In this document: positions 1 through 64,000 of the stretch, one piece after another
How the letters are laid out: each line of letters starts with the position of its first letter
Numbering within the stretch: the first letter of the stretch is position 1
Assembly (NCBI GenBank): GCA_022571985.1
Contig: JACZWU010000007.1
Location: 151,986 to 215,985, forward strand
Origin: Candidatus Zixiibacteriota bacterium
GTDB lineage: Bacteria > Zixibacteria > MSB-5A5 > GN15 > FEB-12
Reading direction: 5' to 3'
DNA length: 64,000 nt
Translations under genes and position numbers: made by a program
Notes under the pieces: generated by a model
Database searches by the model: none
What the model was told of the DNA's origin: nothing
The model's input: the letters and a program-made list of their open reading frames with translations, nothing else

Positions 1-219
1 TCAAAACGGCTTAAACATGATTCTCTTAAAAGACAGCTGGGACAAGTTCTGGAAGTCATTCCGCAGCATAAATCAAACGGAAACGGCCTGCTCTGGGGAA
101 TTACTGACAACTTTCTGAAAGCAAAACTTCCGGCTGATACCAGCAGGAATAAATCTATACTGAGTCTCAAAGTGACCTCATCAACCAGCGAGTATCTTGA
201 GGGAACAATTCAGAGTTAA
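1..219 (+). CDS. tRNA methylthiotransferase, MtaB/MiaB-like, 3' end only
   Basis: Only the last 72 codons are in the window; the open frame runs from base 1 to a TAA at 217-219. The fragment contains a short stretch reading NGNGLLWGITDNFLKAKLP followed by alternating hydrophobic residues and a final LEGTI. This looks like the C-terminal TRAM-type tail of radical-SAM methylthiotransferases of the MtaB group, which add a methylthio group to a modified A37 in tRNA. The catalytic part lies outside the window, so the call rests on the tail pattern alone. It is read in the same direction as the flagellar operon but is separated from it by a sigma-54 promoter, so it is probably a different transcription unit. 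Confidence 0.45.
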   Translation, partial: SKRLKHDSLKRQLGQVLEVIPQHKSNGNGLLWGITDNFLKAKLPADTSRNKSILSLKVTSSTSEYLEGTIQS

Positions 220-380
220 ATTAATTTCAGCAAACTTCTGAATTTTTTACCAAAAGCTCACTTTTTTCCATTCTTTCTGGAAAACATTTCTTTTAAGCGT
301 AACCCATATAGAAATTCAGGGCTGTCGTTTGTCAGCTTAACTTTCATACTGTCAATAACTTAACTGGCATTGGCGCTGAT

Positions 381-396
381 TGGCACGGCTGCTGCT
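381..396 (+). promoter_or_regulatory. sigma-54 promoter heading the flagellar operon
   Basis: TGGCACGGCTGCTGCT has the GG (382-383) and GC (394-395) pairs with exactly ten bases between them and a full TGGCAC -24 box; only the first base of the -12 TTGC box differs. Transcription would start near 407, upstream of the first plausible start codon at 493. Flagellar operons are commonly sigma-54 dependent. The site also argues against a coding start further upstream at TTG 370, because that would lie before the promoter. Confidence 0.7.
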
Positions 397-492
397 ATAT
401 CAATGCTCGGCGAACTATCGCCAAGGACTATTTATGTCAGAAAACGGAATGCGAAAACAAACGGGTTTAATGAAGCCAGACAGGCAGCCGCA

Positions 493-1146
493 ATGAAGTG
501 GCTGATTTTAGGAGTTGGCTTTGTTGTTGTCATGGCTTTAGTGGCTTTTGGCACACTTATGATGCTTGGCGGCGATAATGCGTCAGTCAGCGAATCTGAA
601 ACAACGCATGAGTCGGAAAAAGTAAAGAAAGATGCGAAGAAAGAAACTAAGCCGAAAATGTCAGCCGACCGGGCAGCAACTGCAGAGGAAGAATACGAAT
701 CGATGCTGTCAAAAATGATGGAAAACCTGGCAGTACTCGATTATGTGCCGGGACCTGATGAAATGATGACCCAGGACGGGTCAATGTCCATTCAGGATTC
801 CACCGATGGCGCCAACTGGCTCGAAAAAGAAAAACATAAGCTGGCTAAGCGTGAAAGATCTCTGGATTTGAAACAAAGAGAATTAGAAAAAGTTGACCGC
901 AAAGTTTCTCAGAAACTTCTTAGAATAGAACAAGCAGAGTCGTCCAGAATAAATCAACTGGCCAAGCTCTACGATAGTATGGATCCCCAGGCTGTTGCCC
1001 AACTGATGCGCAATCTGGAAGATGAAATAGTTGTCGAACTTTTACCCCGCATGAAGAGCAAGAATGCAGCAATAGTCTTGTCGCTTTTACCTCCCAAACG
1101 TGCCGCGAATCTGTCTAAACAGATGATTACATTGGCGGAGAAATAG
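493..1146 (+). CDS. MotE/FlbB-like flagellar motor-associated protein
   Basis: A 217-residue protein with one N-terminal membrane segment (about residues 3-27), a charged linker, a coiled-coil region (about 115-150) and a C-terminal domain of about 70 residues. That domain has the pattern LAKLYDSMDPQAVAQLM followed by LLPRMKSKNAAIVL, as in the MotE/MgtE-N-like family. Members of this family sit in flagellar operons and are thought to chaperone or stabilise motor or stator parts in the periplasm. The open frame extends back to TTG 370, but ATG 493 is preferred because the sigma-54 promoter at 381-396 lies between. A 20-codon frame (434-496) with a good AAGGA ribosome site overlaps this ATG as ATGA and may couple translation. 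It is the first gene of the operon, before fliK. Confidence 0.72.
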   Translation: MKWLILGVGFVVVMALVAFGTLMMLGGDNASVSESETTHESEKVKKDAKKETKPKMSADRAATAEEEYESMLSKMMENLAVLDYVPGPDEMMTQDGSMSIQDSTDGANWLEKEKHKLAKRERSLDLKQRELEKVDRKVSQKLLRIEQAESSRINQLAKLYDSMDPQAVAQLMRNLEDEIVVELLPRMKSKNAAIVLSLLPPKRAANLSKQMITLAEK

Positions 1147-1147
1147 A

Positions 1148-2710
1148 ATGGAGTCGAAAGCGATGAATATATTTGACAGCCTGATACCAGCAACTAATGG
1201 GACTGCATCTATGAAGGGGGCTTCGCTTTCGATTGAGCCCGAAAATCTTGAGTTTGCATCTTTAATGGGGCATTCAATGCAAGTTCAGGAAGGCGAGCTC
1301 ATTTCAAAACTTCCAAATCAGGAGAATTTGAATTTTTTCGTAGATGGTGCTGACGACGCTGACAACGCGGTTCAAGTTTTCGCTGGGAACAAAGAACGAA
1401 TATTCACAGGAATGGAGAATAACGATCTCCCTGCCGGTAATGTGCGTTCGAATAAATTTGCACAATTGACAGCAGAAACCGAGTTACTGCTCTTTCCGAC
1501 TAAAAACAAACTCTTTGTTGGTAATGTGCGTTCGAACGAATTTGCACAATTGACAGCAGATACCGAGTTATTGCTCTTTCCGACGGAAAATAAGGAGATG
1601 CCTCTGGTCAATTTTAGTCAGGAAGAAGATTCAGAAATAGTTGAAAATCTACTGCAATCAAAGTCCGGAGATAAGAAACAGGCCATTGCAATAAAGGTCG
1701 ATGATAGCGTGAAGCTGTCAACTCCTAAAACGGTTCTCAACCAATCGCGGTCAGAGCTTCTGCCGGGATTGTCCGATGTTGATTTTCAGAAAGACCCGCA
1801 CAGGCAGCTTACCGCATATTTAAAGAATCTCAACGCCAAAGAAGTACTGATAACAGATAAGCTACAGCCTGAGAAAACAGGAACTGAATCAGTTGTCCCG
1901 CTTTTAGAGAGTGATCAGATGCAAAGTTTTGTACGCTCAAATATTAAAAGAGGAAGTGTTGAAAATCGGGGTACTGTATCAAATGTTAATGAAAGCGTAC
2001 AAGCCTCCGGAGAAACAGCATTGCCAGGTGGTGAAAAGAATTTGACCAACGGTGACATGATGAAAAAGCAAAACCATTTAGTCATAGAGAAAGAGGCGAA
2101 TGCTCAAAAGGGCATAGAACAGAAAGCAGAGTTGACAAAATTTGATTCACTCTTTAAAACCGGCAACGCCGATAGCCTTAACAATGAAGCCGGAAATTCT
2201 GTCAAAGCCAATCTATCAAATGTGCAGACGATAACTCAGCTGAAAACAAGCACAGACGGGCATATTATAGAAACGGTAAAAATTGTACTTCCTGAAAATA
2301 TTAAGCTGAACACGAATCAAAAGACTCAAACCATAATGATAAGGATTGAACCGGACCATCTGGGACCGGCACGGCTGGAACTAACAATGACAAACGATCT
2401 TCTCTCAGCAAAATTAATAGTTGAAACAGTAGAAGCCAAAATCATTCTGGAAAGTTCAATCTCGCAGTTAAAAGAGAAACTGGCTTCAGCTGATATTAAA
2501 GTTGAAAATCTTGAGATAAACGTGCGCAGCGAATCACATAACAGTCAGATGTCTGACAAACAGCAGGCGCATTGGCAGAACCAAAAGGCACTCAGGCAGT
2601 TTAACCGGCTGGGTGAAAGCTTAGTCAGTAATGAGCCGGCGGCAATTGATGCGCCGTTAAATTTAATGCCGCAGTATGCCGGAGCTGGCGGAGTTAATCT
2701 CTTAGCCTAA
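1148..2710 (+). CDS. fliK: Flagellar hook-length control protein FliK
   Basis: A 520-residue protein with a long, low-complexity polar N-terminal part and a compact C-terminal domain at about residues 395-465. The domain contains IRIEPDHLGPARLEL and ends in the conserved LEINV strand, the pattern of the FliK/Flg_hook domain. FliK is an exported ruler that stops hook growth and switches FlhB specificity. GGAG lies seven bases before ATG 1148, one base after the previous stop; ATG 1163 is a possible later start. The neighbours flgD and flgE fit. An 84-bp tandem duplication (1436-1519 and 1520 to about 1600) makes two 28-residue repeats in the disordered region, which may change the effective ruler length. 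Confidence 0.88.
   Translation: MESKAMNIFDSLIPATNGTASMKGASLSIEPENLEFASLMGHSMQVQEGELISKLPNQENLNFFVDGADDADNAVQVFAGNKERIFTGMENNDLPAGNVRSNKFAQLTAETELLLFPTKNKLFVGNVRSNEFAQLTADTELLLFPTENKEMPLVNFSQEEDSEIVENLLQSKSGDKKQAIAIKVDDSVKLSTPKTVLNQSRSELLPGLSDVDFQKDPHRQLTAYLKNLNAKEVLITDKLQPEKTGTESVVPLLESDQMQSFVRSNIKRGSVENRGTVSNVNESVQASGETALPGGEKNLTNGDMMKKQNHLVIEKEANAQKGIEQKAELTKFDSLFKTGNADSLNNEAGNSVKANLSNVQTITQLKTSTDGHIIETVKIVLPENIKLNTNQKTQTIMIRIEPDHLGPARLELTMTNDLLSAKLIVETVEAKIILESSISQLKEKLASADIKVENLEINVRSESHNSQMSDKQQAHWQNQKALRQFNRLGESLVSNEPAAIDAPLNLMPQYAGAGGVNLLA
1436..1600 (+). repeat. 84-bp tandem duplication inside fliK
   Basis: Two direct copies beginning GGTAATGTGCGTTCGAA at 1436 and 1520 keep the reading frame and differ at few bases. 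They encode two copies of a segment with the pattern GNVRSN-FAQLTA-TELLLFPT. The high nucleotide similarity points to a recent duplication in a region under weak constraint. Confidence 0.85.
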
Positions 2711-2721
2711 AGGAGAACGAT

Positions 2722-3420
2722 ATGGGTTTTATATCACCGATACCAACAGACTCGAGGGGTAACCCGATCAAGACCGGCTCGCAGCAGGAACTTGGTCGTA
2801 ACGATTTCCTGCAGCTATTGGTAACAAAACTTCGCTATCAGGACCCGCTCAATCCTTCTTCAGATGAAGACTTTATAGCACAGTTAGCGCAGTTTTCGTC
2901 CCTGGAGCAGATGGAGAGGATTGCTACTGGAATCGAATCTTCATCTCAGTGGGATTTTTTGCAGATGCAGTCAATTAACAATATGATGGCTGCCAACCTG
3001 ATTGGAAAGGAAGTAAAAGCCGATTACAGAGGATTGTATCTGCAGTCCGACGGCGACGTTACCATCAATTTTTCTATGGATGAATATGCCGACCAGGTCA
3101 GGTTTATTATCACCAATGGCGCTGGTGAAACAGTTGCTAATTTCACCAGAGATTCACTGGGACCGGGCTCTCACTCAGTAGACTGGGACGGCCTCGACAC
3201 GCGCGGCAATCGCGTGCCCGAAGGTTATTACGCGGTTGAAATCGTCGCTACAGATAGCAACGGTCAGGAATTTTCTCCAAGCATGTCTCTGGTAGGTATA
3301 GTTGAAGCAATTACCTATCGCGACGGTGGAGCATACTTGCGTGTTAACGGTTCAGATATAGCCCTGGGAGAAATTACGGCAGTCGGTGAGCCGGGGTCAT
3401 TAGCTGAAGATGATGAATAA
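2722..3420 (+). CDS. flgD: Flagellar hook assembly scaffold FlgD
   Basis: A 232-residue protein with the FlgD N-terminal signature at about residues 24-62: NDFLQLLVTKLRYQDPLNP followed by FIAQLAQFSSLEQM. A C-terminal beta-rich half contains the Ig-like VDWDGLDTRGNRVPEGYY element found in FlgD. FlgD caps the growing hook and is needed for FlgE polymerisation; it is exported by the flagellar type III apparatus. AGGAG lies before ATG 2722, eleven bases after fliK. The length is normal for the family. Confidence 0.93.
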   Translation: MGFISPIPTDSRGNPIKTGSQQELGRNDFLQLLVTKLRYQDPLNPSSDEDFIAQLAQFSSLEQMERIATGIESSSQWDFLQMQSINNMMAANLIGKEVKADYRGLYLQSDGDVTINFSMDEYADQVRFIITNGAGETVANFTRDSLGPGSHSVDWDGLDTRGNRVPEGYYAVEIVATDSNGQEFSPSMSLVGIVEAITYRDGGAYLRVNGSDIALGEITAVGEPGSLAEDDE

Positions 3421-3457
3421 TAAAGAACTATGAAAAGTTTTCCTGAAGGAAAAAGAT

Positions 3458-3862
3458 ATGTCAGCTGAACATGGAATACCAATAAGCAACCAATCTCGTC
3501 CGGTAAATCTTTTAGAGATTGTCAACCGGACCGGCGAGCTAAAGCCGCAAAGCAAAAGTGAAAAAGAATCGTTTAATGAAGTTTTCAAAGCAGAGCTAAA
3601 TGGCGGCGATTCGATTCGGTTTTCCAAACATGCAGAAGCGCGGATATATTCACGCGGAATTAAAATGGATGCAGAAACTGTGGGCCGTCTGGTTAAAGCG
3701 ATAGAGAAGGCCGGAGAAAAGGGAGCCAGGGAAACACTGATACTGGATAAAGACTCGGCCTATGTAGTTTCGGTCAAAAACAAAACTGTCATAACTGTAT
3801 TTGACAAAGACAGTCTGCGCCAGGGCGTAGTAACAGCCATTGATTCGGCTGTAATAATGTAG
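3458..3862 (+). CDS. Flagellar operon protein (TIGR02530-like)
   Basis: A 134-residue protein lying between flgD and flgE. The C-terminal half contains FSKHAEARIYSRGIKMD and ends with an ITVFDKDS core, the pattern of the small flagellar-operon proteins known as TIGR02530. These occur at this position in Firmicutes, delta-proteobacteria and others; their molecular role is not established. The reading frame is well separated from flgD (37 bases), and an AAGGA-type site precedes the ATG. There is no signal peptide or membrane segment, so it is likely cytoplasmic or exported through the flagellar channel. Confidence 0.8.
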   Translation: MSAEHGIPISNQSRPVNLLEIVNRTGELKPQSKSEKESFNEVFKAELNGGDSIRFSKHAEARIYSRGIKMDAETVGRLVKAIEKAGEKGARETLILDKDSAYVVSVKNKTVITVFDKDSLRQGVVTAIDSAVIM

Positions 3863-3958
3863 GATAAGAAAAGTGACAATAAATAATAAACAATGTAGCG
3901 GGTTGGACTCCATTCTGATGGAGGGGCCCAAAGCCACAGAAACGGAGGATGTAACACT

Positions 3959-5908
3959 ATGATGGCATCACTATTTGCCGGTGTGTCCGGCTTGAAGAAC
4001 CATCAGGTCAAGATGAACGTAATTGGTAATAACATTGCCAATATTAACACGATCGGTTTCAAACCGGGTCGAGTTAATTTTCAGGAAGCTTTGGTGCAGA
4101 CGTTTAAAGGAGCCGGCAGACCATCGGCAATATCCGGCGGTACTAACCCGGTGCAGCTCGGATTGGGTATGCAGGTTTCTTCGATTGATAATCTGTTCCA
4201 GCAGGGCGGTCTGGAGACGACCGGACAAATCACTGATCTGGCCATTCAGGGACAGGGTTTCTTTGTCCTTGGCGATAATAACGGCAACAGATTTTATACC
4301 AGAGCTGGCGCCTTCGGTTTCGACTCAGCTTCGCGGCTGGTAGACCCGGCCACAGGTCTGTTTGTATTTGGGCGAATGGCAGACAGCACCGGCAATGTCT
4401 CATCATTGACGGCAATTGGTAAATTAGTTCTGCCCTTCGGCCAGCAGGACCCGGCCAATGCTACTTCAATTGTTGATTTGAGCAAAAACCTTAATGCCTC
4501 TGCTACGGATTCCGCGGCCTCGCTTACTTCTGCCGGTATTTCCAATGTTCTGACTGTATCCGGAAAAGCCGTTGACGGTGTGGGCGGCACACATTCGATA
4601 ACGATTAGCGGTATTCAGGCCCAGAATGCTTCGTTTACCGGAGGTGTGGGGGCGCTCAGTCTGACTACCACTATCGGAGGTCTGGGTGTAACAATCTTTA
4701 ACGATTTTACATTGTCCATTGACGGTACCCGCACAGAACCAGTAGCCGGGTTAACCGCTACTTCGACCATTGAGGACCTGATAAATATAATTAGTCAGAT
4801 TGATGGTTTGACAGCACAGTTAACAGGTTCAGGCGAAGTAGAAATAATCAGGGATAGAGCAGGTGATCCGGCCAGTTATAAATTTGAGTCCTCTGATTCA
4901 GTTGCCGGAAACATTGTAAACTTAATATTTGGCATCCCGGCCGGCGCAGGAAACACTTTTGTATCTGCCGGAGGCGCTGCTTCAACCTTAACAGCAGTGG
5001 ATATCTTTACTCCAGACTTAGGCACCGGCGCTGCCTCAGGACCTATTAGTACAGCCTTAGGCATGGTATTCGATTCTAACAGCGGTCTGGCAATAGGTTT
5101 GAGCGGTATAGGCGGCGGTGGTATTGAAGTAACTACCGGAACCGGCGGGCTAGCCCCAACAGCCGCCGGAAGTGAACTCATAGTAGATACTAAACCGACC
5201 ACGCATGCGACATCAATTCAGGTCTTTGATTCACTTGGCGGAAAGCATACTGTCTCGATTGAATTTTTTAAGTCTATTCTTAACAATCGCTGGGAGTGGA
5301 CTGCTTCCACTCTTGGTGTTGAAGTTATAACCAGCGGTGCTTCGGGACATGTTTCATTCAATAGTGATGGTTCACTAAACACATTTGATTATAATGGTGG
5401 TGCCAACACCATCTCTATCGACCCTCAGAACGGCGCAAGTAATATTAATATTTCGATAGATGCAGGAACAGTTAACGGTTATGACGGTCTGACGGGGTTT
5501 GCCTCGGGCAGACACACCGCGACCCTGATTGCCCAGAACGGTTACGGTTTGGGAATCCTTCAGACAATCACGATCGATAAGTCTGGATTTATCTCCGGAA
5601 TTTTCTCAAACGGCATAAACCGTGTTCTGGCCCAGATTATTCTGGCTGATTTTAGCAACCAGGCGGGTCTTTTAAAGGTCGGGCGGTCAATGTACCAGCC
5701 ATCGGCCAACTCCGGTCTGGCAGTTGAAGGAATCGCCGGTGCCACGATTTCAGGTGAGATTACACCCGGCGCCCTGGAATCATCGGCGGTGGATATCGCG
5801 CAGGAATTTACGCAGATGATTACTGCTCAGAGAGGTTTTCAGGCTAACGCCAGAATCATTACAACCTCCGACAGTATGTTGGATGAACTGGTGAATATTA
5901 AGAGATAA
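3959..5908 (+). CDS. flgE: Flagellar hook protein FlgE
   Basis: A 649-residue hook subunit. The N-terminal rod/hook signature at about residues 5-40 contains SGLKNHQVKMNVIGNNIANI and GFKPGRVNFQEAL. The C-terminal helical D0 region contains QEFTQMITAQRGFQANARII and ends LVNIKR. The long middle is glycine-, serine- and threonine-rich, as expected for the surface-exposed domains, and makes the protein larger than the approximately 400-residue enterobacterial FlgE. GGAGG at 3944-3948 is ten bases before ATG 3959, which favours the first of two adjacent ATGs. It follows the TIGR02530-like gene and precedes flbD. Confidence 0.95.
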   Translation: MMASLFAGVSGLKNHQVKMNVIGNNIANINTIGFKPGRVNFQEALVQTFKGAGRPSAISGGTNPVQLGLGMQVSSIDNLFQQGGLETTGQITDLAIQGQGFFVLGDNNGNRFYTRAGAFGFDSASRLVDPATGLFVFGRMADSTGNVSSLTAIGKLVLPFGQQDPANATSIVDLSKNLNASATDSAASLTSAGISNVLTVSGKAVDGVGGTHSITISGIQAQNASFTGGVGALSLTTTIGGLGVTIFNDFTLSIDGTRTEPVAGLTATSTIEDLINIISQIDGLTAQLTGSGEVEIIRDRAGDPASYKFESSDSVAGNIVNLIFGIPAGAGNTFVSAGGAASTLTAVDIFTPDLGTGAASGPISTALGMVFDSNSGLAIGLSGIGGGGIEVTTGTGGLAPTAAGSELIVDTKPTTHATSIQVFDSLGGKHTVSIEFFKSILNNRWEWTASTLGVEVITSGASGHVSFNSDGSLNTFDYNGGANTISIDPQNGASNINISIDAGTVNGYDGLTGFASGRHTATLIAQNGYGLGILQTITIDKSGFISGIFSNGINRVLAQIILADFSNQAGLLKVGRSMYQPSANSGLAVEGIAGATISGEITPGALESSAVDIAQEFTQMITAQRGFQANARIITTSDSMLDELVNIKR

Positions 5909-5917
5909 TAATCAGTA

Positions 5918-6130
5918 ATGATAAAAGTTACCCGGTTAAATAGTAGTGAGCTTGTCATCAATTGCGACATGATTGAATTCGTGGAAGCAATTCCGGAGAC
6001 AATGATTTCCCTGATCACAGGGAAAAAGATCATTATATCCGAAGATGTCGATGAAATCATTAACAGGGTAGCTGAATTCAAAAGCAAAGCGGGGAATCCG
6101 GTTTATAAGCCGAAGTCCCCGCATAACTAG
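5918..6130 (+). CDS. flbD: FlbD/SwrD family flagellar protein
   Basis: A 70-residue protein with the FlbD-family pattern: MIKVTRLN at the start, then an IEFVEAIPETMISLITGKK core and a helical EDVDEIINRV tail. In Bacillus the homologue SwrD raises flagellar power output, probably through the stators. The gene normally sits between flgE and motA, but here it is followed directly by fliL, so motA and motB are missing from the operon. It starts nine bases after the flgE stop. Confidence 0.88.
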   Translation: MIKVTRLNSSELVINCDMIEFVEAIPETMISLITGKKIIISEDVDEIINRVAEFKSKAGNPVYKPKSPHN

Positions 6131-6144
6131 GACGGAAAAGTAGC

Positions 6145-6741
6145 ATGGCAGATGCTGAAGATAAGACTGTAGTTCAGCCCGAAGATAAAGCCGAAGGCAA
6201 GGCTGAAGAAAAAGCTGAAGGGGAAGCTGAAGGAAAAGCAGGAGCAGAGAACTTCGCCGTGTCCAAGAAAATGATTATGTTTGGACTGGTTGGAGTTGGT
6301 GCAATTGTCATGGGTGTGGTCCTGGCGATATTCGTGCTGAAGCCGATGTTGTCACACGACTCCGACGGGGGAGCGGAAGAGCATAAAAAACCAGCCGTAC
6401 ATAAGAAGAAAGCGAGCGGAGGACATGGAGAACAAGTCGCTTCATCTTTTTTCGCAGTCAAAGATATAGTTGTAAATCCGGCCGGCACAGGTGGCACCCG
6501 TTTCTTGTCAGTATCGTTTGCGTTCCAGGTGGATTCGCCGGAAATGGCAGAATTGCTGGAAAGCAAAGAAACCATAGTAAGAGATGTGCTGATAACCATT
6601 TTATCAGCTAAGACAGTGGCGCAGCTGACTGATCCCAAACAAAAGGAAATAATACGCTATCAGATCAAAAAGAGAGTCTCACAATTGCTGGAAGCAGAAG
6701 AACTTATGGCAGTGTACTATACGGACTTTGTCTTACAATAG
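6145..6741 (+). CDS. fliL: Flagellar basal body-associated protein FliL
   Basis: A 198-residue single-pass membrane protein. The N-terminal 45 residues are an acidic/lysine-rich tail with repeated KAEGKAEEKAEG. One membrane helix lies at about 45-72, followed by a linker rich in His and Lys and a periplasmic FliL domain (about 105-198). The domain shows FLSVSFAFQVDS, RDVLITILSAKT and the final VYYTDFVLQ. FliL surrounds and supports the stator units. The extended charged N-terminus is unusual in length. Confidence 0.92.
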   Translation: MADAEDKTVVQPEDKAEGKAEEKAEGEAEGKAGAENFAVSKKMIMFGLVGVGAIVMGVVLAIFVLKPMLSHDSDGGAEEHKKPAVHKKKASGGHGEQVASSFFAVKDIVVNPAGTGGTRFLSVSFAFQVDSPEMAELLESKETIVRDVLITILSAKTVAQLTDPKQKEIIRYQIKKRVSQLLEAEELMAVYYTDFVLQ

Positions 6742-6756
6742 AAGGAATCAAGAGAA

Positions 6757-7740
6757 TTGGCAAAGATTTTATCACAGGCAGAAATTGATGAGCTATTAAC
6801 GACCGTTTCGACCGGGGAGCAAGAACCGGTTGACGACCCGGCCATAACCAGCAGGAAGTCGTTAGTAGTCTATGATTTCAAACATCCCAACCGCGTCTCC
6901 AAAGATCAGGTACGTACGCTTGAGAATATGCATGATAACTTTGCCGGGCATTACGGTTCGACCCTCTCTGCTGTAATGCGTACTATTGTAGACGTTGATC
7001 TGGTATCGGTTGACCAGATTACATATTCTGAATTTATAATGTCACTGGTGGCACCTTCGTGCACCTACACTATCAAAGTGCCTCCGCTTGAAGGTGTCTG
7101 TCTTATAGATTTTAATCCGACACTCACTTTTTCATTTATTGACAGAATGTTTGGCGGCAATGGAAAAATTTTAGAGACAGAGCGGGAACTGACAGGTATT
7201 GAGCGTTCTGTCATGGGGCGTTTATCAAAAAAATTATACGAAGACCTTGAGAAGTCCTGGGAACACATTGTTGAAGTTAAAATTGAGCAGCATAGTTTTG
7301 AAACAAATCCCCAGTTTATTCAGATCATACCGCCTACGGAAACGGTTGTCGTTGTTTCATTCCAGCTCAAACTGTTTCAATCTACGGGGCTGTTAACAAT
7401 CTGCTACCCATATATTTCTCTGGAACCGATTATAATGAAACTCTCGGCTCAAAACTGGATAGATTCGCTTAAGAAAAAAAGTTTCGAAGTTGAGCGAAAA
7501 GTTAATATGAGCAATATGGGCATCATAGAAGCCGGCATAACCGCAGAGCTGCTTAATACTAATCTAAAGCTCGGTGAGTTTTTGAAACTCCGAAAGGGAG
7601 ATATTATCAAGTCTGAAAAGAAAATTAGCCAGCCGGTTTCAATTATGATTAACAATCGCCAGAAATTTCTTGCCAAGCCGGGATTGTCGGGCAGAAAAAA
7701 AGCATTCCAAATAGTGGAAATTACCAGAGACAGCGAATAG
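6757..7740 (+). CDS. fliM: Flagellar motor switch protein FliM
   Basis: A 327-residue protein beginning with ILSQAEIDELL, the N-terminal FliM motif, and containing the middle CheC-like fold with FGGNGK at about 130 and a C-terminal SpoA domain. FliM forms the C-ring with FliN and FliG and sets rotation direction. The start codon is TTG 6757, supported by GAAGGA about nine bases upstream. The extreme N-terminus lacks the short CheY-P binding peptide seen in proteobacteria, so CheY contact may differ; this is inference. Confidence 0.94.
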   Translation: MAKILSQAEIDELLTTVSTGEQEPVDDPAITSRKSLVVYDFKHPNRVSKDQVRTLENMHDNFAGHYGSTLSAVMRTIVDVDLVSVDQITYSEFIMSLVAPSCTYTIKVPPLEGVCLIDFNPTLTFSFIDRMFGGNGKILETERELTGIERSVMGRLSKKLYEDLEKSWEHIVEVKIEQHSFETNPQFIQIIPPTETVVVVSFQLKLFQSTGLLTICYPYISLEPIIMKLSAQNWIDSLKKKSFEVERKVNMSNMGIIEAGITAELLNTNLKLGEFLKLRKGDIIKSEKKISQPVSIMINNRQKFLAKPGLSGRKKAFQIVEITRDSE

Positions 7741-7750
7741 GAGTAGCAAT

Positions 7751-8455
7751 ATGGCTGACGAAATAAATGTAAATCCAACTCCAGACGATTCTACGCCACC
7801 TGTGGACGGTTCTGTTGAACAGGAAGTAGAAGCGCCGCTGGAGTCAGAATCCGCAGAGTCGGAAACTCCACAGGAGTCAGAATCCGCAGAGGCTGAAACT
7901 CCACAGGAGCCTGAAGCCGCGGAGCCGGAAACTCCACAGGAGCCTGAAGCCGCGGAGCCGGAAACTCCACAGGAGTCAGAATCTGCAAAAGAGGAAGCTC
8001 CCCCGGCAAAGGCTGAAGAACCTGGCGGGCACAGTGAAGATGAAGAAAAAGAACTGGAAGATGCGATGCTAAAGATGCTTGATGATCTTCCTCAGGAAGA
8101 GTCAAGCGCAGATGACATCAGCTTTGAAAAAAGTTCTGCTTCAAAGGCGGAGTTCCAGCAGCTCTCGCAGCCATCGGGCAGTTCCGAGCCCTCTAATATT
8201 GATTTGTTGATGGATGTCAACCTGCCTGTTTCGATAGAACTCGGTCGAACAAAAATGTCAATTTCGGATATTTTAGCACTTGGACCCGGTTCAGTAGTAG
8301 AGTTAGCCAGATTGGCCGGCGAACCGGTTGATGTAATGGTCAATCATAAGCTTGTCGCCAGGGGCGAGGTTGTGGTGGTTGATGAAAATTTCGGTGTTCG
8401 TATTACGCAGCTGATCACTCCGGAAGAAAGGATAAGACTTCTCGGTGATGAATAA
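7751..8455 (+). CDS. fliN: Flagellar motor switch protein FliN with repeat-rich N-terminal extension
   Basis: A 234-residue protein. The C-terminal 85 residues form the SpoA/FliN domain, including LLMDVNLPVSIELGRTKM, the DILALGPGSVVEL core and a closing FGVRITQLI. The first 120 residues are acidic and proline-rich, built on 11-residue repeats of the ETPQEPEAAEP type. FliN alone is about 100-140 residues in many species, so the extension is large. Ten bases separate it from fliM, and it overlaps fliO at its end. Confidence 0.92.
   Translation: MADEINVNPTPDDSTPPVDGSVEQEVEAPLESESAESETPQESESAEAETPQEPEAAEPETPQEPEAAEPETPQESESAKEEAPPAKAEEPGGHSEDEEKELEDAMLKMLDDLPQEESSADDISFEKSSASKAEFQQLSQPSGSSEPSNIDLLMDVNLPVSIELGRTKMSISDILALGPGSVVELARLAGEPVDVMVNHKLVARGEVVVVDENFGVRITQLITPEERIRLLGDE
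7841..8005 (+). repeat. 33-bp tandem repeats in fliN
   Basis: Five in-frame 33-bp units start at 7841, 7874, 7907, 7940 and 7973. The third and fourth units are identical and the fifth is diverged. Each encodes an 11-residue Glu/Pro/Ala-rich unit in the FliN extension. Copy number is likely to vary between strains. Confidence 0.9.
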
Positions 8456-9026
8456 AATACTCAAAAACAGGTCGCTAATTGGTACTACGTTAATAGTAGC
8501 AGTTGCGCTCATTGGCTTGATTTTTGTAAAGACTGATTACGTTTCAGCTGACAAAGTCAGCCTGCAAACTTCACAGTCCATCGATAACGTCTATTCGCCT
8601 CTTAGCGGTAATTCAGGCAGCGGTCTGAGTGTGCTGCCTTCTTTAATCAGAATCATAAGCGCCTTGGTCATTGTGGTTGTCTGTATTTACGTCGGTATTT
8701 TTCTGCTTAAAAAACTTATGAGCAGACGCAACGGCCGCAGAACCATAAATGGAAATCTTGAGATTATTGAAACTATTCATATTGCTCCTCGCAAGTCTGT
8801 CACTCTATTAAGAGTCGGGGGGAAGTCTATCCTGGTAGGCACCACCGAAGGCAGTATGTCGCTTTTGTGTGAGCAGGATGAAATAGAGACAGGCAAACTG
8901 CTGGCTGAGACTGAAGTGGAAGCTCCAACGCTTGGTTTTAGCGAAATGCTGAGTACGGCAGTTGCCAAAGTTAAGGAAGTAGCCCAAAAGAGTAAGAAGA
9001 CAGCAGTTTTAAGTAAACTAAGTTAG
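8448..9026 (+). CDS. fliO: Flagellar biosynthetic protein FliO
   Basis: A 192-residue protein with an N-terminal signal-like hydrophobic stretch, a short periplasmic piece, and a second membrane helix at about 70-90. The cytoplasmic domain carries GNLEIIETIHIAPRKSV and LLRVGGKSILVGTTEG, the FliO pattern. FliO assists assembly of the FliP export channel. The start is ATG 8448 or the adjacent GTG 8445; both overlap the end of fliN, which implies translational coupling. Confidence 0.85.
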   Translation: MNKILKNRSLIGTTLIVAVALIGLIFVKTDYVSADKVSLQTSQSIDNVYSPLSGNSGSGLSVLPSLIRIISALVIVVVCIYVGIFLLKKLMSRRNGRRTINGNLEIIETIHIAPRKSVTLLRVGGKSILVGTTEGSMSLLCEQDEIETGKLLAETEVEAPTLGFSEMLSTAVAKVKEVAQKSKKTAVLSKLS

Positions 9027-9045
9027 CCGCATAGGAAAAGCGGCT
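9025..9045 (+). other. GC-rich hairpin between fliO and fliP
   Basis: AGCCGC (9025-9030) pairs with GCGGCT (9040-9045) across a nine-base loop directly at the fliO stop codon. There is no T-run, so it is more likely an intercistronic structure than a terminator. The functional meaning is unproven. Confidence 0.3.
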
Positions 9046-9096
9046 GATAAGTGACTTTTGCGACAGGATGTTGCGAAAGCAAGAAACATATAGGAT

Positions 9097-9849
9097 ATGC
9101 AAAGACTTATTAAGTTATCAGTCTGTTTTGCAGGCGGAGTCCTGCTGACAGCCAGCAACAGCGTCGCCCAGGCGCTACCAAAAATTTCTATAGAAGTCGG
9201 TCAGACTACCGAGCCGTCCGAGCTGTCTTCTACTCTACAGATAATTCTGTTAATTACAGTTCTGGCGCTGGCGCCATCGATTGTGATTATGGTGACGTCG
9301 TTCATCCGATTCGTAATTGTGCTCTCTTTTTTGCGTCATGCTCTGGGAGTACAGCAGCTGCCGCCAAATCAATTGATTCTGGCACTGTCGCTTCTTTTGA
9401 CATTTTTTGTAATGTCACCGGTGATAGATAAAGCCTACACCGAAGGCATAAAGCCTTACATGGAAGAAAAGATAACGCAGGAAGAAGCCTTTAAAATAGC
9501 GACGGCGCCTGTGCGGGAATTCATGCTCTCGCAAACCAGAGAAAAAGATCTGGCGCTTTTTGTGAATATTGCAAAATTAGAAAAGCCTGACAGCCCGGAA
9601 GATATACCGCTGCACGTTATGATTCCCGGCTTCGTAATATCGGAACTTCGCCTGGCCTTTCAAATTGCATTTGTATTGTTTATACCATTTTTGGTGATTG
9701 ATATGGTCGTTGCCTCGGTTTTGATGTCTATGGGTATGATGATGCTGCCGCCTATTATCGTGTCACTGCCGTTTAAAATACTTTTGTTTGTGCTGGTCGA
9801 TGGCTGGTATCTGTTAGTAAAATCGCTGGTTGAATCCTTTCATATGTAG
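9097..9849 (+). CDS. fliP: Flagellar type III export channel protein FliP
   Basis: A 250-residue protein with a cleavable signal peptide (about residues 1-25) followed by the FliP signature. It has VIMVTSFIRFVIVLSFLR, GVQQLPPNQLILALSL and the C-terminal MGMMMLPPIIVSLPFK. Four hydrophobic segments are visible. FliP forms the export gate core with FliQ and FliR. Seventy bases with a hairpin separate it from fliO. Length and motifs are fully typical. Confidence 0.96.
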   Translation: MQRLIKLSVCFAGGVLLTASNSVAQALPKISIEVGQTTEPSELSSTLQIILLITVLALAPSIVIMVTSFIRFVIVLSFLRHALGVQQLPPNQLILALSLLLTFFVMSPVIDKAYTEGIKPYMEEKITQEEAFKIATAPVREFMLSQTREKDLALFVNIAKLEKPDSPEDIPLHVMIPGFVISELRLAFQIAFVLFIPFLVIDMVVASVLMSMGMMMLPPIIVSLPFKILLFVLVDGWYLLVKSLVESFHM

Positions 9850-9876
9850 GTCGAAGCAAAGTAAGAAAGAGATAAT

Positions 9877-10146
9877 ATGACACCGCAAATGGTTGTAAGT
9901 ATAGCGCGCGAGGCGCTGATGTTGACTCTCATGATTGCAGGACCAATGCTGGCGATCGGCCTGATAATCGGATTAGTAGTTTCTATTTTTCAGGCAGTAA
10001 CTCAGATTCAGGAAATGACTCTGACTTTTGTACCGAAGATAATAGGAATCGCTCTGGCACTTCTGATTTTCCTGCCCTGGATGATCAATAAGCTGACAGA
10101 TTTTACCCGCCACATGATTGAGATGATCCCCGGTTTAGCCGGCTGA
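9877..10146 (+). CDS. fliQ: Flagellar export gate protein FliQ
   Basis: An 89-residue protein with two membrane helices and the FliQ core: GLIIGLVVSIFQAVTQIQEM, TLTFVPKIIG and the end helix. Residue order and size match the family. It lies 27 bases after fliP. The 206 bases between fliQ and fliR hold no open frame I can support and no clear promoter. Confidence 0.96.
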   Translation: MTPQMVVSIAREALMLTLMIAGPMLAIGLIIGLVVSIFQAVTQIQEMTLTFVPKIIGIALALLIFLPWMINKLTDFTRHMIEMIPGLAG

Positions 10147-10352
10147 TTTTAGCCCCGGAAATAGTTGGAATCAATTTCCCTGACTTTCGGTCAATTTTTC
10201 CAGTTTTCATAACATTCACATCTACAAGCTGCCTTGCTGTAGGCGTAAACATCTATATCGCAACAAGTTAAGTCTTATTGCCGAACTGTTTCAAACCGGC
10301 ATATCGTTTGATTTACATAGTTACGATAAGCTAAAAGTGTGAGGATTTTTGA

Positions 10353-11141
10353 TTGTTTGATTTCGTAACATACGGCGCTGATAAGCTTCAGTTTCTACTG
10401 CTGATAATCTTAAGGACTTCGGGACTGTTCATTATTGCCCCGATACTGGGCTATCGCACGGTGCCGGCTTCCATCAAGGTCGCTTTTGCACTGCTGCTGT
10501 CTCTGCTGCTCAGCAGCACTCTTGACTCAAGTATCCTGCCTGTGATTGAAAACGAATGGCATCTGCTTGGTCTGGGTATGCGTGAAATCGTAGTCGGGCT
10601 GCTTATCGGATTTTTCTTTCAGCTTATTTTTATCGCCATTCATTCCGCCGGCGCGCTGGTCAGTTATCAGATTGGCTTTGCCATGGTGGCCATGTTCGAC
10701 CCCAACAGTTCCCAGCGGGTTTCGATAATCGGACAGTTCTGGTTTTTGTTCGCAACCTTGATTTTTCTGGCGTTAAACGGACACCACATAATGATAGAAG
10801 CTCTTGTCGACAGTTACACCGTCCTGCCGATAGGTCAGGTCGTCTACGGTCAAAGTATTATCGAAGTTGTCATCAAATCAAGTGCCTATGTCTTTGTGCT
10901 GGCCTTAAAAATCGCGGCGCCGGTATTGATGACTTTGTTTTTGACAGATGTGGCGCTTGGTACGGTGGCCAAGATGATGCCGACCATGAACGTCTTTTTT
11001 GTCGGTTTCCCCATAAAAATCGGAGCCGGTCTGATAGTGCTGGCAATGTCGCTGCCAATAGCAGCCTACGTACTTGAAAAAGGAATGAACTTCGTTAACA
11101 AAGAACTGCAGCAAATGTATTTCGCAATTGGCGGAGTTTAA
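10353..11141 (+). CDS. fliR: Flagellar export gate protein FliR
   Basis: A 262-residue multi-spanning membrane protein with the FliR patterns REIVVGLLIGFFFQLIF, GFAMVAMFDPNSS and the closing IAAPVLMTLFLTDVALG. It completes the FliPQR export gate. The start is TTG 10353, chosen because GAGG at 10341-10344 is eight bases upstream and no better start exists. It is separated from fliQ by an unusually long gap for this operon but is read in the same direction. Confidence 0.93.
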   Translation: MFDFVTYGADKLQFLLLIILRTSGLFIIAPILGYRTVPASIKVAFALLLSLLLSSTLDSSILPVIENEWHLLGLGMREIVVGLLIGFFFQLIFIAIHSAGALVSYQIGFAMVAMFDPNSSQRVSIIGQFWFLFATLIFLALNGHHIMIEALVDSYTVLPIGQVVYGQSIIEVVIKSSAYVFVLALKIAAPVLMTLFLTDVALGTVAKMMPTMNVFFVGFPIKIGAGLIVLAMSLPIAAYVLEKGMNFVNKELQQMYFAIGGV

Positions 11142-11147
11142 CGAGAA

Positions 11148-12218
11148 ATGTCGGAACAGAATTTTCAGGAAAAGACAGAGAAGGCTACTCCCAGACGGCG
11201 CCGGGAGGCGCGTAACGAGGGACAGGTTGTCAAATCGATGGAGCTTAATGCCGCCGCCATCATCTGTCTCGGCTTTGCTTCGTTTTACGTGCTGGGCCCC
11301 CCGCTGGTAGGGCAGGTTTACAACCTGATGCAATACGTGATGGCCAATGCTCCGTATATCGCGACATCGGATGAATTATACATAAATCTGTTCACTAAGA
11401 TAGGCGAAAAATTTCTGATGATAATGCTGCCTGTTTTTGGAGTGATGGTTGTTATCGCGGCTGGAATAAATATTGTACAGGTTGGTGTCGGAGTCAGCAG
11501 CAAAGCGCTCGGCCCGAAGTTTGATAAAATTAATCCACTCAAAGGTCTCAAGAAATTATTCTCGATGCGTTCGTTGGTGCACGCCGTCCGGGACAGTCTC
11601 AAGCTGGCCGTGGTCGGCTTTGTGGCCTACAAAGTTATCGACTCCGAGTTTGACAGCTTCTTTCTCTACCCGGATATGACGGTAAGCCAACTGGCAACAT
11701 CGCTGGGCTCGCTGACGCTTTCGATCGCACTTAAAATCGGGGCATCTATTTTCGTTCTGGCGATTATCGATTACCTCTATCAAAAGTACGAATATGAAAA
11801 GTCTATCCGCATGTCCAAGCAGGAAATCAAAGAAGAGATGAAAGATACCGACGGCTCGCCGCAGGTAAAAGCACGTATCAGGCAGATTCAGCGTGAGATG
11901 ACCAAGAAGCGGATGATGGCAGCCGTCCCGCTGGCGGACGTGGTTGTTACCAACCCGACTGAGATAGCTGTGGCCTTAAGATACAATCGTGAAGAGCATG
12001 GCGCACCCGAGGTTATTGCCAAGGGCGAAAGGCTGATTGCTCAGAGGATACGTGAGATTGCAGCTGAGCACGATATTCCGATAGTCGAAGATAAACCCCT
12101 GGCGCGTTCTCTCTTTAAGATGTGCGATGTCGGTGAGTTCATCCCTGACCAGCTTTATCGCGCCGTCGCCGAACTGCTGGCGTATGTCTACCGCTTAAAC
12201 GGGAAAGTAATAAATTAA
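11148..12218 (+). CDS. flhB: Flagellar export switch protein FlhB with NPTE site
   Basis: A 356-residue protein beginning with EKTEKATPRRRREARNEGQV, the FlhB start signature, with four membrane segments and a cytoplasmic C-terminal domain. FlhB switches export from hook to filament subunits after self-cleavage between Asn and Pro of an NPTH motif. Here the motif at residues 269-272 reads NPTE, the His being replaced by Glu (codon GAG at 11961-11963). The rest of the domain (IAVALRYN, GAPEVIAKG, ARSLF) is normal. It lies six bases after fliR and ends one base before flhA. Confidence 0.95.
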   Translation: MSEQNFQEKTEKATPRRRREARNEGQVVKSMELNAAAIICLGFASFYVLGPPLVGQVYNLMQYVMANAPYIATSDELYINLFTKIGEKFLMIMLPVFGVMVVIAAGINIVQVGVGVSSKALGPKFDKINPLKGLKKLFSMRSLVHAVRDSLKLAVVGFVAYKVIDSEFDSFFLYPDMTVSQLATSLGSLTLSIALKIGASIFVLAIIDYLYQKYEYEKSIRMSKQEIKEEMKDTDGSPQVKARIRQIQREMTKKRMMAAVPLADVVVTNPTEIAVALRYNREEHGAPEVIAKGERLIAQRIREIAAEHDIPIVEDKPLARSLFKMCDVGEFIPDQLYRAVAELLAYVYRLNGKVIN

Positions 12219-12219
12219 T

Positions 12220-14301
12220 ATGAAAACTAAGCAGATGGGACTGATTGAAATCATCAGGAAGCGCTCCGATATTGTATTGGCGCTCGGCGTTATCGGAATT
12301 ATTGCTGTCTTGGTTATTCCCATTCCGACTGCGCTTTTGGATTTTGCTCTGGCATTTAATATAACTTTTTCTTTAGTCGTTCTTTTAACCACCCTCTATG
12401 TGACGAAACCTCTGGAGTTGTCTGTCTTCCCGGGCATGCTGCTGATAGTGACGCTGATGAGACTTTCTCTCAACGTTGCTTCAACCAGGCTCATTTTGGG
12501 TCAGGCTTACGCCGGTGAAGTTATCAATTCGTTCGGAAACTTCGTGGTACAGGGCGACTATGTGGTAGGCTTCATAGTTTTCACCATTCTGGTAATAATC
12601 CAGTTTGTGGTGATTACAAAAGGTGCCGGACGAATTTCTGAAGTTGCCGCACGGTTTACTCTGGATGCTATGCCGGGTAAGCAGATGGCTATCGACGCCG
12701 ATCTTAATGCCGGCATAATCAGCGATCAGGACGCCCGCGACCGCCGTAAAGCAATCTCTCAGGAAGCTGATTTTTATGGAGCGATGGACGGTGCTTCAAA
12801 ATTTGTGCGCGGTGACGCCATCGCCGGTATTCTCATAACTTTAATCAATATTATCGGCGGCTTTATAATCGGAATCGCCATGAAAGATATGAGTCTGGCT
12901 GAGTCCATGCGTACTTATTCGCTGCTTTCTATCGGTGACGGCTTGGTGACACAGATTCCAGCACTTTTAGTCTCAACAGCTTCTGGTATTATCGTTACTC
13001 GTGCTGCCGCTACTACCAATATGGGCAGCGATTTAGCGACTCAATTCACAAAACAACCACGCGCGATTCTGGTAACAGCAATAGTTCTGATCTTATTCGG
13101 AATGATGCCGGGTATGCCCACCGCGACTTTTGTCATTCTCGGACTCATAGCCGGCGGAGTCGGATTTGCCGCCCGCTCAGCCATAAAAAATAAAGCGATA
13201 GAAGTCGAACAGCTTAAAGAGCAGGAAAGCGCCAGTACGCAGGTTACTGAAGAGCGCACAGAAGATCTATTGAAAGTTGATATACTCGGCTTGGAAATTG
13301 GCTACGGTCTGATTCCTCTGGTTGATGCTAATCAGGGCGGCGACCTTTTGAGCAGAATCGGTATGATTCGTAAACAGCTGGCAACGGAGTTGGGCATAAT
13401 CGTGCCGCCGGTTCGGATACGTGACAACGTTCAGCTGAGTCCGAACCAGTATTCATTAAAAGTCAAAGGCATCAAGACAGCCAGCTATGAGCTGATGCCT
13501 GACCATCTACTGGCTATTAATCCGGGCTATGTCGAAGACAAGTTGGACGGCTTTGAAACAACTGATCCGGCTTTCGGGCTGAAAGCTACCTGGATTATTC
13601 CCGGCTTAAAAGAAACGGCCGAACTAAAAGGCTTTACCATCGTGGAACCATCGGCTGTTATCGCCACGCATCTGACAGAAATAGTGCGCAGCTCCGCTCC
13701 CGAAATTTTGAGCAGGCAGGATGTGCAGCATCTGATAGAAACATTAAAAGAAGATTATCCGGCGCTGGTTGATGGCGTCATCCCTGAAGTTGTTCCGCTG
13801 GGGACACTGCAGAAGATTTTGCAGTCGCTTCTTGCTGAACGTATACCGGTCCGTGATCTGGCTACAATCATCGAAACGACTTCCGACTATATCGGCGCTA
13901 CCAAAGAGCCGGAAATACTGGCAGAGTATGTAAGGATATCTCTTAAGCGGCAGATTACAGACCTGTACCGCGACAAGTCCGGAAAGATTCATGTCTTTAC
14001 AGTCGACCCAGCTATTGAACAGCAGATGGCTGAATCAATCCAGAGTTCCAAGCAGGGGCTGGTACTGGGACTGGAACCATCACTGTCTGAAAAAATTCTG
14101 GCTGGAATGGGTAAGCTCATTGAGAAAATGTCAAATAGCGGACAGATACAACTTTGTATCTGCTCACCTAATATCAGGCTGGTCTTGAGAAAACTGGCCG
14201 AATCAAAATACCCGGCACTAAACGTTGTCTCTTACAACGAAATCCTGCCTGAAACAGACTTGATTTCAATAGGAATAGTGAGGATAGAAAATGAAAGTTA
14301 A
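12220..14301 (+). CDS. flhA: Flagellar export protein FlhA
   Basis: A 693-residue protein with seven to eight N-terminal membrane segments and a large cytoplasmic domain. Family motifs include PGMLLIVTLMRLSLNVASTR, AARFTLDAMPGKQMAIDADL and the cytoplasmic DPAFGLKATWI. FlhA forms the nonameric ring that binds substrate-chaperone complexes. The length matches the family. The end overlaps flhF by eleven bases. Confidence 0.97.
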   Translation: MKTKQMGLIEIIRKRSDIVLALGVIGIIAVLVIPIPTALLDFALAFNITFSLVVLLTTLYVTKPLELSVFPGMLLIVTLMRLSLNVASTRLILGQAYAGEVINSFGNFVVQGDYVVGFIVFTILVIIQFVVITKGAGRISEVAARFTLDAMPGKQMAIDADLNAGIISDQDARDRRKAISQEADFYGAMDGASKFVRGDAIAGILITLINIIGGFIIGIAMKDMSLAESMRTYSLLSIGDGLVTQIPALLVSTASGIIVTRAAATTNMGSDLATQFTKQPRAILVTAIVLILFGMMPGMPTATFVILGLIAGGVGFAARSAIKNKAIEVEQLKEQESASTQVTEERTEDLLKVDILGLEIGYGLIPLVDANQGGDLLSRIGMIRKQLATELGIIVPPVRIRDNVQLSPNQYSLKVKGIKTASYELMPDHLLAINPGYVEDKLDGFETTDPAFGLKATWIIPGLKETAELKGFTIVEPSAVIATHLTEIVRSSAPEILSRQDVQHLIETLKEDYPALVDGVIPEVVPLGTLQKILQSLLAERIPVRDLATIIETTSDYIGATKEPEILAEYVRISLKRQITDLYRDKSGKIHVFTVDPAIEQQMAESIQSSKQGLVLGLEPSLSEKILAGMGKLIEKMSNSGQIQLCICSPNIRLVLRKLAESKYPALNVVSYNEILPETDLISIGIVRIENES

Positions 14302-15526
14302 ATCGTTCACAGCTGACACCGTGGCCGAAGCGCTGCGGCTTATCAAAGCGGACATGGGCAGAAACGCCATAGTCTTAAAGACGCGCAAAGCTGTCAGTCC
14401 GAAAGGCAAAGCGCAGGTTGAAATTATTGCCTGTATCAATGACAATAATGACAATGACGCGCAGCCGGCAGCTGCCTCAGTCAACAAGATTGTTGACGCA
14501 AAAAAATTAAAGGCTGCTCCGAATGTAGTTCCGAAAGTAACTCCGATGGCAACTCCGAAAGCAGCTCCGATTGCTGCCTCAAAACCGGCTCCGATCAAGA
14601 AGGCAACGGTGACCGGTGCTCATGATTTTGTTCCAAAAACTGAAGAACCCGTTTCACCTGTCAATAATCAGAAACTGGATAACAGGCTGGAAAGACTGGA
14701 GAGAATTCTTACCCGCTATCTGGTCAATCCGGTACAGAACGAAGACGCCGATGAGCTGATGTCACTTCGTAAACGACTGAGCGAGTCGGATTTCTCAGAC
14801 GAATTTATCGAGTCATTGATTCATGACTCACTCTTAGAAACAGCCGCAGAAGCTGACTCTGATCTGGCTCAGTCAATCAGGTCCGGCTTAGTGCGCAGGC
14901 TGGCGGCTGTCATGCAGCCGAGCATTGAGCTCAAAGAAGGAGACAGGGTTCTGTTTATCGGGCCGTCCGGCTCGGGGAAGTCTTCGATGATGGGCAAGCT
15001 TGCGGCGCATTTGATCGGTCAAAAGAAAGTTAAAGTTAAACTGGCAAGTATCGATGATTTCAAGATTGGCGGCACCGAAGAACTTAACAGCTACGCCGAC
15101 CTTTTGGGACTTCAATCGTTTTCCAGCTTTGAAGTGGCAGGATCGTTGAAAGCAGATAGTTCAGGGATAATCTTGATTGATTCGCCGGGATTGACAGCGG
15201 ATGAAAGTGATAGAGAAAAACTCTTTAGCAGAATCAACGAACTCGATCCCAGCCACTGCGTTTTTGTTTTTTCGGCTCTGACAAGATCCTCGGACTTATA
15301 CACCCTGGCCAAATGGGGACGTTCGGCAACTCCCACACATTTCGCTATGACAATGATGGATCTCAGCAGCAAGTACGGCGGAGTTATCAAATTGGCAGAA
15401 ATTCTCAATTGCAAGATGCTCTGGACCAGCGATGCTCCGGGCGGCATCGGCGACATACAGGTGCCGGACCCTAACGCCATGGCACGCACAACTTTAGAAG
15501 TCGAGGCGGAGCTGTGCAAAGTTTGA
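14291..15526 (+). CDS. flhF: FlhF-like flagellar GTPase with altered G motifs
   Basis: A 411-residue protein. The start MKVKSFTADTVAEALRLIKA is the FlhF N-terminal pattern; a Pro/Ala/Lys-rich linker (about 75-115), an NG-type helical domain and an SRP-like GTPase domain follow. G1 is GPSGSGKSS at residues 224-232, and the following IGGTEELNSYADLLGL matches FlhF. The usual DTAG is DSPG and the usual TKLD is TMMD. FlhF normally places flagella at the pole and works with FlhG, but no flhG follows. GTP binding may be weakened; this is inference. Alternative: a pseudo-GTPase paralogue. Confidence 0.85.
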   Translation: MKVKSFTADTVAEALRLIKADMGRNAIVLKTRKAVSPKGKAQVEIIACINDNNDNDAQPAAASVNKIVDAKKLKAAPNVVPKVTPMATPKAAPIAASKPAPIKKATVTGAHDFVPKTEEPVSPVNNQKLDNRLERLERILTRYLVNPVQNEDADELMSLRKRLSESDFSDEFIESLIHDSLLETAAEADSDLAQSIRSGLVRRLAAVMQPSIELKEGDRVLFIGPSGSGKSSMMGKLAAHLIGQKKVKVKLASIDDFKIGGTEELNSYADLLGLQSFSSFEVAGSLKADSSGIILIDSPGLTADESDREKLFSRINELDPSHCVFVFSALTRSSDLYTLAKWGRSATPTHFAMTMMDLSSKYGGVIKLAEILNCKMLWTSDAPGGIGDIQVPDPNAMARTTLEVEAELCKV

Positions 15527-15669
15527 ACAGATTACTGCAACCAGTGAACTTTGGTCCGCTCAAATCGGTTTTGAATCGAGCGATTCACAATCAGGCACCA
15601 GCCGCGCCGGCACAGAATCCGGCTTTAACCAGTAACGATAAATGGAACTCGGCTGCGGCCGATATATAA
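15514..15669 (+). CDS. Small ORF at the flhG position
   Basis: A 51-codon frame starting at GTG 15514 overlaps the end of flhF by 13 bases and stops at 15667-15669. The product has no Walker motif and is not FlhG; it is rich in Asn, Ala and Pro. Overlap-coupled translation and compact spacing before the sigma factor gene give it some support. It may be a remnant or simply non-coding. Confidence 0.3.
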   Translation: MQSLNRLLQPVNFGPLKSVLNRAIHNQAPAAPAQNPALTSNDKWNSAAADI

Positions 15670-15684
15670 AGGGATAGTACTCTT

Positions 15685-16566
15685 ATGGTTAACACGATAT
15701 CAGCACCGTCAAAAAAGGTCAGTCGCAAGACTGTCTTAAAGAAAACCGAAAATCTGACATATGCTCCGTCTGTCGAGAATGCGAAACGCAAACGGAGGCC
15801 TACGGTCACAGAGCGGGAATGGCGGCGTTACCGTAAATCTGAAACAGAAGAGATGCGACAAATGCTTTTAAATAAATTTTTGCCGCTGGTGCGCAATGTT
15901 GCATCACGTATGGCCATGGGCTTTCCCAGATCGGTCGAATTGCCGGATTTAGTTAATACCGGTGTGATTGGATTGATAGAAGCCTTCCGCAATTTTGATC
16001 CAGGTCGCGGCGTGAAATTCGAAACCTATGCCGTCCCCAGAATTCGTGGTGCCATACTTGATGAACTTCGTGCCCTTGACTGGGTGCCGCGTTCAACCCG
16101 GGCTAAATCAAGGGAGATCGACAAGTCATATAACATACTTGAGAACAAGTACGGTCGTCCGCCTGAAAAGACAGAACTGGCCAAACATATGAATGTAACT
16201 ATGGAAGAATTGCATCTGTCTCTGGACGATGTTTCCGGCACAAATATTCTGTCGCTTGATGATATCATTTTCCGCGAGGATGATAATCGCCAGGTCTCCA
16301 GAATTGAGACGATTGTTGATACATCAAAAATAAACATCCTGGGTGAACTGGAGAAAGATGAACTCAGGGCCTTTTTGTCGATTGCCATGGAAAAATTGAC
16401 AGCTCAGGAAAAACTGGTAATAGCACTTTATTACTACGAGGAACTGACGCTTAAGGAAATTGGCGAAGTGATGTCTATCTCCGAATCGCGAGTGTCGCAG
16501 ATTCATACTCGCGCGGTATCTAAACTTCGAACCATGGTACGGGAGAAATTTTCTTTGACAGGTTAA
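15685..16566 (+). CDS. fliA: RNA polymerase sigma-28 factor (FliA/WhiG type)
   Basis: A 293-residue sigma-70-family factor. Region 2 contains PDLVNTGVIGLIEAFRNFDP and VKFETYAVPRIRGAILDELR, followed by the FliA-type LDWVPRSTRAKSREI. Region 3 follows, and region 4 contains LTAQEKLVIALYYYEELTLK and a helix-turn-helix SESRVSQIHTRA. It directs late flagellar and chemotaxis promoters. About 50 basic residues precede the normal start of the family. ATG 15685 has AAAGGGA about nine bases upstream. It follows flhF as usual, although flhG is missing. Confidence 0.94.
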   Translation: MVNTISAPSKKVSRKTVLKKTENLTYAPSVENAKRKRRPTVTEREWRRYRKSETEEMRQMLLNKFLPLVRNVASRMAMGFPRSVELPDLVNTGVIGLIEAFRNFDPGRGVKFETYAVPRIRGAILDELRALDWVPRSTRAKSREIDKSYNILENKYGRPPEKTELAKHMNVTMEELHLSLDDVSGTNILSLDDIIFREDDNRQVSRIETIVDTSKINILGELEKDELRAFLSIAMEKLTAQEKLVIALYYYEELTLKEIGEVMSISESRVSQIHTRAVSKLRTMVREKFSLTG

Positions 16567-16601
16567 GAAACTTGTCATCGGCTTTTAGAGAGGAGAACCT
16601 G

Positions 16602-16928
16602 ATGGATGATTTTTCAAACAGAATCGTAAGTTCTCAGGCATCTGAAAGGGTGACCAAAGTTCTCAGAAGCGATGCCAATAAAGGCCGCGACAAAAAGAGT
16701 GATAAAAAGAAAGATGAGAAAAAGAATAAAACAAATAAGCAGGAACTTGAAGACCAGCTGATTTTGAGCAACCCCGGAGAAAACATTGACAATGCCGAGT
16801 TGCACGATGATAGAGACAAAGATAATGACAAAGACGAAGAACAATCTGAAAAGAAGAATCTTCTCCAGCCACGAGAAGCAGCCGAAGAGAAAGAAGACGA
16901 TTCAAATCATGTGGACATTAAGGCCTGA
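16602..16928 (+). CDS. Highly charged hypothetical protein of the flagellar operon
   Basis: A 108-residue protein dominated by Lys, Asp and Glu with no hydrophobic segment, probably disordered. ATG 16602 has AGGAG seven bases upstream; the frame stays open back to TTG 16572, but that lacks a ribosome site. No family is recognised. Its position between the sigma-28 gene and a DUF6115-like gene suggests it belongs to the flagellar operon. Confidence 0.6.
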   Translation: MDDFSNRIVSSQASERVTKVLRSDANKGRDKKSDKKKDEKKNKTNKQELEDQLILSNPGENIDNAELHDDRDKDNDKDEEQSEKKNLLQPREAAEEKEDDSNHVDIKA

Positions 16929-16945
16929 GGCGGGATGCCTTTTTT
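16920..16945 (+). terminator. Weak terminator or attenuator-like hairpin
   Basis: AAGGC (16920-16924) can pair with GCCTT (16937-16941), followed by a T-run. The stem is only five base pairs with a twelve-base loop, so any effect on transcription is likely partial. It overlaps the stop codon of the preceding gene. Confidence 0.25.
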
Positions 16946-16958
16946 ATAGGAGTGAGTA

Positions 16959-17393
16959 ATGGATTTCAGTAATGCACTATTGATTGATACAGCCATAATT
17001 GCCGCCGGATATATTTTTGCAGGCGCGTTTTCGGTGCTGATTTATTCCGTGGCTACCAGGCGGCACCGCGAGGTACAGCTGGTGAACTTTCTTCCGGAAG
17101 AAGGGGAAATTAAAGAGAAAAAGGTCGAAGGAACAGAACCCAGAAATCAGTTTGAATTCGTGAGATTTGAACAAAGCGCAAAAGTTCCCGCTGGAGAGCC
17201 ACAAGAGGAAAAGGCCGATTATTTAAGAAGCGGCAGGCTGCAAAGAAACAGACTTGAAATTATTCAGCAGGCGAAGAAAATGTTGAGTTCCGGAAAGGCG
17301 GCGGAAGAGATTAGAAAAATTTTACCACTTTCAGCGGCGGAGCTGGAATTTATGAGGCGAACTTTTATGCCACAAGCAAGGCAGGAAAATTAA
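16959..17393 (+). CDS. DUF6115/DUF2802-like membrane-anchored protein
   Basis: A 144-residue protein with one N-terminal membrane helix (about 8-30), a charged linker, and a C-terminal helical module, RLEIIQQAKKMLSSGKAAEE followed by LPLSAAELEFM. This layout resembles the DUF6115/DUF2802 proteins found next to fliA in many flagellar operons, where the last 40 residues look like a small HTH. The function is unknown. GGAGTGAG precedes ATG 16959, and the stop is directly followed by the next start. Confidence 0.6.
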   Translation: MDFSNALLIDTAIIAAGYIFAGAFSVLIYSVATRRHREVQLVNFLPEEGEIKEKKVEGTEPRNQFEFVRFEQSAKVPAGEPQEEKADYLRSGRLQRNRLEIIQQAKKMLSSGKAAEEIRKILPLSAAELEFMRRTFMPQARQEN

Positions 17394-18575
17394 ATGAGTA
17401 ATGATACTCCCTTTTTCAATTCACGTATAGAGTGCCCGGTCTGCAAGACCGTGAATGAATACGAATCTATTAAGGTTGGTGCCTATGTGGAGGGCGAGCG
17501 GGATACGGATTTTTGTCCGACCGGTATTAAGTGGCGTTACGAAAAGTATGAGTCCTACAACCCGCTGGTCTTTTTCATTGCGACCTGTGCCAATTGCTGC
17601 TATAGCCGTGAATTTAACAGTAGTTTCAAAGAGTGGCAGTCAGACAGTCATTTTAAAACTTATCGGCTCAAGACTGTCAGAGCCAGCCATTTGGCACAGC
17701 TGGGAGATGGTGATTCGGTTATTAAGAAGTTCGCCAGAGGATTGGATGTACCCCGTTATCCTAATGAATCAGCGATCATCAAATTGCATCTGGCAATTCT
17801 TGACGAAGAATTATCAGAACGCCCCAATTTTCTGGATCTCGGCCGCTGGTACCTTCGTTTAGGCTGGGTTTTCAGAGATCTAGGCAAGGGAGAAAATCCA
17901 AACAAGGGATTTTTAAAAGGTTTACTGGCTGAAATTAAGAGCCAGTATAATCAGCTTCTTGCTTCAGTAAATAATTCCAAAGAAATATGCAGCGTCTTTA
18001 AGCGTCACTTAAACGCGCATTTTGAAACTGATAAAATTTCGGCTGAGATGAAGTCATTGATGATGCCGTTCAAAGATCAGTTTACTGCCAAATTGGAAGA
18101 ATTTGAGAAATCGGCAGAGTTAAATCAGCAGCAGTTGAATTCATTAGAGAACCTGCTTGAAGAGTATCAGACCATGACTGTAGGCTCAAATGATGGTGAC
18201 AGTGCGGGAAGTTTTGGCGGTTTTCCGGCGTTTACTGATTTCTTAAGTGATATCTCGGAAAACTGGGATGGCTGTGTAATCAATGAACGTCAGGCGCTGA
18301 CAAAAGCTGCCCATTTCTATAAGCAGGCTTTCATAGAAGGGCACCATATTTCTCAAGGCAACCAGCAGGTCCAGGCACTTTATTTGATCGCCGAACTTTC
18401 TCGCAGGACAGAACAGCATGACCAGGCCAAAGAATATTTTGCGAGCACCATTAAACACGGTCAGGAACTGATATATCGTAACCGAGAGGATAAATCACAG
18501 ACTGCCCTGGCCAGAAAAATTTTAGAACTGGCCATAGAGCAAAACAAAATTCTAAAAGAAGAAGCTAAGGCTTAG
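17394..18575 (+). CDS. DUF2225 family protein with TPR-like C-terminus
   Basis: A 393-residue protein. The N-terminus has two zinc-ribbon-like pairs, CPVCKTVNEYESIKVG and CANCCYSREFNSS, the signature of DUF2225. The rest is helical, with two TPR-like repeats near residues 300-375 (HFYKQAFIEG, QALYLIAELSRRTEQHDQAK). DUF2225 proteins are cytoplasmic and uncharacterised; several occur in flagellated or spore-forming bacteria. It starts right after the previous stop (TAAATG), so it is part of the same transcript. Confidence 0.75.
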   Translation: MSNDTPFFNSRIECPVCKTVNEYESIKVGAYVEGERDTDFCPTGIKWRYEKYESYNPLVFFIATCANCCYSREFNSSFKEWQSDSHFKTYRLKTVRASHLAQLGDGDSVIKKFARGLDVPRYPNESAIIKLHLAILDEELSERPNFLDLGRWYLRLGWVFRDLGKGENPNKGFLKGLLAEIKSQYNQLLASVNNSKEICSVFKRHLNAHFETDKISAEMKSLMMPFKDQFTAKLEEFEKSAELNQQQLNSLENLLEEYQTMTVGSNDGDSAGSFGGFPAFTDFLSDISENWDGCVINERQALTKAAHFYKQAFIEGHHISQGNQQVQALYLIAELSRRTEQHDQAKEYFASTIKHGQELIYRNREDKSQTALARKILELAIEQNKILKEEAKA

Positions 18576-18648
18576 AAAATAAACGAGATTTTTAAAATGT
18601 TTAACCAAAGAATTACGGTATGAGCCAATACCGTCAACAGGAATAGTC

Positions 18649-19152
18649 ATGAAAGACGATAAACAAACCAAGTTCGTTACTGAGCACGAAGTTCAGGACT
18701 CGGGCAAAAATGTAAAGCCGCCTTTTGAGTTAAGTGAGCAAAACCGGCGGCAGTTTATTCGGGTTGAGATTGTATCGCCGCTATTTATTCAGCGGATAAA
18801 ATCTGCCGAAGGGGATTTCTGGCCAGAAGGTCAGGGGCAGCCCGTGGAAGCTTCAATAGTCAACTTATCGCTTGGTGGTGTTCTGATTGATCTCGATGAT
18901 CCCTTCTCACCGGGAGATATTGTTGCTCTCCGCTTTAGTTTGCAGGGTGAAGTTATTGTCGAAAATGTTCTGGGGCTGGTAAAGAGATCAGATGAGTCTG
19001 AGGGGAAGTATCTTACAGGTATTGAGTTTATTGATAGAAATAAACTGGAAGACATTTTGTCAGAAGCAGAACTTAATATGCTCCCCCTGGAATTTAGTGG
19101 CTTTGATATTAGTGTTCAGAAAACACTGCGAAAATACATAACAGAAAAGTAA
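18649..19152 (+). CDS. PilZ domain protein (c-di-GMP receptor type)
   Basis: A 167-residue protein with both PilZ ligand motifs: RxxxR at R34-R38 (RRQFIR) and NxSxxG at N72-G77 (NLSLGG). PilZ domains bind cyclic di-GMP; next to flagellar genes they often act like YcgR, slowing the motor. No separate YcgR domain is visible, and the N-terminal 30 residues are polar. It lies 73 bases after the DUF2225 gene, in the same direction. Confidence 0.82.
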   Translation: MKDDKQTKFVTEHEVQDSGKNVKPPFELSEQNRRQFIRVEIVSPLFIQRIKSAEGDFWPEGQGQPVEASIVNLSLGGVLIDLDDPFSPGDIVALRFSLQGEVIVENVLGLVKRSDESEGKYLTGIEFIDRNKLEDILSEAELNMLPLEFSGFDISVQKTLRKYITEK

Positions 19153-19164
19153 AGCTGAACTACC

Positions 19165-19785
19165 ATGAAAAAAATATACATATTTATTGTAATCTTTGTT
19201 TTTGTCTTCGGGTCCGTCGGGCTGGCACAAAACAACCACCGCAACCGTAATAACGGCTCGGCACTCATAAAAGTAATACATTCGGAATTTGGCTGGACAG
19301 ACTCTCGTCTGACAGAAAAACTTCTGATTGAACTTTCAAGAAACGGTAACGGTGCAGTGGTCAATGCCGACCTGTTAACCGAGCTGCCAGAATTTCCAGT
19401 GGGCCGGTATGAAACAGATCTTCTCATAGATTGGGCTGCTGTAGCCGGCAAAAAATATCTGGTCTTAGTGTCGGTGGAGTTTGAAGGACTGGAGCGCAAG
19501 AAAACGTTCAGCCTGCCTCTCATTTTTCATAAGTATCAAAATATCGGCGTTATCTCCGGAGAATTACGGGTAATTGACTTAATCAGAAAGCGCAACATTG
19601 TTTCAGAACATTTCAAAATTGAAAAAGAGGGAAAGAGAATTATCCAGGCCTATACAGATGATGACAAAAATGATGCCGACCTTCACCTCAGCGCTCCGGA
19701 AAAAATCATATTTTTCAGTGAATTAGAACGAGAGCTGGCTGTCATGCTGTCGGACAGAATCAGAGGAGCTACCAGCCTCAGATAA
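19165..19785 (+). CDS. Secreted protein of unknown function
   Basis: A 206-residue protein with a clear signal peptide (about 1-21, ending GLAQ). The mature part has a mixed alpha/beta look with segments such as YLVLVSVEFEGLERKKTF and a C-terminal helix ending in LAVMLSDRI. It resembles small periplasmic proteins with a CsgG-like or DUF4384-like fold, but I do not recognise a family with confidence. It is 12 bases after the PilZ gene, which places it in the flagellar tail operon. Confidence 0.7.
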   Translation: MKKIYIFIVIFVFVFGSVGLAQNNHRNRNNGSALIKVIHSEFGWTDSRLTEKLLIELSRNGNGAVVNADLLTELPEFPVGRYETDLLIDWAAVAGKKYLVLVSVEFEGLERKKTFSLPLIFHKYQNIGVISGELRVIDLIRKRNIVSEHFKIEKEGKRIIQAYTDDDKNDADLHLSAPEKIIFFSELERELAVMLSDRIRGATSLR

Positions 19786-19794
19786 AAATCAACT

Positions 19795-20157
19795 ATGGAT
19801 ACTCAAGAACAAGAACAGAACAATCAGCTAATCGAAACTGTCGATAATCTCAACGAAAATGTTAAACAGATAGCAGTCGACCTGGCGCTGTATCTGGCTA
19901 AAGTTAAGAAAGACTCAAAAGTAGTGAACAGAATGGAGCCGCAGTTTATACGGCTGGTTAACACGACCATAAAAGTTGTGCAGGAGATAGCAATAGTTAT
20001 CAGGGCGGCCTCGCATAATGAAAATGTGCAGTATCATCTGCCATCGTGCAGAGGTATAAAAGACCAGGTAGAAGTAAAGTTGAATTCAATAATGGAGCAA
20101 TGTGCTGCAATTTTACATACACTAAAAAATGAAGGACAGCCCGCTGACTGGCCATAA
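19795..20157 (+). CDS. Small helical protein of unknown function
   Basis: A 120-residue protein predicted to be mostly alpha helical, with heptad-like spacing in the first half (LIETVDNLNENVKQIAVDLA) and again near the C-terminus. There is no signal peptide and no recognised family. It starts nine bases after the secreted protein and precedes the receiver-domain gene, so a signalling partner role is possible but unproven. Confidence 0.65.
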   Translation: MDTQEQEQNNQLIETVDNLNENVKQIAVDLALYLAKVKKDSKVVNRMEPQFIRLVNTTIKVVQEIAIVIRAASHNENVQYHLPSCRGIKDQVEVKLNSIMEQCAAILHTLKNEGQPADWP

Positions 20158-20230
20158 CCAATTCGGCGGGAAAGTTGAAATATGTTATTGTCGGACGACT
20201 GCCGACAAATGAACGATAGGAATATAAAAA

Positions 20231-20680
20231 ATGAATAGCCCTGCAAACGATCAAAAAATTCTTCAAGCATGTATCGAAAAACTCACCGAAATGGTTGAAA
20301 CCAGAGGAGAGCCTTTCAAAGTTTTGATAGTCGACGATGAAGAATGGGTGCGTGAAGTTTTCAAAGATTTTTGCGGAGTGACTAAGGCTATTGAAGTTGA
20401 GTTGGCTGATGGTGGCGAAGAGGCGCTTAAGCTGGCGAAACAGAATCGGTACGACGTTATTACTCTGGATTTGATAATGCCTGAGATGTCGGGACTCGAT
20501 GTACTGGCAGATATTAAAAAAGTTTCCCCCAAAGTACCTGTCTGGGTGATTACCGGCAATTCCACAGAAAGGCTGGTCAAAGAGGCCGGAATCCTCGGCG
20601 CCAGCCGGGTTATGTATAAACCGGTTGTTTTGCATGATTTTATCGCCGAGCTGGTTGAAGCGTTTTCGGCCAAAATGTAA
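20231..20680 (+). CDS. CheY-like single-domain response regulator
   Basis: A 149-residue receiver domain with the acidic pair D35-D36, phospho-acceptor D80 (ITLDLIMPEMSG), T108 (VITGN) and K130 (YKP), all in the normal order. About 28 residues precede the domain as a helical leader. There is no output domain, so it should act by binding a partner, as CheY does with FliM. Its position at the end of the flagellar cluster supports a motility or c-di-GMP role. The 73-base gap before it contains no hairpin I can support. Confidence 0.85.
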   Translation: MNSPANDQKILQACIEKLTEMVETRGEPFKVLIVDDEEWVREVFKDFCGVTKAIEVELADGGEEALKLAKQNRYDVITLDLIMPEMSGLDVLADIKKVSPKVPVWVITGNSTERLVKEAGILGASRVMYKPVVLHDFIAELVEAFSAKM

Positions 20681-20856
20681 ATTCGGCAGCTATTATTAGA
20701 GATATTCCGGTAATACAGCCCCGAATTTCCTATATCCTATACTATAATAGAGAACATTTGCCGGCTATTTCAAGAATATGACTAATTGCTGAAAAACAGC
20801 TTGAATAGAATCTTTTGGCTGTTTATTGTTTAATATCGAAAATCATAATGTGTAGT

Positions 20857-20949
20857 GGAGAGGTGGCCGAGCGGCTGAAGGCGGCGGATTGCTAATCCGT
20901 TAAGGGGTAATATGCTCCTTCCAGGGTTCGAATCCCTGCCTCTCCGCCA
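20857..20949 (+). tRNA. tRNA-Ser(GCU)
   Basis: A cloverleaf with a GGAGAGG/CCTCTCC acceptor stem, anticodon loop TTGCTAA giving GCU, the long class II variable arm typical of serine, a GGTTCGAAT T-loop, discriminator G and an encoded CCA at 20947-20949. It stands alone between the flagellar tail and the accessory DNA that follows. Confidence 0.95.
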
Positions 20950-20980
20950 TTATTGCTCTAAGTAGTTATTACATAATTCT

Positions 20981-21006
20981 GTTCTATATGTATCCCAAGT
21001 CCCCCG
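20981..21006 (+). repeat. Short direct repeat, copy A
   Basis: A 26-base sequence beginning GTTCTATATGTATCCC and ending AGTCCCCCG, 31 bases after tRNA-Ser. It is identical over 26 bases to copy B at 21772-21797. Confidence 0.85.
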
Positions 21007-21084
21007 TTCGAATTTGACAAATAAAAAATAAACAATACCTTTAACCGAGAGATAGGAAAAACGACTATCTAAAATTCTAATATC

Positions 21085-21612
21085 ATGCTGGAAACTAAGA
21101 TTCAATTATCAAAAACTAAAATTGTGTATGCTATCTTTGGGTCAGTTATTTTTGTTATGATTGGGCTCTGGTTGCTTCAAAACTTAGATAAATTTCCCAA
21201 ATATAACCCTTTACTATTACAAATTATCTTTATTTCAACCGTGATATTTTTTGGATTAGGCGGCGCATACTTAATTGTTAAATTTCTCGACAAGAAACCC
21301 GGATTGGTGATAAGTGACAATGGAATATTCGATAACTCCAGTGCAATTAGTCCTGGGCTAATTAAATGGGAAAATATTACTAATGTGTATGTTTCCGAAT
21401 TATTCGGACAAAAATTTATAACGATAGAAGTAAATAATGCAGAAAAATTACTACTAAAACAAACCGGTCTCAAAAAACTTTTAATGACGTGGAATAAAAA
21501 TGTATTTAGTTCTCCAGTACAGATATCATCAAATGCCCTAAAATGTAATTTTGAAGAGTTATACGAAATCATAGAAAGGCAAGTTCTGGCACGCCATCTT
21601 TCTGATACTTGA
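21085..21612 (+). CDS. STM3941-like membrane protein
   Basis: A 175-residue protein with two membrane helices (about 12-31 and 43-66) and a C-terminal cytoplasmic domain with the pattern LVISDNGIFDNSSAISPG followed by IKWENITNVYV. This is the layout of STM3941-type small membrane proteins of unknown function. It is A/T-rich compared with the flagellar operon and lies between repeat copies A and B, consistent with an acquired gene. A small inverted repeat AGATAG/CTATCT lies just before the start codon. Confidence 0.65.
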   Translation: MLETKIQLSKTKIVYAIFGSVIFVMIGLWLLQNLDKFPKYNPLLLQIIFISTVIFFGLGGAYLIVKFLDKKPGLVISDNGIFDNSSAISPGLIKWENITNVYVSELFGQKFITIEVNNAEKLLLKQTGLKKLLMTWNKNVFSSPVQISSNALKCNFEELYEIIERQVLARHLSDT

Positions 21613-21771
21613 TTTTGATTGAGATATGTGCCCCACATTTTTTAGTATGATTTTGATGGACAAAATTCTCTAATGTATACTATTTTTATACTCTTACGAC
21701 GTTTGCGGGACAAGAACCCTTCAAATGAGAAATTCACAAAGTTTTGGGCAGCTATCTATATTCTCAGAAAA

Positions 21772-21797
21772 GTTCTATATGTATCCCAAGTCCCCCG
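21772..21797 (+). repeat. Short direct repeat, copy B
   Basis: Identical to copy A for 26 bases and in the same orientation. It separates the STM3941-like gene from the NAD(P)-binding protein gene. Confidence 0.85.
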
Positions 21798-21882
21798 CCA
21801 TAATAATTGGATTAATGAATATTGGGGATAATTCAAAATCGATACATTCAAGAATAAGCTATAATGTGGTCACGGAAACCCA

Positions 21883-21935
21883 CCCTTCGGCAGGCTCAGG
21901 ACCATGGCCGCAAGCGGCTGGGGCACCCGGCTGAA
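21883..21935 (+). repeat. GC-rich palindromic element
   Basis: A local GC-rich stretch in otherwise A/T-rich DNA. It contains CCCTTCGGCAGGCTCAGG, similar to short interspersed repeats seen in many bacterial genomes, and a perfect GCCGC-AA-GCGGC inverted repeat, followed by GGGGCACCCGGC. It lies between copy B and the next gene. Function is unknown. Confidence 0.45.
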
Positions 21936-21957
21936 AAGTCGCCATTGGTAAACAACA

Positions 21958-22899
21958 ATGTTCGAATCTGAAACACATGCTGTTACAGGCGCTTTTGGAT
22001 ATACTGGTAGATACATCGCTCAGCGTTTGCTGCAAAGAGGCGTATACATTCATGCCTTGACCAATTCCGTCAAGCGCGAGAATGTATTAGGGGGACAAGT
22101 CAAAGTATTCCCGTTTAATTTCGACCAACCGGAACTGTTAACTAACTCGCTGCGAGGGGTAAAGGTTCTTTACAATACCTATTGGGTGCGATTCAACCAT
22201 AAACTATTCACACATGAAAGTGCCGTAGCTAATACGGAAGTTTTATTTGATTCCGCTAAACGGGCTGGAGTGGAACGATTCGTACACATAAGCATCACGA
22301 ATCCTTCAGAAGATAGTCCTCTGGAATATTTTAGCTGCAAGGCAAAACTGGAGACTTCTTTGAAACGCTCCGGAATGTCCTATGCCATCCTTCGTCCAGC
22401 CGTGATATTCGGTGCCGAGGACATCCTCATCAATAACATCGCCTGGATGTTGCGTAAATTTCCAGTAATGGGAGTTTTCGGTGATGGTCAGTATCGATTG
22501 CAGCCAATTTATGTAGAAGACCTGGCTGACTTAGCCGTAAGTCAGGGATCATCGCGTGAGAACATCACTGTTGACGCCATTGGTCCGGAGACATTCTCTT
22601 ATAAGCAGTTGGTAAAAACAATTGGTGAGATTATTGGCAAGAAGCGACCAATCGTGAGTGTGGGTCCGGGCTTTGGCTATTGGATCGCGCGCTTGCTTGG
22701 CTGGATCGTAGGTGACATTATTCTTACTCGTGAAGAGATTGAAGGGCTTATGACCGAATTGCTGTATACTGAATCATCACCAGTTGGCACAACTTGTCTT
22801 ACCGAATGGATACGCCAAAACCGCGCTCAAATAGGACTTAAATATGCGCATGAGCTAAAACGCAGGACCAACCGGCAAGCGGCGTATTCAGATTTGTAG
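21958..22899 (+). CDS. NAD(P)-binding epimerase/NmrA-like protein
   Basis: A 313-residue Rossmann-fold protein of the atypical short-chain dehydrogenase type. It begins with the nucleotide motif VTGAFGYTGRYIAQRLL (GxxGxxG) at about residue 9. Further support is a VKVLYNTYWV strand, the ILRPAVIFG element and a C-terminal substrate part. The typical YxxxK is replaced by a degraded form (YFSCKAKLE). It resembles NmrA-like or complex I NDUFA9-like proteins that bind NAD(P) but may not be dehydrogenases. There is no operon partner, and it lies between repeats B and C. Confidence 0.75.
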   Translation: MFESETHAVTGAFGYTGRYIAQRLLQRGVYIHALTNSVKRENVLGGQVKVFPFNFDQPELLTNSLRGVKVLYNTYWVRFNHKLFTHESAVANTEVLFDSAKRAGVERFVHISITNPSEDSPLEYFSCKAKLETSLKRSGMSYAILRPAVIFGAEDILINNIAWMLRKFPVMGVFGDGQYRLQPIYVEDLADLAVSQGSSRENITVDAIGPETFSYKQLVKTIGEIIGKKRPIVSVGPGFGYWIARLLGWIVGDIILTREEIEGLMTELLYTESSPVGTTCLTEWIRQNRAQIGLKYAHELKRRTNRQAAYSDL

Positions 22900-22964
22900 C
22901 ATTAGAATATTTGAGAAACTAGCTAGCGAGACCCCATAGTCGTTTCCATACGCTTAAGACAAAA

Positions 22965-22990
22965 GTTCTATATGTATCCGATGCTCCTGT
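22965..22990 (+). repeat. Short direct repeat, diverged copy C
   Basis: Shares the first 15 bases (GTTCTATATGTATCC) exactly with copies A and B, then continues GATGCTCC. It lies 65 bases after the end of the NAD(P)-binding protein gene and has the same orientation as A and B. Confidence 0.7.
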
Positions 22991-23202
22991 AGCCCGATCA
23001 TTTGGCTGATGCAGTAAATAAGCTGTCGTTTTAGAAGCGGGAAACCACTCCCCGGGGGAACAAAAATTCGCACTAAATCAGTAATATGGAACCTTGCTTT
23101 CTCACATTTCGAAGTATTCAACCTTCTAAATCTCTGATATCATATATTTTATTGATAGACTCTGGTAATTGGTTATCCGAATAGTTAAATAAACAATTCG
23201 CA

Positions 23203-23223
23203 GTTCGTATCCCATGCTCCCCT
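23203..23223 (+). repeat. Short direct repeat, diverged copy D
   Basis: GTTCGTATCCCATGCTCCCC combines the GTATCCC core of copies A and B with the ATGCTCC end of copy C. It lacks the central TATAT. Recognition rests on these partial matches only. Confidence 0.45.
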
Positions 23224-23242
23224 AATTGGACTATTCAAGAAC

Positions 23243-23310
23243 TTTCGGACCGGTATTGCAGTACCTTCGCAGAGTTGGTTGAATGTGCTAACTCTAATAC
23301 TGGACCGAAA
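23243..23310. repeat. Long imperfect inverted repeat
   Basis: TTTCGGACCGGTATT (23243-23257) pairs with AATACTGGACCGAAA (23296-23310) with two mismatches, and an inner AGAGTT/AACTCT pair (23271-23276, 23290-23295) extends the hairpin. A 13-base unpaired stretch lies on the left arm only, giving an asymmetric bulge, somewhat like a recombination-site hairpin or a structured RNA. Confidence 0.6.
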
Positions 23311-23713
23311 TTCAGGAAGCAGGTCGAGCTTAGACAGTAATTAAATTTATCGAATAATTTATTAAGTATGAATACTTAATCGACCCTAGGCTTGAACCAA
23401 AGTCATATACGCCCCAAGTTGACGATGAAGCTTTCTAAGAAAATGATCGAATTTTCGCTTGACAAAACTGACAACCAAGATATCTTTTACTAATTATAGT
23501 CTTTGGTCCTTACAGGTACTTTTTAGCTGAGAAAAATTCCAGAATTGAAGTGGGGCTGATCGGTTGCTTGAGCTATTTCAAGTATGCATTACACGAAAGT
23601 AACAGTGCAGACGTGTTGCCCTATCGACATACTTTCATTCTTTTTTTTCAACTCAAATAGCCTCAGGACTAATATTAGGTAATCACTCTTATTCGCAGAA
23701 AAGAGAGAACACT

Positions 23714-26700
23714 ATGAAAACGAAGATTGCAGCTGTATTTTCATTTTGTTTTATTGCAGTATTTGCTGCCCAAGTCACTGGCCAACCTGTCATTAACGTC
23801 ACACCGGACTCACTGAGCGACAGCTTGTTTACCGGGGATACATCTACTCATATTGTGAATCTGTCCAATACCGGTGGAAGTGACCTGGAGTGGTCCTCGG
23901 AATTTAATCAGATAAACGGCGCGACTCTGATAGATAGAGATGTAACGTCAATAGTCAATGTTTGGGATGATGGTGAAAACGATAGTCTTTTGATTGGAAA
24001 CATTGCGGTGTCTCAATTGACTGCAAGAGATGTTATTCCACTTATCGTTTTTGAATCAACGGTTGACAAAAAAGTACTTTTTGACGGCTTTCATTCCAAC
24101 TGGAAGCCCAGTTTTTTATTTGGTAACTTGGCTTCAGAACTAACAATACAAAGCTATATCGTTGAAGAATCCACTGTACCTTTAAACACAATCAATCTAA
24201 ATCAATATGACATTCTAGTGATTGCAAGTCCTACCGGTGGGACATCTTTTTCAAGTAATGAATTAACAGCGATCGACAGTTTTGTTTCTCAAGGTGGCGG
24301 GCTGTTTTTACTGGGAGAAGGTGCCGGCGGTTGGCTGGAACTTCCGGCTTTGAATGCTGTCGGCAACCTTTTTGAGGTAAATTACTCTCAAGAGAACGAT
24401 CCTGAGGATAATATCAACTTTAGTGAACACGAAATTACAGACAATGTTTCAACCGTATTTTTCAATTATGGTTCAAAGCTTAGCGGAGCATTCACACCTC
24501 TTGGAACAATTGGTGCTAATGACTCTACAGTTATAATGGGGATAAAACAGTACAACTTGGGGCGAATTGTCTTTTATGGTGACTGCAACAATTTCGACGA
24601 TCAATCGTCTGAATTATATGTAAATGACAATCTTCAATTAGCAACAAATATTTTTCATTGGTTATTAAGTGGTCCAGATTGGCTAATTGCCAATCCCGTA
24701 TCTGGAACCATAACACCAGGCAGTAGTATAGATATTGAAGTCACCTTTGATGCCACAGGATTGATTGGTGGTGACTATAATGCCAATTTCGCCATTACCA
24801 GTAATGATCCGATTAACCCGGAAGTTATAGTTCCAGTGTACCTCCACGTGACCGGCGCACCTGACATCGCTGTAGCTCCGGATTCTCTTGATTATGGTTC
24901 GTTGTTCATCGGCGCTTCAGCCACTGATACAGTAGTTGTCAAAAATATAGGTACTGACCTGTTGGTCGTAAGCAATGTTTCATCTAATAGTGCCGATTTT
25001 GTACCCGATACTATCAGCTTTGACCTGAACCCCGGAGAGGAAATTGAAATACTTGTCACTTTTTCGCCAAGTGTGGCCGCACCAATAGCGGGCCTTTTGA
25101 CCATTACCAGCAATGATCCCGACCTGCCCTCTATTACTGTTGTCCTCAGGGGTCAGGGTCTGATTCCGCCGGATATTGCGGTTTCACCTGACTCACTTGT
25201 TGAAGACCTGTTTACCGGGGAGTCTTCGATGCAGCAGTTGACCATCTCAAACACCGCCGGGGGGAGTGATTTGCTTTGGGAGATTACTACCGCGTTCGCG
25301 GGTATGACGACTTCCGTGATTTCGAGTCCAATATTTGGTTCACAGTCGAATGAACCAAATAATAAGGATACAACCGAAGCTTCTCTGGAGCGGCCTAATT
25401 CAGCTGAGATTTATACGTTTGAAGTTGCAGGCGGTATTGATTCCACAACTCCTTCTTCTGCGGCCACTAACCCGACCAGTCTGGAAAGCATACTGGATAG
25501 TCTTAACTCCGGCTTTGCGGCAGTAACCGGTATCATTCCCAACCGCTATGACTTCAGCAATGGCGTATTCGGGAATTCTATCTCAGATGGCGGCAACGAC
25601 ATGTATGACGGGGGTAATTTTCTGTCTACGAACCTGGGAGGACCGCTTAGCTATTCGGACAATGTCATCCTTAACAGTGCCTTTTTCGGCAGCGGCGGGA
25701 GATATTTCACCAGGAAGTATCCTGGGCTGTTTGTAATGGCGGCTGACATACAGGGATTAAACTTCTTCCAGATTACCGGCAATCTTGGTGCGGATGGCTT
25801 CGGAAATGTGGACGGGGCTATTCTGGAGACCACATTGAATGGGATCACCTACCGTGGGTTTGTCAAAAGGGTTTACAATGCCATTGACCCTTCTGTGAAT
25901 CATCTGATTATTGTAGAAGAAGATCCTGCGGTCACCCACGAATTTTCGACAAATACTAACGACGATTACCACCGGGTGTTTAATCTCACGGGGGTCACAC
26001 GCATTTACTATCTCCTCTATGCGGGGGCCAATGGATTTTACTTAGACAATAACGCCACCTTAAACATAATGAACACCTTTATAAATACTTTAGGCTTACA
26101 ACCCGCCTGGGTGAGTGCCAGTCCAAATTCAGGCACTTTACCTGCCGGCAACACCCAGAACGTCGATGTAACCTTCGATGCCAGCGGTCTAAACGGCGGT
26201 GATTATTTTGCCGATATTTTGATTTCGTCAAATGACCCGGACGAACCGGAAGTGGTTGTTCCCACACATCTCCATGTTACCGGTGCACCGGATATCGCCG
26301 TATCACCGGATTCTCTTGATTATGGTTCACTGTTCATCGGCGCTTCAGCCATTGATACAGTACTTGTGGAAAATATAGGTACTGACCTGTTGGTCGTAAG
26401 CAATGTTTCGTCTGATAATGCCGATTTTGTACCCGATACTACCAGTTTTACCTTAGTCCCGGGAGCGGATATCACAATTCTGGTTTCATTTATCCCAAGT
26501 ATCGACGGACTGATTGAAGGACTTCTGACTTTCACCAGCAATGATCCCGACATGCCCTCTGCTACTGTTGTCCTCAGGGGTCAGGGTCTGATTCCGCCGG
26601 ATATTGCTGTTTCTCCGGACTCACTGGATGTCAACTTGTTTACCGGCGAGATGGCCGTTGAAACTTTGACTGTTTCCAACACCGGCTTTAGCGATCTGGA

Positions 26701-29700
26701 CTTTGATATTTCGATTATATCTAAGGACAGCGCGGCCTCCTTGTCGAGGATCTTTTCGTTGACTGAGGCAACACTCTCGACCAATGCACCAGTAATTGAC
26801 AGGCCGAAAGGTGCAATTCCGGCTCAAGCGACTGGAACAATCCTTCCTTTGACAGCATCTTTGGCCGACTTGACCGGAAAGCGAATTGGTTTAATAAATT
26901 CATTTGGCGGCTATCCGGTTATCATAGCAGATTTACAGGCTCGCGGGGCGGTGGTGGTCAATGTTAACTTTCCCATCACTTCAGGAGAATTAGACAGTTT
27001 GCACGTATTGGCGATTGACGATGCAATAACGAGTGCTTCAAATACTGACATTAGCACTATACGCATCTGGCTGGAGTCAGGAAACGGACTTTTGCTCCAG
27101 GCTGACGACGGCAGTTCAATGATCAACCTCAACAGTTTGCTTTCAGGGACCGGTATTTCAGAGACTTTCTTGGGCAGCTACTTCAACGGGGTTTTTAGCA
27201 ACATTTTGGCCCATCCTACTACTGAAGGGGTATTATCCATCAACGCTTCAGGATATGGCTCCTATTGTACGGTTGTTTCGCCGGCCCAAACGATTGTATT
27301 CGATAATCTTTCCCGAACCCATGTGGCGGTTTCCCGATTCGGGACTGGCAGGGTGATTGCTGTCGGAAATGAATTTACTGCAGACTTTAATTTATCGGTT
27401 GGAGAAACACGGCTTTTTGCCAATCAGGTATTTGACTGGCTCGCATCAATTAGCGACTTTTTGTCAGTTGAACCGACCTCCGGCACTATCCCGGCTGGTT
27501 CTTCACTGGACATTGAAGTAACCTTTGACGCCGCCGGTTTGAACGGCGGGGATTATTTTGCCGATATTTTGATTTCTTCAAACGACCCGGACGAGCCGGA
27601 GGTGAGGGTGCCGGTGCAACTCCATGTGACCGGCGCACCGGATATTGCCGTATCACCGGATTCTCTTGATTATGGCACACTGTTCATCGGCGCTTCAGCC
27701 ACTGATACAGTAGTTGTTAAAAACACAGGTACTGACCTGTTGGTCGTCAGCAATGTTTCGTCTGATAATGCGGATTTTGTACCCGATACTACCAGCTTTA
27801 CTTTGAGCCCCGGAGAGGAAATTGAGATTCTGGTCACATTTGCACCGAGTGTGGCTGGATCGATTAACGGACTTTTAACACTTTTCAGCAATGATCCCGA
27901 CATGCCTGTGGATACAGTTGTTCTTCGGGGTCAGGGGTTAGTTCCGCCGGATATTGCTGTTTCTCCGGACTCACTTGATGTCAACTTATTTACCGGTGAG
28001 ATGGCCATTGAAACTTTGACCGTTTCCAACACCGGCTTAAGCGATCTGAACTTTGAGATCTCTATTGAGGGAGTGAGCACAGCTAAGCAAAGCGCGGGAC
28101 CCAAAATCCTGCTTCTTTTTGCAGACATTACGTCCCGTGCTTTGGACGTAAGGTCGAAACTATTCGCTACCGGGGTATTTTCCATTGTTGACACGATGAA
28201 TGTTCGTTTTGCGAATCCGGCTTTAGTCCAGCTGATTGAATACGACGCCGTTTTTACCTGGAGCGTCTCCAGCTTTTTCAATCCGGTTGCTTTCGGAGAC
28301 GTACTGGCCGACTACGTTGATGGCGGAGGAGGTGTGGTAGTGGCTCTCTTCGGAATGATTCAAAATCCCTCTTTTCCCAATCTGCTAATTGAAGGAAGAT
28401 TTAATACGCAGAATTACTGGGCCATTGAACCGGCCGATTTTCAGCTCGGGCCACAAGCCACTTTAGAAACGATTCATGTGCCGGAACATCCCACGATTCA
28501 AAATGTCAACACCTTTGATGGCGGTTCCTTGAGTGTTCGGACGGTTGGCGGCACTATCAATCCCAGCGCCACTCTGATCGCGTCCTGGAGCGACGGAGAG
28601 CCCCTGATTGCGGTAAGAGCCATTACGGGAACAAACCGGGTTGACCTTGGTTTCTTTCCCGGATCATCAGATGCACTCTCCGGACTTTGGCTGGCTACCA
28701 CCGATGGTGCCATTATCATGGCCAATGCGCTAAATTATGTCGCTGGGCCGGATTTTGTAGCCATCAGCCCGACAGCCGGCACCATTCCGGCCGGTTCTTC
28801 GATTGACGTTGAAGTCACTTTTGACGCTACCGGTCTAAACGGCGGTGATTACCTGGCAGATTTGTTAGTGAAAAGCAACGACCCGGACGAGCCGGAGGTA
28901 CTGGTGCCGGTACACCTGCAAGTGACCGGTGCACCCGACATCGTCGTAGCACCGGATTTTCTTGATTACGGTACATTGTTCATCGGCGCTTCAGCCACTG
29001 ATACAGTAGTTGTCAAAAATATAGGTACTGACCTGTTGGTCGTAAGCAATGTTTCGTCTGATAATGCCGATTTTGTACCCGATACTACCAGCTTTTCCTT
29101 GAACCCCGGAGAGGAAACAGAAATAGTTATCACGTTTGCACCAAGCGTGGGGGCACCAATAGCGGGCCTTTTGACCATTACCAGCAATGATCCCGATATG
29201 CCCATAATCACTGTTGTGCTTCAGGGTCAGGGGTTAATTCCACCTGAAATCGACGTTGATCCGGTTGCGTTTACAGCGGATCTGCTTCTTACATTCAATC
29301 CTGAACAGGAAGATACGCTGACTATCAGTAACAGAGGTGGCAGCGACCTAAACTGGCAGATTTTTATTAGTCTAGACAATGCAAGTAATCAAATCCTCTA
29401 TACACTGAATATACCAGCATCGACCAATGATTCCTCTAATTTCGAGGAAACTTCAGTATTCCAGGATTTTATATTGTCTAATGCACGACCTTTCGCAATC
29501 AGTGAGTATTTGGACGATCTGACGGGCGTTAACGTCCTCTTTGATGAGTACCATCTTGGCTTTGGCTTAAGTGCAAACTGGTCGACTTTGATTAGTGACT
29601 TGCAAACCAGAGGTGCAATTGTTACAGTGAATTCTTCTCCCATCACCAGCACAGTTCTTGAGGATATGGATGTAGTGTGGGCCTTTGATATGCATAGTGC

Positions 29701-30556
29701 TTTGTGGACGACCCCCGAGATTAACGCGCTCAATAACTGGCTTGTCGCAGGCGGAGGGCTATTAATCGAGAGTGACCAATACGTTACTCAATACAATACC
29801 ATACTTACGACTCTGGGAAGCGGAATTCTATACTCCTCAGGAGGCGCAGCCGGTTATACCACCAGAATTTCCCCACATCAGACCACAATCGGTGTTGACA
29901 GTATTTATTTGGGTGGCCCTTTAGCTCAATTATCGACCGTAACATCTCCGGCAGCTTTACTGATTAGCGACATTCTTGGCACAGCTAATACCGCTTACAG
30001 TAGAGTAGGTACTGGACGCATTGTAGTCATGGCAGATGAAAACTTCGGAGATTTTTCCATTGGTATAGCTGACAATCAACTCTTTGGCAATCAGGTTTTC
30101 GACTGGCTGGCTTCAAAAATCGATTTGATATCAGTAAGTTCGCAAAGCGGTACCATTGTGGCCGGCTCTTCTACATCCCTCCTCGTTACAATTGACGGCA
30201 CCGGGTTGCAATCTGGTGATTATTCTGCAATCCTGTCAATAGAGAGCAATGACCCGATTACTCCCAAAGTTGAGCTACCTGTGGACATTCACGTGTTAGA
30301 GTTTCTATGCGGCGATGCCAATTCCAACGGCGTGGTGGACCAATTTGATCTTGAGTATTTGTTTCAGACCTACTTTTATAACGGACCCGCAACAATTCCA
30401 GCAAACTCGACCGATTTAAACTGCAACGATATAGTTGATCTGGCAGATATAATTATACTAAGTAAATATCTAAACGGAAGTATTACAATTGATTGCTGTA
30501 ACGGCTCGTTGTTCTCAAAACAGTCAGTGTCGTTGGAAATTAAGATGAGGCAGTAA
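23714..30556 (+). CDS. Giant secreted choice-of-anchor-D protein with dockerin end
   Basis: A 2280-residue protein with a signal peptide (about 1-23). It alternates a repeated framework with variable inserts. The framework consists of Ig-like choice-of-anchor-D/ASPM-SPD-2-Hydin type modules with PDSLDYGSLFIGASATDT and VSNVSSDNADFVPDTTSF, preceded by DVEVTFDATGLNGGDY. The inserts are five unrelated or distantly related 200-270 residue domains, three of them looking like class I amidotransferase/DUF4350-type folds (GGGLLLxxD patterns). The C-terminus has two dockerin-like calcium loops (DANSNGVVDQFDLEYLF, DLNCNDIVDLADIIIL). No catalytic triad is visible. It is likely cell-surface or extracellular, with adhesion or display as a plausible role. 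The framework copies are very similar at DNA level. Confidence 0.8.
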   Translation: MKTKIAAVFSFCFIAVFAAQVTGQPVINVTPDSLSDSLFTGDTSTHIVNLSNTGGSDLEWSSEFNQINGATLIDRDVTSIVNVWDDGENDSLLIGNIAVSQLTARDVIPLIVFESTVDKKVLFDGFHSNWKPSFLFGNLASELTIQSYIVEESTVPLNTINLNQYDILVIASPTGGTSFSSNELTAIDSFVSQGGGLFLLGEGAGGWLELPALNAVGNLFEVNYSQENDPEDNINFSEHEITDNVSTVFFNYGSKLSGAFTPLGTIGANDSTVIMGIKQYNLGRIVFYGDCNNFDDQSSELYVNDNLQLATNIFHWLLSGPDWLIANPVSGTITPGSSIDIEVTFDATGLIGGDYNANFAITSNDPINPEVIVPVYLHVTGAPDIAVAPDSLDYGSLFIGASATDTVVVKNIGTDLLVVSNVSSNSADFVPDTISFDLNPGEEIEILVTFSPSVAAPIAGLLTITSNDPDLPSITVVLRGQGLIPPDIAVSPDSLVEDLFTGESSMQQLTISNTAGGSDLLWEITTAFAGMTTSVISSPIFGSQSNEPNNKDTTEASLERPNSAEIYTFEVAGGIDSTTPSSAATNPTSLESILDSLNSGFAAVTGIIPNRYDFSNGVFGNSISDGGNDMYDGGNFLSTNLGGPLSYSDNVILNSAFFGSGGRYFTRKYPGLFVMAADIQGLNFFQITGNLGADGFGNVDGAILETTLNGITYRGFVKRVYNAIDPSVNHLIIVEEDPAVTHEFSTNTNDDYHRVFNLTGVTRIYYLLYAGANGFYLDNNATLNIMNTFINTLGLQPAWVSASPNSGTLPAGNTQNVDVTFDASGLNGGDYFADILISSNDPDEPEVVVPTHLHVTGAPDIAVSPDSLDYGSLFIGASAIDTVLVENIGTDLLVVSNVSSDNADFVPDTTSFTLVPGADITILVSFIPSIDGLIEGLLTFTSNDPDMPSATVVLRGQGLIPPDIAVSPDSLDVNLFTGEMAVETLTVSNTGFSDLDFDISIISKDSAASLSRIFSLTEATLSTNAPVIDRPKGAIPAQATGTILPLTASLADLTGKRIGLINSFGGYPVIIADLQARGAVVVNVNFPITSGELDSLHVLAIDDAITSASNTDISTIRIWLESGNGLLLQADDGSSMINLNSLLSGTGISETFLGSYFNGVFSNILAHPTTEGVLSINASGYGSYCTVVSPAQTIVFDNLSRTHVAVSRFGTGRVIAVGNEFTADFNLSVGETRLFANQVFDWLASISDFLSVEPTSGTIPAGSSLDIEVTFDAAGLNGGDYFADILISSNDPDEPEVRVPVQLHVTGAPDIAVSPDSLDYGTLFIGASATDTVVVKNTGTDLLVVSNVSSDNADFVPDTTSFTLSPGEEIEILVTFAPSVAGSINGLLTLFSNDPDMPVDTVVLRGQGLVPPDIAVSPDSLDVNLFTGEMAIETLTVSNTGLSDLNFEISIEGVSTAKQSAGPKILLLFADITSRALDVRSKLFATGVFSIVDTMNVRFANPALVQLIEYDAVFTWSVSSFFNPVAFGDVLADYVDGGGGVVVALFGMIQNPSFPNLLIEGRFNTQNYWAIEPADFQLGPQATLETIHVPEHPTIQNVNTFDGGSLSVRTVGGTINPSATLIASWSDGEPLIAVRAITGTNRVDLGFFPGSSDALSGLWLATTDGAIIMANALNYVAGPDFVAISPTAGTIPAGSSIDVEVTFDATGLNGGDYLADLLVKSNDPDEPEVLVPVHLQVTGAPDIVVAPDFLDYGTLFIGASATDTVVVKNIGTDLLVVSNVSSDNADFVPDTTSFSLNPGEETEIVITFAPSVGAPIAGLLTITSNDPDMPIITVVLQGQGLIPPEIDVDPVAFTADLLLTFNPEQEDTLTISNRGGSDLNWQIFISLDNASNQILYTLNIPASTNDSSNFEETSVFQDFILSNARPFAISEYLDDLTGVNVLFDEYHLGFGLSANWSTLISDLQTRGAIVTVNSSPITSTVLEDMDVVWAFDMHSALWTTPEINALNNWLVAGGGLLIESDQYVTQYNTILTTLGSGILYSSGGAAGYTTRISPHQTTIGVDSIYLGGPLAQLSTVTSPAALLISDILGTANTAYSRVGTGRIVVMADENFGDFSIGIADNQLFGNQVFDWLASKIDLISVSSQSGTIVAGSSTSLLVTIDGTGLQSGDYSAILSIESNDPITPKVELPVDIHVLEFLCGDANSNGVVDQFDLEYLFQTYFYNGPATIPANSTDLNCNDIVDLADIIILSKYLNGSITIDCCNGSLFSKQSVSLEIKMRQ
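24680..29240 (+). repeat. Framework repeats of about 1.3-1.4 kb periodicity
   Basis: The conserved block containing TTCATCGGCGCTTCAGCC occurs near 24907, 26333, 27677 and 28980. Each block is followed by a nearly identical stretch encoding the VSSDNADFVPD region. The DNA between blocks is unrelated, so the periodicity (1426, 1344 and about 1305 bp) reflects constant frames around variable inserts. Confidence 0.8.
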
Positions 30557-30658
30557 TCCAGCAGATTATTGAAGTAAAAGCATAATATTTCTTGTCAAGG
30601 ATGTGACAAAATTAGTTTCATGCTATTGAGGAATATATTTCTTCGGACAAATCGGACA

Positions 30659-30763
30659 GGAAGTAATAAAGACCTGGGTAGTGACCTGAATTGTGATGGT
30701 TCTGTTAATATTGCCAACATCACCAGCAATCACACCTTAAGAAACCCCGTGTCATTTAAGTGA
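30659..30763 (+). pseudogene. Dockerin repeat remnant
   Basis: Downstream of the giant gene an open stretch encodes SDLNCDGSVNIANI followed by TSNHTLRNP and a stop at 30761-30763. DLNCDGSVNIANI is a dockerin type I calcium-loop half. There is no start codon or signal sequence, so it appears to be the leftover tail of another dockerin protein gene. Confidence 0.5.
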
Positions 30764-30955
30764 TAATTCTCTAACAGCAATTCTTCTACTGTTATGTCCT
30801 TTTGACTTCATTTTACTCAACCACTTGATAACATCATCTAAATTAAACCGTACAAATTTCCCTATTATTATGTGTGGAATATATCCCAGATGCGTCCACC
30901 GGTAGATGGTGAATCGCTGTACTCCAATCAATGTGTCATCCTCCTTAGGGCTCAA
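30752..30955 (-). pseudogene. Excisionase-type HTH protein, probably a fragment
   Basis: About 67 residues resembling the HTH_17/MerR-like excisionase family: LSPKEDDTLIGVQRFTIYRW followed by IPHIIIGKFVRFNLDDVIKW. The only start is a TTG at 30955 and the frame remains open upstream without an ATG, so the true N-terminus is lost or different. GAGG lies inside the coding part rather than before it. It overlaps the dockerin remnant by a few bases. Such HTH proteins accompany mobile elements, but no integrase is near. Confidence 0.4.
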
Positions 30956-31140
30956 AAGCCTAAGCGCTAAATTGCCCCGCGGTGGAGAGAAACGGCCCAG
31001 TTGTCTCGTAAAAGGGAACCTTATACTGTCAGAATTCTAAGCTCTAGCGAATACCGAGAGTCTGAAGTAGGTCAGGCAGGTCGACTGCTAATAGGCAGGT
31101 AAGAAGCGTTCCGACCGTACTGGTATGCTTGTAAAACCAT

Positions 31141-32169
31141 TTGCCAGTCCGGTACCTCATCAGAAGACCGTTATCATTTTTCAGCGCTCCTGATGGTCTA
31201 CCGCCTGGTGATGAAGTTCTCCCGAAGGCTAGATTGAAAGAAAAAGTTTCATTTTTATTTGCTGACTGGGGTCCTGTGCCCACCTTGCCGCCACATTCAC
31301 GCTTCTTCTTTGTCAGAAAGCGACGCCCCACAGAAAATGTTGAAGCCTTTAATTATTATTCACGGGGCCGCCATCTCTGGAACAAGCGAACAGAGCATGA
31401 TTTAAGAAAAGCCATCGAACATTTTGAAAGGGCGATCGAGCTGGATTCAGCCTATGCTCTGGCCTGGTCTGGACTTGCCGACGGCTGGGCTATACTTCCC
31501 GGATACAGTGATGCCCTCAACTCTGAAACCCTGCCGAAAGCGAGAAAGGCGGCTGAGAGAGCGCTCCAAATTGACCAAAATCTGGCGGAGGCTCACGCAT
31601 CTTTGGGACTCATGCTCTGGGACGAGTCGGACTTGCAAGGAGCTGAGAGGGAATTTCAGAGATCAATCGAACTGAACTCCGGTTATCACTGGGCGCATTA
31701 TTGGAACTCGAAAGTGTTGGGGAGACTGGGAAGATTTCGCGAACAAACAGAACAGGAGAATCTGGCCTTTGAGTTAAACCCAATGTCGATCGCTTTGGTA
31801 TCCAACAGGGCGACCCGCAAGAAAGCGACTTACGAATTTCAGGAAGCCGAAGAAATGTATCAACGCTTGATAGAAATCGAACCAAATAGGTGGACTTCTT
31901 ATACCGGCTACGCCGATTTGCTGGCTATGACCGATAGAAAGGAAGAGGCTCTGAAACAATGTTCGCTCGCAGTCCGGATTAACAAAGAAGCCTACAATAA
32001 TCTTGCGTATATTTATGATAGATTCGGCGACTTCGATGGCGCCCGCTGGGCGGCTAACAAATACATTGAATTCGCACCTGATAATCCAAACTCATATGAC
32101 ACCCGGGGCTACATTTATGCTTTATATGGCCAGTTAGACAGCGCAATTGCTTTTGTGCCCATTTTGTGA
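31141..32169 (+). pseudogene. TPR protein fragment, probable pseudogene
   Basis: From about 31327 the frame encodes TPR repeats starting with PTENVEAFNYYSRGRHLWNK, then AIEHFERAIELDSAYALAWS, and more repeats to GQLDSAIAF near 32155. This is the pattern of the C-terminal part of kinase/FlgO/TPR proteins such as the one at 47631. The first 60 codons have no homology-like pattern, and the frame ends abruptly in the middle of a TPR (AIAFVPIL). Both the sensor/kinase half and the tail are therefore missing. Confidence 0.6.
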
Positions 32170-32420
32170 CCATCGTTGGTCAAAACAGACAAAAAGAGAC
32201 AAAACTAAACACAAAGAGACAAGAGAACTAATTCCTTGTCTGATTTTGAGTTAAGCCGTATCTGCTTAGTAGTCAATGTCTTGCAGTTATAGCCTTTTGA
32301 GAGTCCCCCCTTCGGCATTAGATTATTTTAGTATCCAAGCCCAGAAGTTCTGGATGATGACATGAGCAGTTCTATGTTCTATCAAAGACAGATGATTTGA
32401 ATAACACGAGGATTCGCAGG

Positions 32421-32810
32421 TTAATTTGTCTTTTTGGCCAGCGTTAGTCGTGGTTGTTGTCCAGAGTCGTGAAAAAGAGCACCATTGAGAAGATACTGAA
32501 TAGTTTCTATCTCATCAAATTTCATCTCAGTAATTTGAAAGCCGACATCGTAATTATCTTTAGATTTTTTGCTTTCACGGCACCATACACATTCAGCATC
32601 AAAGGACAGAAAGCGTTTTCCTGCTATTGTCTTGGGAAGATCAATTTTAAATTCATAGATACTGCCGGTATCCATATTGATAACCGCTTGCAACATCATT
32701 CCCTTGGCGCTTAAATCAATTAATTTTCCGATGAATTCGCCGGTTTCTCTGTGAAATACTCCAAAGAAATGGTCAGTCTGTTTTCTCGGGTCTTTTCTTC
32801 GTTCATCCAT
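32421..32810 (-). CDS. PilZ domain protein
   Basis: A 129-residue protein with the PilZ motifs RxxxR (R5-R9, ERRKDPRKQ) and DxSxxG (D32-G37, DLSAKG) and a beta-rich remainder ending in a helix. It should bind c-di-GMP. ATG 32810 is chosen because GAGGA lies eight bases upstream, while the longer frame to 32843 has no ribosome site. It is a single gene, not in an operon with the neighbouring cupredoxin gene, and a second PilZ protein is encoded at 18649. Confidence 0.78.
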   Translation of the reverse strand: MDERRKDPRKQTDHFFGVFHRETGEFIGKLIDLSAKGMMLQAVINMDTGSIYEFKIDLPKTIAGKRFLSFDAECVWCRESKKSKDNYDVGFQITEMKFDEIETIQYLLNGALFHDSGQQPRLTLAKKTN

Positions 32811-33115
32811 ATCCGAATTCCTCAATATCTTGCAGTTTATCATGAATTTGCAGGACTTTCAGGAAAATAACTTCTTTAATCAAATGAAAAAGTGCACTGC
32901 AAATTCAGAACACATCTATATTATAGAGCTATCGGTTGTTGATGTTGATTACTTAAGCAGCATGATTCTGAGGCCATGAAGGAAAAGGAAGGCTGTTTAG
33001 CGCATACATAGCGCAAATCAGGCCATTATTCGATATTAAAGGTAATAATTTTCAGGGCGAGAAAATCGAGCCCGGCTGGCCAACCCTGCTTTTCAAATAT
33101 TGTTAAAAGCTGGAA

Positions 33116-33505
33116 TTAACTGGCAGGGTTAACAGTAATACTGCCGGTCATTGAAGAGTGTATGCCGCAGAAGTACGAAAAAGTGCCGCTTGTTGTCATG
33201 AAAACTTCGTAGGTTTGAAAAATATCCAGGTTATCAGAACTAGAGAAGGTTCCATTGTCCCATACTACGCGATGAATATCGGTAGCCGTATTCGTCCACA
33301 CAACTTTGTCGCCGACTTCAATCGAGAGAGTTTGCGGGCTGAATGCAAAATTAGTTATATCTATTTTATAGATAGCAAAGTCATTTGAAGTAATTATGCC
33401 GTTACCTCCTTCGTTGCCTGAAGAACAACTCAAGAGACTGACGAAAGAAATAACAACAATGACTGATTGTGCAGAATTGAGAGTTTTTCGCATAATGCCG
33501 TTCAT
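33116..33505 (-). CDS. Cupredoxin-fold lipoprotein
   Basis: A 129-residue protein with a lipoprotein signal ending SLLSC (Cys27). The plastocyanin-like domain shows type I copper ligands H78 (TDIHRVVW), C113, H116 and M119 in the YFCGIHSSM motif. It is probably a membrane-anchored periplasmic blue-copper electron carrier. ATG 33505 is preferred over an upstream start at 33544 because AAAGGGA precedes it. The neighbours give no respiratory context. Confidence 0.85.
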   Translation of the reverse strand: MNGIMRKTLNSAQSVIVVISFVSLLSCSSGNEGGNGIITSNDFAIYKIDITNFAFSPQTLSIEVGDKVVWTNTATDIHRVVWDNGTFSSSDNLDIFQTYEVFMTTSGTFSYFCGIHSSMTGSITVNPAS

Positions 33506-33574
33506 TATTGTCCCTTTCCGAGGGCGATTTACTAACAAATACAAATCACTGAATTTCCGATTGAGAAGTGGCCG

Positions 33575-34744
33575 CTAGATCTGCCTCCAGGCGACCATGG
33601 CGACTTTGTTAGGCTGGTCTCTTATAATTTCTACCAGATCGCGGTCATAATGAATGCAGGACCCCTGTTTCAAATTTACTGACCCGGCCACAATTGAGCC
33701 ATACAGATTGGTGTTCTGAGAGATTGTAAATGTCGTATTTGGACCGTAAAACCCCGCCCTGAATTCAACGGATTGATCAAGTGTTAGATAATCGCCGGTT
33801 GAATAGATGAGCAGATCAGAAGGGTTACCGTTGGCATTAACAGTAGTAAATTGTCCTGCGTTAAAATCTCCGGTCATATAAATAGTGACTTGAGCTCCCG
33901 AATCAATCTTCAAGTCTGAACCCTGATCAAGGGTAATATTGTTGAAAAAATAAACTCCGCTGGAAAGTGTAAGCTCGTCGCCTGCTCCAAGGGTCAGATC
34001 ATCGGTGAGAGAGTTATATGTATATCCGGAGCCGATAAACCCCGAGGGAGCATCTGAGTTGGCTTCGGCCCAGTCGTATTCCGATTGCGGAATCAAATCC
34101 ATGGGAAACTCATCCGCGGAACTTGATGCAGTTCCCAGCACAGTCGCACCACCGCCATAAGTGATGGTTTCACCGTCTGTCGAGGCATCGCCGCCGACAA
34201 CCGCCCCTCCCTGCAAGTCTAAAAATCCATTTGAGCCTATATCGCCGCCAAGCGTATCTACTGTTGCTGCATAAGTACCAGAATCCGCGCTGTAGGAGTC
34301 GGTGCATGAATTCTGGTCCATTCTAAGCGAATCGCCGGCAAAGAGAGCATACTTAAAAATCGGAATTGGCGGGGACTTAACTATATGGCCCTCAACAGCG
34401 GCGAATGCTTCGTTTACCACTGCCCTGGAACGCAGGATAACTGTATCTGCTAGTAACGTATCTGTGGTGGAGTCGATGATTGTAACAACATAAAATCCGT
34501 CTCCAACCGGTAAGGTGACAATTCCGGCTCTCCAGGTGAAATCTCTATTGAGTTCCGCAAATCCGTGCTGGAGTCCCGCTTCGGCCACGTAAAAGGCCTG
34601 CTCTTCGCTTAACTGGTTAAATGACAAAGTAATATCGAGAGTGGAGCGATCCACGGACATGATGCCGACTGCAGTTAACATAGCTAACAGGGCCATCACA
34701 ATCAGAATCGTCGAACCGCGTTCCTGAAAAAATCTTAGCGACAT
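33575..34744 (-). CDS. PilX N-terminal domain type IV pilus-like protein
   Basis: A 389-residue protein beginning with MSLRFFQERGSTILIVMALL, a type IV pilin-like N-terminus, then the PilX signature with FNQLSEEQAFYVAEAGL. The rest is a serine/glycine-rich beta-helix-like domain (ADSGTYAATVDTLGGDIGSN and similar). PilX-type proteins are minor pilin-like factors. ATG 34744 has GGAGGAGAG upstream; the frame's earlier start at 34816 has none. No other pilus genes are in the window. Confidence 0.75.
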   Translation of the reverse strand: MSLRFFQERGSTILIVMALLAMLTAVGIMSVDRSTLDITLSFNQLSEEQAFYVAEAGLQHGFAELNRDFTWRAGIVTLPVGDGFYVVTIIDSTTDTLLADTVILRSRAVVNEAFAAVEGHIVKSPPIPIFKYALFAGDSLRMDQNSCTDSYSADSGTYAATVDTLGGDIGSNGFLDLQGGAVVGGDASTDGETITYGGGATVLGTASSSADEFPMDLIPQSEYDWAEANSDAPSGFIGSGYTYNSLTDDLTLGAGDELTLSSGVYFFNNITLDQGSDLKIDSGAQVTIYMTGDFNAGQFTTVNANGNPSDLLIYSTGDYLTLDQSVEFRAGFYGPNTTFTISQNTNLYGSIVAGSVNLKQGSCIHYDRDLVEIIRDQPNKVAMVAWRQI

Positions 34745-34972
34745 ATTTTCTCTCCTCCGAATAATCGAGCATTCCCAGGGATTCAAATTGAAAGTCAATG
34801 GCTGCCAGATTCCCATGGTTACCCTGTATTAAGAAAGAGCTCAGGGCTATGGAGCTCACGAGACTCCTCTTCTCTATATATCGGTTTTCCTGGGTAGTTT
34901 CTTGAATTATGACTTGACGAAAATGGATACAGACAATTAGATGAAATTACCATCGACCCAAGACCACTTGAG

Positions 34973-36097
34973 TCAGAGCCTATACGATTGATAGCCGCCG
35001 ATTACTCCGCGTTTGGAGAAGACAATCTGCCACAGCTGATTTCTGCGGGCCCGAAATGAACCGGCGGTGGAGAGAAGAAAGTATTTCCACATCCTAAAGA
35101 ATCGGTCATCATAGTTTCGCTTCAAAGAGTCCCAACTCCGCTCAAAGTTTGCGTACCACGCCATCAGCGTTTTGTCGTAGTCGGCTCCGAAATTGTGCCA
35201 GTCTTCCATCACGAACAGATTCTCGGTTGCCTGCCCGAGCTGTTTTGTGGAGGGGAGCATGCTGCCGGGGAAAATGTATTTTTCCGTCCAGGGATCGGTG
35301 ACGGTCACAGAACGAATTTCGCCGATAGTATGCAGGAGAAAGAGGCCATCATCGTCGAGACATCTATGGACGACTTTCATGAAAGTACGATAGTTCTTGT
35401 AGCCGATATGTTCAATCATGCCGATGGCGACAACGCGGTCGAACCGTTCGTTGAGCTGCCGGAAATCAGTAAGTAGAAACTCAACCGGTAATCCCTGGCA
35501 TAGTTCTTGGCCCAGCGCCATCTGCTCTTTCGAAATTGTAACGCCAACAACCGACACGCCATGGTTCTGGGCGGCATATTTGCCAAAGCCTCCCCAGCCG
35601 CAGCCAATATCAAGTACTCGCATGCCCGGTTTGAGTTCAAGTTTGCGACAGATGAGTTCCAGCTTATTGATTTGAGCTTGTTCGAGAGAAGCGGCGTTGT
35701 TCCAATAGCCGCAAGTATAGAGCATGAGCGGGTCGAGCATTTTCTGAAAGAGGTCGTTTCCCAGACTGTAGTGGCCTCCGACATCTTTTTGTGCCCGTCT
35801 CTTATTCTGGCGATTAAAAACGGCCGCCAGTGCTATCGGCCAGAGAATCGACCAGTTCCTCTTGACGGCATCCTGCAGTCCGGACCGGAGAAGTTTGCAA
35901 ATCAAGGTGTCAATCTCATCGCAATCCCACCAGCCGTCCATATATGATTCTCCGATACCGAGTTCGGCCTCGCCTACGGCGCGTTTGTAGAACCTGTTAT
36001 CGTGAACCCGGATGTCCCACCGATTATTGCCGTTGATTCGGATATCGGTGTGCTCGAGTAACTTTCTTACGGCCGCTTCAAGACTGCTTGCTCTCAT
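34973..36097 (-). CDS. cfa: Cyclopropane-fatty-acyl-phospholipid synthase
   Basis: A 374-residue SAM-dependent methyltransferase. The N-terminal lipid-binding part includes GESYMDGWWDCDEIDTLI. The linker has HYSLGNDLF and the family YTCGYW, the SAM motif VLDIGCGWGGFG lies at about 161-172, and VAIGMIEHIGYKNY and FLLHTIG follow. It converts unsaturated acyl chains of membrane lipids to cyclopropanes. The length matches E. coli Cfa. It stands alone, with 311 bases upstream before the dockerin gene. It is notable alongside the fatty acid desaturase at 46409. Confidence 0.94.
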   Translation of the reverse strand: MRASSLEAAVRKLLEHTDIRINGNNRWDIRVHDNRFYKRAVGEAELGIGESYMDGWWDCDEIDTLICKLLRSGLQDAVKRNWSILWPIALAAVFNRQNKRRAQKDVGGHYSLGNDLFQKMLDPLMLYTCGYWNNAASLEQAQINKLELICRKLELKPGMRVLDIGCGWGGFGKYAAQNHGVSVVGVTISKEQMALGQELCQGLPVEFLLTDFRQLNERFDRVVAIGMIEHIGYKNYRTFMKVVHRCLDDDGLFLLHTIGEIRSVTVTDPWTEKYIFPGSMLPSTKQLGQATENLFVMEDWHNFGADYDKTLMAWYANFERSWDSLKRNYDDRFFRMWKYFLLSTAGSFRARRNQLWQIVFSKRGVIGGYQSYRL

Positions 36098-36408
36098 CTA
36101 ACTCCCACGTTTCTGTAATACGCCAAACAATTCGGATAGGGTTTTGTCAAAACTAAGACGTAGTTTGTCTCATGTCAATGGCCATATACAAACAAATCCA
36201 AATCAGGGCTTGGAAAGGGACTAATCGCACTATATATTTGGTAATATAGATAATATCCTGAAGGGCTATTCTGGTTGCCCTAATACACAGCGTTGACAGA
36301 CCAATCTTTGCCAATATTCGGCGATTCGGGGTTTATCAATGCTTACTGCTCAAGAATCATCAGTGGTTAGTTGATTTATCTGCGCTGAATCAGTGAAAGG
36401 TTTTAGAT
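36098..36408. other. Intergenic region between divergent genes
   Basis: This 311-bp region separates the minus-strand cfa gene from the plus-strand dockerin protein. It should contain both promoters. A TTGACA occurs on the minus strand near 36145 without a good -10 partner. No hairpin or repeat stands out. Confidence 0.5.
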
Positions 36409-37317
36409 ATGAAAAAGAAACTCATTCTTTGCGTAGTTCTTGCCCTGGTACTTCAAACTACGACTTCAAAGGCTCAAGATTCAGGCGCTCCCGACAGTCT
36501 GAAAATGGTATTTATCATACCCCCCGTTACAGGGACAAATGTACCAGTGGTGGTCGAATGCTCTGTATTTGTAGATGCAGATACGCTCGCAGCACTTCAA
36601 TTTGGCTGGCAATGGGACAACCTGTCTTTGCAGATGGATAGCGCAAAAGCGTCGGCTGAATTCGATGCAATGAATATTGGCCCATTCTTTTTTCTTGGTA
36701 ATAGTTTAGCTACTACAAACGACAGTCAAGTTGCCATTGCCGCCGGCGTTTGTCTTTTTACTTGCTATACCCCTGCCGCAAGCTGGAGAAGGCTGGCTAC
36801 TTATTATATGACGATGGGCAGCTGGGATGCCAGCAGTACACTCTTGATCGACACCGTCCAGTTGTTGCCTCCATTTCATGCGACCGAATACTTATTCTAT
36901 CCTTTGGTGGGGGGTGTGAGTGGTCAACCGTATCAGCCAATCTGGGGTGGCCCAATAGGAGCTGGTTGTACTCCTGGAATTGATTCCGACAATGATGGTA
37001 TTGATGACTGCACAGACAACTGTCCGAACGACTTTAATCCTACTCAAGCAGACGCTGACAGCAATGGTGTTGGCGATGCTTGTTGTTGCATAGGCACCAG
37101 AGGTGATCTGAACGAAGATGGCGATGAAGCAAATATGTCAGATTTGACATATTTGGTGGACTTCATATTCAGAGGCAGTGGCGATCCTGGAGGATGCCCA
37201 AATGAGAGTGACGTCAACGGGGATGGTAATCAAGCAGATATTCTGGATTTGACATTTCTCGTCGACTTCATATTTAGAGACGGAGTACCTCCAGGACCTT
37301 GTTATGTGCCGAGTTAA
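36409..37317 (+). CDS. Secreted protein with TSP3-like and dockerin repeats
   Basis: A 302-residue protein with a signal peptide (about 1-22). An N-terminal domain (about 23-190) is closely related to the first domain of the large protein at 57341: both start GAPDS-KMVFI and share MTMGSW and IWGGP. A thrombospondin type 3-like calcium segment (DSDNDGIDDCTDNCPND) follows, then two dockerin-like loops (LNEDGDEANMSDLTYLVDF and DVNGDGNQADILDLTFLVDF). It is likely surface-bound or secreted. It lacks the C-terminal sorting module of its paralogue. Confidence 0.8.
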   Translation: MKKKLILCVVLALVLQTTTSKAQDSGAPDSLKMVFIIPPVTGTNVPVVVECSVFVDADTLAALQFGWQWDNLSLQMDSAKASAEFDAMNIGPFFFLGNSLATTNDSQVAIAAGVCLFTCYTPAASWRRLATYYMTMGSWDASSTLLIDTVQLLPPFHATEYLFYPLVGGVSGQPYQPIWGGPIGAGCTPGIDSDNDGIDDCTDNCPNDFNPTQADADSNGVGDACCCIGTRGDLNEDGDEANMSDLTYLVDFIFRGSGDPGGCPNESDVNGDGNQADILDLTFLVDFIFRDGVPPGPCYVPS

Positions 37318-37339
37318 AAACAACAGTGCACACTATCTG

Positions 37340-38368
37340 TTATTGAAGTGATATGACTACTTTCCCGATATGTTTTTGGGATTCTAAGTACTTATAAGCG
37401 TCAATAGTTTGCTCAAACGGAAAAAGCTTATCTATCCGGGGTTGGAGTTGATTTTTTTCGCAGAATCTGGCCAGAGCGTTTAATTCTTTGGTCGACTCCA
37501 TAAACATACCACGCAGAGAAATCTGTTTAGTAATAACATCAAAAAGTTTGAACTTGCTATAGGTGTCATCAAGAATTCCTATGATACCGATTCGGGCGCT
37601 GTAATTACAGGCCTTAATCGAACGCGCCAGCGTTTCACCACCGGCAATCTCTACTACAACATCGACACCGGCGCCATCTGTGATATCGCGCACTTGTTTG
37701 GGCCAGTCTTCATTTCGGTAATCTACTATATGCTTGATTCCAAGTCTTTCTTTGACCAGCTTTGCTTTTTGTTCGCTGGATGTCGTCAGAATAACCTTAG
37801 CTCCTGCCTCTTTAGCAATCTGAGCTCCGAAGATAGAAACACCGCCGGTGCCATGCACCAGTACCCATTCACCGGGTTGAACTTTGCCATGTGTCATAAC
37901 AGCCGCCCAGGCGGTCAGGCCGGCAATGGTCAGGGTGGAGCCTTCTTCAAATGACATATGCTCAGGCATTTTGACCAGCGCCGAAGCGGGGTAGACTAAC
38001 TTTTCGATTAAGACGCCATCGACGCCGAGACCGCCCACAAAAGTACGAATCTTTTGGGAGTTCATTTTGCCGGAGAGCCAGCTGCGAAAAGGGGAGTTGA
38101 TTACGTTGTCACCGGGTTTCAAGCCGGTAACTTTTGAGCCAACATCAAGAACCGTTCCGGACATATCGGAGCAGGCTATAATCGGCGGCTCGTAGCTGCC
38201 GCCGTAAAGGCCTTTGGCAACCAGCAAGTCGCGGTAATTGAGCGAGACTGCTTTGACTTCTACTAAAACATCATTGTCAGAGAGGGCAGCCGTTTCAGGT
38301 TTTTCTGTCAGAGCCAGATTGTCAATACCCTGGCCGTCCGTTACAATGCACTGGAGCTTATTGTTCAT
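37340..38368 (-). CDS. Quinone oxidoreductase-like zinc-binding dehydrogenase
   Basis: A 342-residue medium-chain dehydrogenase. The GroES-like N-terminal half contains SLNYRDLLVAKGLYGG and a GDNVINSPF loop; the nucleotide-binding half contains WVLVHGTGGVSIFGAQIAKE (GxGGVxxxxxQ) and ends with HIGKVVISL. The catalytic and structural zinc cysteines are not evident, which fits quinone oxidoreductase-like members using NADPH. Only five bases separate it from the dus gene upstream, so the two are co-transcribed. Confidence 0.85.
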   Translation of the reverse strand: MNNKLQCIVTDGQGIDNLALTEKPETAALSDNDVLVEVKAVSLNYRDLLVAKGLYGGSYEPPIIACSDMSGTVLDVGSKVTGLKPGDNVINSPFRSWLSGKMNSQKIRTFVGGLGVDGVLIEKLVYPASALVKMPEHMSFEEGSTLTIAGLTAWAAVMTHGKVQPGEWVLVHGTGGVSIFGAQIAKEAGAKVILTTSSEQKAKLVKERLGIKHIVDYRNEDWPKQVRDITDGAGVDVVVEIAGGETLARSIKACNYSARIGIIGILDDTYSKFKLFDVITKQISLRGMFMESTKELNALARFCEKNQLQPRIDKLFPFEQTIDAYKYLESQKHIGKVVISLQ

Positions 38369-38373
38369 AGTTC

Positions 38374-39399
38374 TTAAAGGTTCCTATTTTCGCTTTGTCC
38401 GAAGATCTGTTTAGCCGGGTGAGATTCCGAGTACATTTTGCGAAATCTCTCTATTCGGCTTTCGACATCGCTACTACTTTTGACATCTTCCATCATCACC
38501 CGCAGTTCTTTAGCGCCGTCAAAGCCGGTGGCGTAAGCCCTTAGATGTTTGATCATCACCGCAAAATTCTTTTTACTATCAAATACTGTTTCATAGAGCC
38601 TGCTGTGTTCTATCATAGCGCTGAGTCTCTGCTCTAAAGTTATACTTTCTCTTTTTTTGGTGCGGTCAAAAAGCCAGGGGAAGCCGTAGATTGCTCTGGC
38701 CATCATGACGCCGTCGATTCCGGTTTCTTCTATCATTTTGTCGGCCTGGTCAAGATCATCCAGATCTCCATTGGCCAATAGCAGCGTTTCAGTTTGTCGT
38801 GCAAGCTCTACAGCTTCGTGAACAGTTTCCCAGTGAGCTTCTACATTCGACATTTCTTTTTTGGTGCGCAGGTGCAAGGTTATAGCAGCCAGATTTGTTT
38901 CCAATAGATGCTCGACCCATTCCGCTATGGTAATCGAGTTGTAACCGATACGGGTTTTGACAGAGACCGGCAGGTCCCCGGCGCCTTCAATAGCAGCAGC
39001 GATTATTTCTTTACCCAGCTCAGGAGTATTAATAAGCGCCGCCCCTGAGCCGGTTTTGGTGACAGTCTTAACCGGGCAGCCCATATTAATATCAATGCCG
39101 TCAAATTTCAATTCCTGTGCGAACAGGGCAGACTTGTAAAAGTTTTCCGGCTTTTCTCCGAAGAGCTGGATGACAATCGGGCGTTCTATTTCATCATAAA
39201 TAAGATATTTCATCAGATTCGGCCGACCGGCAGAAGAGAGGCCGTCGCAGGAAACAAATTCGGTAAACATGACATCCGGCTTGCCATATTTGGCAATCAT
39301 ATAACGAAAAGCAGCATCGGTAACATCAGCCATGGGAGCCATAGCATAGACAGGCTTTTCAATATTATCCCAGAATCCTTTTATGATTTTTTTCTTCAT
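38374..39399 (-). CDS. tRNA-dihydrouridine synthase
   Basis: A 341-residue TIM-barrel flavoenzyme of the Dus family. It starts with VYAMAPMADVTDAAFRYMI and carries FDGIDINMGCPVKTVTKTG with the catalytic Cys. VKTRIGY and GVMMARAIYGFPWLF follow. It reduces uridines in the D-loop of tRNA. The family HGRTR segment is altered to HLRTKKEM, so substrate position may differ from DusB; the exact subtype cannot be assigned. Confidence 0.93.
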   Translation of the reverse strand: MKKKIIKGFWDNIEKPVYAMAPMADVTDAAFRYMIAKYGKPDVMFTEFVSCDGLSSAGRPNLMKYLIYDEIERPIVIQLFGEKPENFYKSALFAQELKFDGIDINMGCPVKTVTKTGSGAALINTPELGKEIIAAAIEGAGDLPVSVKTRIGYNSITIAEWVEHLLETNLAAITLHLRTKKEMSNVEAHWETVHEAVELARQTETLLLANGDLDDLDQADKMIEETGIDGVMMARAIYGFPWLFDRTKKRESITLEQRLSAMIEHSRLYETVFDSKKNFAVMIKHLRAYATGFDGAKELRVMMEDVKSSSDVESRIERFRKMYSESHPAKQIFGQSENRNL

Positions 39400-39451
39400 G
39401 GCAGTTGGGAATATAACAGGTTTTTGAGTAGAAAGAAAAAAAGAGAAAGTA

Positions 39452-40327
39452 TTAAAACGTTAGCCGGATCGAAAACAACTGCTTGACCTGCTGGGGAGTT
39501 GTGTAAGATAGTGGCGGAAAGTCAAAATCATTGAACGAATAGAACAGCTCAGCCATCAGGATTCCGGCTGCTGCACCAACAATTATGTCGGTCGGGAAAT
39601 GCTTGTAAGCATGTATTCTGGTCCAGCCGACAAAAGTCGCCCAGCTGAAAGCAGTGGCAGGTGAGACCCAGCTGTATTTATTGTATTTCCCGGGGGTCAT
39701 TTCATTTCTCATGATTGCGCGGATTCTCTTGTTTAAAAAAGTCATCGCGAAAAAAGCGCTTGAGGCGTGACCCGAAAAGAAAGAATTATGGTCGTAGGCA
39801 TGGTCGATATTGGTTCTCAGACCGGCCAGCTCCGGTTCAAGGCAGGGCAGCGGCCTCGGACGGGCGACTATGCCTTTGGTCAGGTCGGTTATTCCTTTAG
39901 TGGCAAGCAGTCCGGCGCCATAAAGAAAGAGATTCTGTGCAACGAGTTGACCTCTTTCTCTATCTCCGGACATCGGCCATTTTAAGTCTGCAGAAAGCAT
40001 AATCAGCGCTGCCGATACGGGTGTTACAGCCGAGCCTAATTCGCTATCCAAGAAATTTGTCTTGTCGATGCTGCAGTCTCCTCCCAGAAAGCGCTGAAGT
40101 TTCCGATCGAACAATATAGGGCCGCCTATCAGCGGAGTTTTGCTGCTGTCTAAATTTTTAACGTGATGACCAAGCACGAAAATACCAATCGTGCTGGCTG
40201 TAATAATACCGGCATCTTCGGCTGAGAGAAATCCACCTGCCTGTGACAGAGCAGGCAGACCAAGACAGAAGCATAATATAGCAGCGAGTTTTCTAATGGG
40301 CATGCTCGTAAATTTATAGCTTATCAT
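39452..40327 (-). CDS. PAP2 superfamily membrane phosphatase
   Basis: A 291-residue protein with a hydrophobic N-terminus and the PAP2 motifs in order: KGIVARPRP, FFSGHASSAFF, and WTRIHAYKHFPTDIIVGA. Members dephosphorylate phosphatidic acid, undecaprenyl pyrophosphate or similar lipids at the membrane. The start at 40327 is uncertain because neither it nor Met9 (40303) has a good ribosome site. It lies downstream of a group of envelope genes (40364-44780), suggesting a shared role in envelope lipids. Confidence 0.88.
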   Translation of the reverse strand: MISYKFTSMPIRKLAAILCFCLGLPALSQAGGFLSAEDAGIITASTIGIFVLGHHVKNLDSSKTPLIGGPILFDRKLQRFLGGDCSIDKTNFLDSELGSAVTPVSAALIMLSADLKWPMSGDRERGQLVAQNLFLYGAGLLATKGITDLTKGIVARPRPLPCLEPELAGLRTNIDHAYDHNSFFSGHASSAFFAMTFLNKRIRAIMRNEMTPGKYNKYSWVSPATAFSWATFVGWTRIHAYKHFPTDIIVGAAAGILMAELFYSFNDFDFPPLSYTTPQQVKQLFSIRLTF

Positions 40328-40363
40328 AGATACTAATACAATTAAATTTTTGTGAATTTGTTC

Positions 40364-41716
40364 CTATAGTTTTCTTAAAAGCAGATCCTGGTAGTTTATT
40401 TCAAGGTAGTCCAGGGCACGGAAAAAATGCCCGATTGTCATAAAGTATTCGTTTGAGCGCTCTGCCACGTCTTCGCGTATAGTCGCGGTAATGTTGGAAT
40501 AAAAATAATGCCCGGATTGAGTGTTTACTTCGACTATTTTGGGTTCGCCATCGTTTTCGATAAAAAACGCTCCGGCGGTTAAAATTGGTTCTCCGACAAA
40601 CAGAAAGGCATGATTGGCCCGGGCCGGCTTTTGACCGGTTTCAGCTTCAATGCGCTTTACTTCTTCTCTTAAAAGCTCACGGCCGAAGCGGATTTTGCCG
40701 GACATGCCGACCGCAAAGAAATATTCAGCTGTTTTTAGTGTATCAAACACTTCTTTGGTCAAGGTTCGCATATAGCTCATCTGGCCGCCGCGCTTGATGA
40801 ACTTTCTGAATTCTTGCTGCAAAAGCTGATATTCTTTGTTGGGGTAAGCAATGTCCGGCGCTTCGGATTTGAGTCTTTCCAGACCCGACTCAGTCGGCAC
40901 AAATGCCAAAATCTCGGACAGCTTTGAAGTTACTATTTCAGCGTGAGATTTGAGATAATCTTTATAGTTTTGATAGCCCTGTATTACATAATCAGGTGGC
41001 GCGGCGTAGAAATCGAAACTTTCTTCTAAGCCAAAATCGACAGCTTTCGGTTCGGGAGCGTCAAGATTGCCTTTGTCGATTTCATAAAGATATCCGGAAA
41101 CTGCGTTTGCATAATCTCTTAGTTTGTCCCGCCAAGATTCATCTTCATTCTTGATTAGTGTGCGTTTAGCCCAGAATAGCCAGCGAAACTGATTAATGGT
41201 TTGGAATAGAACATTGTATCTGTTATTATTAATTTGTAAGACAATAATTCGTCCATCATAAAATCTTACTGAAGGGCTCCTGTCATGCTTATCAAGTGGA
41301 AGACTTCCAAACCCGATTTCTCTTTTTTCCAATCTTTCAGCAAGACTTCTATTATCATGAAAAGGAGGATTTCCAATCCCTATTTCTATTTCACCTCCAA
41401 GAAATGAATGGTCAACTCTGGCAATTATTTCTTCAACGTCTTTTAAGAGCTGGAGATTAGGGCATATTACTCTAACACTTTCGAAAATCTGTTTTGGCAA
41501 ATGCTGCTTGCTTGGGTCTAACGGACCCATAACTATAAAACCATCTTCTTCGGGGAAAATTTCTCTTAGAGTGTTTTGAAGCTCAACATTCTGCAGTTCA
41601 ACATATTTTTGAAACGACTCTCCTGTGATCGGGTCTTTAGGACCGGCCAGTAGTGATGCACTAACCAACAGCCATAAAACAATCAGCGTCGCCAGAGTTT
41701 TATTAAGTCTAAACAT
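40364..41716 (-). CDS. Secreted protein of unknown function
   Basis: A 450-residue protein with a signal peptide (about 1-24, ending LLAG) and no membrane segment or family I recognise. It is mixed alpha/beta, rich in charged residues, with motifs such as HDRSPSVRFYDGRIIVLQIN and RANHAFLFVGEPILTAGAFF. AAGGA precedes ATG 41716. It lies 14 bases after the kinase-like lipoprotein gene, so the two are probably one transcription unit with the Omp85 gene. Confidence 0.7.
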   Translation of the reverse strand: MFRLNKTLATLIVLWLLVSASLLAGPKDPITGESFQKYVELQNVELQNTLREIFPEEDGFIVMGPLDPSKQHLPKQIFESVRVICPNLQLLKDVEEIIARVDHSFLGGEIEIGIGNPPFHDNRSLAERLEKREIGFGSLPLDKHDRSPSVRFYDGRIIVLQINNNRYNVLFQTINQFRWLFWAKRTLIKNEDESWRDKLRDYANAVSGYLYEIDKGNLDAPEPKAVDFGLEESFDFYAAPPDYVIQGYQNYKDYLKSHAEIVTSKLSEILAFVPTESGLERLKSEAPDIAYPNKEYQLLQQEFRKFIKRGGQMSYMRTLTKEVFDTLKTAEYFFAVGMSGKIRFGRELLREEVKRIEAETGQKPARANHAFLFVGEPILTAGAFFIENDGEPKIVEVNTQSGHYFYSNITATIREDVAERSNEYFMTIGHFFRALDYLEINYQDLLLRKL

Positions 41717-41730
41717 ATAGTCCTTGTGTT

Positions 41731-43467
41731 TTAGCTGCGGTGCTCAATGCCAACTAACTGAAAGCTGTTTTTATCAGGATGGTACCAGAGCCACAGCGCA
41801 GTATCTTTACTCCAGTAAGAATCACCGCGCTTAGTCGAAATTAAAATTTCGTAAAGATGGCTGCCGGAGTTCTCGACTTTTGGAGCACGGTAACTTTCGA
41901 TCAGCGTTTTGACATCTTCAGCAGATATGACAAACTGACTGCCGCCGAATTCTGCCGACTCAAGTTTCTGCAAGCGCTGGTATTTGACCGAATATTTATA
42001 CTGCGTCTCATCTTCAAGTTCAAAGCCGTGCCTGACTGACAGGTCTGTGAAATTAATGGAAATCGAACCGTCGCTGTTAGCAAAATCAAATTCGTCCAGC
42101 GGGTTTACTTTACTAAACCAATGACGGCCAATCTTCTGCTGACGCTCAAGTAGTGTCTTAAGCAGATACTTCTCTGCCTGAGCATCAGAATACTTGCCGG
42201 CTCTTACCAGAGCTCTTAAGTCTTCTTCGTCAAACGACATGACAATCTTTGCAGCCCAGAAAGCATCGGCATAGGTCATTTCTTCAAAGGCCGGATTGGG
42301 AAGAATCGGGTCGAATTTATTTGCCTGAAAAATCTGAGACTCAAAATAACCAATAGAGCGATGTTCAACCTCGCCACCTTTTTCCCATGACCATGTTTTC
42401 AGCCCCAGCGTCAGAGTGGAGACCAGCATATCTCGCAGGTCAACAAAGTTGGCGTAGCCTTTGATAGCCGGCTTGGGACCGTCGCCATCGGCGCCAAAAG
42501 TCGAGCCAAAATCTATCAGATAATGTTTCAGGAAATGCCGGCCGTCTTCCTCAATATAAGCATCAAGCGTATTCTGGTCTTTGGTGTCATAGTGATTTAC
42601 AAGCGACGCAAAAACATAGAGTGCCCGAAGTTCCCGCCGGTTCTCATGGCTGCACCAGTCGTTGGGGTCATCACGACGTTTGCCTGAGTAACTGAAAGAA
42701 CCTTTGATTTTTCCTTTTATAATTTTTGAGGCGAGCGAGCGGATGGTGCCATTTTCTTCTTTTTCCACATCGCTTAAAATTTTATCAAGATCAGCCCGGG
42801 TAAATTCCCGTTTGACTCCTTTTTCTTTTATTCTTGCGCCCGGCTTAATTTTTAGTTTCTCCGGACGCCAGTAGACAATTGTTTCTTCGGGAACGTTATA
42901 GCCGCAGGCGTGAAAATATCGCGAGGCCATGGCAGCTGCGGCAGTTGACATTTCAGGGTAGCCTTTAGGGTCAAATTTTATAATATACTGGTCACCTCTG
43001 GAATCTTCTATCCAGAACCCCGGTGTGGCACCGCCGACTTTTGGGCGAAATACTTCCCAGGCTCCTGACGTATCAGGGCCGTCACCAATTACCGGGCCTT
43101 GAAAAATTTCCTCAGGTGAAAGTTCAAACAGCCCGTGCCGGTTGGTAAACCAGGTGGAGTTCGGAACTTCGTCGAAACTGTTGATGTTATGCGACTCTAT
43201 TCTGTTTGATGATAAAATCCTGAAATTCCTCTCGACATTGATGCCCTGTCTTACCTGATCAAAGGCAGAGCGCTTAATCGAGGTCCAGGCCAGGCCGGGG
43301 TCGCGTCCTTCCGGTTCGGGGATATCTTTGCGGTCGGCGTCTTTCCAGTAGGGCATATCGGGCGTGATAGTTCGTCTGGCGGCACAGCCGGATAGTAGCG
43401 ACAACAGCAAAAGCAAAAGTCCTGTTACAATTATCAGCCGGCTGAATTTATCTCTCTTTTTCATCAT
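41731..43467 (-). CDS. Lipoprotein with protein-kinase-like motifs
   Basis: A 578-residue protein with a lipobox (LLSGC, Cys28). A conserved core shows a Lys-containing strand DQYIIKFDPKGYPE (K164), then HYDTKDQN at residues 292-299, matching the HxDxKxxN catalytic loop of kinases. LIDFGSTFG follows with D319-F-G. The order and spacing (K, D294, D319) resemble HipA, Fam20 or PI3K-like atypical kinases. No such activity is shown, and a lipid-anchored secreted kinase in bacteria is unusual. It is co-directional with an Omp85 protein (43476) and an unknown secreted protein. Alternative: a fold relative that binds another nucleotide or none. Confidence 0.75.
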   Translation of the reverse strand: MMKKRDKFSRLIIVTGLLLLLLSLLSGCAARRTITPDMPYWKDADRKDIPEPEGRDPGLAWTSIKRSAFDQVRQGINVERNFRILSSNRIESHNINSFDEVPNSTWFTNRHGLFELSPEEIFQGPVIGDGPDTSGAWEVFRPKVGGATPGFWIEDSRGDQYIIKFDPKGYPEMSTAAAAMASRYFHACGYNVPEETIVYWRPEKLKIKPGARIKEKGVKREFTRADLDKILSDVEKEENGTIRSLASKIIKGKIKGSFSYSGKRRDDPNDWCSHENRRELRALYVFASLVNHYDTKDQNTLDAYIEEDGRHFLKHYLIDFGSTFGADGDGPKPAIKGYANFVDLRDMLVSTLTLGLKTWSWEKGGEVEHRSIGYFESQIFQANKFDPILPNPAFEEMTYADAFWAAKIVMSFDEEDLRALVRAGKYSDAQAEKYLLKTLLERQQKIGRHWFSKVNPLDEFDFANSDGSISINFTDLSVRHGFELEDETQYKYSVKYQRLQKLESAEFGGSQFVISAEDVKTLIESYRAPKVENSGSHLYEILISTKRGDSYWSKDTALWLWYHPDKNSFQLVGIEHRS

Positions 43468-43475
43468 ATTTCCCT

Positions 43476-44780
43476 TTAGAAAGAATCGCTGAATTGAATT
43501 CTGAATCTGGTTTCTTCTTCACTTTTGGCCGCATAAAAACTCAAAATCAGATTATCAGTTTCCCAGGCTCTGAGCCCGCCACCGTATGAGTATTTCCAGT
43601 CGTGCCATTTGAATTGGTCTGTTAAGCTTTTGAAGACCCTGGCTTCATCGAGAAAAACAAAAGCATCAATCTTTTTCCAGATGGGGTATCTGTATTCGGC
43701 TGAAATCAGGGCCAGGTCGTTATCAACAAAGCGGAGCCTGGTATAACCCCGCAGAGTTTCGGCACCACCTAACGAAGGCTTTAAGTAAAACGGCATAGAC
43801 GATGTTTCATTGACAAGGTCAGTAGTTTGCGCCATTAGTCGAAGCGCCAGGGTACGTTTTCTGAAAATGTGAAAATACTGGCGGACATCCACCGTTACAG
43901 AAGTGTACTTAAAATTGTCGTTGTCTTCGGTGCTGGCATAGTAGAACAGAGAGATTATTTCTCTGCCGCCTGAAGTGGGCTGTCCTTTGTCATTGCGCCA
44001 GTCGTGGTCGATGGTGCCTCCGACAGATACAAGCCTGGTGCTGCGTGTTTCAGAAAAGCTTAATTTATGTATCTGCCTGATCGAATCGATATCACCAACA
44101 AGATTGGGGTCTTCGCCGTCGAAAATATTGTAGGCATCGTAGCCAACTCTAAAGTCTACCACCACCTTCGAACGTGCCTGCCACAGGAAACTTGAAGACA
44201 GCTGCGAATGTTCGGGATTAAAATTAGTCTCATTCTTTCTCAAGCTCAAATGACCGCTGCCAAAATACCTCTCCTGTGGTCGCTGGGTATATTGACCAAG
44301 CAATGTTATGCCTATCTTTTCACTCAAGAACTTTGGGGCTCTGTATCTGATTTTGAAACTCTGGTAATCGTTGACTGATAATGAAAATTTAATCTTAAAC
44401 CGTTCATCGACTGTAAATACATCTTTTGAAGTAAAAGCCAGGCCAAATTCTGCTCCCGAATTTCCTCCGGCGCCAAAGATTGGGTAGAAGCCCCAAACTC
44501 TGTCAAGTTCACCGGTTAAGGCCGCGATCTGGGCAGCCAGATGCCCGGCGTAGAGATCATCAATGACTACCTGTGAAATGCCTGTTAATATGTCGACCGG
44601 TACGTTAATTACAAACTGGGGAATAGTCCAGAGCGCCTGTCCGAAGCCCTTTTTTTCCGGGTAGGGCTCTCTCTCTTTGGTGGTATCAGGCGGCTCCGAT
44701 GCCAATGCGTTCGCGCTCGAAATTAGCAGCAACGCTAACACAAGCATCATTCTTGAAAGCAGATTTATACTTTTTAACAT
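43476..44780 (-). CDS. Omp85/BamA-family outer membrane protein
   Basis: A 434-residue protein with a signal peptide (about 1-27). Its C-terminal beta-barrel contains the family element GGAETLRGYTRLRF and ends FRIQFSDSF with a terminal aromatic residue, as in barrels folded by BAM. POTRA domains are not evident, so it resembles the short D15/surface antigen type rather than BamA itself. It is nine bases upstream of the kinase-like lipoprotein gene and probably its partner at the outer membrane. Its first five codons are duplicated at 54786-54800 beside the tRNA-Arg repeat. Confidence 0.85.
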   Translation of the reverse strand: MLKSINLLSRMMLVLALLLISSANALASEPPDTTKEREPYPEKKGFGQALWTIPQFVINVPVDILTGISQVVIDDLYAGHLAAQIAALTGELDRVWGFYPIFGAGGNSGAEFGLAFTSKDVFTVDERFKIKFSLSVNDYQSFKIRYRAPKFLSEKIGITLLGQYTQRPQERYFGSGHLSLRKNETNFNPEHSQLSSSFLWQARSKVVVDFRVGYDAYNIFDGEDPNLVGDIDSIRQIHKLSFSETRSTRLVSVGGTIDHDWRNDKGQPTSGGREIISLFYYASTEDNDNFKYTSVTVDVRQYFHIFRKRTLALRLMAQTTDLVNETSSMPFYLKPSLGGAETLRGYTRLRFVDNDLALISAEYRYPIWKKIDAFVFLDEARVFKSLTDQFKWHDWKYSYGGGLRAWETDNLILSFYAAKSEEETRFRIQFSDSF

Positions 44781-44967
44781 TAGCGGAATTTTCCTTTGTA
44801 ATGGGATTAGAACCTAAGCAATTATAAAGGCCTGGCAGGGGGATGTCAATTCGATTTTGGGCAGACTAAAAGGGAGCTTATACTCTCGAATTTTTCAAAA
44901 ATTGCTGTTCTTTGAATATTAAATACGCCCAGCAGGAGTCGAACCCGCAACCTTCTGATCCGTAGTC
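44770..44967 (+). repeat. Left flanking direct repeat of the island
   Basis: The last 50 bases (44918-44967) are identical to 54939-54988. Bases 44770-44880 also match 54800-54910 at roughly four in five positions. The stretch between is not alignable. It includes the start of the Omp85 gene and the tRNA-Arg 3' half. Confidence 0.85.
44924..44967 (-). other. 3' fragment of tRNA-Arg(ACG)
   Basis: The last 44 bases of tRNA-Arg, from the anticodon stem to the discriminator base, identical to the intact gene at 54945-55018. The 5' half is absent; the sequence changes abruptly after GTAGTC at 44967. This is the usual trace of integration at a tRNA 3' end. Confidence 0.85.
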
Positions 44968-45060
44968 CAGGACCCGGGTCAAAACTAGATGTGCTTGTAA
45001 TACAATCAGTTAACATTTCATAATTCCTTTCTTTTTCAACCAGTCTGGAGCCGTGATCTG

Positions 45061-45312
45061 CTACTGTACTGACCAGATTCCACGAGAAATTGAGGTTAGC
45101 TTCTTATTCTCTTTCTTGGCGATTGCATGCACTTGATGCCGCACTTTCTGGAACGGCCATTTCAGTTCTTTGACTATATTTCCAATCGAGAATTCTCCTG
45201 AGTTCATGGCTACATTGATGCGGTTCAGTTTCTCCGAGGCTTTAGTATTCATGGTTAGAGCTTTTCTGTTTTGAGTATTGGTCTGAATCACTATCGTTTT
45301 GGTTTCTGACAT
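45061..45312 (-). CDS. Small protein with winged-helix-like C-terminus
   Basis: An 83-residue protein. The C-terminal half (FSIGNIVKELKWPFQKVRHQ, then ISRGIWSVQ) looks like a small DNA-binding winged helix; the N-terminal half is polar. ATG 45312 has GGGAG eight bases upstream. No family is assigned. It is the first gene inside the left repeat of the island. Confidence 0.55.
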   Translation of the reverse strand: MSETKTIVIQTNTQNRKALTMNTKASEKLNRINVAMNSGEFSIGNIVKELKWPFQKVRHQVHAIAKKENKKLTSISRGIWSVQ

Positions 45313-45593
45313 CTTACTTACTCCCTTTCTGATTAATGATTTGTCACTTTCTTTCTTTGTTAATATCACAGCAGATGTTTGAGATGGCACGGGGTTTCTT
45401 TGCTTTTCAGACAGATTTTTGTGATTTTTTAGTATCGTATCTTAGTAGAATACTCGTTGAAATACATTGGTATTTGTCGGGTTCTGAGTTGGTGCCAAAC
45501 GGGACTCGGCTGGGTTTGTCTTTGAAGTGGTCTGGGTTAGAGTAGGCTGTGCCAACCTCACGAAACCCGTAAAGTCATATTTCAGCCCTGTAA

Positions 45594-46031
45594 GTGGGAA
45601 CATTCATGAATTCACCAGTACTATCCATGTCCCATTTACCACCTCATCTGACAGTCCAATTGCCCATCACGATATCCAAATTCAAAATACACGATCAAAA
45701 GGCAATTGATTTGGATCCCACGGATAAATTTGCCAGGGAGAGGCTTCATAAATGTAGAAAGATTCTTGCCGATCCGGCGTATTTGAAGCTTACAGACTCA
45801 GAATATGCTAAAATCAAGTACGCGTTCGAAAACGCTTATAGGGAGTTTCGGTTCTTGGTCGGTAGAGTCATACCTTACGGAGACTTTCTGAAATTGACAT
45901 TGGGTCAACAGATAAAGCAATGCCACAAAGCTCTATCGCAACAGGGAATTGGTAAGAGTGTAATGGGCTTGGTATTACCCCAATGGCTTGCTACTGGCAC
46001 TCGTACAATTTACGCAATTGTAGATTATTGA
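45594..46031 (+). CDS. Hypothetical protein
   Basis: A frame of up to 145 residues starting at GTG 45594 or ATG 45606, without a ribosome site. The middle, AIDLDPTDKFARERLHKCRK, resembles the end of a TPR; the remainder is not recognised. It may be a fragment of a longer lost gene. Confidence 0.35.
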   Translation: MGTFMNSPVLSMSHLPPHLTVQLPITISKFKIHDQKAIDLDPTDKFARERLHKCRKILADPAYLKLTDSEYAKIKYAFENAYREFRFLVGRVIPYGDFLKLTLGQQIKQCHKALSQQGIGKSVMGLVLPQWLATGTRTIYAIVDY

Positions 46032-46408
46032 AATACCAAGTATGAAGATATATACCTATATTCTTATTCACGATACCGGTTTTGCCCCAAACCACCTGTC
46101 AAAAATGTTGAACCTTTTGATGGCTTTGATAACTCATTAACAAAGCTTATAAGTAAATTTGCCTCTGTATTCTTATCTTCTCCAGATGCATTGGATATTT
46201 CGGTATTTGGGTACTTGTAAGAATATTGCTGAATAAAAAGTTCTGGACCAAGAAAGAATTTATCAAACAACTTCTTCCCCGGTAATTCTAAGTTTTTGCA
46301 TAAGTCATTGTCCTTGAGATGGTACAGCGGCAAATACTACAAAAAACAGAAAAAGTATCAAGAGCATTATTAATGCTTTCTCCTGCAGCTGTTGGAATTA
46401 AATTTTTT
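46032..46408. other. Region downstream of the desaturase gene, no supported gene
   Basis: The only notable frame is an 89-codon minus-strand frame (46064-46333) with a TTG start and no ribosome site; I do not support it as a gene. No hairpin terminator is evident at the end of the desaturase gene. Confidence 0.4.
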
Positions 46409-47347
46409 TCATGATAGAACCTCACTCTTTTTCCTGTCAGGAGGTGCATATCCGTGGACTCCTGTTCTAAAGGCGTCATATAGAAATACAAAGTAGGATT
46501 TGTAGATAAAAGCACCCGCCTTTTCATATTCATCCTGTAATAAAAGATGCAATTTGGGCAAATTATACCAGGGCATAGTCGGATATAGGTGATGTTCCAA
46601 ATGGTAATTGAGATTGATATTTAAAAACGACAAGATTTTGTTACTTGTAACAGTTCTTGTCTCTATCAGGTCGTTCCCTGGTTCAGTCATCGTGTGTTCA
46701 GCCCATCCCCTAATATTTCCAAACGAAATGGCAACAAATAGGGGAATTAACCAGCAATGCAGCAATTCATTGACAACGTCAAACTTTATTGCCGTTAGAA
46801 ATATAAAGAAATAGATAACGAGCAAGAGAGCGTATTCAATTATTACTTCTTTTTTCTCATATTTTCTTCCACGTGTTAATGCCGTAATAGGAATGTGAAT
46901 AAGATAAACTGCAGATCCAATTATAATCCAAAGGTAGAACGCTAGAGTTTGTAGAAATTTGTTTGAGCTTACGTTCTTGAATTCATCGGGGTCATCTTCT
47001 GTTCTTGTATATCTATGATGAAACATATGGGTGACTTTGTAAGCTCTGGCTGAAAAGAAAGCAGGGATGACTATTATGAAACTAAACCACTTATCCAGTT
47101 TCCGGTTTCTAAAAAGGTTTCCATGACTACCTTCATGCATCATATTTGCCATTGCATGTACAGCTGTTCCAATTGCTATATAGCACAATATTCTTAATGC
47201 TAAGAAATTAGTATTCAAAAGAGTCCATGCTGCGAGGATCCAAATGGCTATAAAAACCAGTACAACCAGATTCCACATTGGGTTAACCTGCAGTAATTTA
47301 TGAATTTCCTGTTTCTGCTGATAGCTCAAATTTTTCTTCCATGACAT
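46409..47347 (-). CDS. Membrane fatty acid desaturase
   Basis: A 312-residue membrane protein with three histidine boxes: HEGSH (H71-H75), HMFHH (H107-H111) and HLEHH (H249-H253), plus EH at 217-218. This is the signature of di-iron acyl-lipid/acyl-CoA desaturases that introduce double bases in fatty acids, usually to keep membranes fluid. ATG 47347 is chosen over an upstream start at 47410 because GAGGT lies seven bases before it and the sigma-54 promoter at 47394-47409 lies between. The neighbouring regulator genes suggest inducible expression. Confidence 0.92.
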   Translation of the reverse strand: MSWKKNLSYQQKQEIHKLLQVNPMWNLVVLVFIAIWILAAWTLLNTNFLALRILCYIAIGTAVHAMANMMHEGSHGNLFRNRKLDKWFSFIIVIPAFFSARAYKVTHMFHHRYTRTEDDPDEFKNVSSNKFLQTLAFYLWIIIGSAVYLIHIPITALTRGRKYEKKEVIIEYALLLVIYFFIFLTAIKFDVVNELLHCWLIPLFVAISFGNIRGWAEHTMTEPGNDLIETRTVTSNKILSFLNINLNYHLEHHLYPTMPWYNLPKLHLLLQDEYEKAGAFIYKSYFVFLYDAFRTGVHGYAPPDRKKSEVLS

Positions 47348-47393
47348 AACAATTACCTCACTTTGTCTTGTAGTACTATTCTGTACTTGGAAT

Positions 47394-47409
47394 AGCAATT
47401 TGAATGCCA
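47394..47409 (-). promoter_or_regulatory. sigma-54 promoter of the desaturase gene
   Basis: On the minus strand TGGCATTCAAATTGCT has GG and GC separated by exactly ten bases, with a perfect TTGCT -12 box and TGGCAT -24 box. The distance to ATG 47347 is about 47 bases. A TCACAC motif (47421-47426) lies just upstream and recurs near the two other sigma-54 sites of the island. Confidence 0.75.
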
Positions 47410-47630
47410 ACAGTAAATTGTCACACTCTAAGCGTTGTAAGCGTTTTTTGTCTAAGGAATTAGGCGACTTTTAAATAAGCCCCCTTCTACTAACCAAGAT
47501 GGATATTTTATAGGCATTCTGGAATTAACTATACACAAGAAATTGGGAAAGTAATCTTGTTAACGCCAATCATTAGCTTATATTCTTTCTGAGTGTTTGA
47601 TATTCCTCAAGCTCTGAGGTTCAGAAATTT

Positions 47631-50198
47631 ATGAGATTAGAATCTGACTCAATCGTAGGTCATTATAGAATCATAGAAGAGATTGCATCTGGTGGAATGG
47701 GCAAAGTATATCTTGCCGAAGACACTATCCTGTATAGAAAAGTAGCAATTAAAATACTTTCAAATGAGCTTGCACAAAACCAAGTATTTAAGAAACAATT
47801 TATGCTTGAAGCACAGGCCGCAGCAAGTGTTGATCATCCCAATATCGTAACAATATTTGATGTCTCTGAAATTGCAGGGAATCCATATATTGTGATGGAA
47901 TATGTTGATGGAAAATCAATTAAATCTCTAGTTGAAAGTAAAGAAATTTCCGTCCATGAAGCAACGGCAATTATCAGACAGATTTGTTCGGCCTTAAGAG
48001 AGACTCATATGGCAGGACTATTACATAGAGATATAAAATCTAATAATATATTGATTGATAAAAATAATAATGTAAAAGTTTTAGATTTTGGTCTGGCTAA
48101 GAAAACAGATACTATTGAACCTAATACTTTCTCAGCTTTTTCTGGAACTGTTCTCTTTATGTCACCAGAACAAATAAGAGGTGAAGAATTAACGGAAGCC
48201 TCAGATTTATTTTCTCTCGGTGTAATCAGTTATCAAATGCTTTCAGGAGAGTATCCATTTAAGGGAGATTATGAAGCAGCCATAAAATTCTCAATAGAAA
48301 ACGAAACCCCTAAAGATATTAGAGAATTTTCTCCTGAAATTGATGAAAAACTCGCAGATGTTATTATGAAGATGTTGGAGAAAGAAATTTCAAACAGATA
48401 TAGCTCTGCAAATGACGTAATCTGCGACCTTGAATCAGTTTCTGCTTCGCATAAGAATATTTGGTCGATGAATATTGGCAATAAAGCTGCTTTTTTCTTT
48501 GGCACAATCGTGATAGCTATATTTTTTACGTACTTGTATCATGTAATGTGGGGTAGTCAAAGTGAAAATGAATTTGGCACTCAGGAGATTATGCTGGCAG
48601 TTTTACCATTCGAAAATCTGGGGACTCCAAATGATGAGTATTTTTCTGACGGTATTACTGATGCACTAACACACGGTCTTGCCAAATTGAAGAATATAGG
48701 TGTAATATCTCGGCAGAGTGCCTCAAAATATAAAGGGAGTGAGCTTGGTCTCAAAGAAATTGGAAACCAGCTTGGAGTAGATTATATTTTGTCTGGAACA
48801 ATTCACTGGGACAAAACAAAAAATGATTCTGTAAGAATATACACTTCACTTATTCATGTTACAAACGACAAATATATTTGGTCAGATTCTTATGACGGGA
48901 GATTGTCTCAACTTTTTGGATTACAGACAACAATTTTGGAAAAAGTTGCTTATGCTCTAAAAATTATTTATTCAGAATCGGACCTTGTTGTTCTAAAAGA
49001 GATACCAACTTCCAATCTAAACGCTTATGATTTTTACCTAAAAGGAAATCAATTATTTAACCGTAGCTGGAAGAAGAGTGATATCGAAATGGCATTGCTA
49101 ATGTACAACAACGCAATAGCACTAGATTCAGGATTTGCATCTGCTTATGCCATGGCTTCCAGGTGTTATTCAAGTCTTTACTGGGAGTATTATGAACACT
49201 CACTGGAAAACTGCAATTTATCAAAAAGCTTTGCTAATAAAGCTCTATCGCTAAATAATAATTTTGCGGTAGGCTACCTTGCAAAGGGCTACTGTTTCTA
49301 TCATTGTGAACAAAATCTTGATAAGGCACTGCAACTATTCAATGAGGGATTAACATTCAGTAATAATAACGGGGATTTACATAATGCAGTTGCAGCAGTT
49401 CAACGAAGACAGGGGAAATTCGTAGAATCAAATATCAGTTTTAAGCGCTCTTTAAAATTGGACCCTAGATCACATTTGAAAGCTCTGGATATTGGATTCA
49501 CATCAGCCATACTGCATCAATATGATAGTGCTGATTTTTATGCAAAGAAGTCTATTGGGTTAAATAAAGATTATTCTCTTGCACATATTTTCAAAGCGTG
49601 GCTTCCTATTCTGAGTCAAAGTGACATTCAAGAAGCTGAAAATCTATTGGAGCAATCGCTGAAGCAAACAGACTTGACATCATCGAAATATTACTGGTGG
49701 CTGTTGAGAATAATTGGTGACCAAACAAAATTAAATTTCACTCAAATAACCCCGGGAACAGATTCTATTGCTTATTATTTGTTTATGGCTCAGAGAAACA
49801 GGCTCAAAGAAAACAGTTCTGATGAAAAATTATATGCAGATTCTGCTTTGCAAATCCTTAAGAAGAAACTGGCTGATTTTCCAGATGATGCAAGATACAA
49901 TAGCTCAATTGGTTTAGCATACGCGAGTCTGGGTGAGCAAGAGAAAAGTTTGGAATTTGGTGAAAAGGCCTTGGAGCTAATATCAAAATCTAAAGACGCG
50001 TTTGATGCGCCATTTTTGGCAATGAATTGTGCAGAGATTTTTATTATTCTGAAAGATTATGACTCAGCAATTGAGATATTGAAATACCTTGTATCAAACC
50101 CAGGACTTGTTTCGAAATCATATATTCAGATAGATCCTCTATGGAAATCACTTCTTGAGAATGAGTCGTTCAATGAATTTTTGGTGCAAGACCAGTGA
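47631..50198 (+). CDS. Ser/Thr protein kinase with FlgO-like and TPR domains
   Basis: An 855-residue membrane protein. The kinase domain (about 12-270) has ASGGMGKVYLAE, K41, HRDIKSNN (132-139), DFG (152-154) and MSPEQ, so it looks active. A membrane helix lies at about 287-306. A FlgO-like domain (about 316-460: AVLPFENLGTPNDEYFSDGI, LGVDYILSGTI) and TPR repeats follow. Such proteins are receptor-like kinases whose external half may sense envelope state. It is co-located with the sigma-54 activator and desaturase; a signalling link is inferred. No sigma-54 site is seen upstream. Confidence 0.9.
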   Translation: MRLESDSIVGHYRIIEEIASGGMGKVYLAEDTILYRKVAIKILSNELAQNQVFKKQFMLEAQAAASVDHPNIVTIFDVSEIAGNPYIVMEYVDGKSIKSLVESKEISVHEATAIIRQICSALRETHMAGLLHRDIKSNNILIDKNNNVKVLDFGLAKKTDTIEPNTFSAFSGTVLFMSPEQIRGEELTEASDLFSLGVISYQMLSGEYPFKGDYEAAIKFSIENETPKDIREFSPEIDEKLADVIMKMLEKEISNRYSSANDVICDLESVSASHKNIWSMNIGNKAAFFFGTIVIAIFFTYLYHVMWGSQSENEFGTQEIMLAVLPFENLGTPNDEYFSDGITDALTHGLAKLKNIGVISRQSASKYKGSELGLKEIGNQLGVDYILSGTIHWDKTKNDSVRIYTSLIHVTNDKYIWSDSYDGRLSQLFGLQTTILEKVAYALKIIYSESDLVVLKEIPTSNLNAYDFYLKGNQLFNRSWKKSDIEMALLMYNNAIALDSGFASAYAMASRCYSSLYWEYYEHSLENCNLSKSFANKALSLNNNFAVGYLAKGYCFYHCEQNLDKALQLFNEGLTFSNNNGDLHNAVAAVQRRQGKFVESNISFKRSLKLDPRSHLKALDIGFTSAILHQYDSADFYAKKSIGLNKDYSLAHIFKAWLPILSQSDIQEAENLLEQSLKQTDLTSSKYYWWLLRIIGDQTKLNFTQITPGTDSIAYYLFMAQRNRLKENSSDEKLYADSALQILKKKLADFPDDARYNSSIGLAYASLGEQEKSLEFGEKALELISKSKDAFDAPFLAMNCAEIFIILKDYDSAIEILKYLVSNPGLVSKSYIQIDPLWKSLLENESFNEFLVQDQ

Positions 50199-50207
50199 TA
50201 ATAATTG

Positions 50208-51776
50208 CTAAACTTCCAGATTATATCTTGTAATTTTATCTTTTAATCCTTTTCTGGTTAAGCCAAGAATTTTCGAAGACTGTAAAATGTTTCCCTGCAT
50301 TTCTTTTAGAGTCTTAAGAATAACCTCTTTTTCAATTTCTTCCACAATATCTCTCAATTGTCCAGAATATTTTCCAGTTGATTGATCGGTCAAGTTGTAA
50401 CCATTGATTACATTTGAAAAATCTTGAGATTCAATCATATTGTCAATACTACAGACTATTGCTGCTCTTTCAACTTCATGCTCCAATTGGCGAATGTTTC
50501 CGGGCCATGAGTATTGTTCCAATTTCTTTAACGCATCTGGAGAAATTGAGAGATTTGGTTTGTCCAGTTTCAGTTGTAGCTTTCTGACAAAATGATTTAC
50601 AAGTAACGGTATATCATCTCTTCTGTGTGATAATGGAGGCAAATCAATTATTACCGTATTTAGCCTGTAAAATAAATCTTGCCGGAACAAATTCTTTTCA
50701 ATCAATTCATCAAGTTTTCTATTTGTTGCTGAAATAATTCTCACGTTTACCAGTTCCATTTTGGAAGAGCCCACCGGTCTTATTTCACCAGATTCCAATA
50801 CTCTCAAAATTGCGAGTTGAGTAGATAGGGGTGCGTCTCCAATTTCATCCAGGAATACAGTTCCGCCATCCGCTTCCTTAAATAAACCCGGTTGAGATTT
50901 ATCTGCACCCGTAAAAGCACCTTTTATATGACCAAAAAGTTCAGATTCAAGCAAAGTTTCTGTCTTTACACTACAATTTTTTATTACAAATGGTTTATCT
51001 TTTCTAAAACTGTTGTAATGAACTGCCTTTGCAATGAGTTCTTTTCCGGTACCAGTTGGTCCGATGATTAAAACCGGGACATCGTTTTGGCTTACTTTTG
51101 AAATTAGAGATAAGATATTTTTTATTTGGATAGATTTTCCAATAATATTTTCATATGAAAATCCTCCCTCAACTTCGCTTTGAAGTCTGATATTTTCTTT
51201 ACCTAATTTCTTCCTGGATACTTCAAGAAGCTCATTCTTTTGTGCAAGTTCTTCCAGTAAAAGAGAATTCTTCAATATTTGTGCGGATTGTGAGCTTATT
51301 ATGCCAATTAGCTTGAGGTTGTTGTCGCCAAATGCACCTTTGAATTCACTCCTTACTAACGTTATCAAGCCGATAATGTCTCCATGTACAATCATGGGAG
51401 AACATATTAATGATTTGTAGTTTTTTTTCTCTTTCGAACTAAATGATATACTTTCATCGTTTTCGACATCATCAATTTTAATAATTTTCTTGTTTCTTAA
51501 CACCCAACCTGAAATAGATTCATCTACTTTGAAGCCCTCTGTTTCGTCCTCCTCTCTATTTTCTCGAATGACTGTAATCAGGGCGTCATCAATTTTTGAT
51601 GAAATTAGATTTATAACACCCTGGTCAGCATTTGTATAATTAATCAACTCCTTTAATACAATTGACATAATGTGATTCGTTTCTCTTATGCCGCATATTT
51701 TTTCAATGAGAGAATTGATTTTCTTAAGCTCTTCAAATGAAGATTTAATCGAGGTCTGTTCGTTTTGATTGTTCAT
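50208..51776 (-). CDS. GAF-domain sigma-54-dependent activator
   Basis: A 522-residue regulator. A GAF domain (about 20-170) is followed by a coiled coil and an AAA+ sigma-54 activation domain. The latter has Walker A GPTGTGKE, ESELFGHIKGAFTGADKSQP with the GAFTGA loop, GGTVFLDEIGD and NRKLDELI. A C-terminal Fis-type HTH ends KGLKDKITRYNLEV. No receiver domain is present. It should bind upstream sites and open sigma-54 promoters in response to a ligand or partner at the GAF domain. ATG 51776 is preferred to TTG 51788. Its 3' end converges with the kinase gene (nine bases apart), and it is divergent from the LssY-like lipoprotein gene. Confidence 0.95.
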   Translation of the reverse strand: MNNQNEQTSIKSSFEELKKINSLIEKICGIRETNHIMSIVLKELINYTNADQGVINLISSKIDDALITVIRENREEDETEGFKVDESISGWVLRNKKIIKIDDVENDESISFSSKEKKNYKSLICSPMIVHGDIIGLITLVRSEFKGAFGDNNLKLIGIISSQSAQILKNSLLLEELAQKNELLEVSRKKLGKENIRLQSEVEGGFSYENIIGKSIQIKNILSLISKVSQNDVPVLIIGPTGTGKELIAKAVHYNSFRKDKPFVIKNCSVKTETLLESELFGHIKGAFTGADKSQPGLFKEADGGTVFLDEIGDAPLSTQLAILRVLESGEIRPVGSSKMELVNVRIISATNRKLDELIEKNLFRQDLFYRLNTVIIDLPPLSHRRDDIPLLVNHFVRKLQLKLDKPNLSISPDALKKLEQYSWPGNIRQLEHEVERAAIVCSIDNMIESQDFSNVINGYNLTDQSTGKYSGQLRDIVEEIEKEVILKTLKEMQGNILQSSKILGLTRKGLKDKITRYNLEV

Positions 51777-51881
51777 AATTTTACCCAATCACATTAATAT
51801 GATAACTCAGCAGAAATTATTGGTCAATGAATATTAAATATACATTCTGATTAGAAGATATTTGCTTCAAGCTATTCCTAC

Positions 51882-51913
51882 TCACACAGCATAGATCCCA
51901 GATTATGTTGTGA
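51882..51913. promoter_or_regulatory. Candidate activator binding site
   Basis: TCACA (51882-51886) and TGTGA (51909-51913) form an inverted repeat with a 22-base gap, about 70 bases upstream of the sigma-54 promoter at 51954. The TCACAC core also occurs next to the two other sigma-54 sites in the island. The assignment is tentative. Confidence 0.35.
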
Positions 51914-51953
51914 TATATAGTTTTAGCCCAAGAACAATCATCTGTAATTTTTT

Positions 51954-51969
51954 TGGCATCGCTATTGCT
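51954..51969 (+). promoter_or_regulatory. sigma-54 promoter of the LssY-like lipoprotein gene
   Basis: TGGCATCGCTATTGCT has GG (51955-51956) and GC (51967-51968) with ten bases between them and TTGCT as the -12 box. It lies 49 bases before ATG 52018, in the region divergent from the activator gene. Confidence 0.75.
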
Positions 51970-52017
51970 ATGTCTCAATTGAATGAATAAACATTCTAAC
52001 AGAAAGGAAAGTAAATC

Positions 52018-53253
52018 ATGAATCGGATTATTAACTTCTGCTGTGCCATTGCTATTATTTTGATAGCAACTGTTGGGTGTGAGAAAACACCAACTTCTCA
52101 CGATGCTGGGCAATCAACACTTGAAGATGGGTTTCAACTATTTGGTTTTCTAAATTCATCATCTGCTCATCACGTGGCTGCAATTCCCCCCGCGGATATT
52201 GTGAGTGAAAACGCATATGGAAAAAATCTGGATTTCTGGCCATACACGGGAACGAGCTTCAACGGATCACCTCAGGATCCAATCAATTTAATTTTCACAG
52301 GGAACGCAGACCCCAGGCAAATCAGAGCTGCCTTATTTGCACTGGATGGTGACAGAACGGCATTCGGCTTCCCAAACCAAGCTCCATTTAACTCCACTTG
52401 GAATGATGCAATTGGAGATGTTCAATCTGGATATGGTGGAACAGAAGGTTGGACAGGATCTGTTATTCAACTGCAATGCGGAAACTATGAACCTGCAAGG
52501 TTTCATATGAGGCTGTTTAGAGTTGGAGACTATACTATTGCAAACACACATTTTGAGATCCAAATCCCCGGGACTACAGAACATCAGGTCTTGAGCTGGG
52601 AACTTGCAGAACAACTGGTAATGGTTGATTTGATTAGAACCGGACTCCTGGGTGCCGCCCCCGCCATGACATCAGAAATTAATCCGCCAAATTACAGAAC
52701 GATTCCAGCTCAAATTTACAATCTCTTACCTGTTGAATTGCGAGCAGCAATCGGTGGACCGCTTGGCGATGTTGCTTCAGATGTACCTATCAAAAGTGAT
52801 GGACATGCTGCAATCATTAACTTGGCCGGTGAAGTTGCATTTACTGCAGAAACCAGAGTTCAGGACTTCATTATCAATTTTGATCAAACATTGCCAAAGC
52901 CATTTTGCGCATCATCAGAGTTTGACTATCTCTACTTAAATGGTGAGGTTACTTTGGTGCAAACAACCGTTCTTGAGGAAAATGGAAAATTCCAGTCAAA
53001 GTTTCATGCCGAAGGAATTCTGTCTGCTACACCAGTAAATCCGTTAACCGGTGAAATTGTTGGGGAAACAATGGAAGCGATTGTACTTGAAAATCATTCC
53101 AGTTCAATAAATGATTCCAAACAAACGGCAACCAGTTGGCTTTTGCAAAAACTAAATCCCGCATCGGACGATAATGCAGGATGGCTGTATAAACGATTCA
53201 AAATTGACTCCAAAGGGTCAAACTATTTTGAAGAGAAAGTGAACTGTAATTAG
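52018..53253 (+). CDS. LssY C-terminal-like lipoprotein
   Basis: A 411-residue protein with a lipobox (ATVGC, Cys21). A segment at about 82-210 with DPINLIFTGNADPRQIRAAL, ARFHMRLFRVGDYTIANTHF and a final VADLIRTG-like element (VMVDLIRTG) resembles the LssY C-terminal domain. That domain is found with membrane phosphatases and its role is unclear. The rest is unrecognised, with several Cys. AAAGGAAAG precedes ATG 52018. It is driven by a sigma-54 promoter and ends at a strong terminator. Confidence 0.7.
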   Translation: MNRIINFCCAIAIILIATVGCEKTPTSHDAGQSTLEDGFQLFGFLNSSSAHHVAAIPPADIVSENAYGKNLDFWPYTGTSFNGSPQDPINLIFTGNADPRQIRAALFALDGDRTAFGFPNQAPFNSTWNDAIGDVQSGYGGTEGWTGSVIQLQCGNYEPARFHMRLFRVGDYTIANTHFEIQIPGTTEHQVLSWELAEQLVMVDLIRTGLLGAAPAMTSEINPPNYRTIPAQIYNLLPVELRAAIGGPLGDVASDVPIKSDGHAAIINLAGEVAFTAETRVQDFIINFDQTLPKPFCASSEFDYLYLNGEVTLVQTTVLEENGKFQSKFHAEGILSATPVNPLTGEIVGETMEAIVLENHSSSINDSKQTATSWLLQKLNPASDDNAGWLYKRFKIDSKGSNYFEEKVNCN

Positions 53254-53277
53254 AAGTTTCAGGAGGGGGGAATGAGA

Positions 53278-53306
53278 GCCGCTGCTACAACAGCAGCGGC
53301 TTTTTT
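53278..53306 (+). terminator. Rho-independent terminator
   Basis: GCCGCTGCT (53278-53286) pairs perfectly with AGCAGCGGC (53292-53300) across a five-base loop, followed by six T. It ends the transcript of the LssY-like lipoprotein gene. Confidence 0.92.
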
Positions 53307-53450
53307 GATAATTCAATCAACTATAACGTGAAAATTGATTATTAACTTCAAGCTATCTGAATATTTACTATCCACAAAATTCATTTTCAAAACGAATAAT
53401 AACAAACATAACAAATTGTCACACAGGCGTTTAGCGTGTGGGTAATGTTT

Positions 53451-53466
53451 GGGCATAGTAGTTGCT
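53451..53466 (+). promoter_or_regulatory. sigma-54 promoter of the Fn3-like lipoprotein operon
   Basis: GGGCATAGTAGTTGCT has GG (53452-53453) and GC (53464-53465) ten bases apart with TTGCT as the -12 box. An inverted repeat with CACAC and GTGTG arms (53420-53440) lies directly upstream and contains the TCACAC motif shared with the other two sites. Confidence 0.7.
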
Positions 53467-53503
53467 AATTGCTTCTTGAAATACGAAAAAAAGGAGCATT
53501 GAA

Positions 53504-54004
53504 ATGAAACAATTACTAAAACTAACATTTGTACTGACAGGAATTCTTTTATTTTCGTTGGGATGTGACAAAAACATAATTAGCTCAGATTCTGAATTAT
53601 CATTCAGCAGTAATGCAAGCAATGACTTAATCCCTGAGGGAACTATTAACGGAGTGAAAGCCTTCGATGGTCTACCAACTCAATTATACCCTCAAAGCGG
53701 TGACATTGTTGATAATGGATGTACCAATAGAACTAACCCTATCATATGGAATTTTTCGTGGACGGCAGCTAAAGGTGCAACAAAATATCAATTGTACGTC
53801 TATCACGTTGGGTCACTTTATCCAGTGGTCAACGATAACAACATTACAACTATCAGCTACGAGAGCAATTGCGATGGCTGCTATATTATAAATGGAAATA
53901 GATTTGACTGGAGATGGAAAGTACGTGCCTTTGTTAATGGTATGTGGACCAGATGGACTCCAGAAATAAGTTTTGATGTAGAACCACTAAATACGGATTG
54001 TTAA
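53504..54004 (+). CDS. Fn3-like lipoprotein
   Basis: A 166-residue protein with a lipobox (FSLGC, Cys21). The mature part contains a fibronectin-type-III-like or Ig-like sequence, FSWTAAKGATKYQLYVYHVG, and five further cysteines. AAAGGAG precedes the ATG. It is likely a small envelope lipoprotein of unknown role. It is followed in the same transcript by an outer-membrane-like protein gene. Confidence 0.7.
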   Translation: MKQLLKLTFVLTGILLFSLGCDKNIISSDSELSFSSNASNDLIPEGTINGVKAFDGLPTQLYPQSGDIVDNGCTNRTNPIIWNFSWTAAKGATKYQLYVYHVGSLYPVVNDNNITTISYESNCDGCYIINGNRFDWRWKVRAFVNGMWTRWTPEISFDVEPLNTDC

Positions 54005-54021
54005 GAAAGTTGGATATTCAA

Positions 54022-54552
54022 ATGAAAAGAATTTTATTACTATTAATTATTCTATCTCTTTCATCTACCGTTTCGGCATTTGATGGTGAACGAAAAGGGT
54101 TTGTGTTTGGTGGAGGGATCGGTCTTTTCAGTTTACCTGAGAACAAGGGTGAGAGCAAAATAGTGACTTTTAATTTAGTGTTGGGATTGGGTTTCTCTGA
54201 GCAGAATTTGATTGTCCTTAATGGGGCTGAAGGCGATCCTAGAACTGTTGGTGATTTCAGCGGTGGAACTCATACAGTAATGGATAAATCATTCTATCTC
54301 ATATCTTGGTATCATTTCTTTAAGCCTTCCAAAGAGAGCATGTTTGCTGGAATTGGCATCGGAAAGTACAACAATAGCTTCATGACTGATGCCATTTGGG
54401 AATCACCTAATAGCATAAAATTATCTTTTGGATATGGATATAACCACTACATATTCGAGGCCTACCTTTTGTCTATAAGAGAAAGTAATTGTTTTAAACG
54501 GGACCAAAGATCGAATAATCTGGGATTCATGGTTGGTGCTTTGGCATTTTGA
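54022..54552 (+). CDS. Outer-membrane-like secreted protein
   Basis: A 176-residue protein with a signal peptide (about 1-20) and alternating hydrophobic beta strands with aromatic ends such as SFYLISWYHFF and KLSFGYGYNHYIFEAYLLS. This fits a small beta-barrel, and the last residue is Phe. ATG 54022 is used; the frame opens at TTG 53998 overlapping the previous gene. No specific family is recognised. Confidence 0.6.
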   Translation: MKRILLLLIILSLSSTVSAFDGERKGFVFGGGIGLFSLPENKGESKIVTFNLVLGLGFSEQNLIVLNGAEGDPRTVGDFSGGTHTVMDKSFYLISWYHFFKPSKESMFAGIGIGKYNNSFMTDAIWESPNSIKLSFGYGYNHYIFEAYLLSIRESNCFKRDQRSNNLGFMVGALAF

Positions 54553-54585
54553 TGTACAGAAAGCGTTTGAAATGAGGAGAGTGTT

Positions 54586-54787
54586 ATGAAGAAAAAAATT
54601 CATATATTCTCATAATGTCAATGTTCACTTTGGTTGCGTTTCTTAATTTGACCGTTGGGTGTACGGTAAATAAAAGCTTCACTCTTGAGGAAATTGAGAA
54701 AAAAACTGACAGGAAAACATGACAGTGGTTTTACCGACGGTGATTGAGGGCGTCCAACTTCCCAATGGAGAGGAAATCATTTTTTAA
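54586..54787 (+). pseudogene. Frameshifted small lipoprotein remnant
   Basis: AGGAGAG lies before ATG 54586, but that frame stops after nine codons. The next frame (from 54615) encodes a lipoprotein-like MSMFTLVAFLNLTVGC and TLEEIEKKTDRK and stops at 54720. A third frame (54719-54787) encodes IEGVQLPNGEEIIF, the kind of tail expected after it. Two frameshifts would join them into one lipoprotein. Confidence 0.5.
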
Positions 54788-54799
54788 ATTACTTTTATG

Positions 54800-55018
<219 letters not shown>

Positions 55019-55092
55019 ATTTCAGAAAGAGAAAATTATATAGCAGATATAGAGCGGGTCAAGATAATTCTGTAATTAAATGAAAATAGAGG

Positions 55093-56100
55093 TTAATTGC
55101 TCATCAGCATCCAGATAAAGAGCAGCACGATGATAAAGAAACCGGCAAAAATAGCGAAAACTACTTTATTGTCAGGAGTTTTTTTTTCAGCCGCCGGCCT
55201 CTCATCCTTTTCAGCTATTTCCTGACGTTTGGCATTTATTTTCTGCAGCCAGAGGTCTTCGATTTTCAGCAGTTCCGGGCTTTCTGCAGGTACCGTAAAT
55301 GTCTGGCACTCCACGATCGGAGATTCCTTGACCTCTTCGATTTCGATTACCGCTATTGTAACATTGTCCATGCCGCCGCGGTCATTGGCCATTTTTACCA
55401 GCAGGTCAGTTATTTTTTCAATATTGCCTTCGGCTCGTTTTATAACATCAAAAATTTCGTCATTATCGGCAAATCCGCAGAGGCCGTCGGAGCAAAGCAT
55501 AAATTTGTCGCCAGCTTTGACTTTTAAGAGCCGGTAGTCAACCTCGACGTCCTGCCTGACACCGAGAGCCCGGGTAATTACATTTTTGCCGACAGAGACA
55601 TCGGCTTCGGACAAATTTATTCTCTGGCTGTCCTGCATTTCCTGCACCCAGGAGTGATCTTTGGTAAGCTGCACCAGTTCTCTTTCTTCGATTTTGTAAG
55701 CTCTGCTGTCGCCAACATGTACGATAGACATATAGTCGGCCTCAAGCGACAGAGCTACGATGGTAGTTCCCATGCCAGAGAGAGCGCTGTCAGTCTGTGC
55801 CCGGTTGTAAATTTCTCTGTTGGCCAGGCGAATTGATTGCACCAGGATTGTTCCGGTGTCAGGCACAGTACGTCCGAATGCCAGTGCTTTGTCTTCTAAG
55901 AGTTCTTTTTGAAAATGGCTGAAAGATGTGCTTATGATTTCAGCTGCCGTCATCGAGGCAACTTCGCCAGCTGCATGGCCACCCATGCCGTCACAAACCG
56001 CAAAGACATTATTCTGCGGATCCAGCTGCAGGTAATCTTCATTGCCGGTACGTACCAGGCCGATATCTGTTTTACCAACAGCTTTACAAATAAGTGACAT
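55093..56100 (-). CDS. PP2C-family Ser/Thr protein phosphatase
   Basis: A 335-residue protein with PP2C motifs: VRTGNEDY, VFAVCDGMGGHAAGE, VHVGDSRAY, MLCSDGLCGF and GGMDNVTIAVI, carrying the metal-binding aspartates. A C-terminal membrane helix (about 312-331) tethers it. It removes phosphate from Ser/Thr kinase targets. ATG 56100 is preferred to TTG 56115. No kinase gene adjoins it; the kinase at 47631 inside the island is the nearest candidate partner. Confidence 0.95.
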   Translation of the reverse strand: MSLICKAVGKTDIGLVRTGNEDYLQLDPQNNVFAVCDGMGGHAAGEVASMTAAEIISTSFSHFQKELLEDKALAFGRTVPDTGTILVQSIRLANREIYNRAQTDSALSGMGTTIVALSLEADYMSIVHVGDSRAYKIEERELVQLTKDHSWVQEMQDSQRINLSEADVSVGKNVITRALGVRQDVEVDYRLLKVKAGDKFMLCSDGLCGFADNDEIFDVIKRAEGNIEKITDLLVKMANDRGGMDNVTIAVIEIEEVKESPIVECQTFTVPAESPELLKIEDLWLQKINAKRQEIAEKDERPAAEKKTPDNKVVFAIFAGFFIIVLLFIWMLMSN

Positions 56101-56227
56101 TATATCTTGGTCCAAAGATGCAATTAAAAATGTTCCAACCTATCCAGACATTATTACAAAACAAAAAAATTCTGGCAACCAGATTTTTTTAATATCGGAA
56201 TCCGGCTTGATATACACAACAAGAAAA

Positions 56228-56251
56228 AGCCCCACTTCTGATGGGGCTTTT
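56228..56251 (-). terminator. Terminator after the 337-residue secreted protein gene
   Basis: GCCCCA (56229-56234) pairs with TGGGGC (56242-56247) across seven bases, with A-rich and T-rich flanks on both sides, so it can act on either strand. It lies 30 bases beyond the stop of the minus-strand gene at 56277. Confidence 0.85.
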
Positions 56252-56276
56252 AGAAAATCTGCTGTAATTAGCCAAT

Positions 56277-57290
56277 TTATTTGACGAGCATCATTTTTTT
56301 GGATTCTGAATGAGTTTCAGTCAGCATCCGGTAGAAATATATACCGCTCGGCAGAAGCGAGCCATCAAATTTAAATATATACTCACCGGCACCCTGGTTG
56401 CCTAAGTCAATAGTCTCAATCTCGCGCCCCAGAATGTCATATATCTGAAGCAGGACATCAGTTCTGGATGGCAGCGTGTAAGCGATATTGGTAGTAGGGT
56501 TAAACGGATTAGGGTAGTTTTGCTCCAGGACAAATCCGGAAGGCAAAATACCGTCGATTTCATCATCAATCCCGGTAGTTATTGAGGCCGTCATAGTAAA
56601 AGAGCTGTCCACATGCTTGGATGTGTCCAGATATGAGAAGACCGAATAGGAAATGAAATCGGTTGTGTCTCCACCCGGAAACCAGTTGGGCACAAAAATT
56701 TCAAAATATAAATAAGCGGTATCATTTGGCTCTGCATAATCAAAATGGGTTTGTGGCTGAATTGTCCAGCCTTTAGATGAAACTGCATTTATGCCGTAAA
56801 AATCCAGGCCATCGCCGTCGTTTCTAACGGCGACCACAACTCCTACCCATCTGTTAAAGCCGACCAGGGTATCATTTGGATAGGATACTCCGGAGAGAGC
56901 TATCAGAGTCGAATTGGCCGAAAGGGAGACCAGATTAGTATCCAGATTCTGCCAGGTCGGGTCACCTGAGGTTACAGTTGCATCTCTGCCATTGATAGTG
57001 AATCTGACTGTTTCACCGGCTTCAGGACCTTCATCAATGCCCGGAGTGAAAGGGTCATCGCCCAAAACGGCGAAAAACCCGTAAAATCCAGCTGTATGTA
57101 CTGTAAATTTACCGCCGGAAACCCCGCTTGAGTCAAAAGCCTCTATAATCGAGCCGACTGGCACAGGTTTGTTGTCAAAGGTACTGGTAGAGTCAAAAAA
57201 TATGCAAAATGGTACCTGTGACTGTGCAGGCGAAGCGGCAATTATCACGATTGCCGCTGCCAAAACTGCTGTTTTAAGTCTATTTGTCAT
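56277..57290 (-). CDS. Secreted protein with C-terminal sorting module
   Basis: A 337-residue protein with a signal peptide (about 1-24). Its C-terminal module of about 80 residues begins FVLEQNYPNPFNPTTNIAY and ends SKKMMLVK. This FlgD-like/type A sorting domain is common in the FCB group and directs attachment or secretion. The middle part (FDSSGVSGGKFTVHTAGFYG) resembles a segment repeated in the neighbouring large protein. The function of the middle is unknown. ATG 57290 follows the larger gene by 51 bases. Confidence 0.85.
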   Translation of the reverse strand: MTNRLKTAVLAAAIVIIAASPAQSQVPFCIFFDSTSTFDNKPVPVGSIIEAFDSSGVSGGKFTVHTAGFYGFFAVLGDDPFTPGIDEGPEAGETVRFTINGRDATVTSGDPTWQNLDTNLVSLSANSTLIALSGVSYPNDTLVGFNRWVGVVVAVRNDGDGLDFYGINAVSSKGWTIQPQTHFDYAEPNDTAYLYFEIFVPNWFPGGDTTDFISYSVFSYLDTSKHVDSSFTMTASITTGIDDEIDGILPSGFVLEQNYPNPFNPTTNIAYTLPSRTDVLLQIYDILGREIETIDLGNQGAGEYIFKFDGSLLPSGIYFYRMLTETHSESKKMMLVK

Positions 57291-57340
57291 AATTACTTAT
57301 TTATACTGCAAAATTCGAGCCATTTTTGCTTCTATTTCTC

Positions 57341-60300
57341 TTATTTCAGTAAGGTCATTTTCTTGGTTTCAATCTGCTTATTATCAGCAGTCAGTCTGTA
57401 AAGATAAATGCCAGAGGCTGCTGTTTCGCCGCTCATAGTCCGCCCATCCCAAATCACTTTAGTTTCGCCGGCATCGGCCATGCCGTCAAACGGAATTGCC
57501 ACTACCTGACCTAAAAGATTGAATATCTCTATTTTGGCCTGGCCTGCAGCCGGCAGGCTGAAGTTTATGGTAGTAGATGGGTTAAAGGGATTAGGATAGT
57601 TCTGTGACAGAGAATAGCTGCCCGGAAGATTATCTTCAGGGCTGCCGCCTGTGGTCAGGGCTGCTATTTCAATCAAAGCACCCTGATTTGTCCAGCTGAA
57701 TTCTTCGCGGGTTCTCACACCATCTATTTCAAGGAAGAAAACATCACCTTTGCTGATTCCGGTCACCTGCTCACCAAAGAGGTCGGCATAGACCGGCATA
57801 AATCCGAACTGACCGCTTTCTGTAAGCTCAAAATGACCGATTTTTGTGCCATCGGCTGAACGAGCCGTAACAATTGTTCCGGCCGATACGGTCTGATTGT
57901 CCAAAGTCAAATTGTATGAATAAAGGTTGACCCAGCTTCTGGTCGGCTCAACAACTTTTTCAACAGTTTTGGCAGATGCCAGCAGTTCTTCAATATCGTA
58001 TTCAGGTGCCGCCAGGCCCCCTGCTGCCGGATAAGTCAGAACATCGCTAGCGCTGACTTTGAGCCAATAACCGAGACATGTCCTCATATCGTTCATTGTA
58101 TTGAAAACAGTATCTCCGGGGATGTACACCAAAGGTCCTACATCGAATGTATAAGCTATCTCCAGGCTGCCAAGTGAAGCCAAAGCTGAGTCAGTAGGCA
58201 GCGTATCGTTTGGCAGGTAGCTGATCAGATTCCAGCCGGAGTTCAGCAGAATGGGGGTATTCTGATCCACCGGAACACCTTCTATAACTAAAGTTACTGG
58301 AACAAAGTCGCAGAAAGTTCTGATCCAATAGCCGCTCAAATGGTCAACTTGAGTTAAAGTATTGAATAAATCCATACCGGGAATATATGTTAGACCGCCC
58401 TGTTCAAAGCCGAGCACAATATCAATACAATTCGAAAAAGGATGAAGAACATCTTCAATATCATCAGAATCAGTATTCAAATTCCAGCTGACCAAATTCC
58501 AGCCAGGATATATAGGACATTCAAGTGTCAGGCGTTCGCCTCCGGCCAGACAGACACGGACAGTATCGTAGGCATCCGGATAGATGGTATTGCCATCAGC
58601 TAAGGCTTCGACGCCATTTATGAAGAACCTGATATTATCACCGGTAGTGGCGCCTTCGTCTTCTGTTGAGCCGGTAGAATCTCTATAGACCGGCATAAAT
58701 CTGTAGACACCGGGGTCAGTTACAAACTGACGGCCGCAAATGTTACCTTGCGGGTCCTGAGCTTCTACAATGGCACCAACGGGTAAGGGCGCACCAAAGA
58801 GGGTGTTGACATCGCAGAAATAATCAACCCACTGGTCAACCGCTGTAATCGGCTCGACCGGGTAGAGAATTATCATAAGTCCCTTGTCGCCGGAATTAGC
58901 GTGAACATTATTAGGGTAGCAGGCGCCGTTAAAAGTGGTGGAGTCCGAACTGCCTTTGTAAGCATAGAGGTCAAAATTCCCCAGAAATATTTCTGTGAAG
59001 GCAAAGGCGCCATTGCCGTTGGTGGTAGTAGTCATTGAAGGACCGCTGCTCGGATAATCCGCCCAGAGTTCGACTATGGCGCCGGCAAGGCCGACTGTGT
59101 CGGGGCTGATAACATATCCGCAGACAAAAGCACCGGTTGTATCAACTATTATGTTTCCCCCGCCTCCGGGGATGACTGGAAGGATAACCTCAAGTCCTCC
59201 GCCACAATCTCTAAAGAAACTTGTAGGGAAATGAGCAGTATCAGATTTTAAGAACGATATCAAAGGTGTTACACTATAAACTCCGTGGGGAGTAAAACAG
59301 TCAACAGAGAAATAGAGCTTACCAAGAGCATAGTTCGCTGGTGCAATAGGCGCTCCGCCATCAACATCCAAGTCTATTTGGGCAAAATTGGTATTATTGT
59401 CTATGGCGGTCGTCTTTATGGAGACACCACCGAAATTAGTTTCATTGAATACAAAAGAATCAAGTACAATTGAACTATCTCCATCCCAGATTAGCGGAAT
59501 CGAGATTCCAAATACATCGCAGCTGTTGGTTATATTTAATGGTACGCTAACCTGCTGACCCGGAACCGCCGGAACGGTAGCAACTACCAGAGTGTCGCCT
59601 TCTGAACCCGGGTCTTTGTCTTCAACTGTAACTGTGAAAGATTCGCTGACTGTGTCTTTTCCGTCAGAAGCGAAAGCAGTTAAATTGTAGACTCCGGCCT
59701 GGCTGAAGTTTGGCGTGAACACAAACCGTCCGGCGCCATTGCCGCTATCTGTAAATATCATATTTTCGACCAACGGTGAGACTGATAGGAACAGGGCATC
59801 GCCGTCAGCGTCGGTTGCTGATACATGCACATCCAGGGTATCACCCTCGAAAATCGTGGTATTGCCGATTGTAGCGAGTACCGGTGGATTGTTTGGCTTT
59901 TCAAGGATCACCAAATTGACAATGACAATTACCGGAGAATTAAATGCTGTGTCTGCTGATACAACTATAGTGTCTTTATACATGCCGGGAAGAAGTGAAT
60001 CAAGATTGGTCGTATCAGCAACTACCATGAAATTATCTGGCGCTGTGCCAGATGATTTGCTGGTGTTAAACCAGAAACTGCTTTCTAATAGCGAATAAGG
60101 AAAAATTGTTCCGGCACTGTCAGATACTGAGACAGAAACCGGATCAAAGGCTGCACCGCCATCGGTCACAACAAGGTTGATATTAGTTGGTGCGACTTCC
60201 AACAGAATCGGAGCTGCAGTGATTTCTAATTTGAAGTATTCATAAATGGGGGAGTTATTAGCAGAAGCGGAAGATATCATGACAGAGTCAAAATATGTTC

Positions 60301-62293
60301 CGGGAGCAAAACCCGATATGTCTACTGATGCAGTAACGGATTCAGGAGTTGTGCCACCGGATATATCTAGCGACAGCCCGGCGACGCTATTTAACAAAGT
60401 AAAGGAGATGTTAAATCCTCCCGTCTCACTAACTAAGAATGATTGGTCGGTAGGGTTGGCACCGCCTTCGACAGCACTAAAAGAAAGAGTGTCAGGGTCT
60501 AGGGCAAGAGACTTGTCGGCAGCGAAGACTTCCAGACTAACATATTCAAAAATTGGTGAGTTATTGGCAGCGCCGGAAGATACCATTACAGAGTCAAGAT
60601 AAGCACCGGGGGCGAGACCAGATATGTTTATCGAAACGGTTACATCTTCGGTAGTTGTGCCACCGGATTTGTCTAGCGACAGCCAAAGTGAGCTTTCTGA
60701 CACAGTAAAAGCAATGTTAAATGCTCCGGTTTCACTGACTGTGAATGACTGGTCAGCAGGATTTACTCCGGCTTCAACCGCACTAAATGAAAGTGTGTCA
60801 GGATTGACTGCCAGAAATTTAGGAGCTGAGCTGACCACCAAACTTACATATTCATAAATGGGTGAGTTATTGGCAGCACCAGAAGATATCATGACAGAGT
60901 CAAGATAAGCACCGGGGGCGAGACCAGATATGTTTACCGAAACGGTTACATCTTCGGTAGTTGTGCCACCGGATTTGTCCAGCGACAGCCAAAGTGAGCT
61001 TTCTGACACAGTAAAAGCAATGTTAAATGCTCCGGTTTCACTGACTGTGAATGACTGGTCAGCAGGATTTACTCCGGCTTCAACCGCACTAAATGAAAGT
61101 GTGCCGGGACTTACAGCCAGAAATTTAGGAGCTGAACTGACTACCAATTTTACATATTCATAAATAGGTGAATTGGTGGCCTCACCAGAAGATACCATGA
61201 CAGAGTCAAAATATGTTCCTGCAGTAAGACCAGAAATGTCAACAAATACACCTATGAAAGAGATAGTCGTCCCACTAGAGATATCCAGGGAAAGCCAGCT
61301 GCTGCTTTCTGAAAGAGTAAAGGGGATGTGAAATCCGCCAGTCTCAGATAGCCAGAACCCTTGGGCGGCCGGGTTTGCGCCAGCTTCGGTAGCGCTAAAT
61401 GATAAAGTATCCGGGCTGACTGCCAGGAATTTTTCGGCTGCGTTTACCAGCAGTGAAACTGCTATTGATTGGGGAGAATTGTCGGCTTCGCCAGAGGAAA
61501 TTTGAATAGTACCAGAATAGCTACCCGGGGCAAGACCGGTGATGTCATAAGATACTACCAGTTCATCTGGTGTTGTACCGGATAGAGGGGAAACAGCTGC
61601 CCATGAAATTGACTCGCTGACAGTAAAACCAATGTTGCCACCGCCGGCTTCGGTAACATCTACTGTGTCAGGAGCCGGGTTCGCTTCGCCTTCAACAGCT
61701 GTACCAGAAACGCTGTTGGGCGAAACATTGAGGTTATTGACTGGTGCCGAACCAATCTGAAGCGGGCCGCCCCAGATAGGATCATAATCTTGTCCGCCCA
61801 AAGGAAGAAACAGGTAATCGGTCGAAGGAAATTCGGCAAGCTGAACCGTATCAATAGTAAGAACACTGGAGCCACTCCAGCTACCCATTGTCATATAAAA
61901 AGTAGCCAGTCTTCTCCAGTTTGGGGCGGGGGGATAGAAATTAAAAATAGCAGTACCGCTGGCCAGAGCAACCTGGCTGTCGTTTGTAACAGCCAGGCTA
62001 TTATTAAGAAAGAAGAACGGGCCGATTGCCATTGCGTCCAGCTCAGCAGAAGGTAAGGCGCTATCCATCTGAAGAGATGGGTTATCCCATTTCCAGGCAT
62101 ATTGAAGCGTTGAAAGCGAATTAGCATCTACAAATACAGAGCATTCAACGACTACGGGTACATTTATTCCATCTACCGGAGGAGTTATGAATACCATTTT
62201 TATGCTGTCCGGTGCCCCGTCGTCCTGAGCAAATGCGGGTATGGCAAAAAGTGCTAAAAAGAGTAATGTCAGAAATGCTTTTTTCAATTGCAT
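57341..62293 (-). CDS. Large multidomain secreted protein with BACON-like repeats
   Basis: A 1650-residue protein with a signal peptide (about 1-22). In order: the paralogue domain shared with the protein at 36409 (about 25-190); six or so BACON-like beta repeats with WLSLDISSGTT and SSGEATNSP (about 190-790); a cadherin/Ig-like domain (FEGDTLDVHVSATDADGDAL); a cohesin-like domain (PGQQVSVPLNITNSCDVFGI); a carboxypeptidase-regulatory-like domain (LAGAIVELWADY); two Gly/Trp-rich repeats with YPGWNLVSWNLN; and the C-terminal NYPNPFNPSTTINF sorting module. ATG 62293 has AGGAG eight bases upstream. It is probably a surface-display or adhesin protein. Confidence 0.82.
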   Translation of the reverse strand: MQLKKAFLTLLFLALFAIPAFAQDDGAPDSIKMVFITPPVDGINVPVVVECSVFVDANSLSTLQYAWKWDNPSLQMDSALPSAELDAMAIGPFFFLNNSLAVTNDSQVALASGTAIFNFYPPAPNWRRLATFYMTMGSWSGSSVLTIDTVQLAEFPSTDYLFLPLGGQDYDPIWGGPLQIGSAPVNNLNVSPNSVSGTAVEGEANPAPDTVDVTEAGGGNIGFTVSESISWAAVSPLSGTTPDELVVSYDITGLAPGSYSGTIQISSGEADNSPQSIAVSLLVNAAEKFLAVSPDTLSFSATEAGANPAAQGFWLSETGGFHIPFTLSESSSWLSLDISSGTTISFIGVFVDISGLTAGTYFDSVMVSSGEATNSPIYEYVKLVVSSAPKFLAVSPGTLSFSAVEAGVNPADQSFTVSETGAFNIAFTVSESSLWLSLDKSGGTTTEDVTVSVNISGLAPGAYLDSVMISSGAANNSPIYEYVSLVVSSAPKFLAVNPDTLSFSAVEAGVNPADQSFTVSETGAFNIAFTVSESSLWLSLDKSGGTTTEDVTVSINISGLAPGAYLDSVMVSSGAANNSPIFEYVSLEVFAADKSLALDPDTLSFSAVEGGANPTDQSFLVSETGGFNISFTLLNSVAGLSLDISGGTTPESVTASVDISGFAPGTYFDSVMISSASANNSPIYEYFKLEITAAPILLEVAPTNINLVVTDGGAAFDPVSVSVSDSAGTIFPYSLLESSFWFNTSKSSGTAPDNFMVVADTTNLDSLLPGMYKDTIVVSADTAFNSPVIVIVNLVILEKPNNPPVLATIGNTTIFEGDTLDVHVSATDADGDALFLSVSPLVENMIFTDSGNGAGRFVFTPNFSQAGVYNLTAFASDGKDTVSESFTVTVEDKDPGSEGDTLVVATVPAVPGQQVSVPLNITNSCDVFGISIPLIWDGDSSIVLDSFVFNETNFGGVSIKTTAIDNNTNFAQIDLDVDGGAPIAPANYALGKLYFSVDCFTPHGVYSVTPLISFLKSDTAHFPTSFFRDCGGGLEVILPVIPGGGGNIIVDTTGAFVCGYVISPDTVGLAGAIVELWADYPSSGPSMTTTTNGNGAFAFTEIFLGNFDLYAYKGSSDSTTFNGACYPNNVHANSGDKGLMIILYPVEPITAVDQWVDYFCDVNTLFGAPLPVGAIVEAQDPQGNICGRQFVTDPGVYRFMPVYRDSTGSTEDEGATTGDNIRFFINGVEALADGNTIYPDAYDTVRVCLAGGERLTLECPIYPGWNLVSWNLNTDSDDIEDVLHPFSNCIDIVLGFEQGGLTYIPGMDLFNTLTQVDHLSGYWIRTFCDFVPVTLVIEGVPVDQNTPILLNSGWNLISYLPNDTLPTDSALASLGSLEIAYTFDVGPLVYIPGDTVFNTMNDMRTCLGYWLKVSASDVLTYPAAGGLAAPEYDIEELLASAKTVEKVVEPTRSWVNLYSYNLTLDNQTVSAGTIVTARSADGTKIGHFELTESGQFGFMPVYADLFGEQVTGISKGDVFFLEIDGVRTREEFSWTNQGALIEIAALTTGGSPEDNLPGSYSLSQNYPNPFNPSTTINFSLPAAGQAKIEIFNLLGQVVAIPFDGMADAGETKVIWDGRTMSGETAASGIYLYRLTADNKQIETKKMTLLK
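60556..61167 (-). repeat. Recent 306-bp tandem duplication in the large protein gene
   Basis: Two adjacent units near 60556-60861 and 60862-61167, offset by exactly 306 bp (102 codons), are nearly identical along their length, while the flanking related units are much more diverged. The edges are approximate. Confidence 0.75.
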
Positions 62294-62594
62294 CAAATTA
62301 TCTCCTGATTATCAATCTGTTTATATCTATGAAACTATTTGCAATAAATAATGGCAATTTCGCTGCGCGAAAAATCTCAGGTCCTCACTTCAAAAAAATT
62401 CCAATTAATAATTTTCGGACTTTCAATTCTTAGCAATATTTAATTTTTAAGTCATCCTTAAATCTAAAGAAAAGTACTAATGGAGACGTCTTAATCACTT
62501 AAATCACAGAAACTTCAATATTCCTGCAGATGTCTCAAATATAAAGCCAGACGATCAAAAGTCAAGAATGTTCAAGCTCCTGCGCAATATTTGC

Positions 62595-62978
62595 TCAGCT
62601 CCTATTGCGTATCCTCTTTCTATCTCGTATCCAAAGCAAAAACAAGACCATAATTGCCCCGAGCAGGTCTGCGATTAAATCGGGGAGTTCGGAAACTCGA
62701 TTTGGCACGAATTTTTGGTAAAATTCATCACCCAGAGCAAAGAGCCCTACTAGTAAAAATGATATCAAAAGAGCTTTTCCCGAAAGAGCTTTGTTCGCTA
62801 AGTGACTAACAGACCTGAATATCAATAATGCAAAAACGAAGTATTCCAGAAAATGAATTATTTTATCTAGCTGATAATCCCCCAGAGTGGGAGATTTCAA
62901 GCCCGAAATTGAAGAAGCCGCTATAATTAGCAAGGCATATAGAACTGGCGGTAAATGATACTTTGCGAATGTTTTCAA
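62595..62978 (-). CDS. VanZ-like membrane protein
   Basis: A 127-residue protein with four hydrophobic segments and the VanZ-like pattern: LDKIIHFLEYFVFALLIF, GDEFYQKFVPNRVSELPD and DLLGAIMVLFLL. Members are small membrane proteins of unknown activity; VanZ gives low-level teicoplanin resistance, but most relatives are not resistance genes. It lies between the large secreted protein gene and tilS. The 300 bases downstream hold nothing I can support. Confidence 0.8.
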   Translation of the reverse strand: MKTFAKYHLPPVLYALLIIAASSISGLKSPTLGDYQLDKIIHFLEYFVFALLIFRSVSHLANKALSGKALLISFLLVGLFALGDEFYQKFVPNRVSELPDLIADLLGAIMVLFLLWIRDRKRIRNRS

Positions 62979-63169
62979 GCTGCTGTGGGTAATTTCAGGC
63001 CCTTTCGTTACATAATTACCGGCTGTTCATTCTTATCCATATCTTAAAAATGGAGTCAAAATGCTGTCAAGTAAAATTGGGGCAATTTGATAAAATCAAG
63101 AGACACTCAGCACAGTTCTCAAATTTTTCTATCAAAAGACCACCACTGCTATTATAATCAGTCTACATA

Positions 63170-64000
63170 ATGGATATGTACAATAAAGTAAGACAGACGA
63201 TAATTGACAACAGTCTGTTATCAGCCGAAGATTCCGTTCTGATTGCACTATCAGGGGGGCCGGATTCTGTCGCCTTGCTTCATATTCTGACCAGGCTCAG
63301 AAATAGTCTGAGGCTGAACTTAAATGCAATTTACATTAACCATGGACTGAGACCCCGTGCTGCGGCAAAAGAAGAGCTGTTTTGCGCTGCTTTGTGTCAG
63401 AAATTTGATGTCAATCTTCGCCTGGTGGCTGTCGATATCAAAGCGCTTGCCACCGGCTCAAAAAAAGGGATCGAGGAAACTGCCAGAAATTTTCGCTATG
63501 AGCAGTTTGAAAAATTAGCCGCAGAATTAAATTGCAGCAAGGTCGCCCTGGGTCATCACTTTGATGACCGGGTCGAGACAATTCTGTTCAGATTTTTGCG
63601 AGGCACCGGCCCGGCCGGGCTAAAAGGTATTCCAATGTCCAGAGGTAAAATCATCAGACCGCTTTTTGATTTGACTAAGCAGGAGATTTTCGACTATCTC
63701 AAAAAACAGAATCTGAAATATTGCCTCGATAAATCTAACAGCCAGACAGAATTCAAACGCAACTATATCCGTAACCGGCTGCTTCCTGAAATCAGGACAA
63801 AACTGAATCCGGCCGTTGACAGAGGTATAATATCGCTGAGTGAAATCATCTCCGAAGAAGAGTTATATCTCGAAAAAATTGCAGACGAGGCTTACAAAAA
63901 GTGTGTGACAAGATCTCCTGCCGGTAAGTTAGTGCTTGCATCGGAGCGCTTTGCGGGTTATGATTTATGGGTACAGCGTCGCGTCATAAGACGTTGTATT
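63170..64000 (+). CDS. tilS: tRNA(Ile)-lysidine synthase, 5' part
   Basis: An open frame from ATG 63170 runs off the window (277 codons). It has the PP-loop SGGPDS at residues 28-33 (IALSGGPDSVALLH), the family INHGLRP, then LGHHFDDRVETILFRFLRGT and YIRNRLLPEI. TilS adds lysine to C34 of tRNA-Ile(CAU) so that it reads AUA. The C-terminal domain lies beyond the window. ATG 63176 is a possible alternative start. Confidence 0.95.
   Translation, partial: MDMYNKVRQTIIDNSLLSAEDSVLIALSGGPDSVALLHILTRLRNSLRLNLNAIYINHGLRPRAAAKEELFCAALCQKFDVNLRLVAVDIKALATGSKKGIEETARNFRYEQFEKLAAELNCSKVALGHHFDDRVETILFRFLRGTGPAGLKGIPMSRGKIIRPLFDLTKQEIFDYLKKQNLKYCLDKSNSQTEFKRNYIRNRLLPEIRTKLNPAVDRGIISLSEIISEEELYLEKIADEAYKKCVTRSPAGKLVLASERFAGYDLWVQRRVIRRCI

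Follow-up and report, generated by a model that had tools for sequence, protein, structure and literature searches.

The closest described counterparts of the protein analysed here are atypical kinases of three kinds. Fam20C, the Golgi casein kinase, belongs to an animal family that is exported from the cytoplasm, and secretory kinases of this type rely on an ATP supply to a compartment other than the cytoplasm. HipA-type kinases belong to toxin-antitoxin systems of the cytoplasm, and the CotH kinases of the spore coat are bacterial atypical kinases acting on extracytoplasmic structures. To our knowledge, the periplasm is generally held to lack ATP. The NTT carrier family includes known bacterial ATP carriers, and its known members exchange ATP and ADP across membranes. 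Major et al. (2017; PMC5381601) found NTT-HEAT proteins to be widespread in free-living bacteria and left their function open: no NTT-HEAT protein had been tested for transport, and an NTT from outside the main clade did not transport nucleotides. A search of the text of that paper found no mention of kinase, Omp85 or periplasm, and the description of the 'noNterm' Omp85 subfamily, in which the barrel has no POTRA domain, mentions no kinase partner (Heinz and Lithgow 2014; PMC4104836). We found no literature on an exported kinase associated with either Omp85 or NTT among published open-access papers.

Positions given below refer to the window, that is, the whole 64,000-nucleotide stretch analysed, rather than to the contig. 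The gene of interest lies on the minus strand (41731-43467, read from 43467 to 41731) and encodes a 578-residue exported lipoprotein with a predicted kinase fold, as indicated by the ORF call, its motifs, an AlphaFold2 model and Foldseek matches. The plus-strand frame over the same span is riddled with stops, and the gene is present in a single copy in its genome (G000, 2.93 Mb in 17 contigs). A previous reading from sequence only, which named no strand, had placed a lipobox and three kinase motifs in this protein. Translation of the minus-strand ORF bears out every one of these residues at its position: K164, the candidate beta-3 lysine (42976-42978), the catalytic loop H292-x-D294-x-K296-x-x-N299 (42571-42594) and the metal-binding motif D319-F-G (42505-42513), all on the minus strand. 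The span 42511-42978 thus runs from the first base of the K164 codon (42978) to the last base of the D319 codon (42511). The signal peptide (residues 1-28; 43384-43467, minus strand) ends in the lipobox LSG-C28, whose cysteine is kept in 29 of the 29 close relatives covering that position. The model and Foldseek delimit a kinase-like domain at residues 137-451 (42115-43059, minus strand), followed in the predicted secondary structure by a C-terminal beta-sandwich at residues 457-576 (41740-42099, minus strand). This second domain is predicted to resemble fibronectin-III and cytokine-receptor domains, the matches to the IL-7 receptor and to neogenin FN domains being assigned to it from length and strand content.

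Homologues occur in 35 of 146 related genomes, the closest in records titled Candidatus Zixiibacteriota, and a collection of genomes of prokaryote species yielded 251 stretches that encode relatives. We fetched 80 loci, mostly from metagenome-assembled draft genomes, with genes called mechanically as ORFs. By record title, with lineage names as deposited, they fall into about 19 lineages, including Zixibacteria, Calditrichota, KSB1, Latescibacterota, Poribacteria, Krumholzibacteriota, Marinimicrobia, Aminicenantes, Acidobacteriota, Gemmatimonadota, Nitrospira, Eisenbacteria, Omnitrophota and Oligoflexia. Four genomes from the phylum of the Calditrichia locus L054 (G147, G149, G159 and G222) carry three kinase paralogues each.

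Conservation was assessed on an alignment of 58 sequences from many phyla, with identities to the window protein down to about 35%. Ten positions are invariant in all 58 (K164, D294, N299, D319, F320, H315, R278, R281, D267 and D270). The invariance of the core motif residues across so many phyla argues that the kinase motifs are not a chance occurrence, and the residues named in advance are conserved in the family. Position 296 is a lysine in 46 homologues and an arginine in 12; H292 is retained in 52 of 58 and G321 in 50. All 58 also carry an export signal: 44 clear lipoboxes, three looser cysteine sites and 11 Sec-type signals, judged with a simple rule of hydrophobicity. Export is therefore a consistent trait of the family, as is the full set of catalytic residues.

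AlphaFold2, run on the 58-sequence alignment, returned a confident model (mean pLDDT 94.1, pTM 0.92). In it, K164 closes a strand and has a helix after it, a further helix precedes the HxDxKxxN loop, and DFG is reached through a beta hairpin; along the predicted secondary structure, the motif order is that of kinases. A Foldseek search of the PDB gave Golgi casein kinase/Fam20 as the best match (4kqa, 4kqb; E 5e-5, probability 1.0), followed by CtkA (3akj; E 3e-4, probability 1.0, TM-score 0.51 over the target; 0.49-0.52 for CtkA matches in general). Lower matches were to Rio2, HipT and DrFam20C1. Cytokine-receptor domains of the fibronectin-III type matched as well. The TM-scores over the target, about 0.3-0.5, are modest, and the extra domains are the probable cause. 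A fold unrelated to kinases would have undone the initial proposal; instead, an ordered lysine, catalytic-loop aspartate and asparagine, and DFG aspartate on a predicted kinase fold place the protein in the protein kinase-like (PKL) superfamily. On this model the fold class is secure and the exact nearest relative is not.

Is the protein then a member of the Fam20 or HipA families, as its first description, 'Fam20/HipA-like', might imply? The window protein has no match above cut-off in Pfam, NCBIfam or PDB sequences. HipA_2 and HipA_C are the sole kinase models in Pfam to appear at all, below cut-off, in 10 and 7 of the 58 members respectively (best E 0.004 and 0.03); none of the 58 reaches the curated cut-off of the HipA family (PF07804/PF20613), and the window protein shows not even a weak match. 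Comparing profiles with a single HipA of a related genome revealed no similarity, Fam20C in Pfam gave no match in the 58 members at E values up to 1, and CotH (PF08757) matched none of them. The phrase thus stands as a likeness of fold and fails as a statement of membership. Fam20C is the best fold match of the protein in the PDB, and the two share export from the cytoplasm and the order of lysine, catalytic aspartate, asparagine and metal-binding aspartate; the protein differs in being bacterial and lipid-anchored, in its FN3-like C-terminal domain, in its Omp85 partner and in lacking sequence similarity at the Pfam level. The likeness to CtkA, HipA and HipT lies in the structural match to CtkA and in the weak HipA signals. 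The conserved neighbours at the kinase loci are Omp85, phosphatases and NTT, and the operon maps showed no recognisable HipB-like partner. CotH genes stand separately in the genomes of some relatives, and Lani_1194 of Legionella, also considered, belongs to a different family.

In the window, the kinase gene is the second gene of a putative operon on the minus strand. The first gene (43476-44780) encodes a POTRA-less Omp85-superfamily barrel of 434 residues with an LRGY motif (PF01103, E 1.8e-16). It is followed after 8 bases by the kinase gene, after a further 14 by a gene for an exported 450-residue protein with no assigned family (40364-41716), and after 36 more by one for an exported PAP2-superfamily phosphatase of 291 residues (39452-40327; PF01569, E 3.3e-19). 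The three neighbours first proposed for the kinase, an Omp85 protein, a secreted unknown and a PAP2 phosphatase, are all real. A candidate promoter, TTGACA-17-TATAAT (44821-44849, minus strand), precedes the start codon of Omp85 by about 40 bases; it is the only 12/12 sigma-70 consensus match in the scanned stretch and a candidate by consensus match alone.

The survey of Omp85 partnership that had been suggested yielded a near-universal association. Upstream sequence of 600 bases or more was available for 71 loci, and in 69 of them an Omp85 gene lies directly upstream on the same strand, usually overlapping or no more than 60 bases away. In one locus (L110) it lies directly downstream of the kinase gene, and L095 is the only locus without an Omp85 gene nearby. 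The pair has even been duplicated in tandem as a unit (L101:3474-9621). Twenty-seven of 32 partner barrels match Omp85, and the membership is further indicated by the PF01103 barrel with its RG(Y/F) L6 motif, in which R344-G345 is nearly invariant. POTRA models matched none of the 32 barrels, which fits a POTRA-less subfamily; it is by this feature that we liken them to the noNterm Omp85 proteins. Among the relatives, strong matches over the full length of the partner barrel follow the genomes that carry the kinase, the exceptions without kinase being G029 and G064; we checked G029 and found an Omp85 relative with no kinase nearby, a real exception. This Omp85 relative (L147:6808-8334) adjoins a gene for a cytoplasmic Ser/Thr kinase-like protein, with no kinase of the family near.

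In seven loci (L052, L057, L061, L063, L072, L085 and L097), large genes of a sensor-kinase cluster occupy the place upstream of Omp85 or lie close to it, which hints at control by a two-component system; the identity of this cluster comes from one member checked against Pfam.

When neighbouring genes were clustered, one order kept recurring: Omp85, kinase, exported phosphatase, single-domain NTT, NTT-HEAT and a cNMP-binding protein, accompanied by nearby sensor kinase or response-regulator genes. The carriers pass the PF03219 (NTT/TLC) cut-off, with E values of 4.3e-26 for the single-domain gene L068:9029-10366, 1.4e-9 for its HEAT-fused neighbour and 2.2e-11 in the window's genome. The architecture, NTT and NTT-HEAT with an adjacent cNMP-binding gene in free-living bacteria, is the one described in PMC5381601. 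A single-domain NTT from one such operon matches in sequence the solved AtNTT1 and another ADP,ATP carrier of solved structure, and conserved charged positions are kept. Of the 37 loci flanked on each side by 5 kb or more, 21 have an NTT within 6 kb of the kinase gene, against about 0.9% expected by chance. The window's own genome has its NTT module on another contig, not beside the kinase. There, a PAS/histidine-kinase-like gene, NTT-HEAT, a cNMP-binding protein and a response regulator stand in a row (G000:C1, about 106477-112065; L149:1478-7066), and this module is the same one that neighbours the kinase in other genomes.

Across genomes the association is close. The kinase occurs in 35 of the 146 relatives and NTT likewise in 35, with 30 genomes carrying both (Fisher p 6.5e-21, uncorrected for shared ancestry); for the well-assembled relatives alone, the four counts are 20, 2, 2 and 66 (Fisher p 1e-15, likewise uncorrected). 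Three of the five kinase-bearing relatives in which no NTT appears are less than 90% complete. In other phyla, NTT accompanies the kinase in 45 of 47 kinase genomes, and pooling the sets, which partly overlap, gives about 79 of 86 distinct kinase genomes (about 92%). None of 14 control genomes has an NTT. In the phylum of L054, the same seven of 40 genomes carry both genes and 33 carry neither. In the phylum to which the Gemmatimonadota locus L091 belongs, the five kinase genomes all have NTT, and 38 of the 43 NTT genomes are without kinase. The rule is one-way: the kinase goes with NTT, and NTT does not need the kinase. The idea that the two are mutually exclusive partners was rejected, NTT being common without kinase in the Gemmatimonadota sample. 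One apparent NTT-only genome (G126) has a contig that ends inside the Omp85 gene, with the NTT module and PAP2 alongside, so that its lack of a kinase gene may be no more than a gap in the assembly.

An exported kinase with intact catalytic residues, in a compartment generally held to lack ATP, faces a fuel problem, to which the linked NTT offers a testable answer. We lean towards the view that the protein is an exported, lipid-anchored PKL phosphotransferase of a new family, partnered by Omp85 and fuelled by periplasmic ATP that NTT would supply. The kinase, made with its near-obligate POTRA-less barrel, would work in the periplasm or on the outer membrane. An NTT/TLC-type carrier of the inner membrane would exchange cytoplasmic ATP, moving out, for the ADP made by the kinase, moving in, and the kinase would spend the exported ATP on a target in the envelope. 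Co-encoded exported phosphatases (PAP2 in the window, metallophosphoesterase lipoproteins elsewhere) may reverse the phosphorylation or clear nucleotides, and the barrel would most likely be a docking partner, a substrate or an outlet for the kinase or its product. The combination of exported kinase, Omp85 and NTT suggests an undescribed system of ATP-driven phosphorylation outside the cytoplasm. Points that weigh against this view are the NTTs of genomes without the kinase, the separate placement of the NTT module in the window's genome, the five kinase-bearing relatives in which no NTT appears, the one NTT that did not transport nucleotides and the modest TM-scores. More tentatively, and with somewhat less assurance than for this view, we propose that diderms of many phyla have a dedicated phosphorylation apparatus outside the inner membrane, with ATP-exporting NTT, Omp85-paired kinase and reversing phosphatases, acting on envelope or surface targets.

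The NTT could also be linked to a genuine exported kinase for some other reason, such as nucleotide or NAD uptake or a role as a regulator fused to HEAT repeats, with cNMP-binding partners, the kinase drawing on another donor or on leaked or released ATP. NTTs found without kinase in many genomes must have other roles, NTT-HEAT has been reported in Cyanobacteria and Chlamydia (PMC5381601), and carrier direction is not predictable from sequence. We nevertheless consider this explanation unlikely, since the dependence of kinase on NTT is one-way in several phyla and the two are placed in the same operon.

The phosphatases invite a second alternative, an operon for outer-membrane lipid in which the kinase-like protein would phosphorylate, or only bind, a lipid or lipid-linked glycan, PAP2 or metallophosphoesterase would dephosphorylate it, and the NTT-like protein would move a lipid or phospho-compound. 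PAP2 occurs in 17 loci, too few for the universal partner we had considered it to be, and Metallophos, in the form of metallophosphoesterase lipoproteins, in 18. Lipid kinases are found among kinase-like folds, and one NTT relative failed to transport nucleotides (PMC5381601). The best fold matches, however, are protein kinases, and the operon NTT resembles solved ATP carriers in sequence, with its charged positions conserved, which makes the lipid operon distinctly improbable. The near-obligate pairing with the barrel would also suit a catalytically dead kinase fold serving as a structural or binding partner of Omp85, for instance an assembly lipoprotein, a reading that we regard as very doubtful because the core catalytic positions are invariant across phyla, unlike those of typical pseudokinases.

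If we return to the ATP-fuelled kinase, what is new is the system and not its parts, every one of which falls within a known superfamily. The kinase family itself is nameless in the libraries searched and, judged from its sequence, founds a new family. The NTT-HEAT carriers of free-living bacteria gain a candidate function, and the POTRA-less Omp85 barrel a defined partner. If true, the proposal would give bacteria a counterpart of the secretory-pathway kinases and make regulated phosphorylation of bacterial outer membranes an open field.

Other genes of the window deserve mention. The gene for the exported 450-residue protein adjoins the kinase gene in 10 Zixibacteria loci. The protein has no family match in searches of Pfam/NCBIfam-type libraries, its structure prediction is poor (pLDDT 60), and its profile is unrelated to that of the kinase. 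It carries an unusually conserved motif, RANHAFLFxGExxLTAGAFF...SGHYFYSN, whose SGHY part may resemble plant IQM proteins. On the plus strand, positions 47631-50198 encode an unrelated Ser/Thr protein kinase of the classical cytoplasmic type, with a repeat region at its C-terminus, and positions 36409-37317 a secreted protein ending in a pair of dockerin-like repeats (GDLNEDG... and SDVNGDG...).
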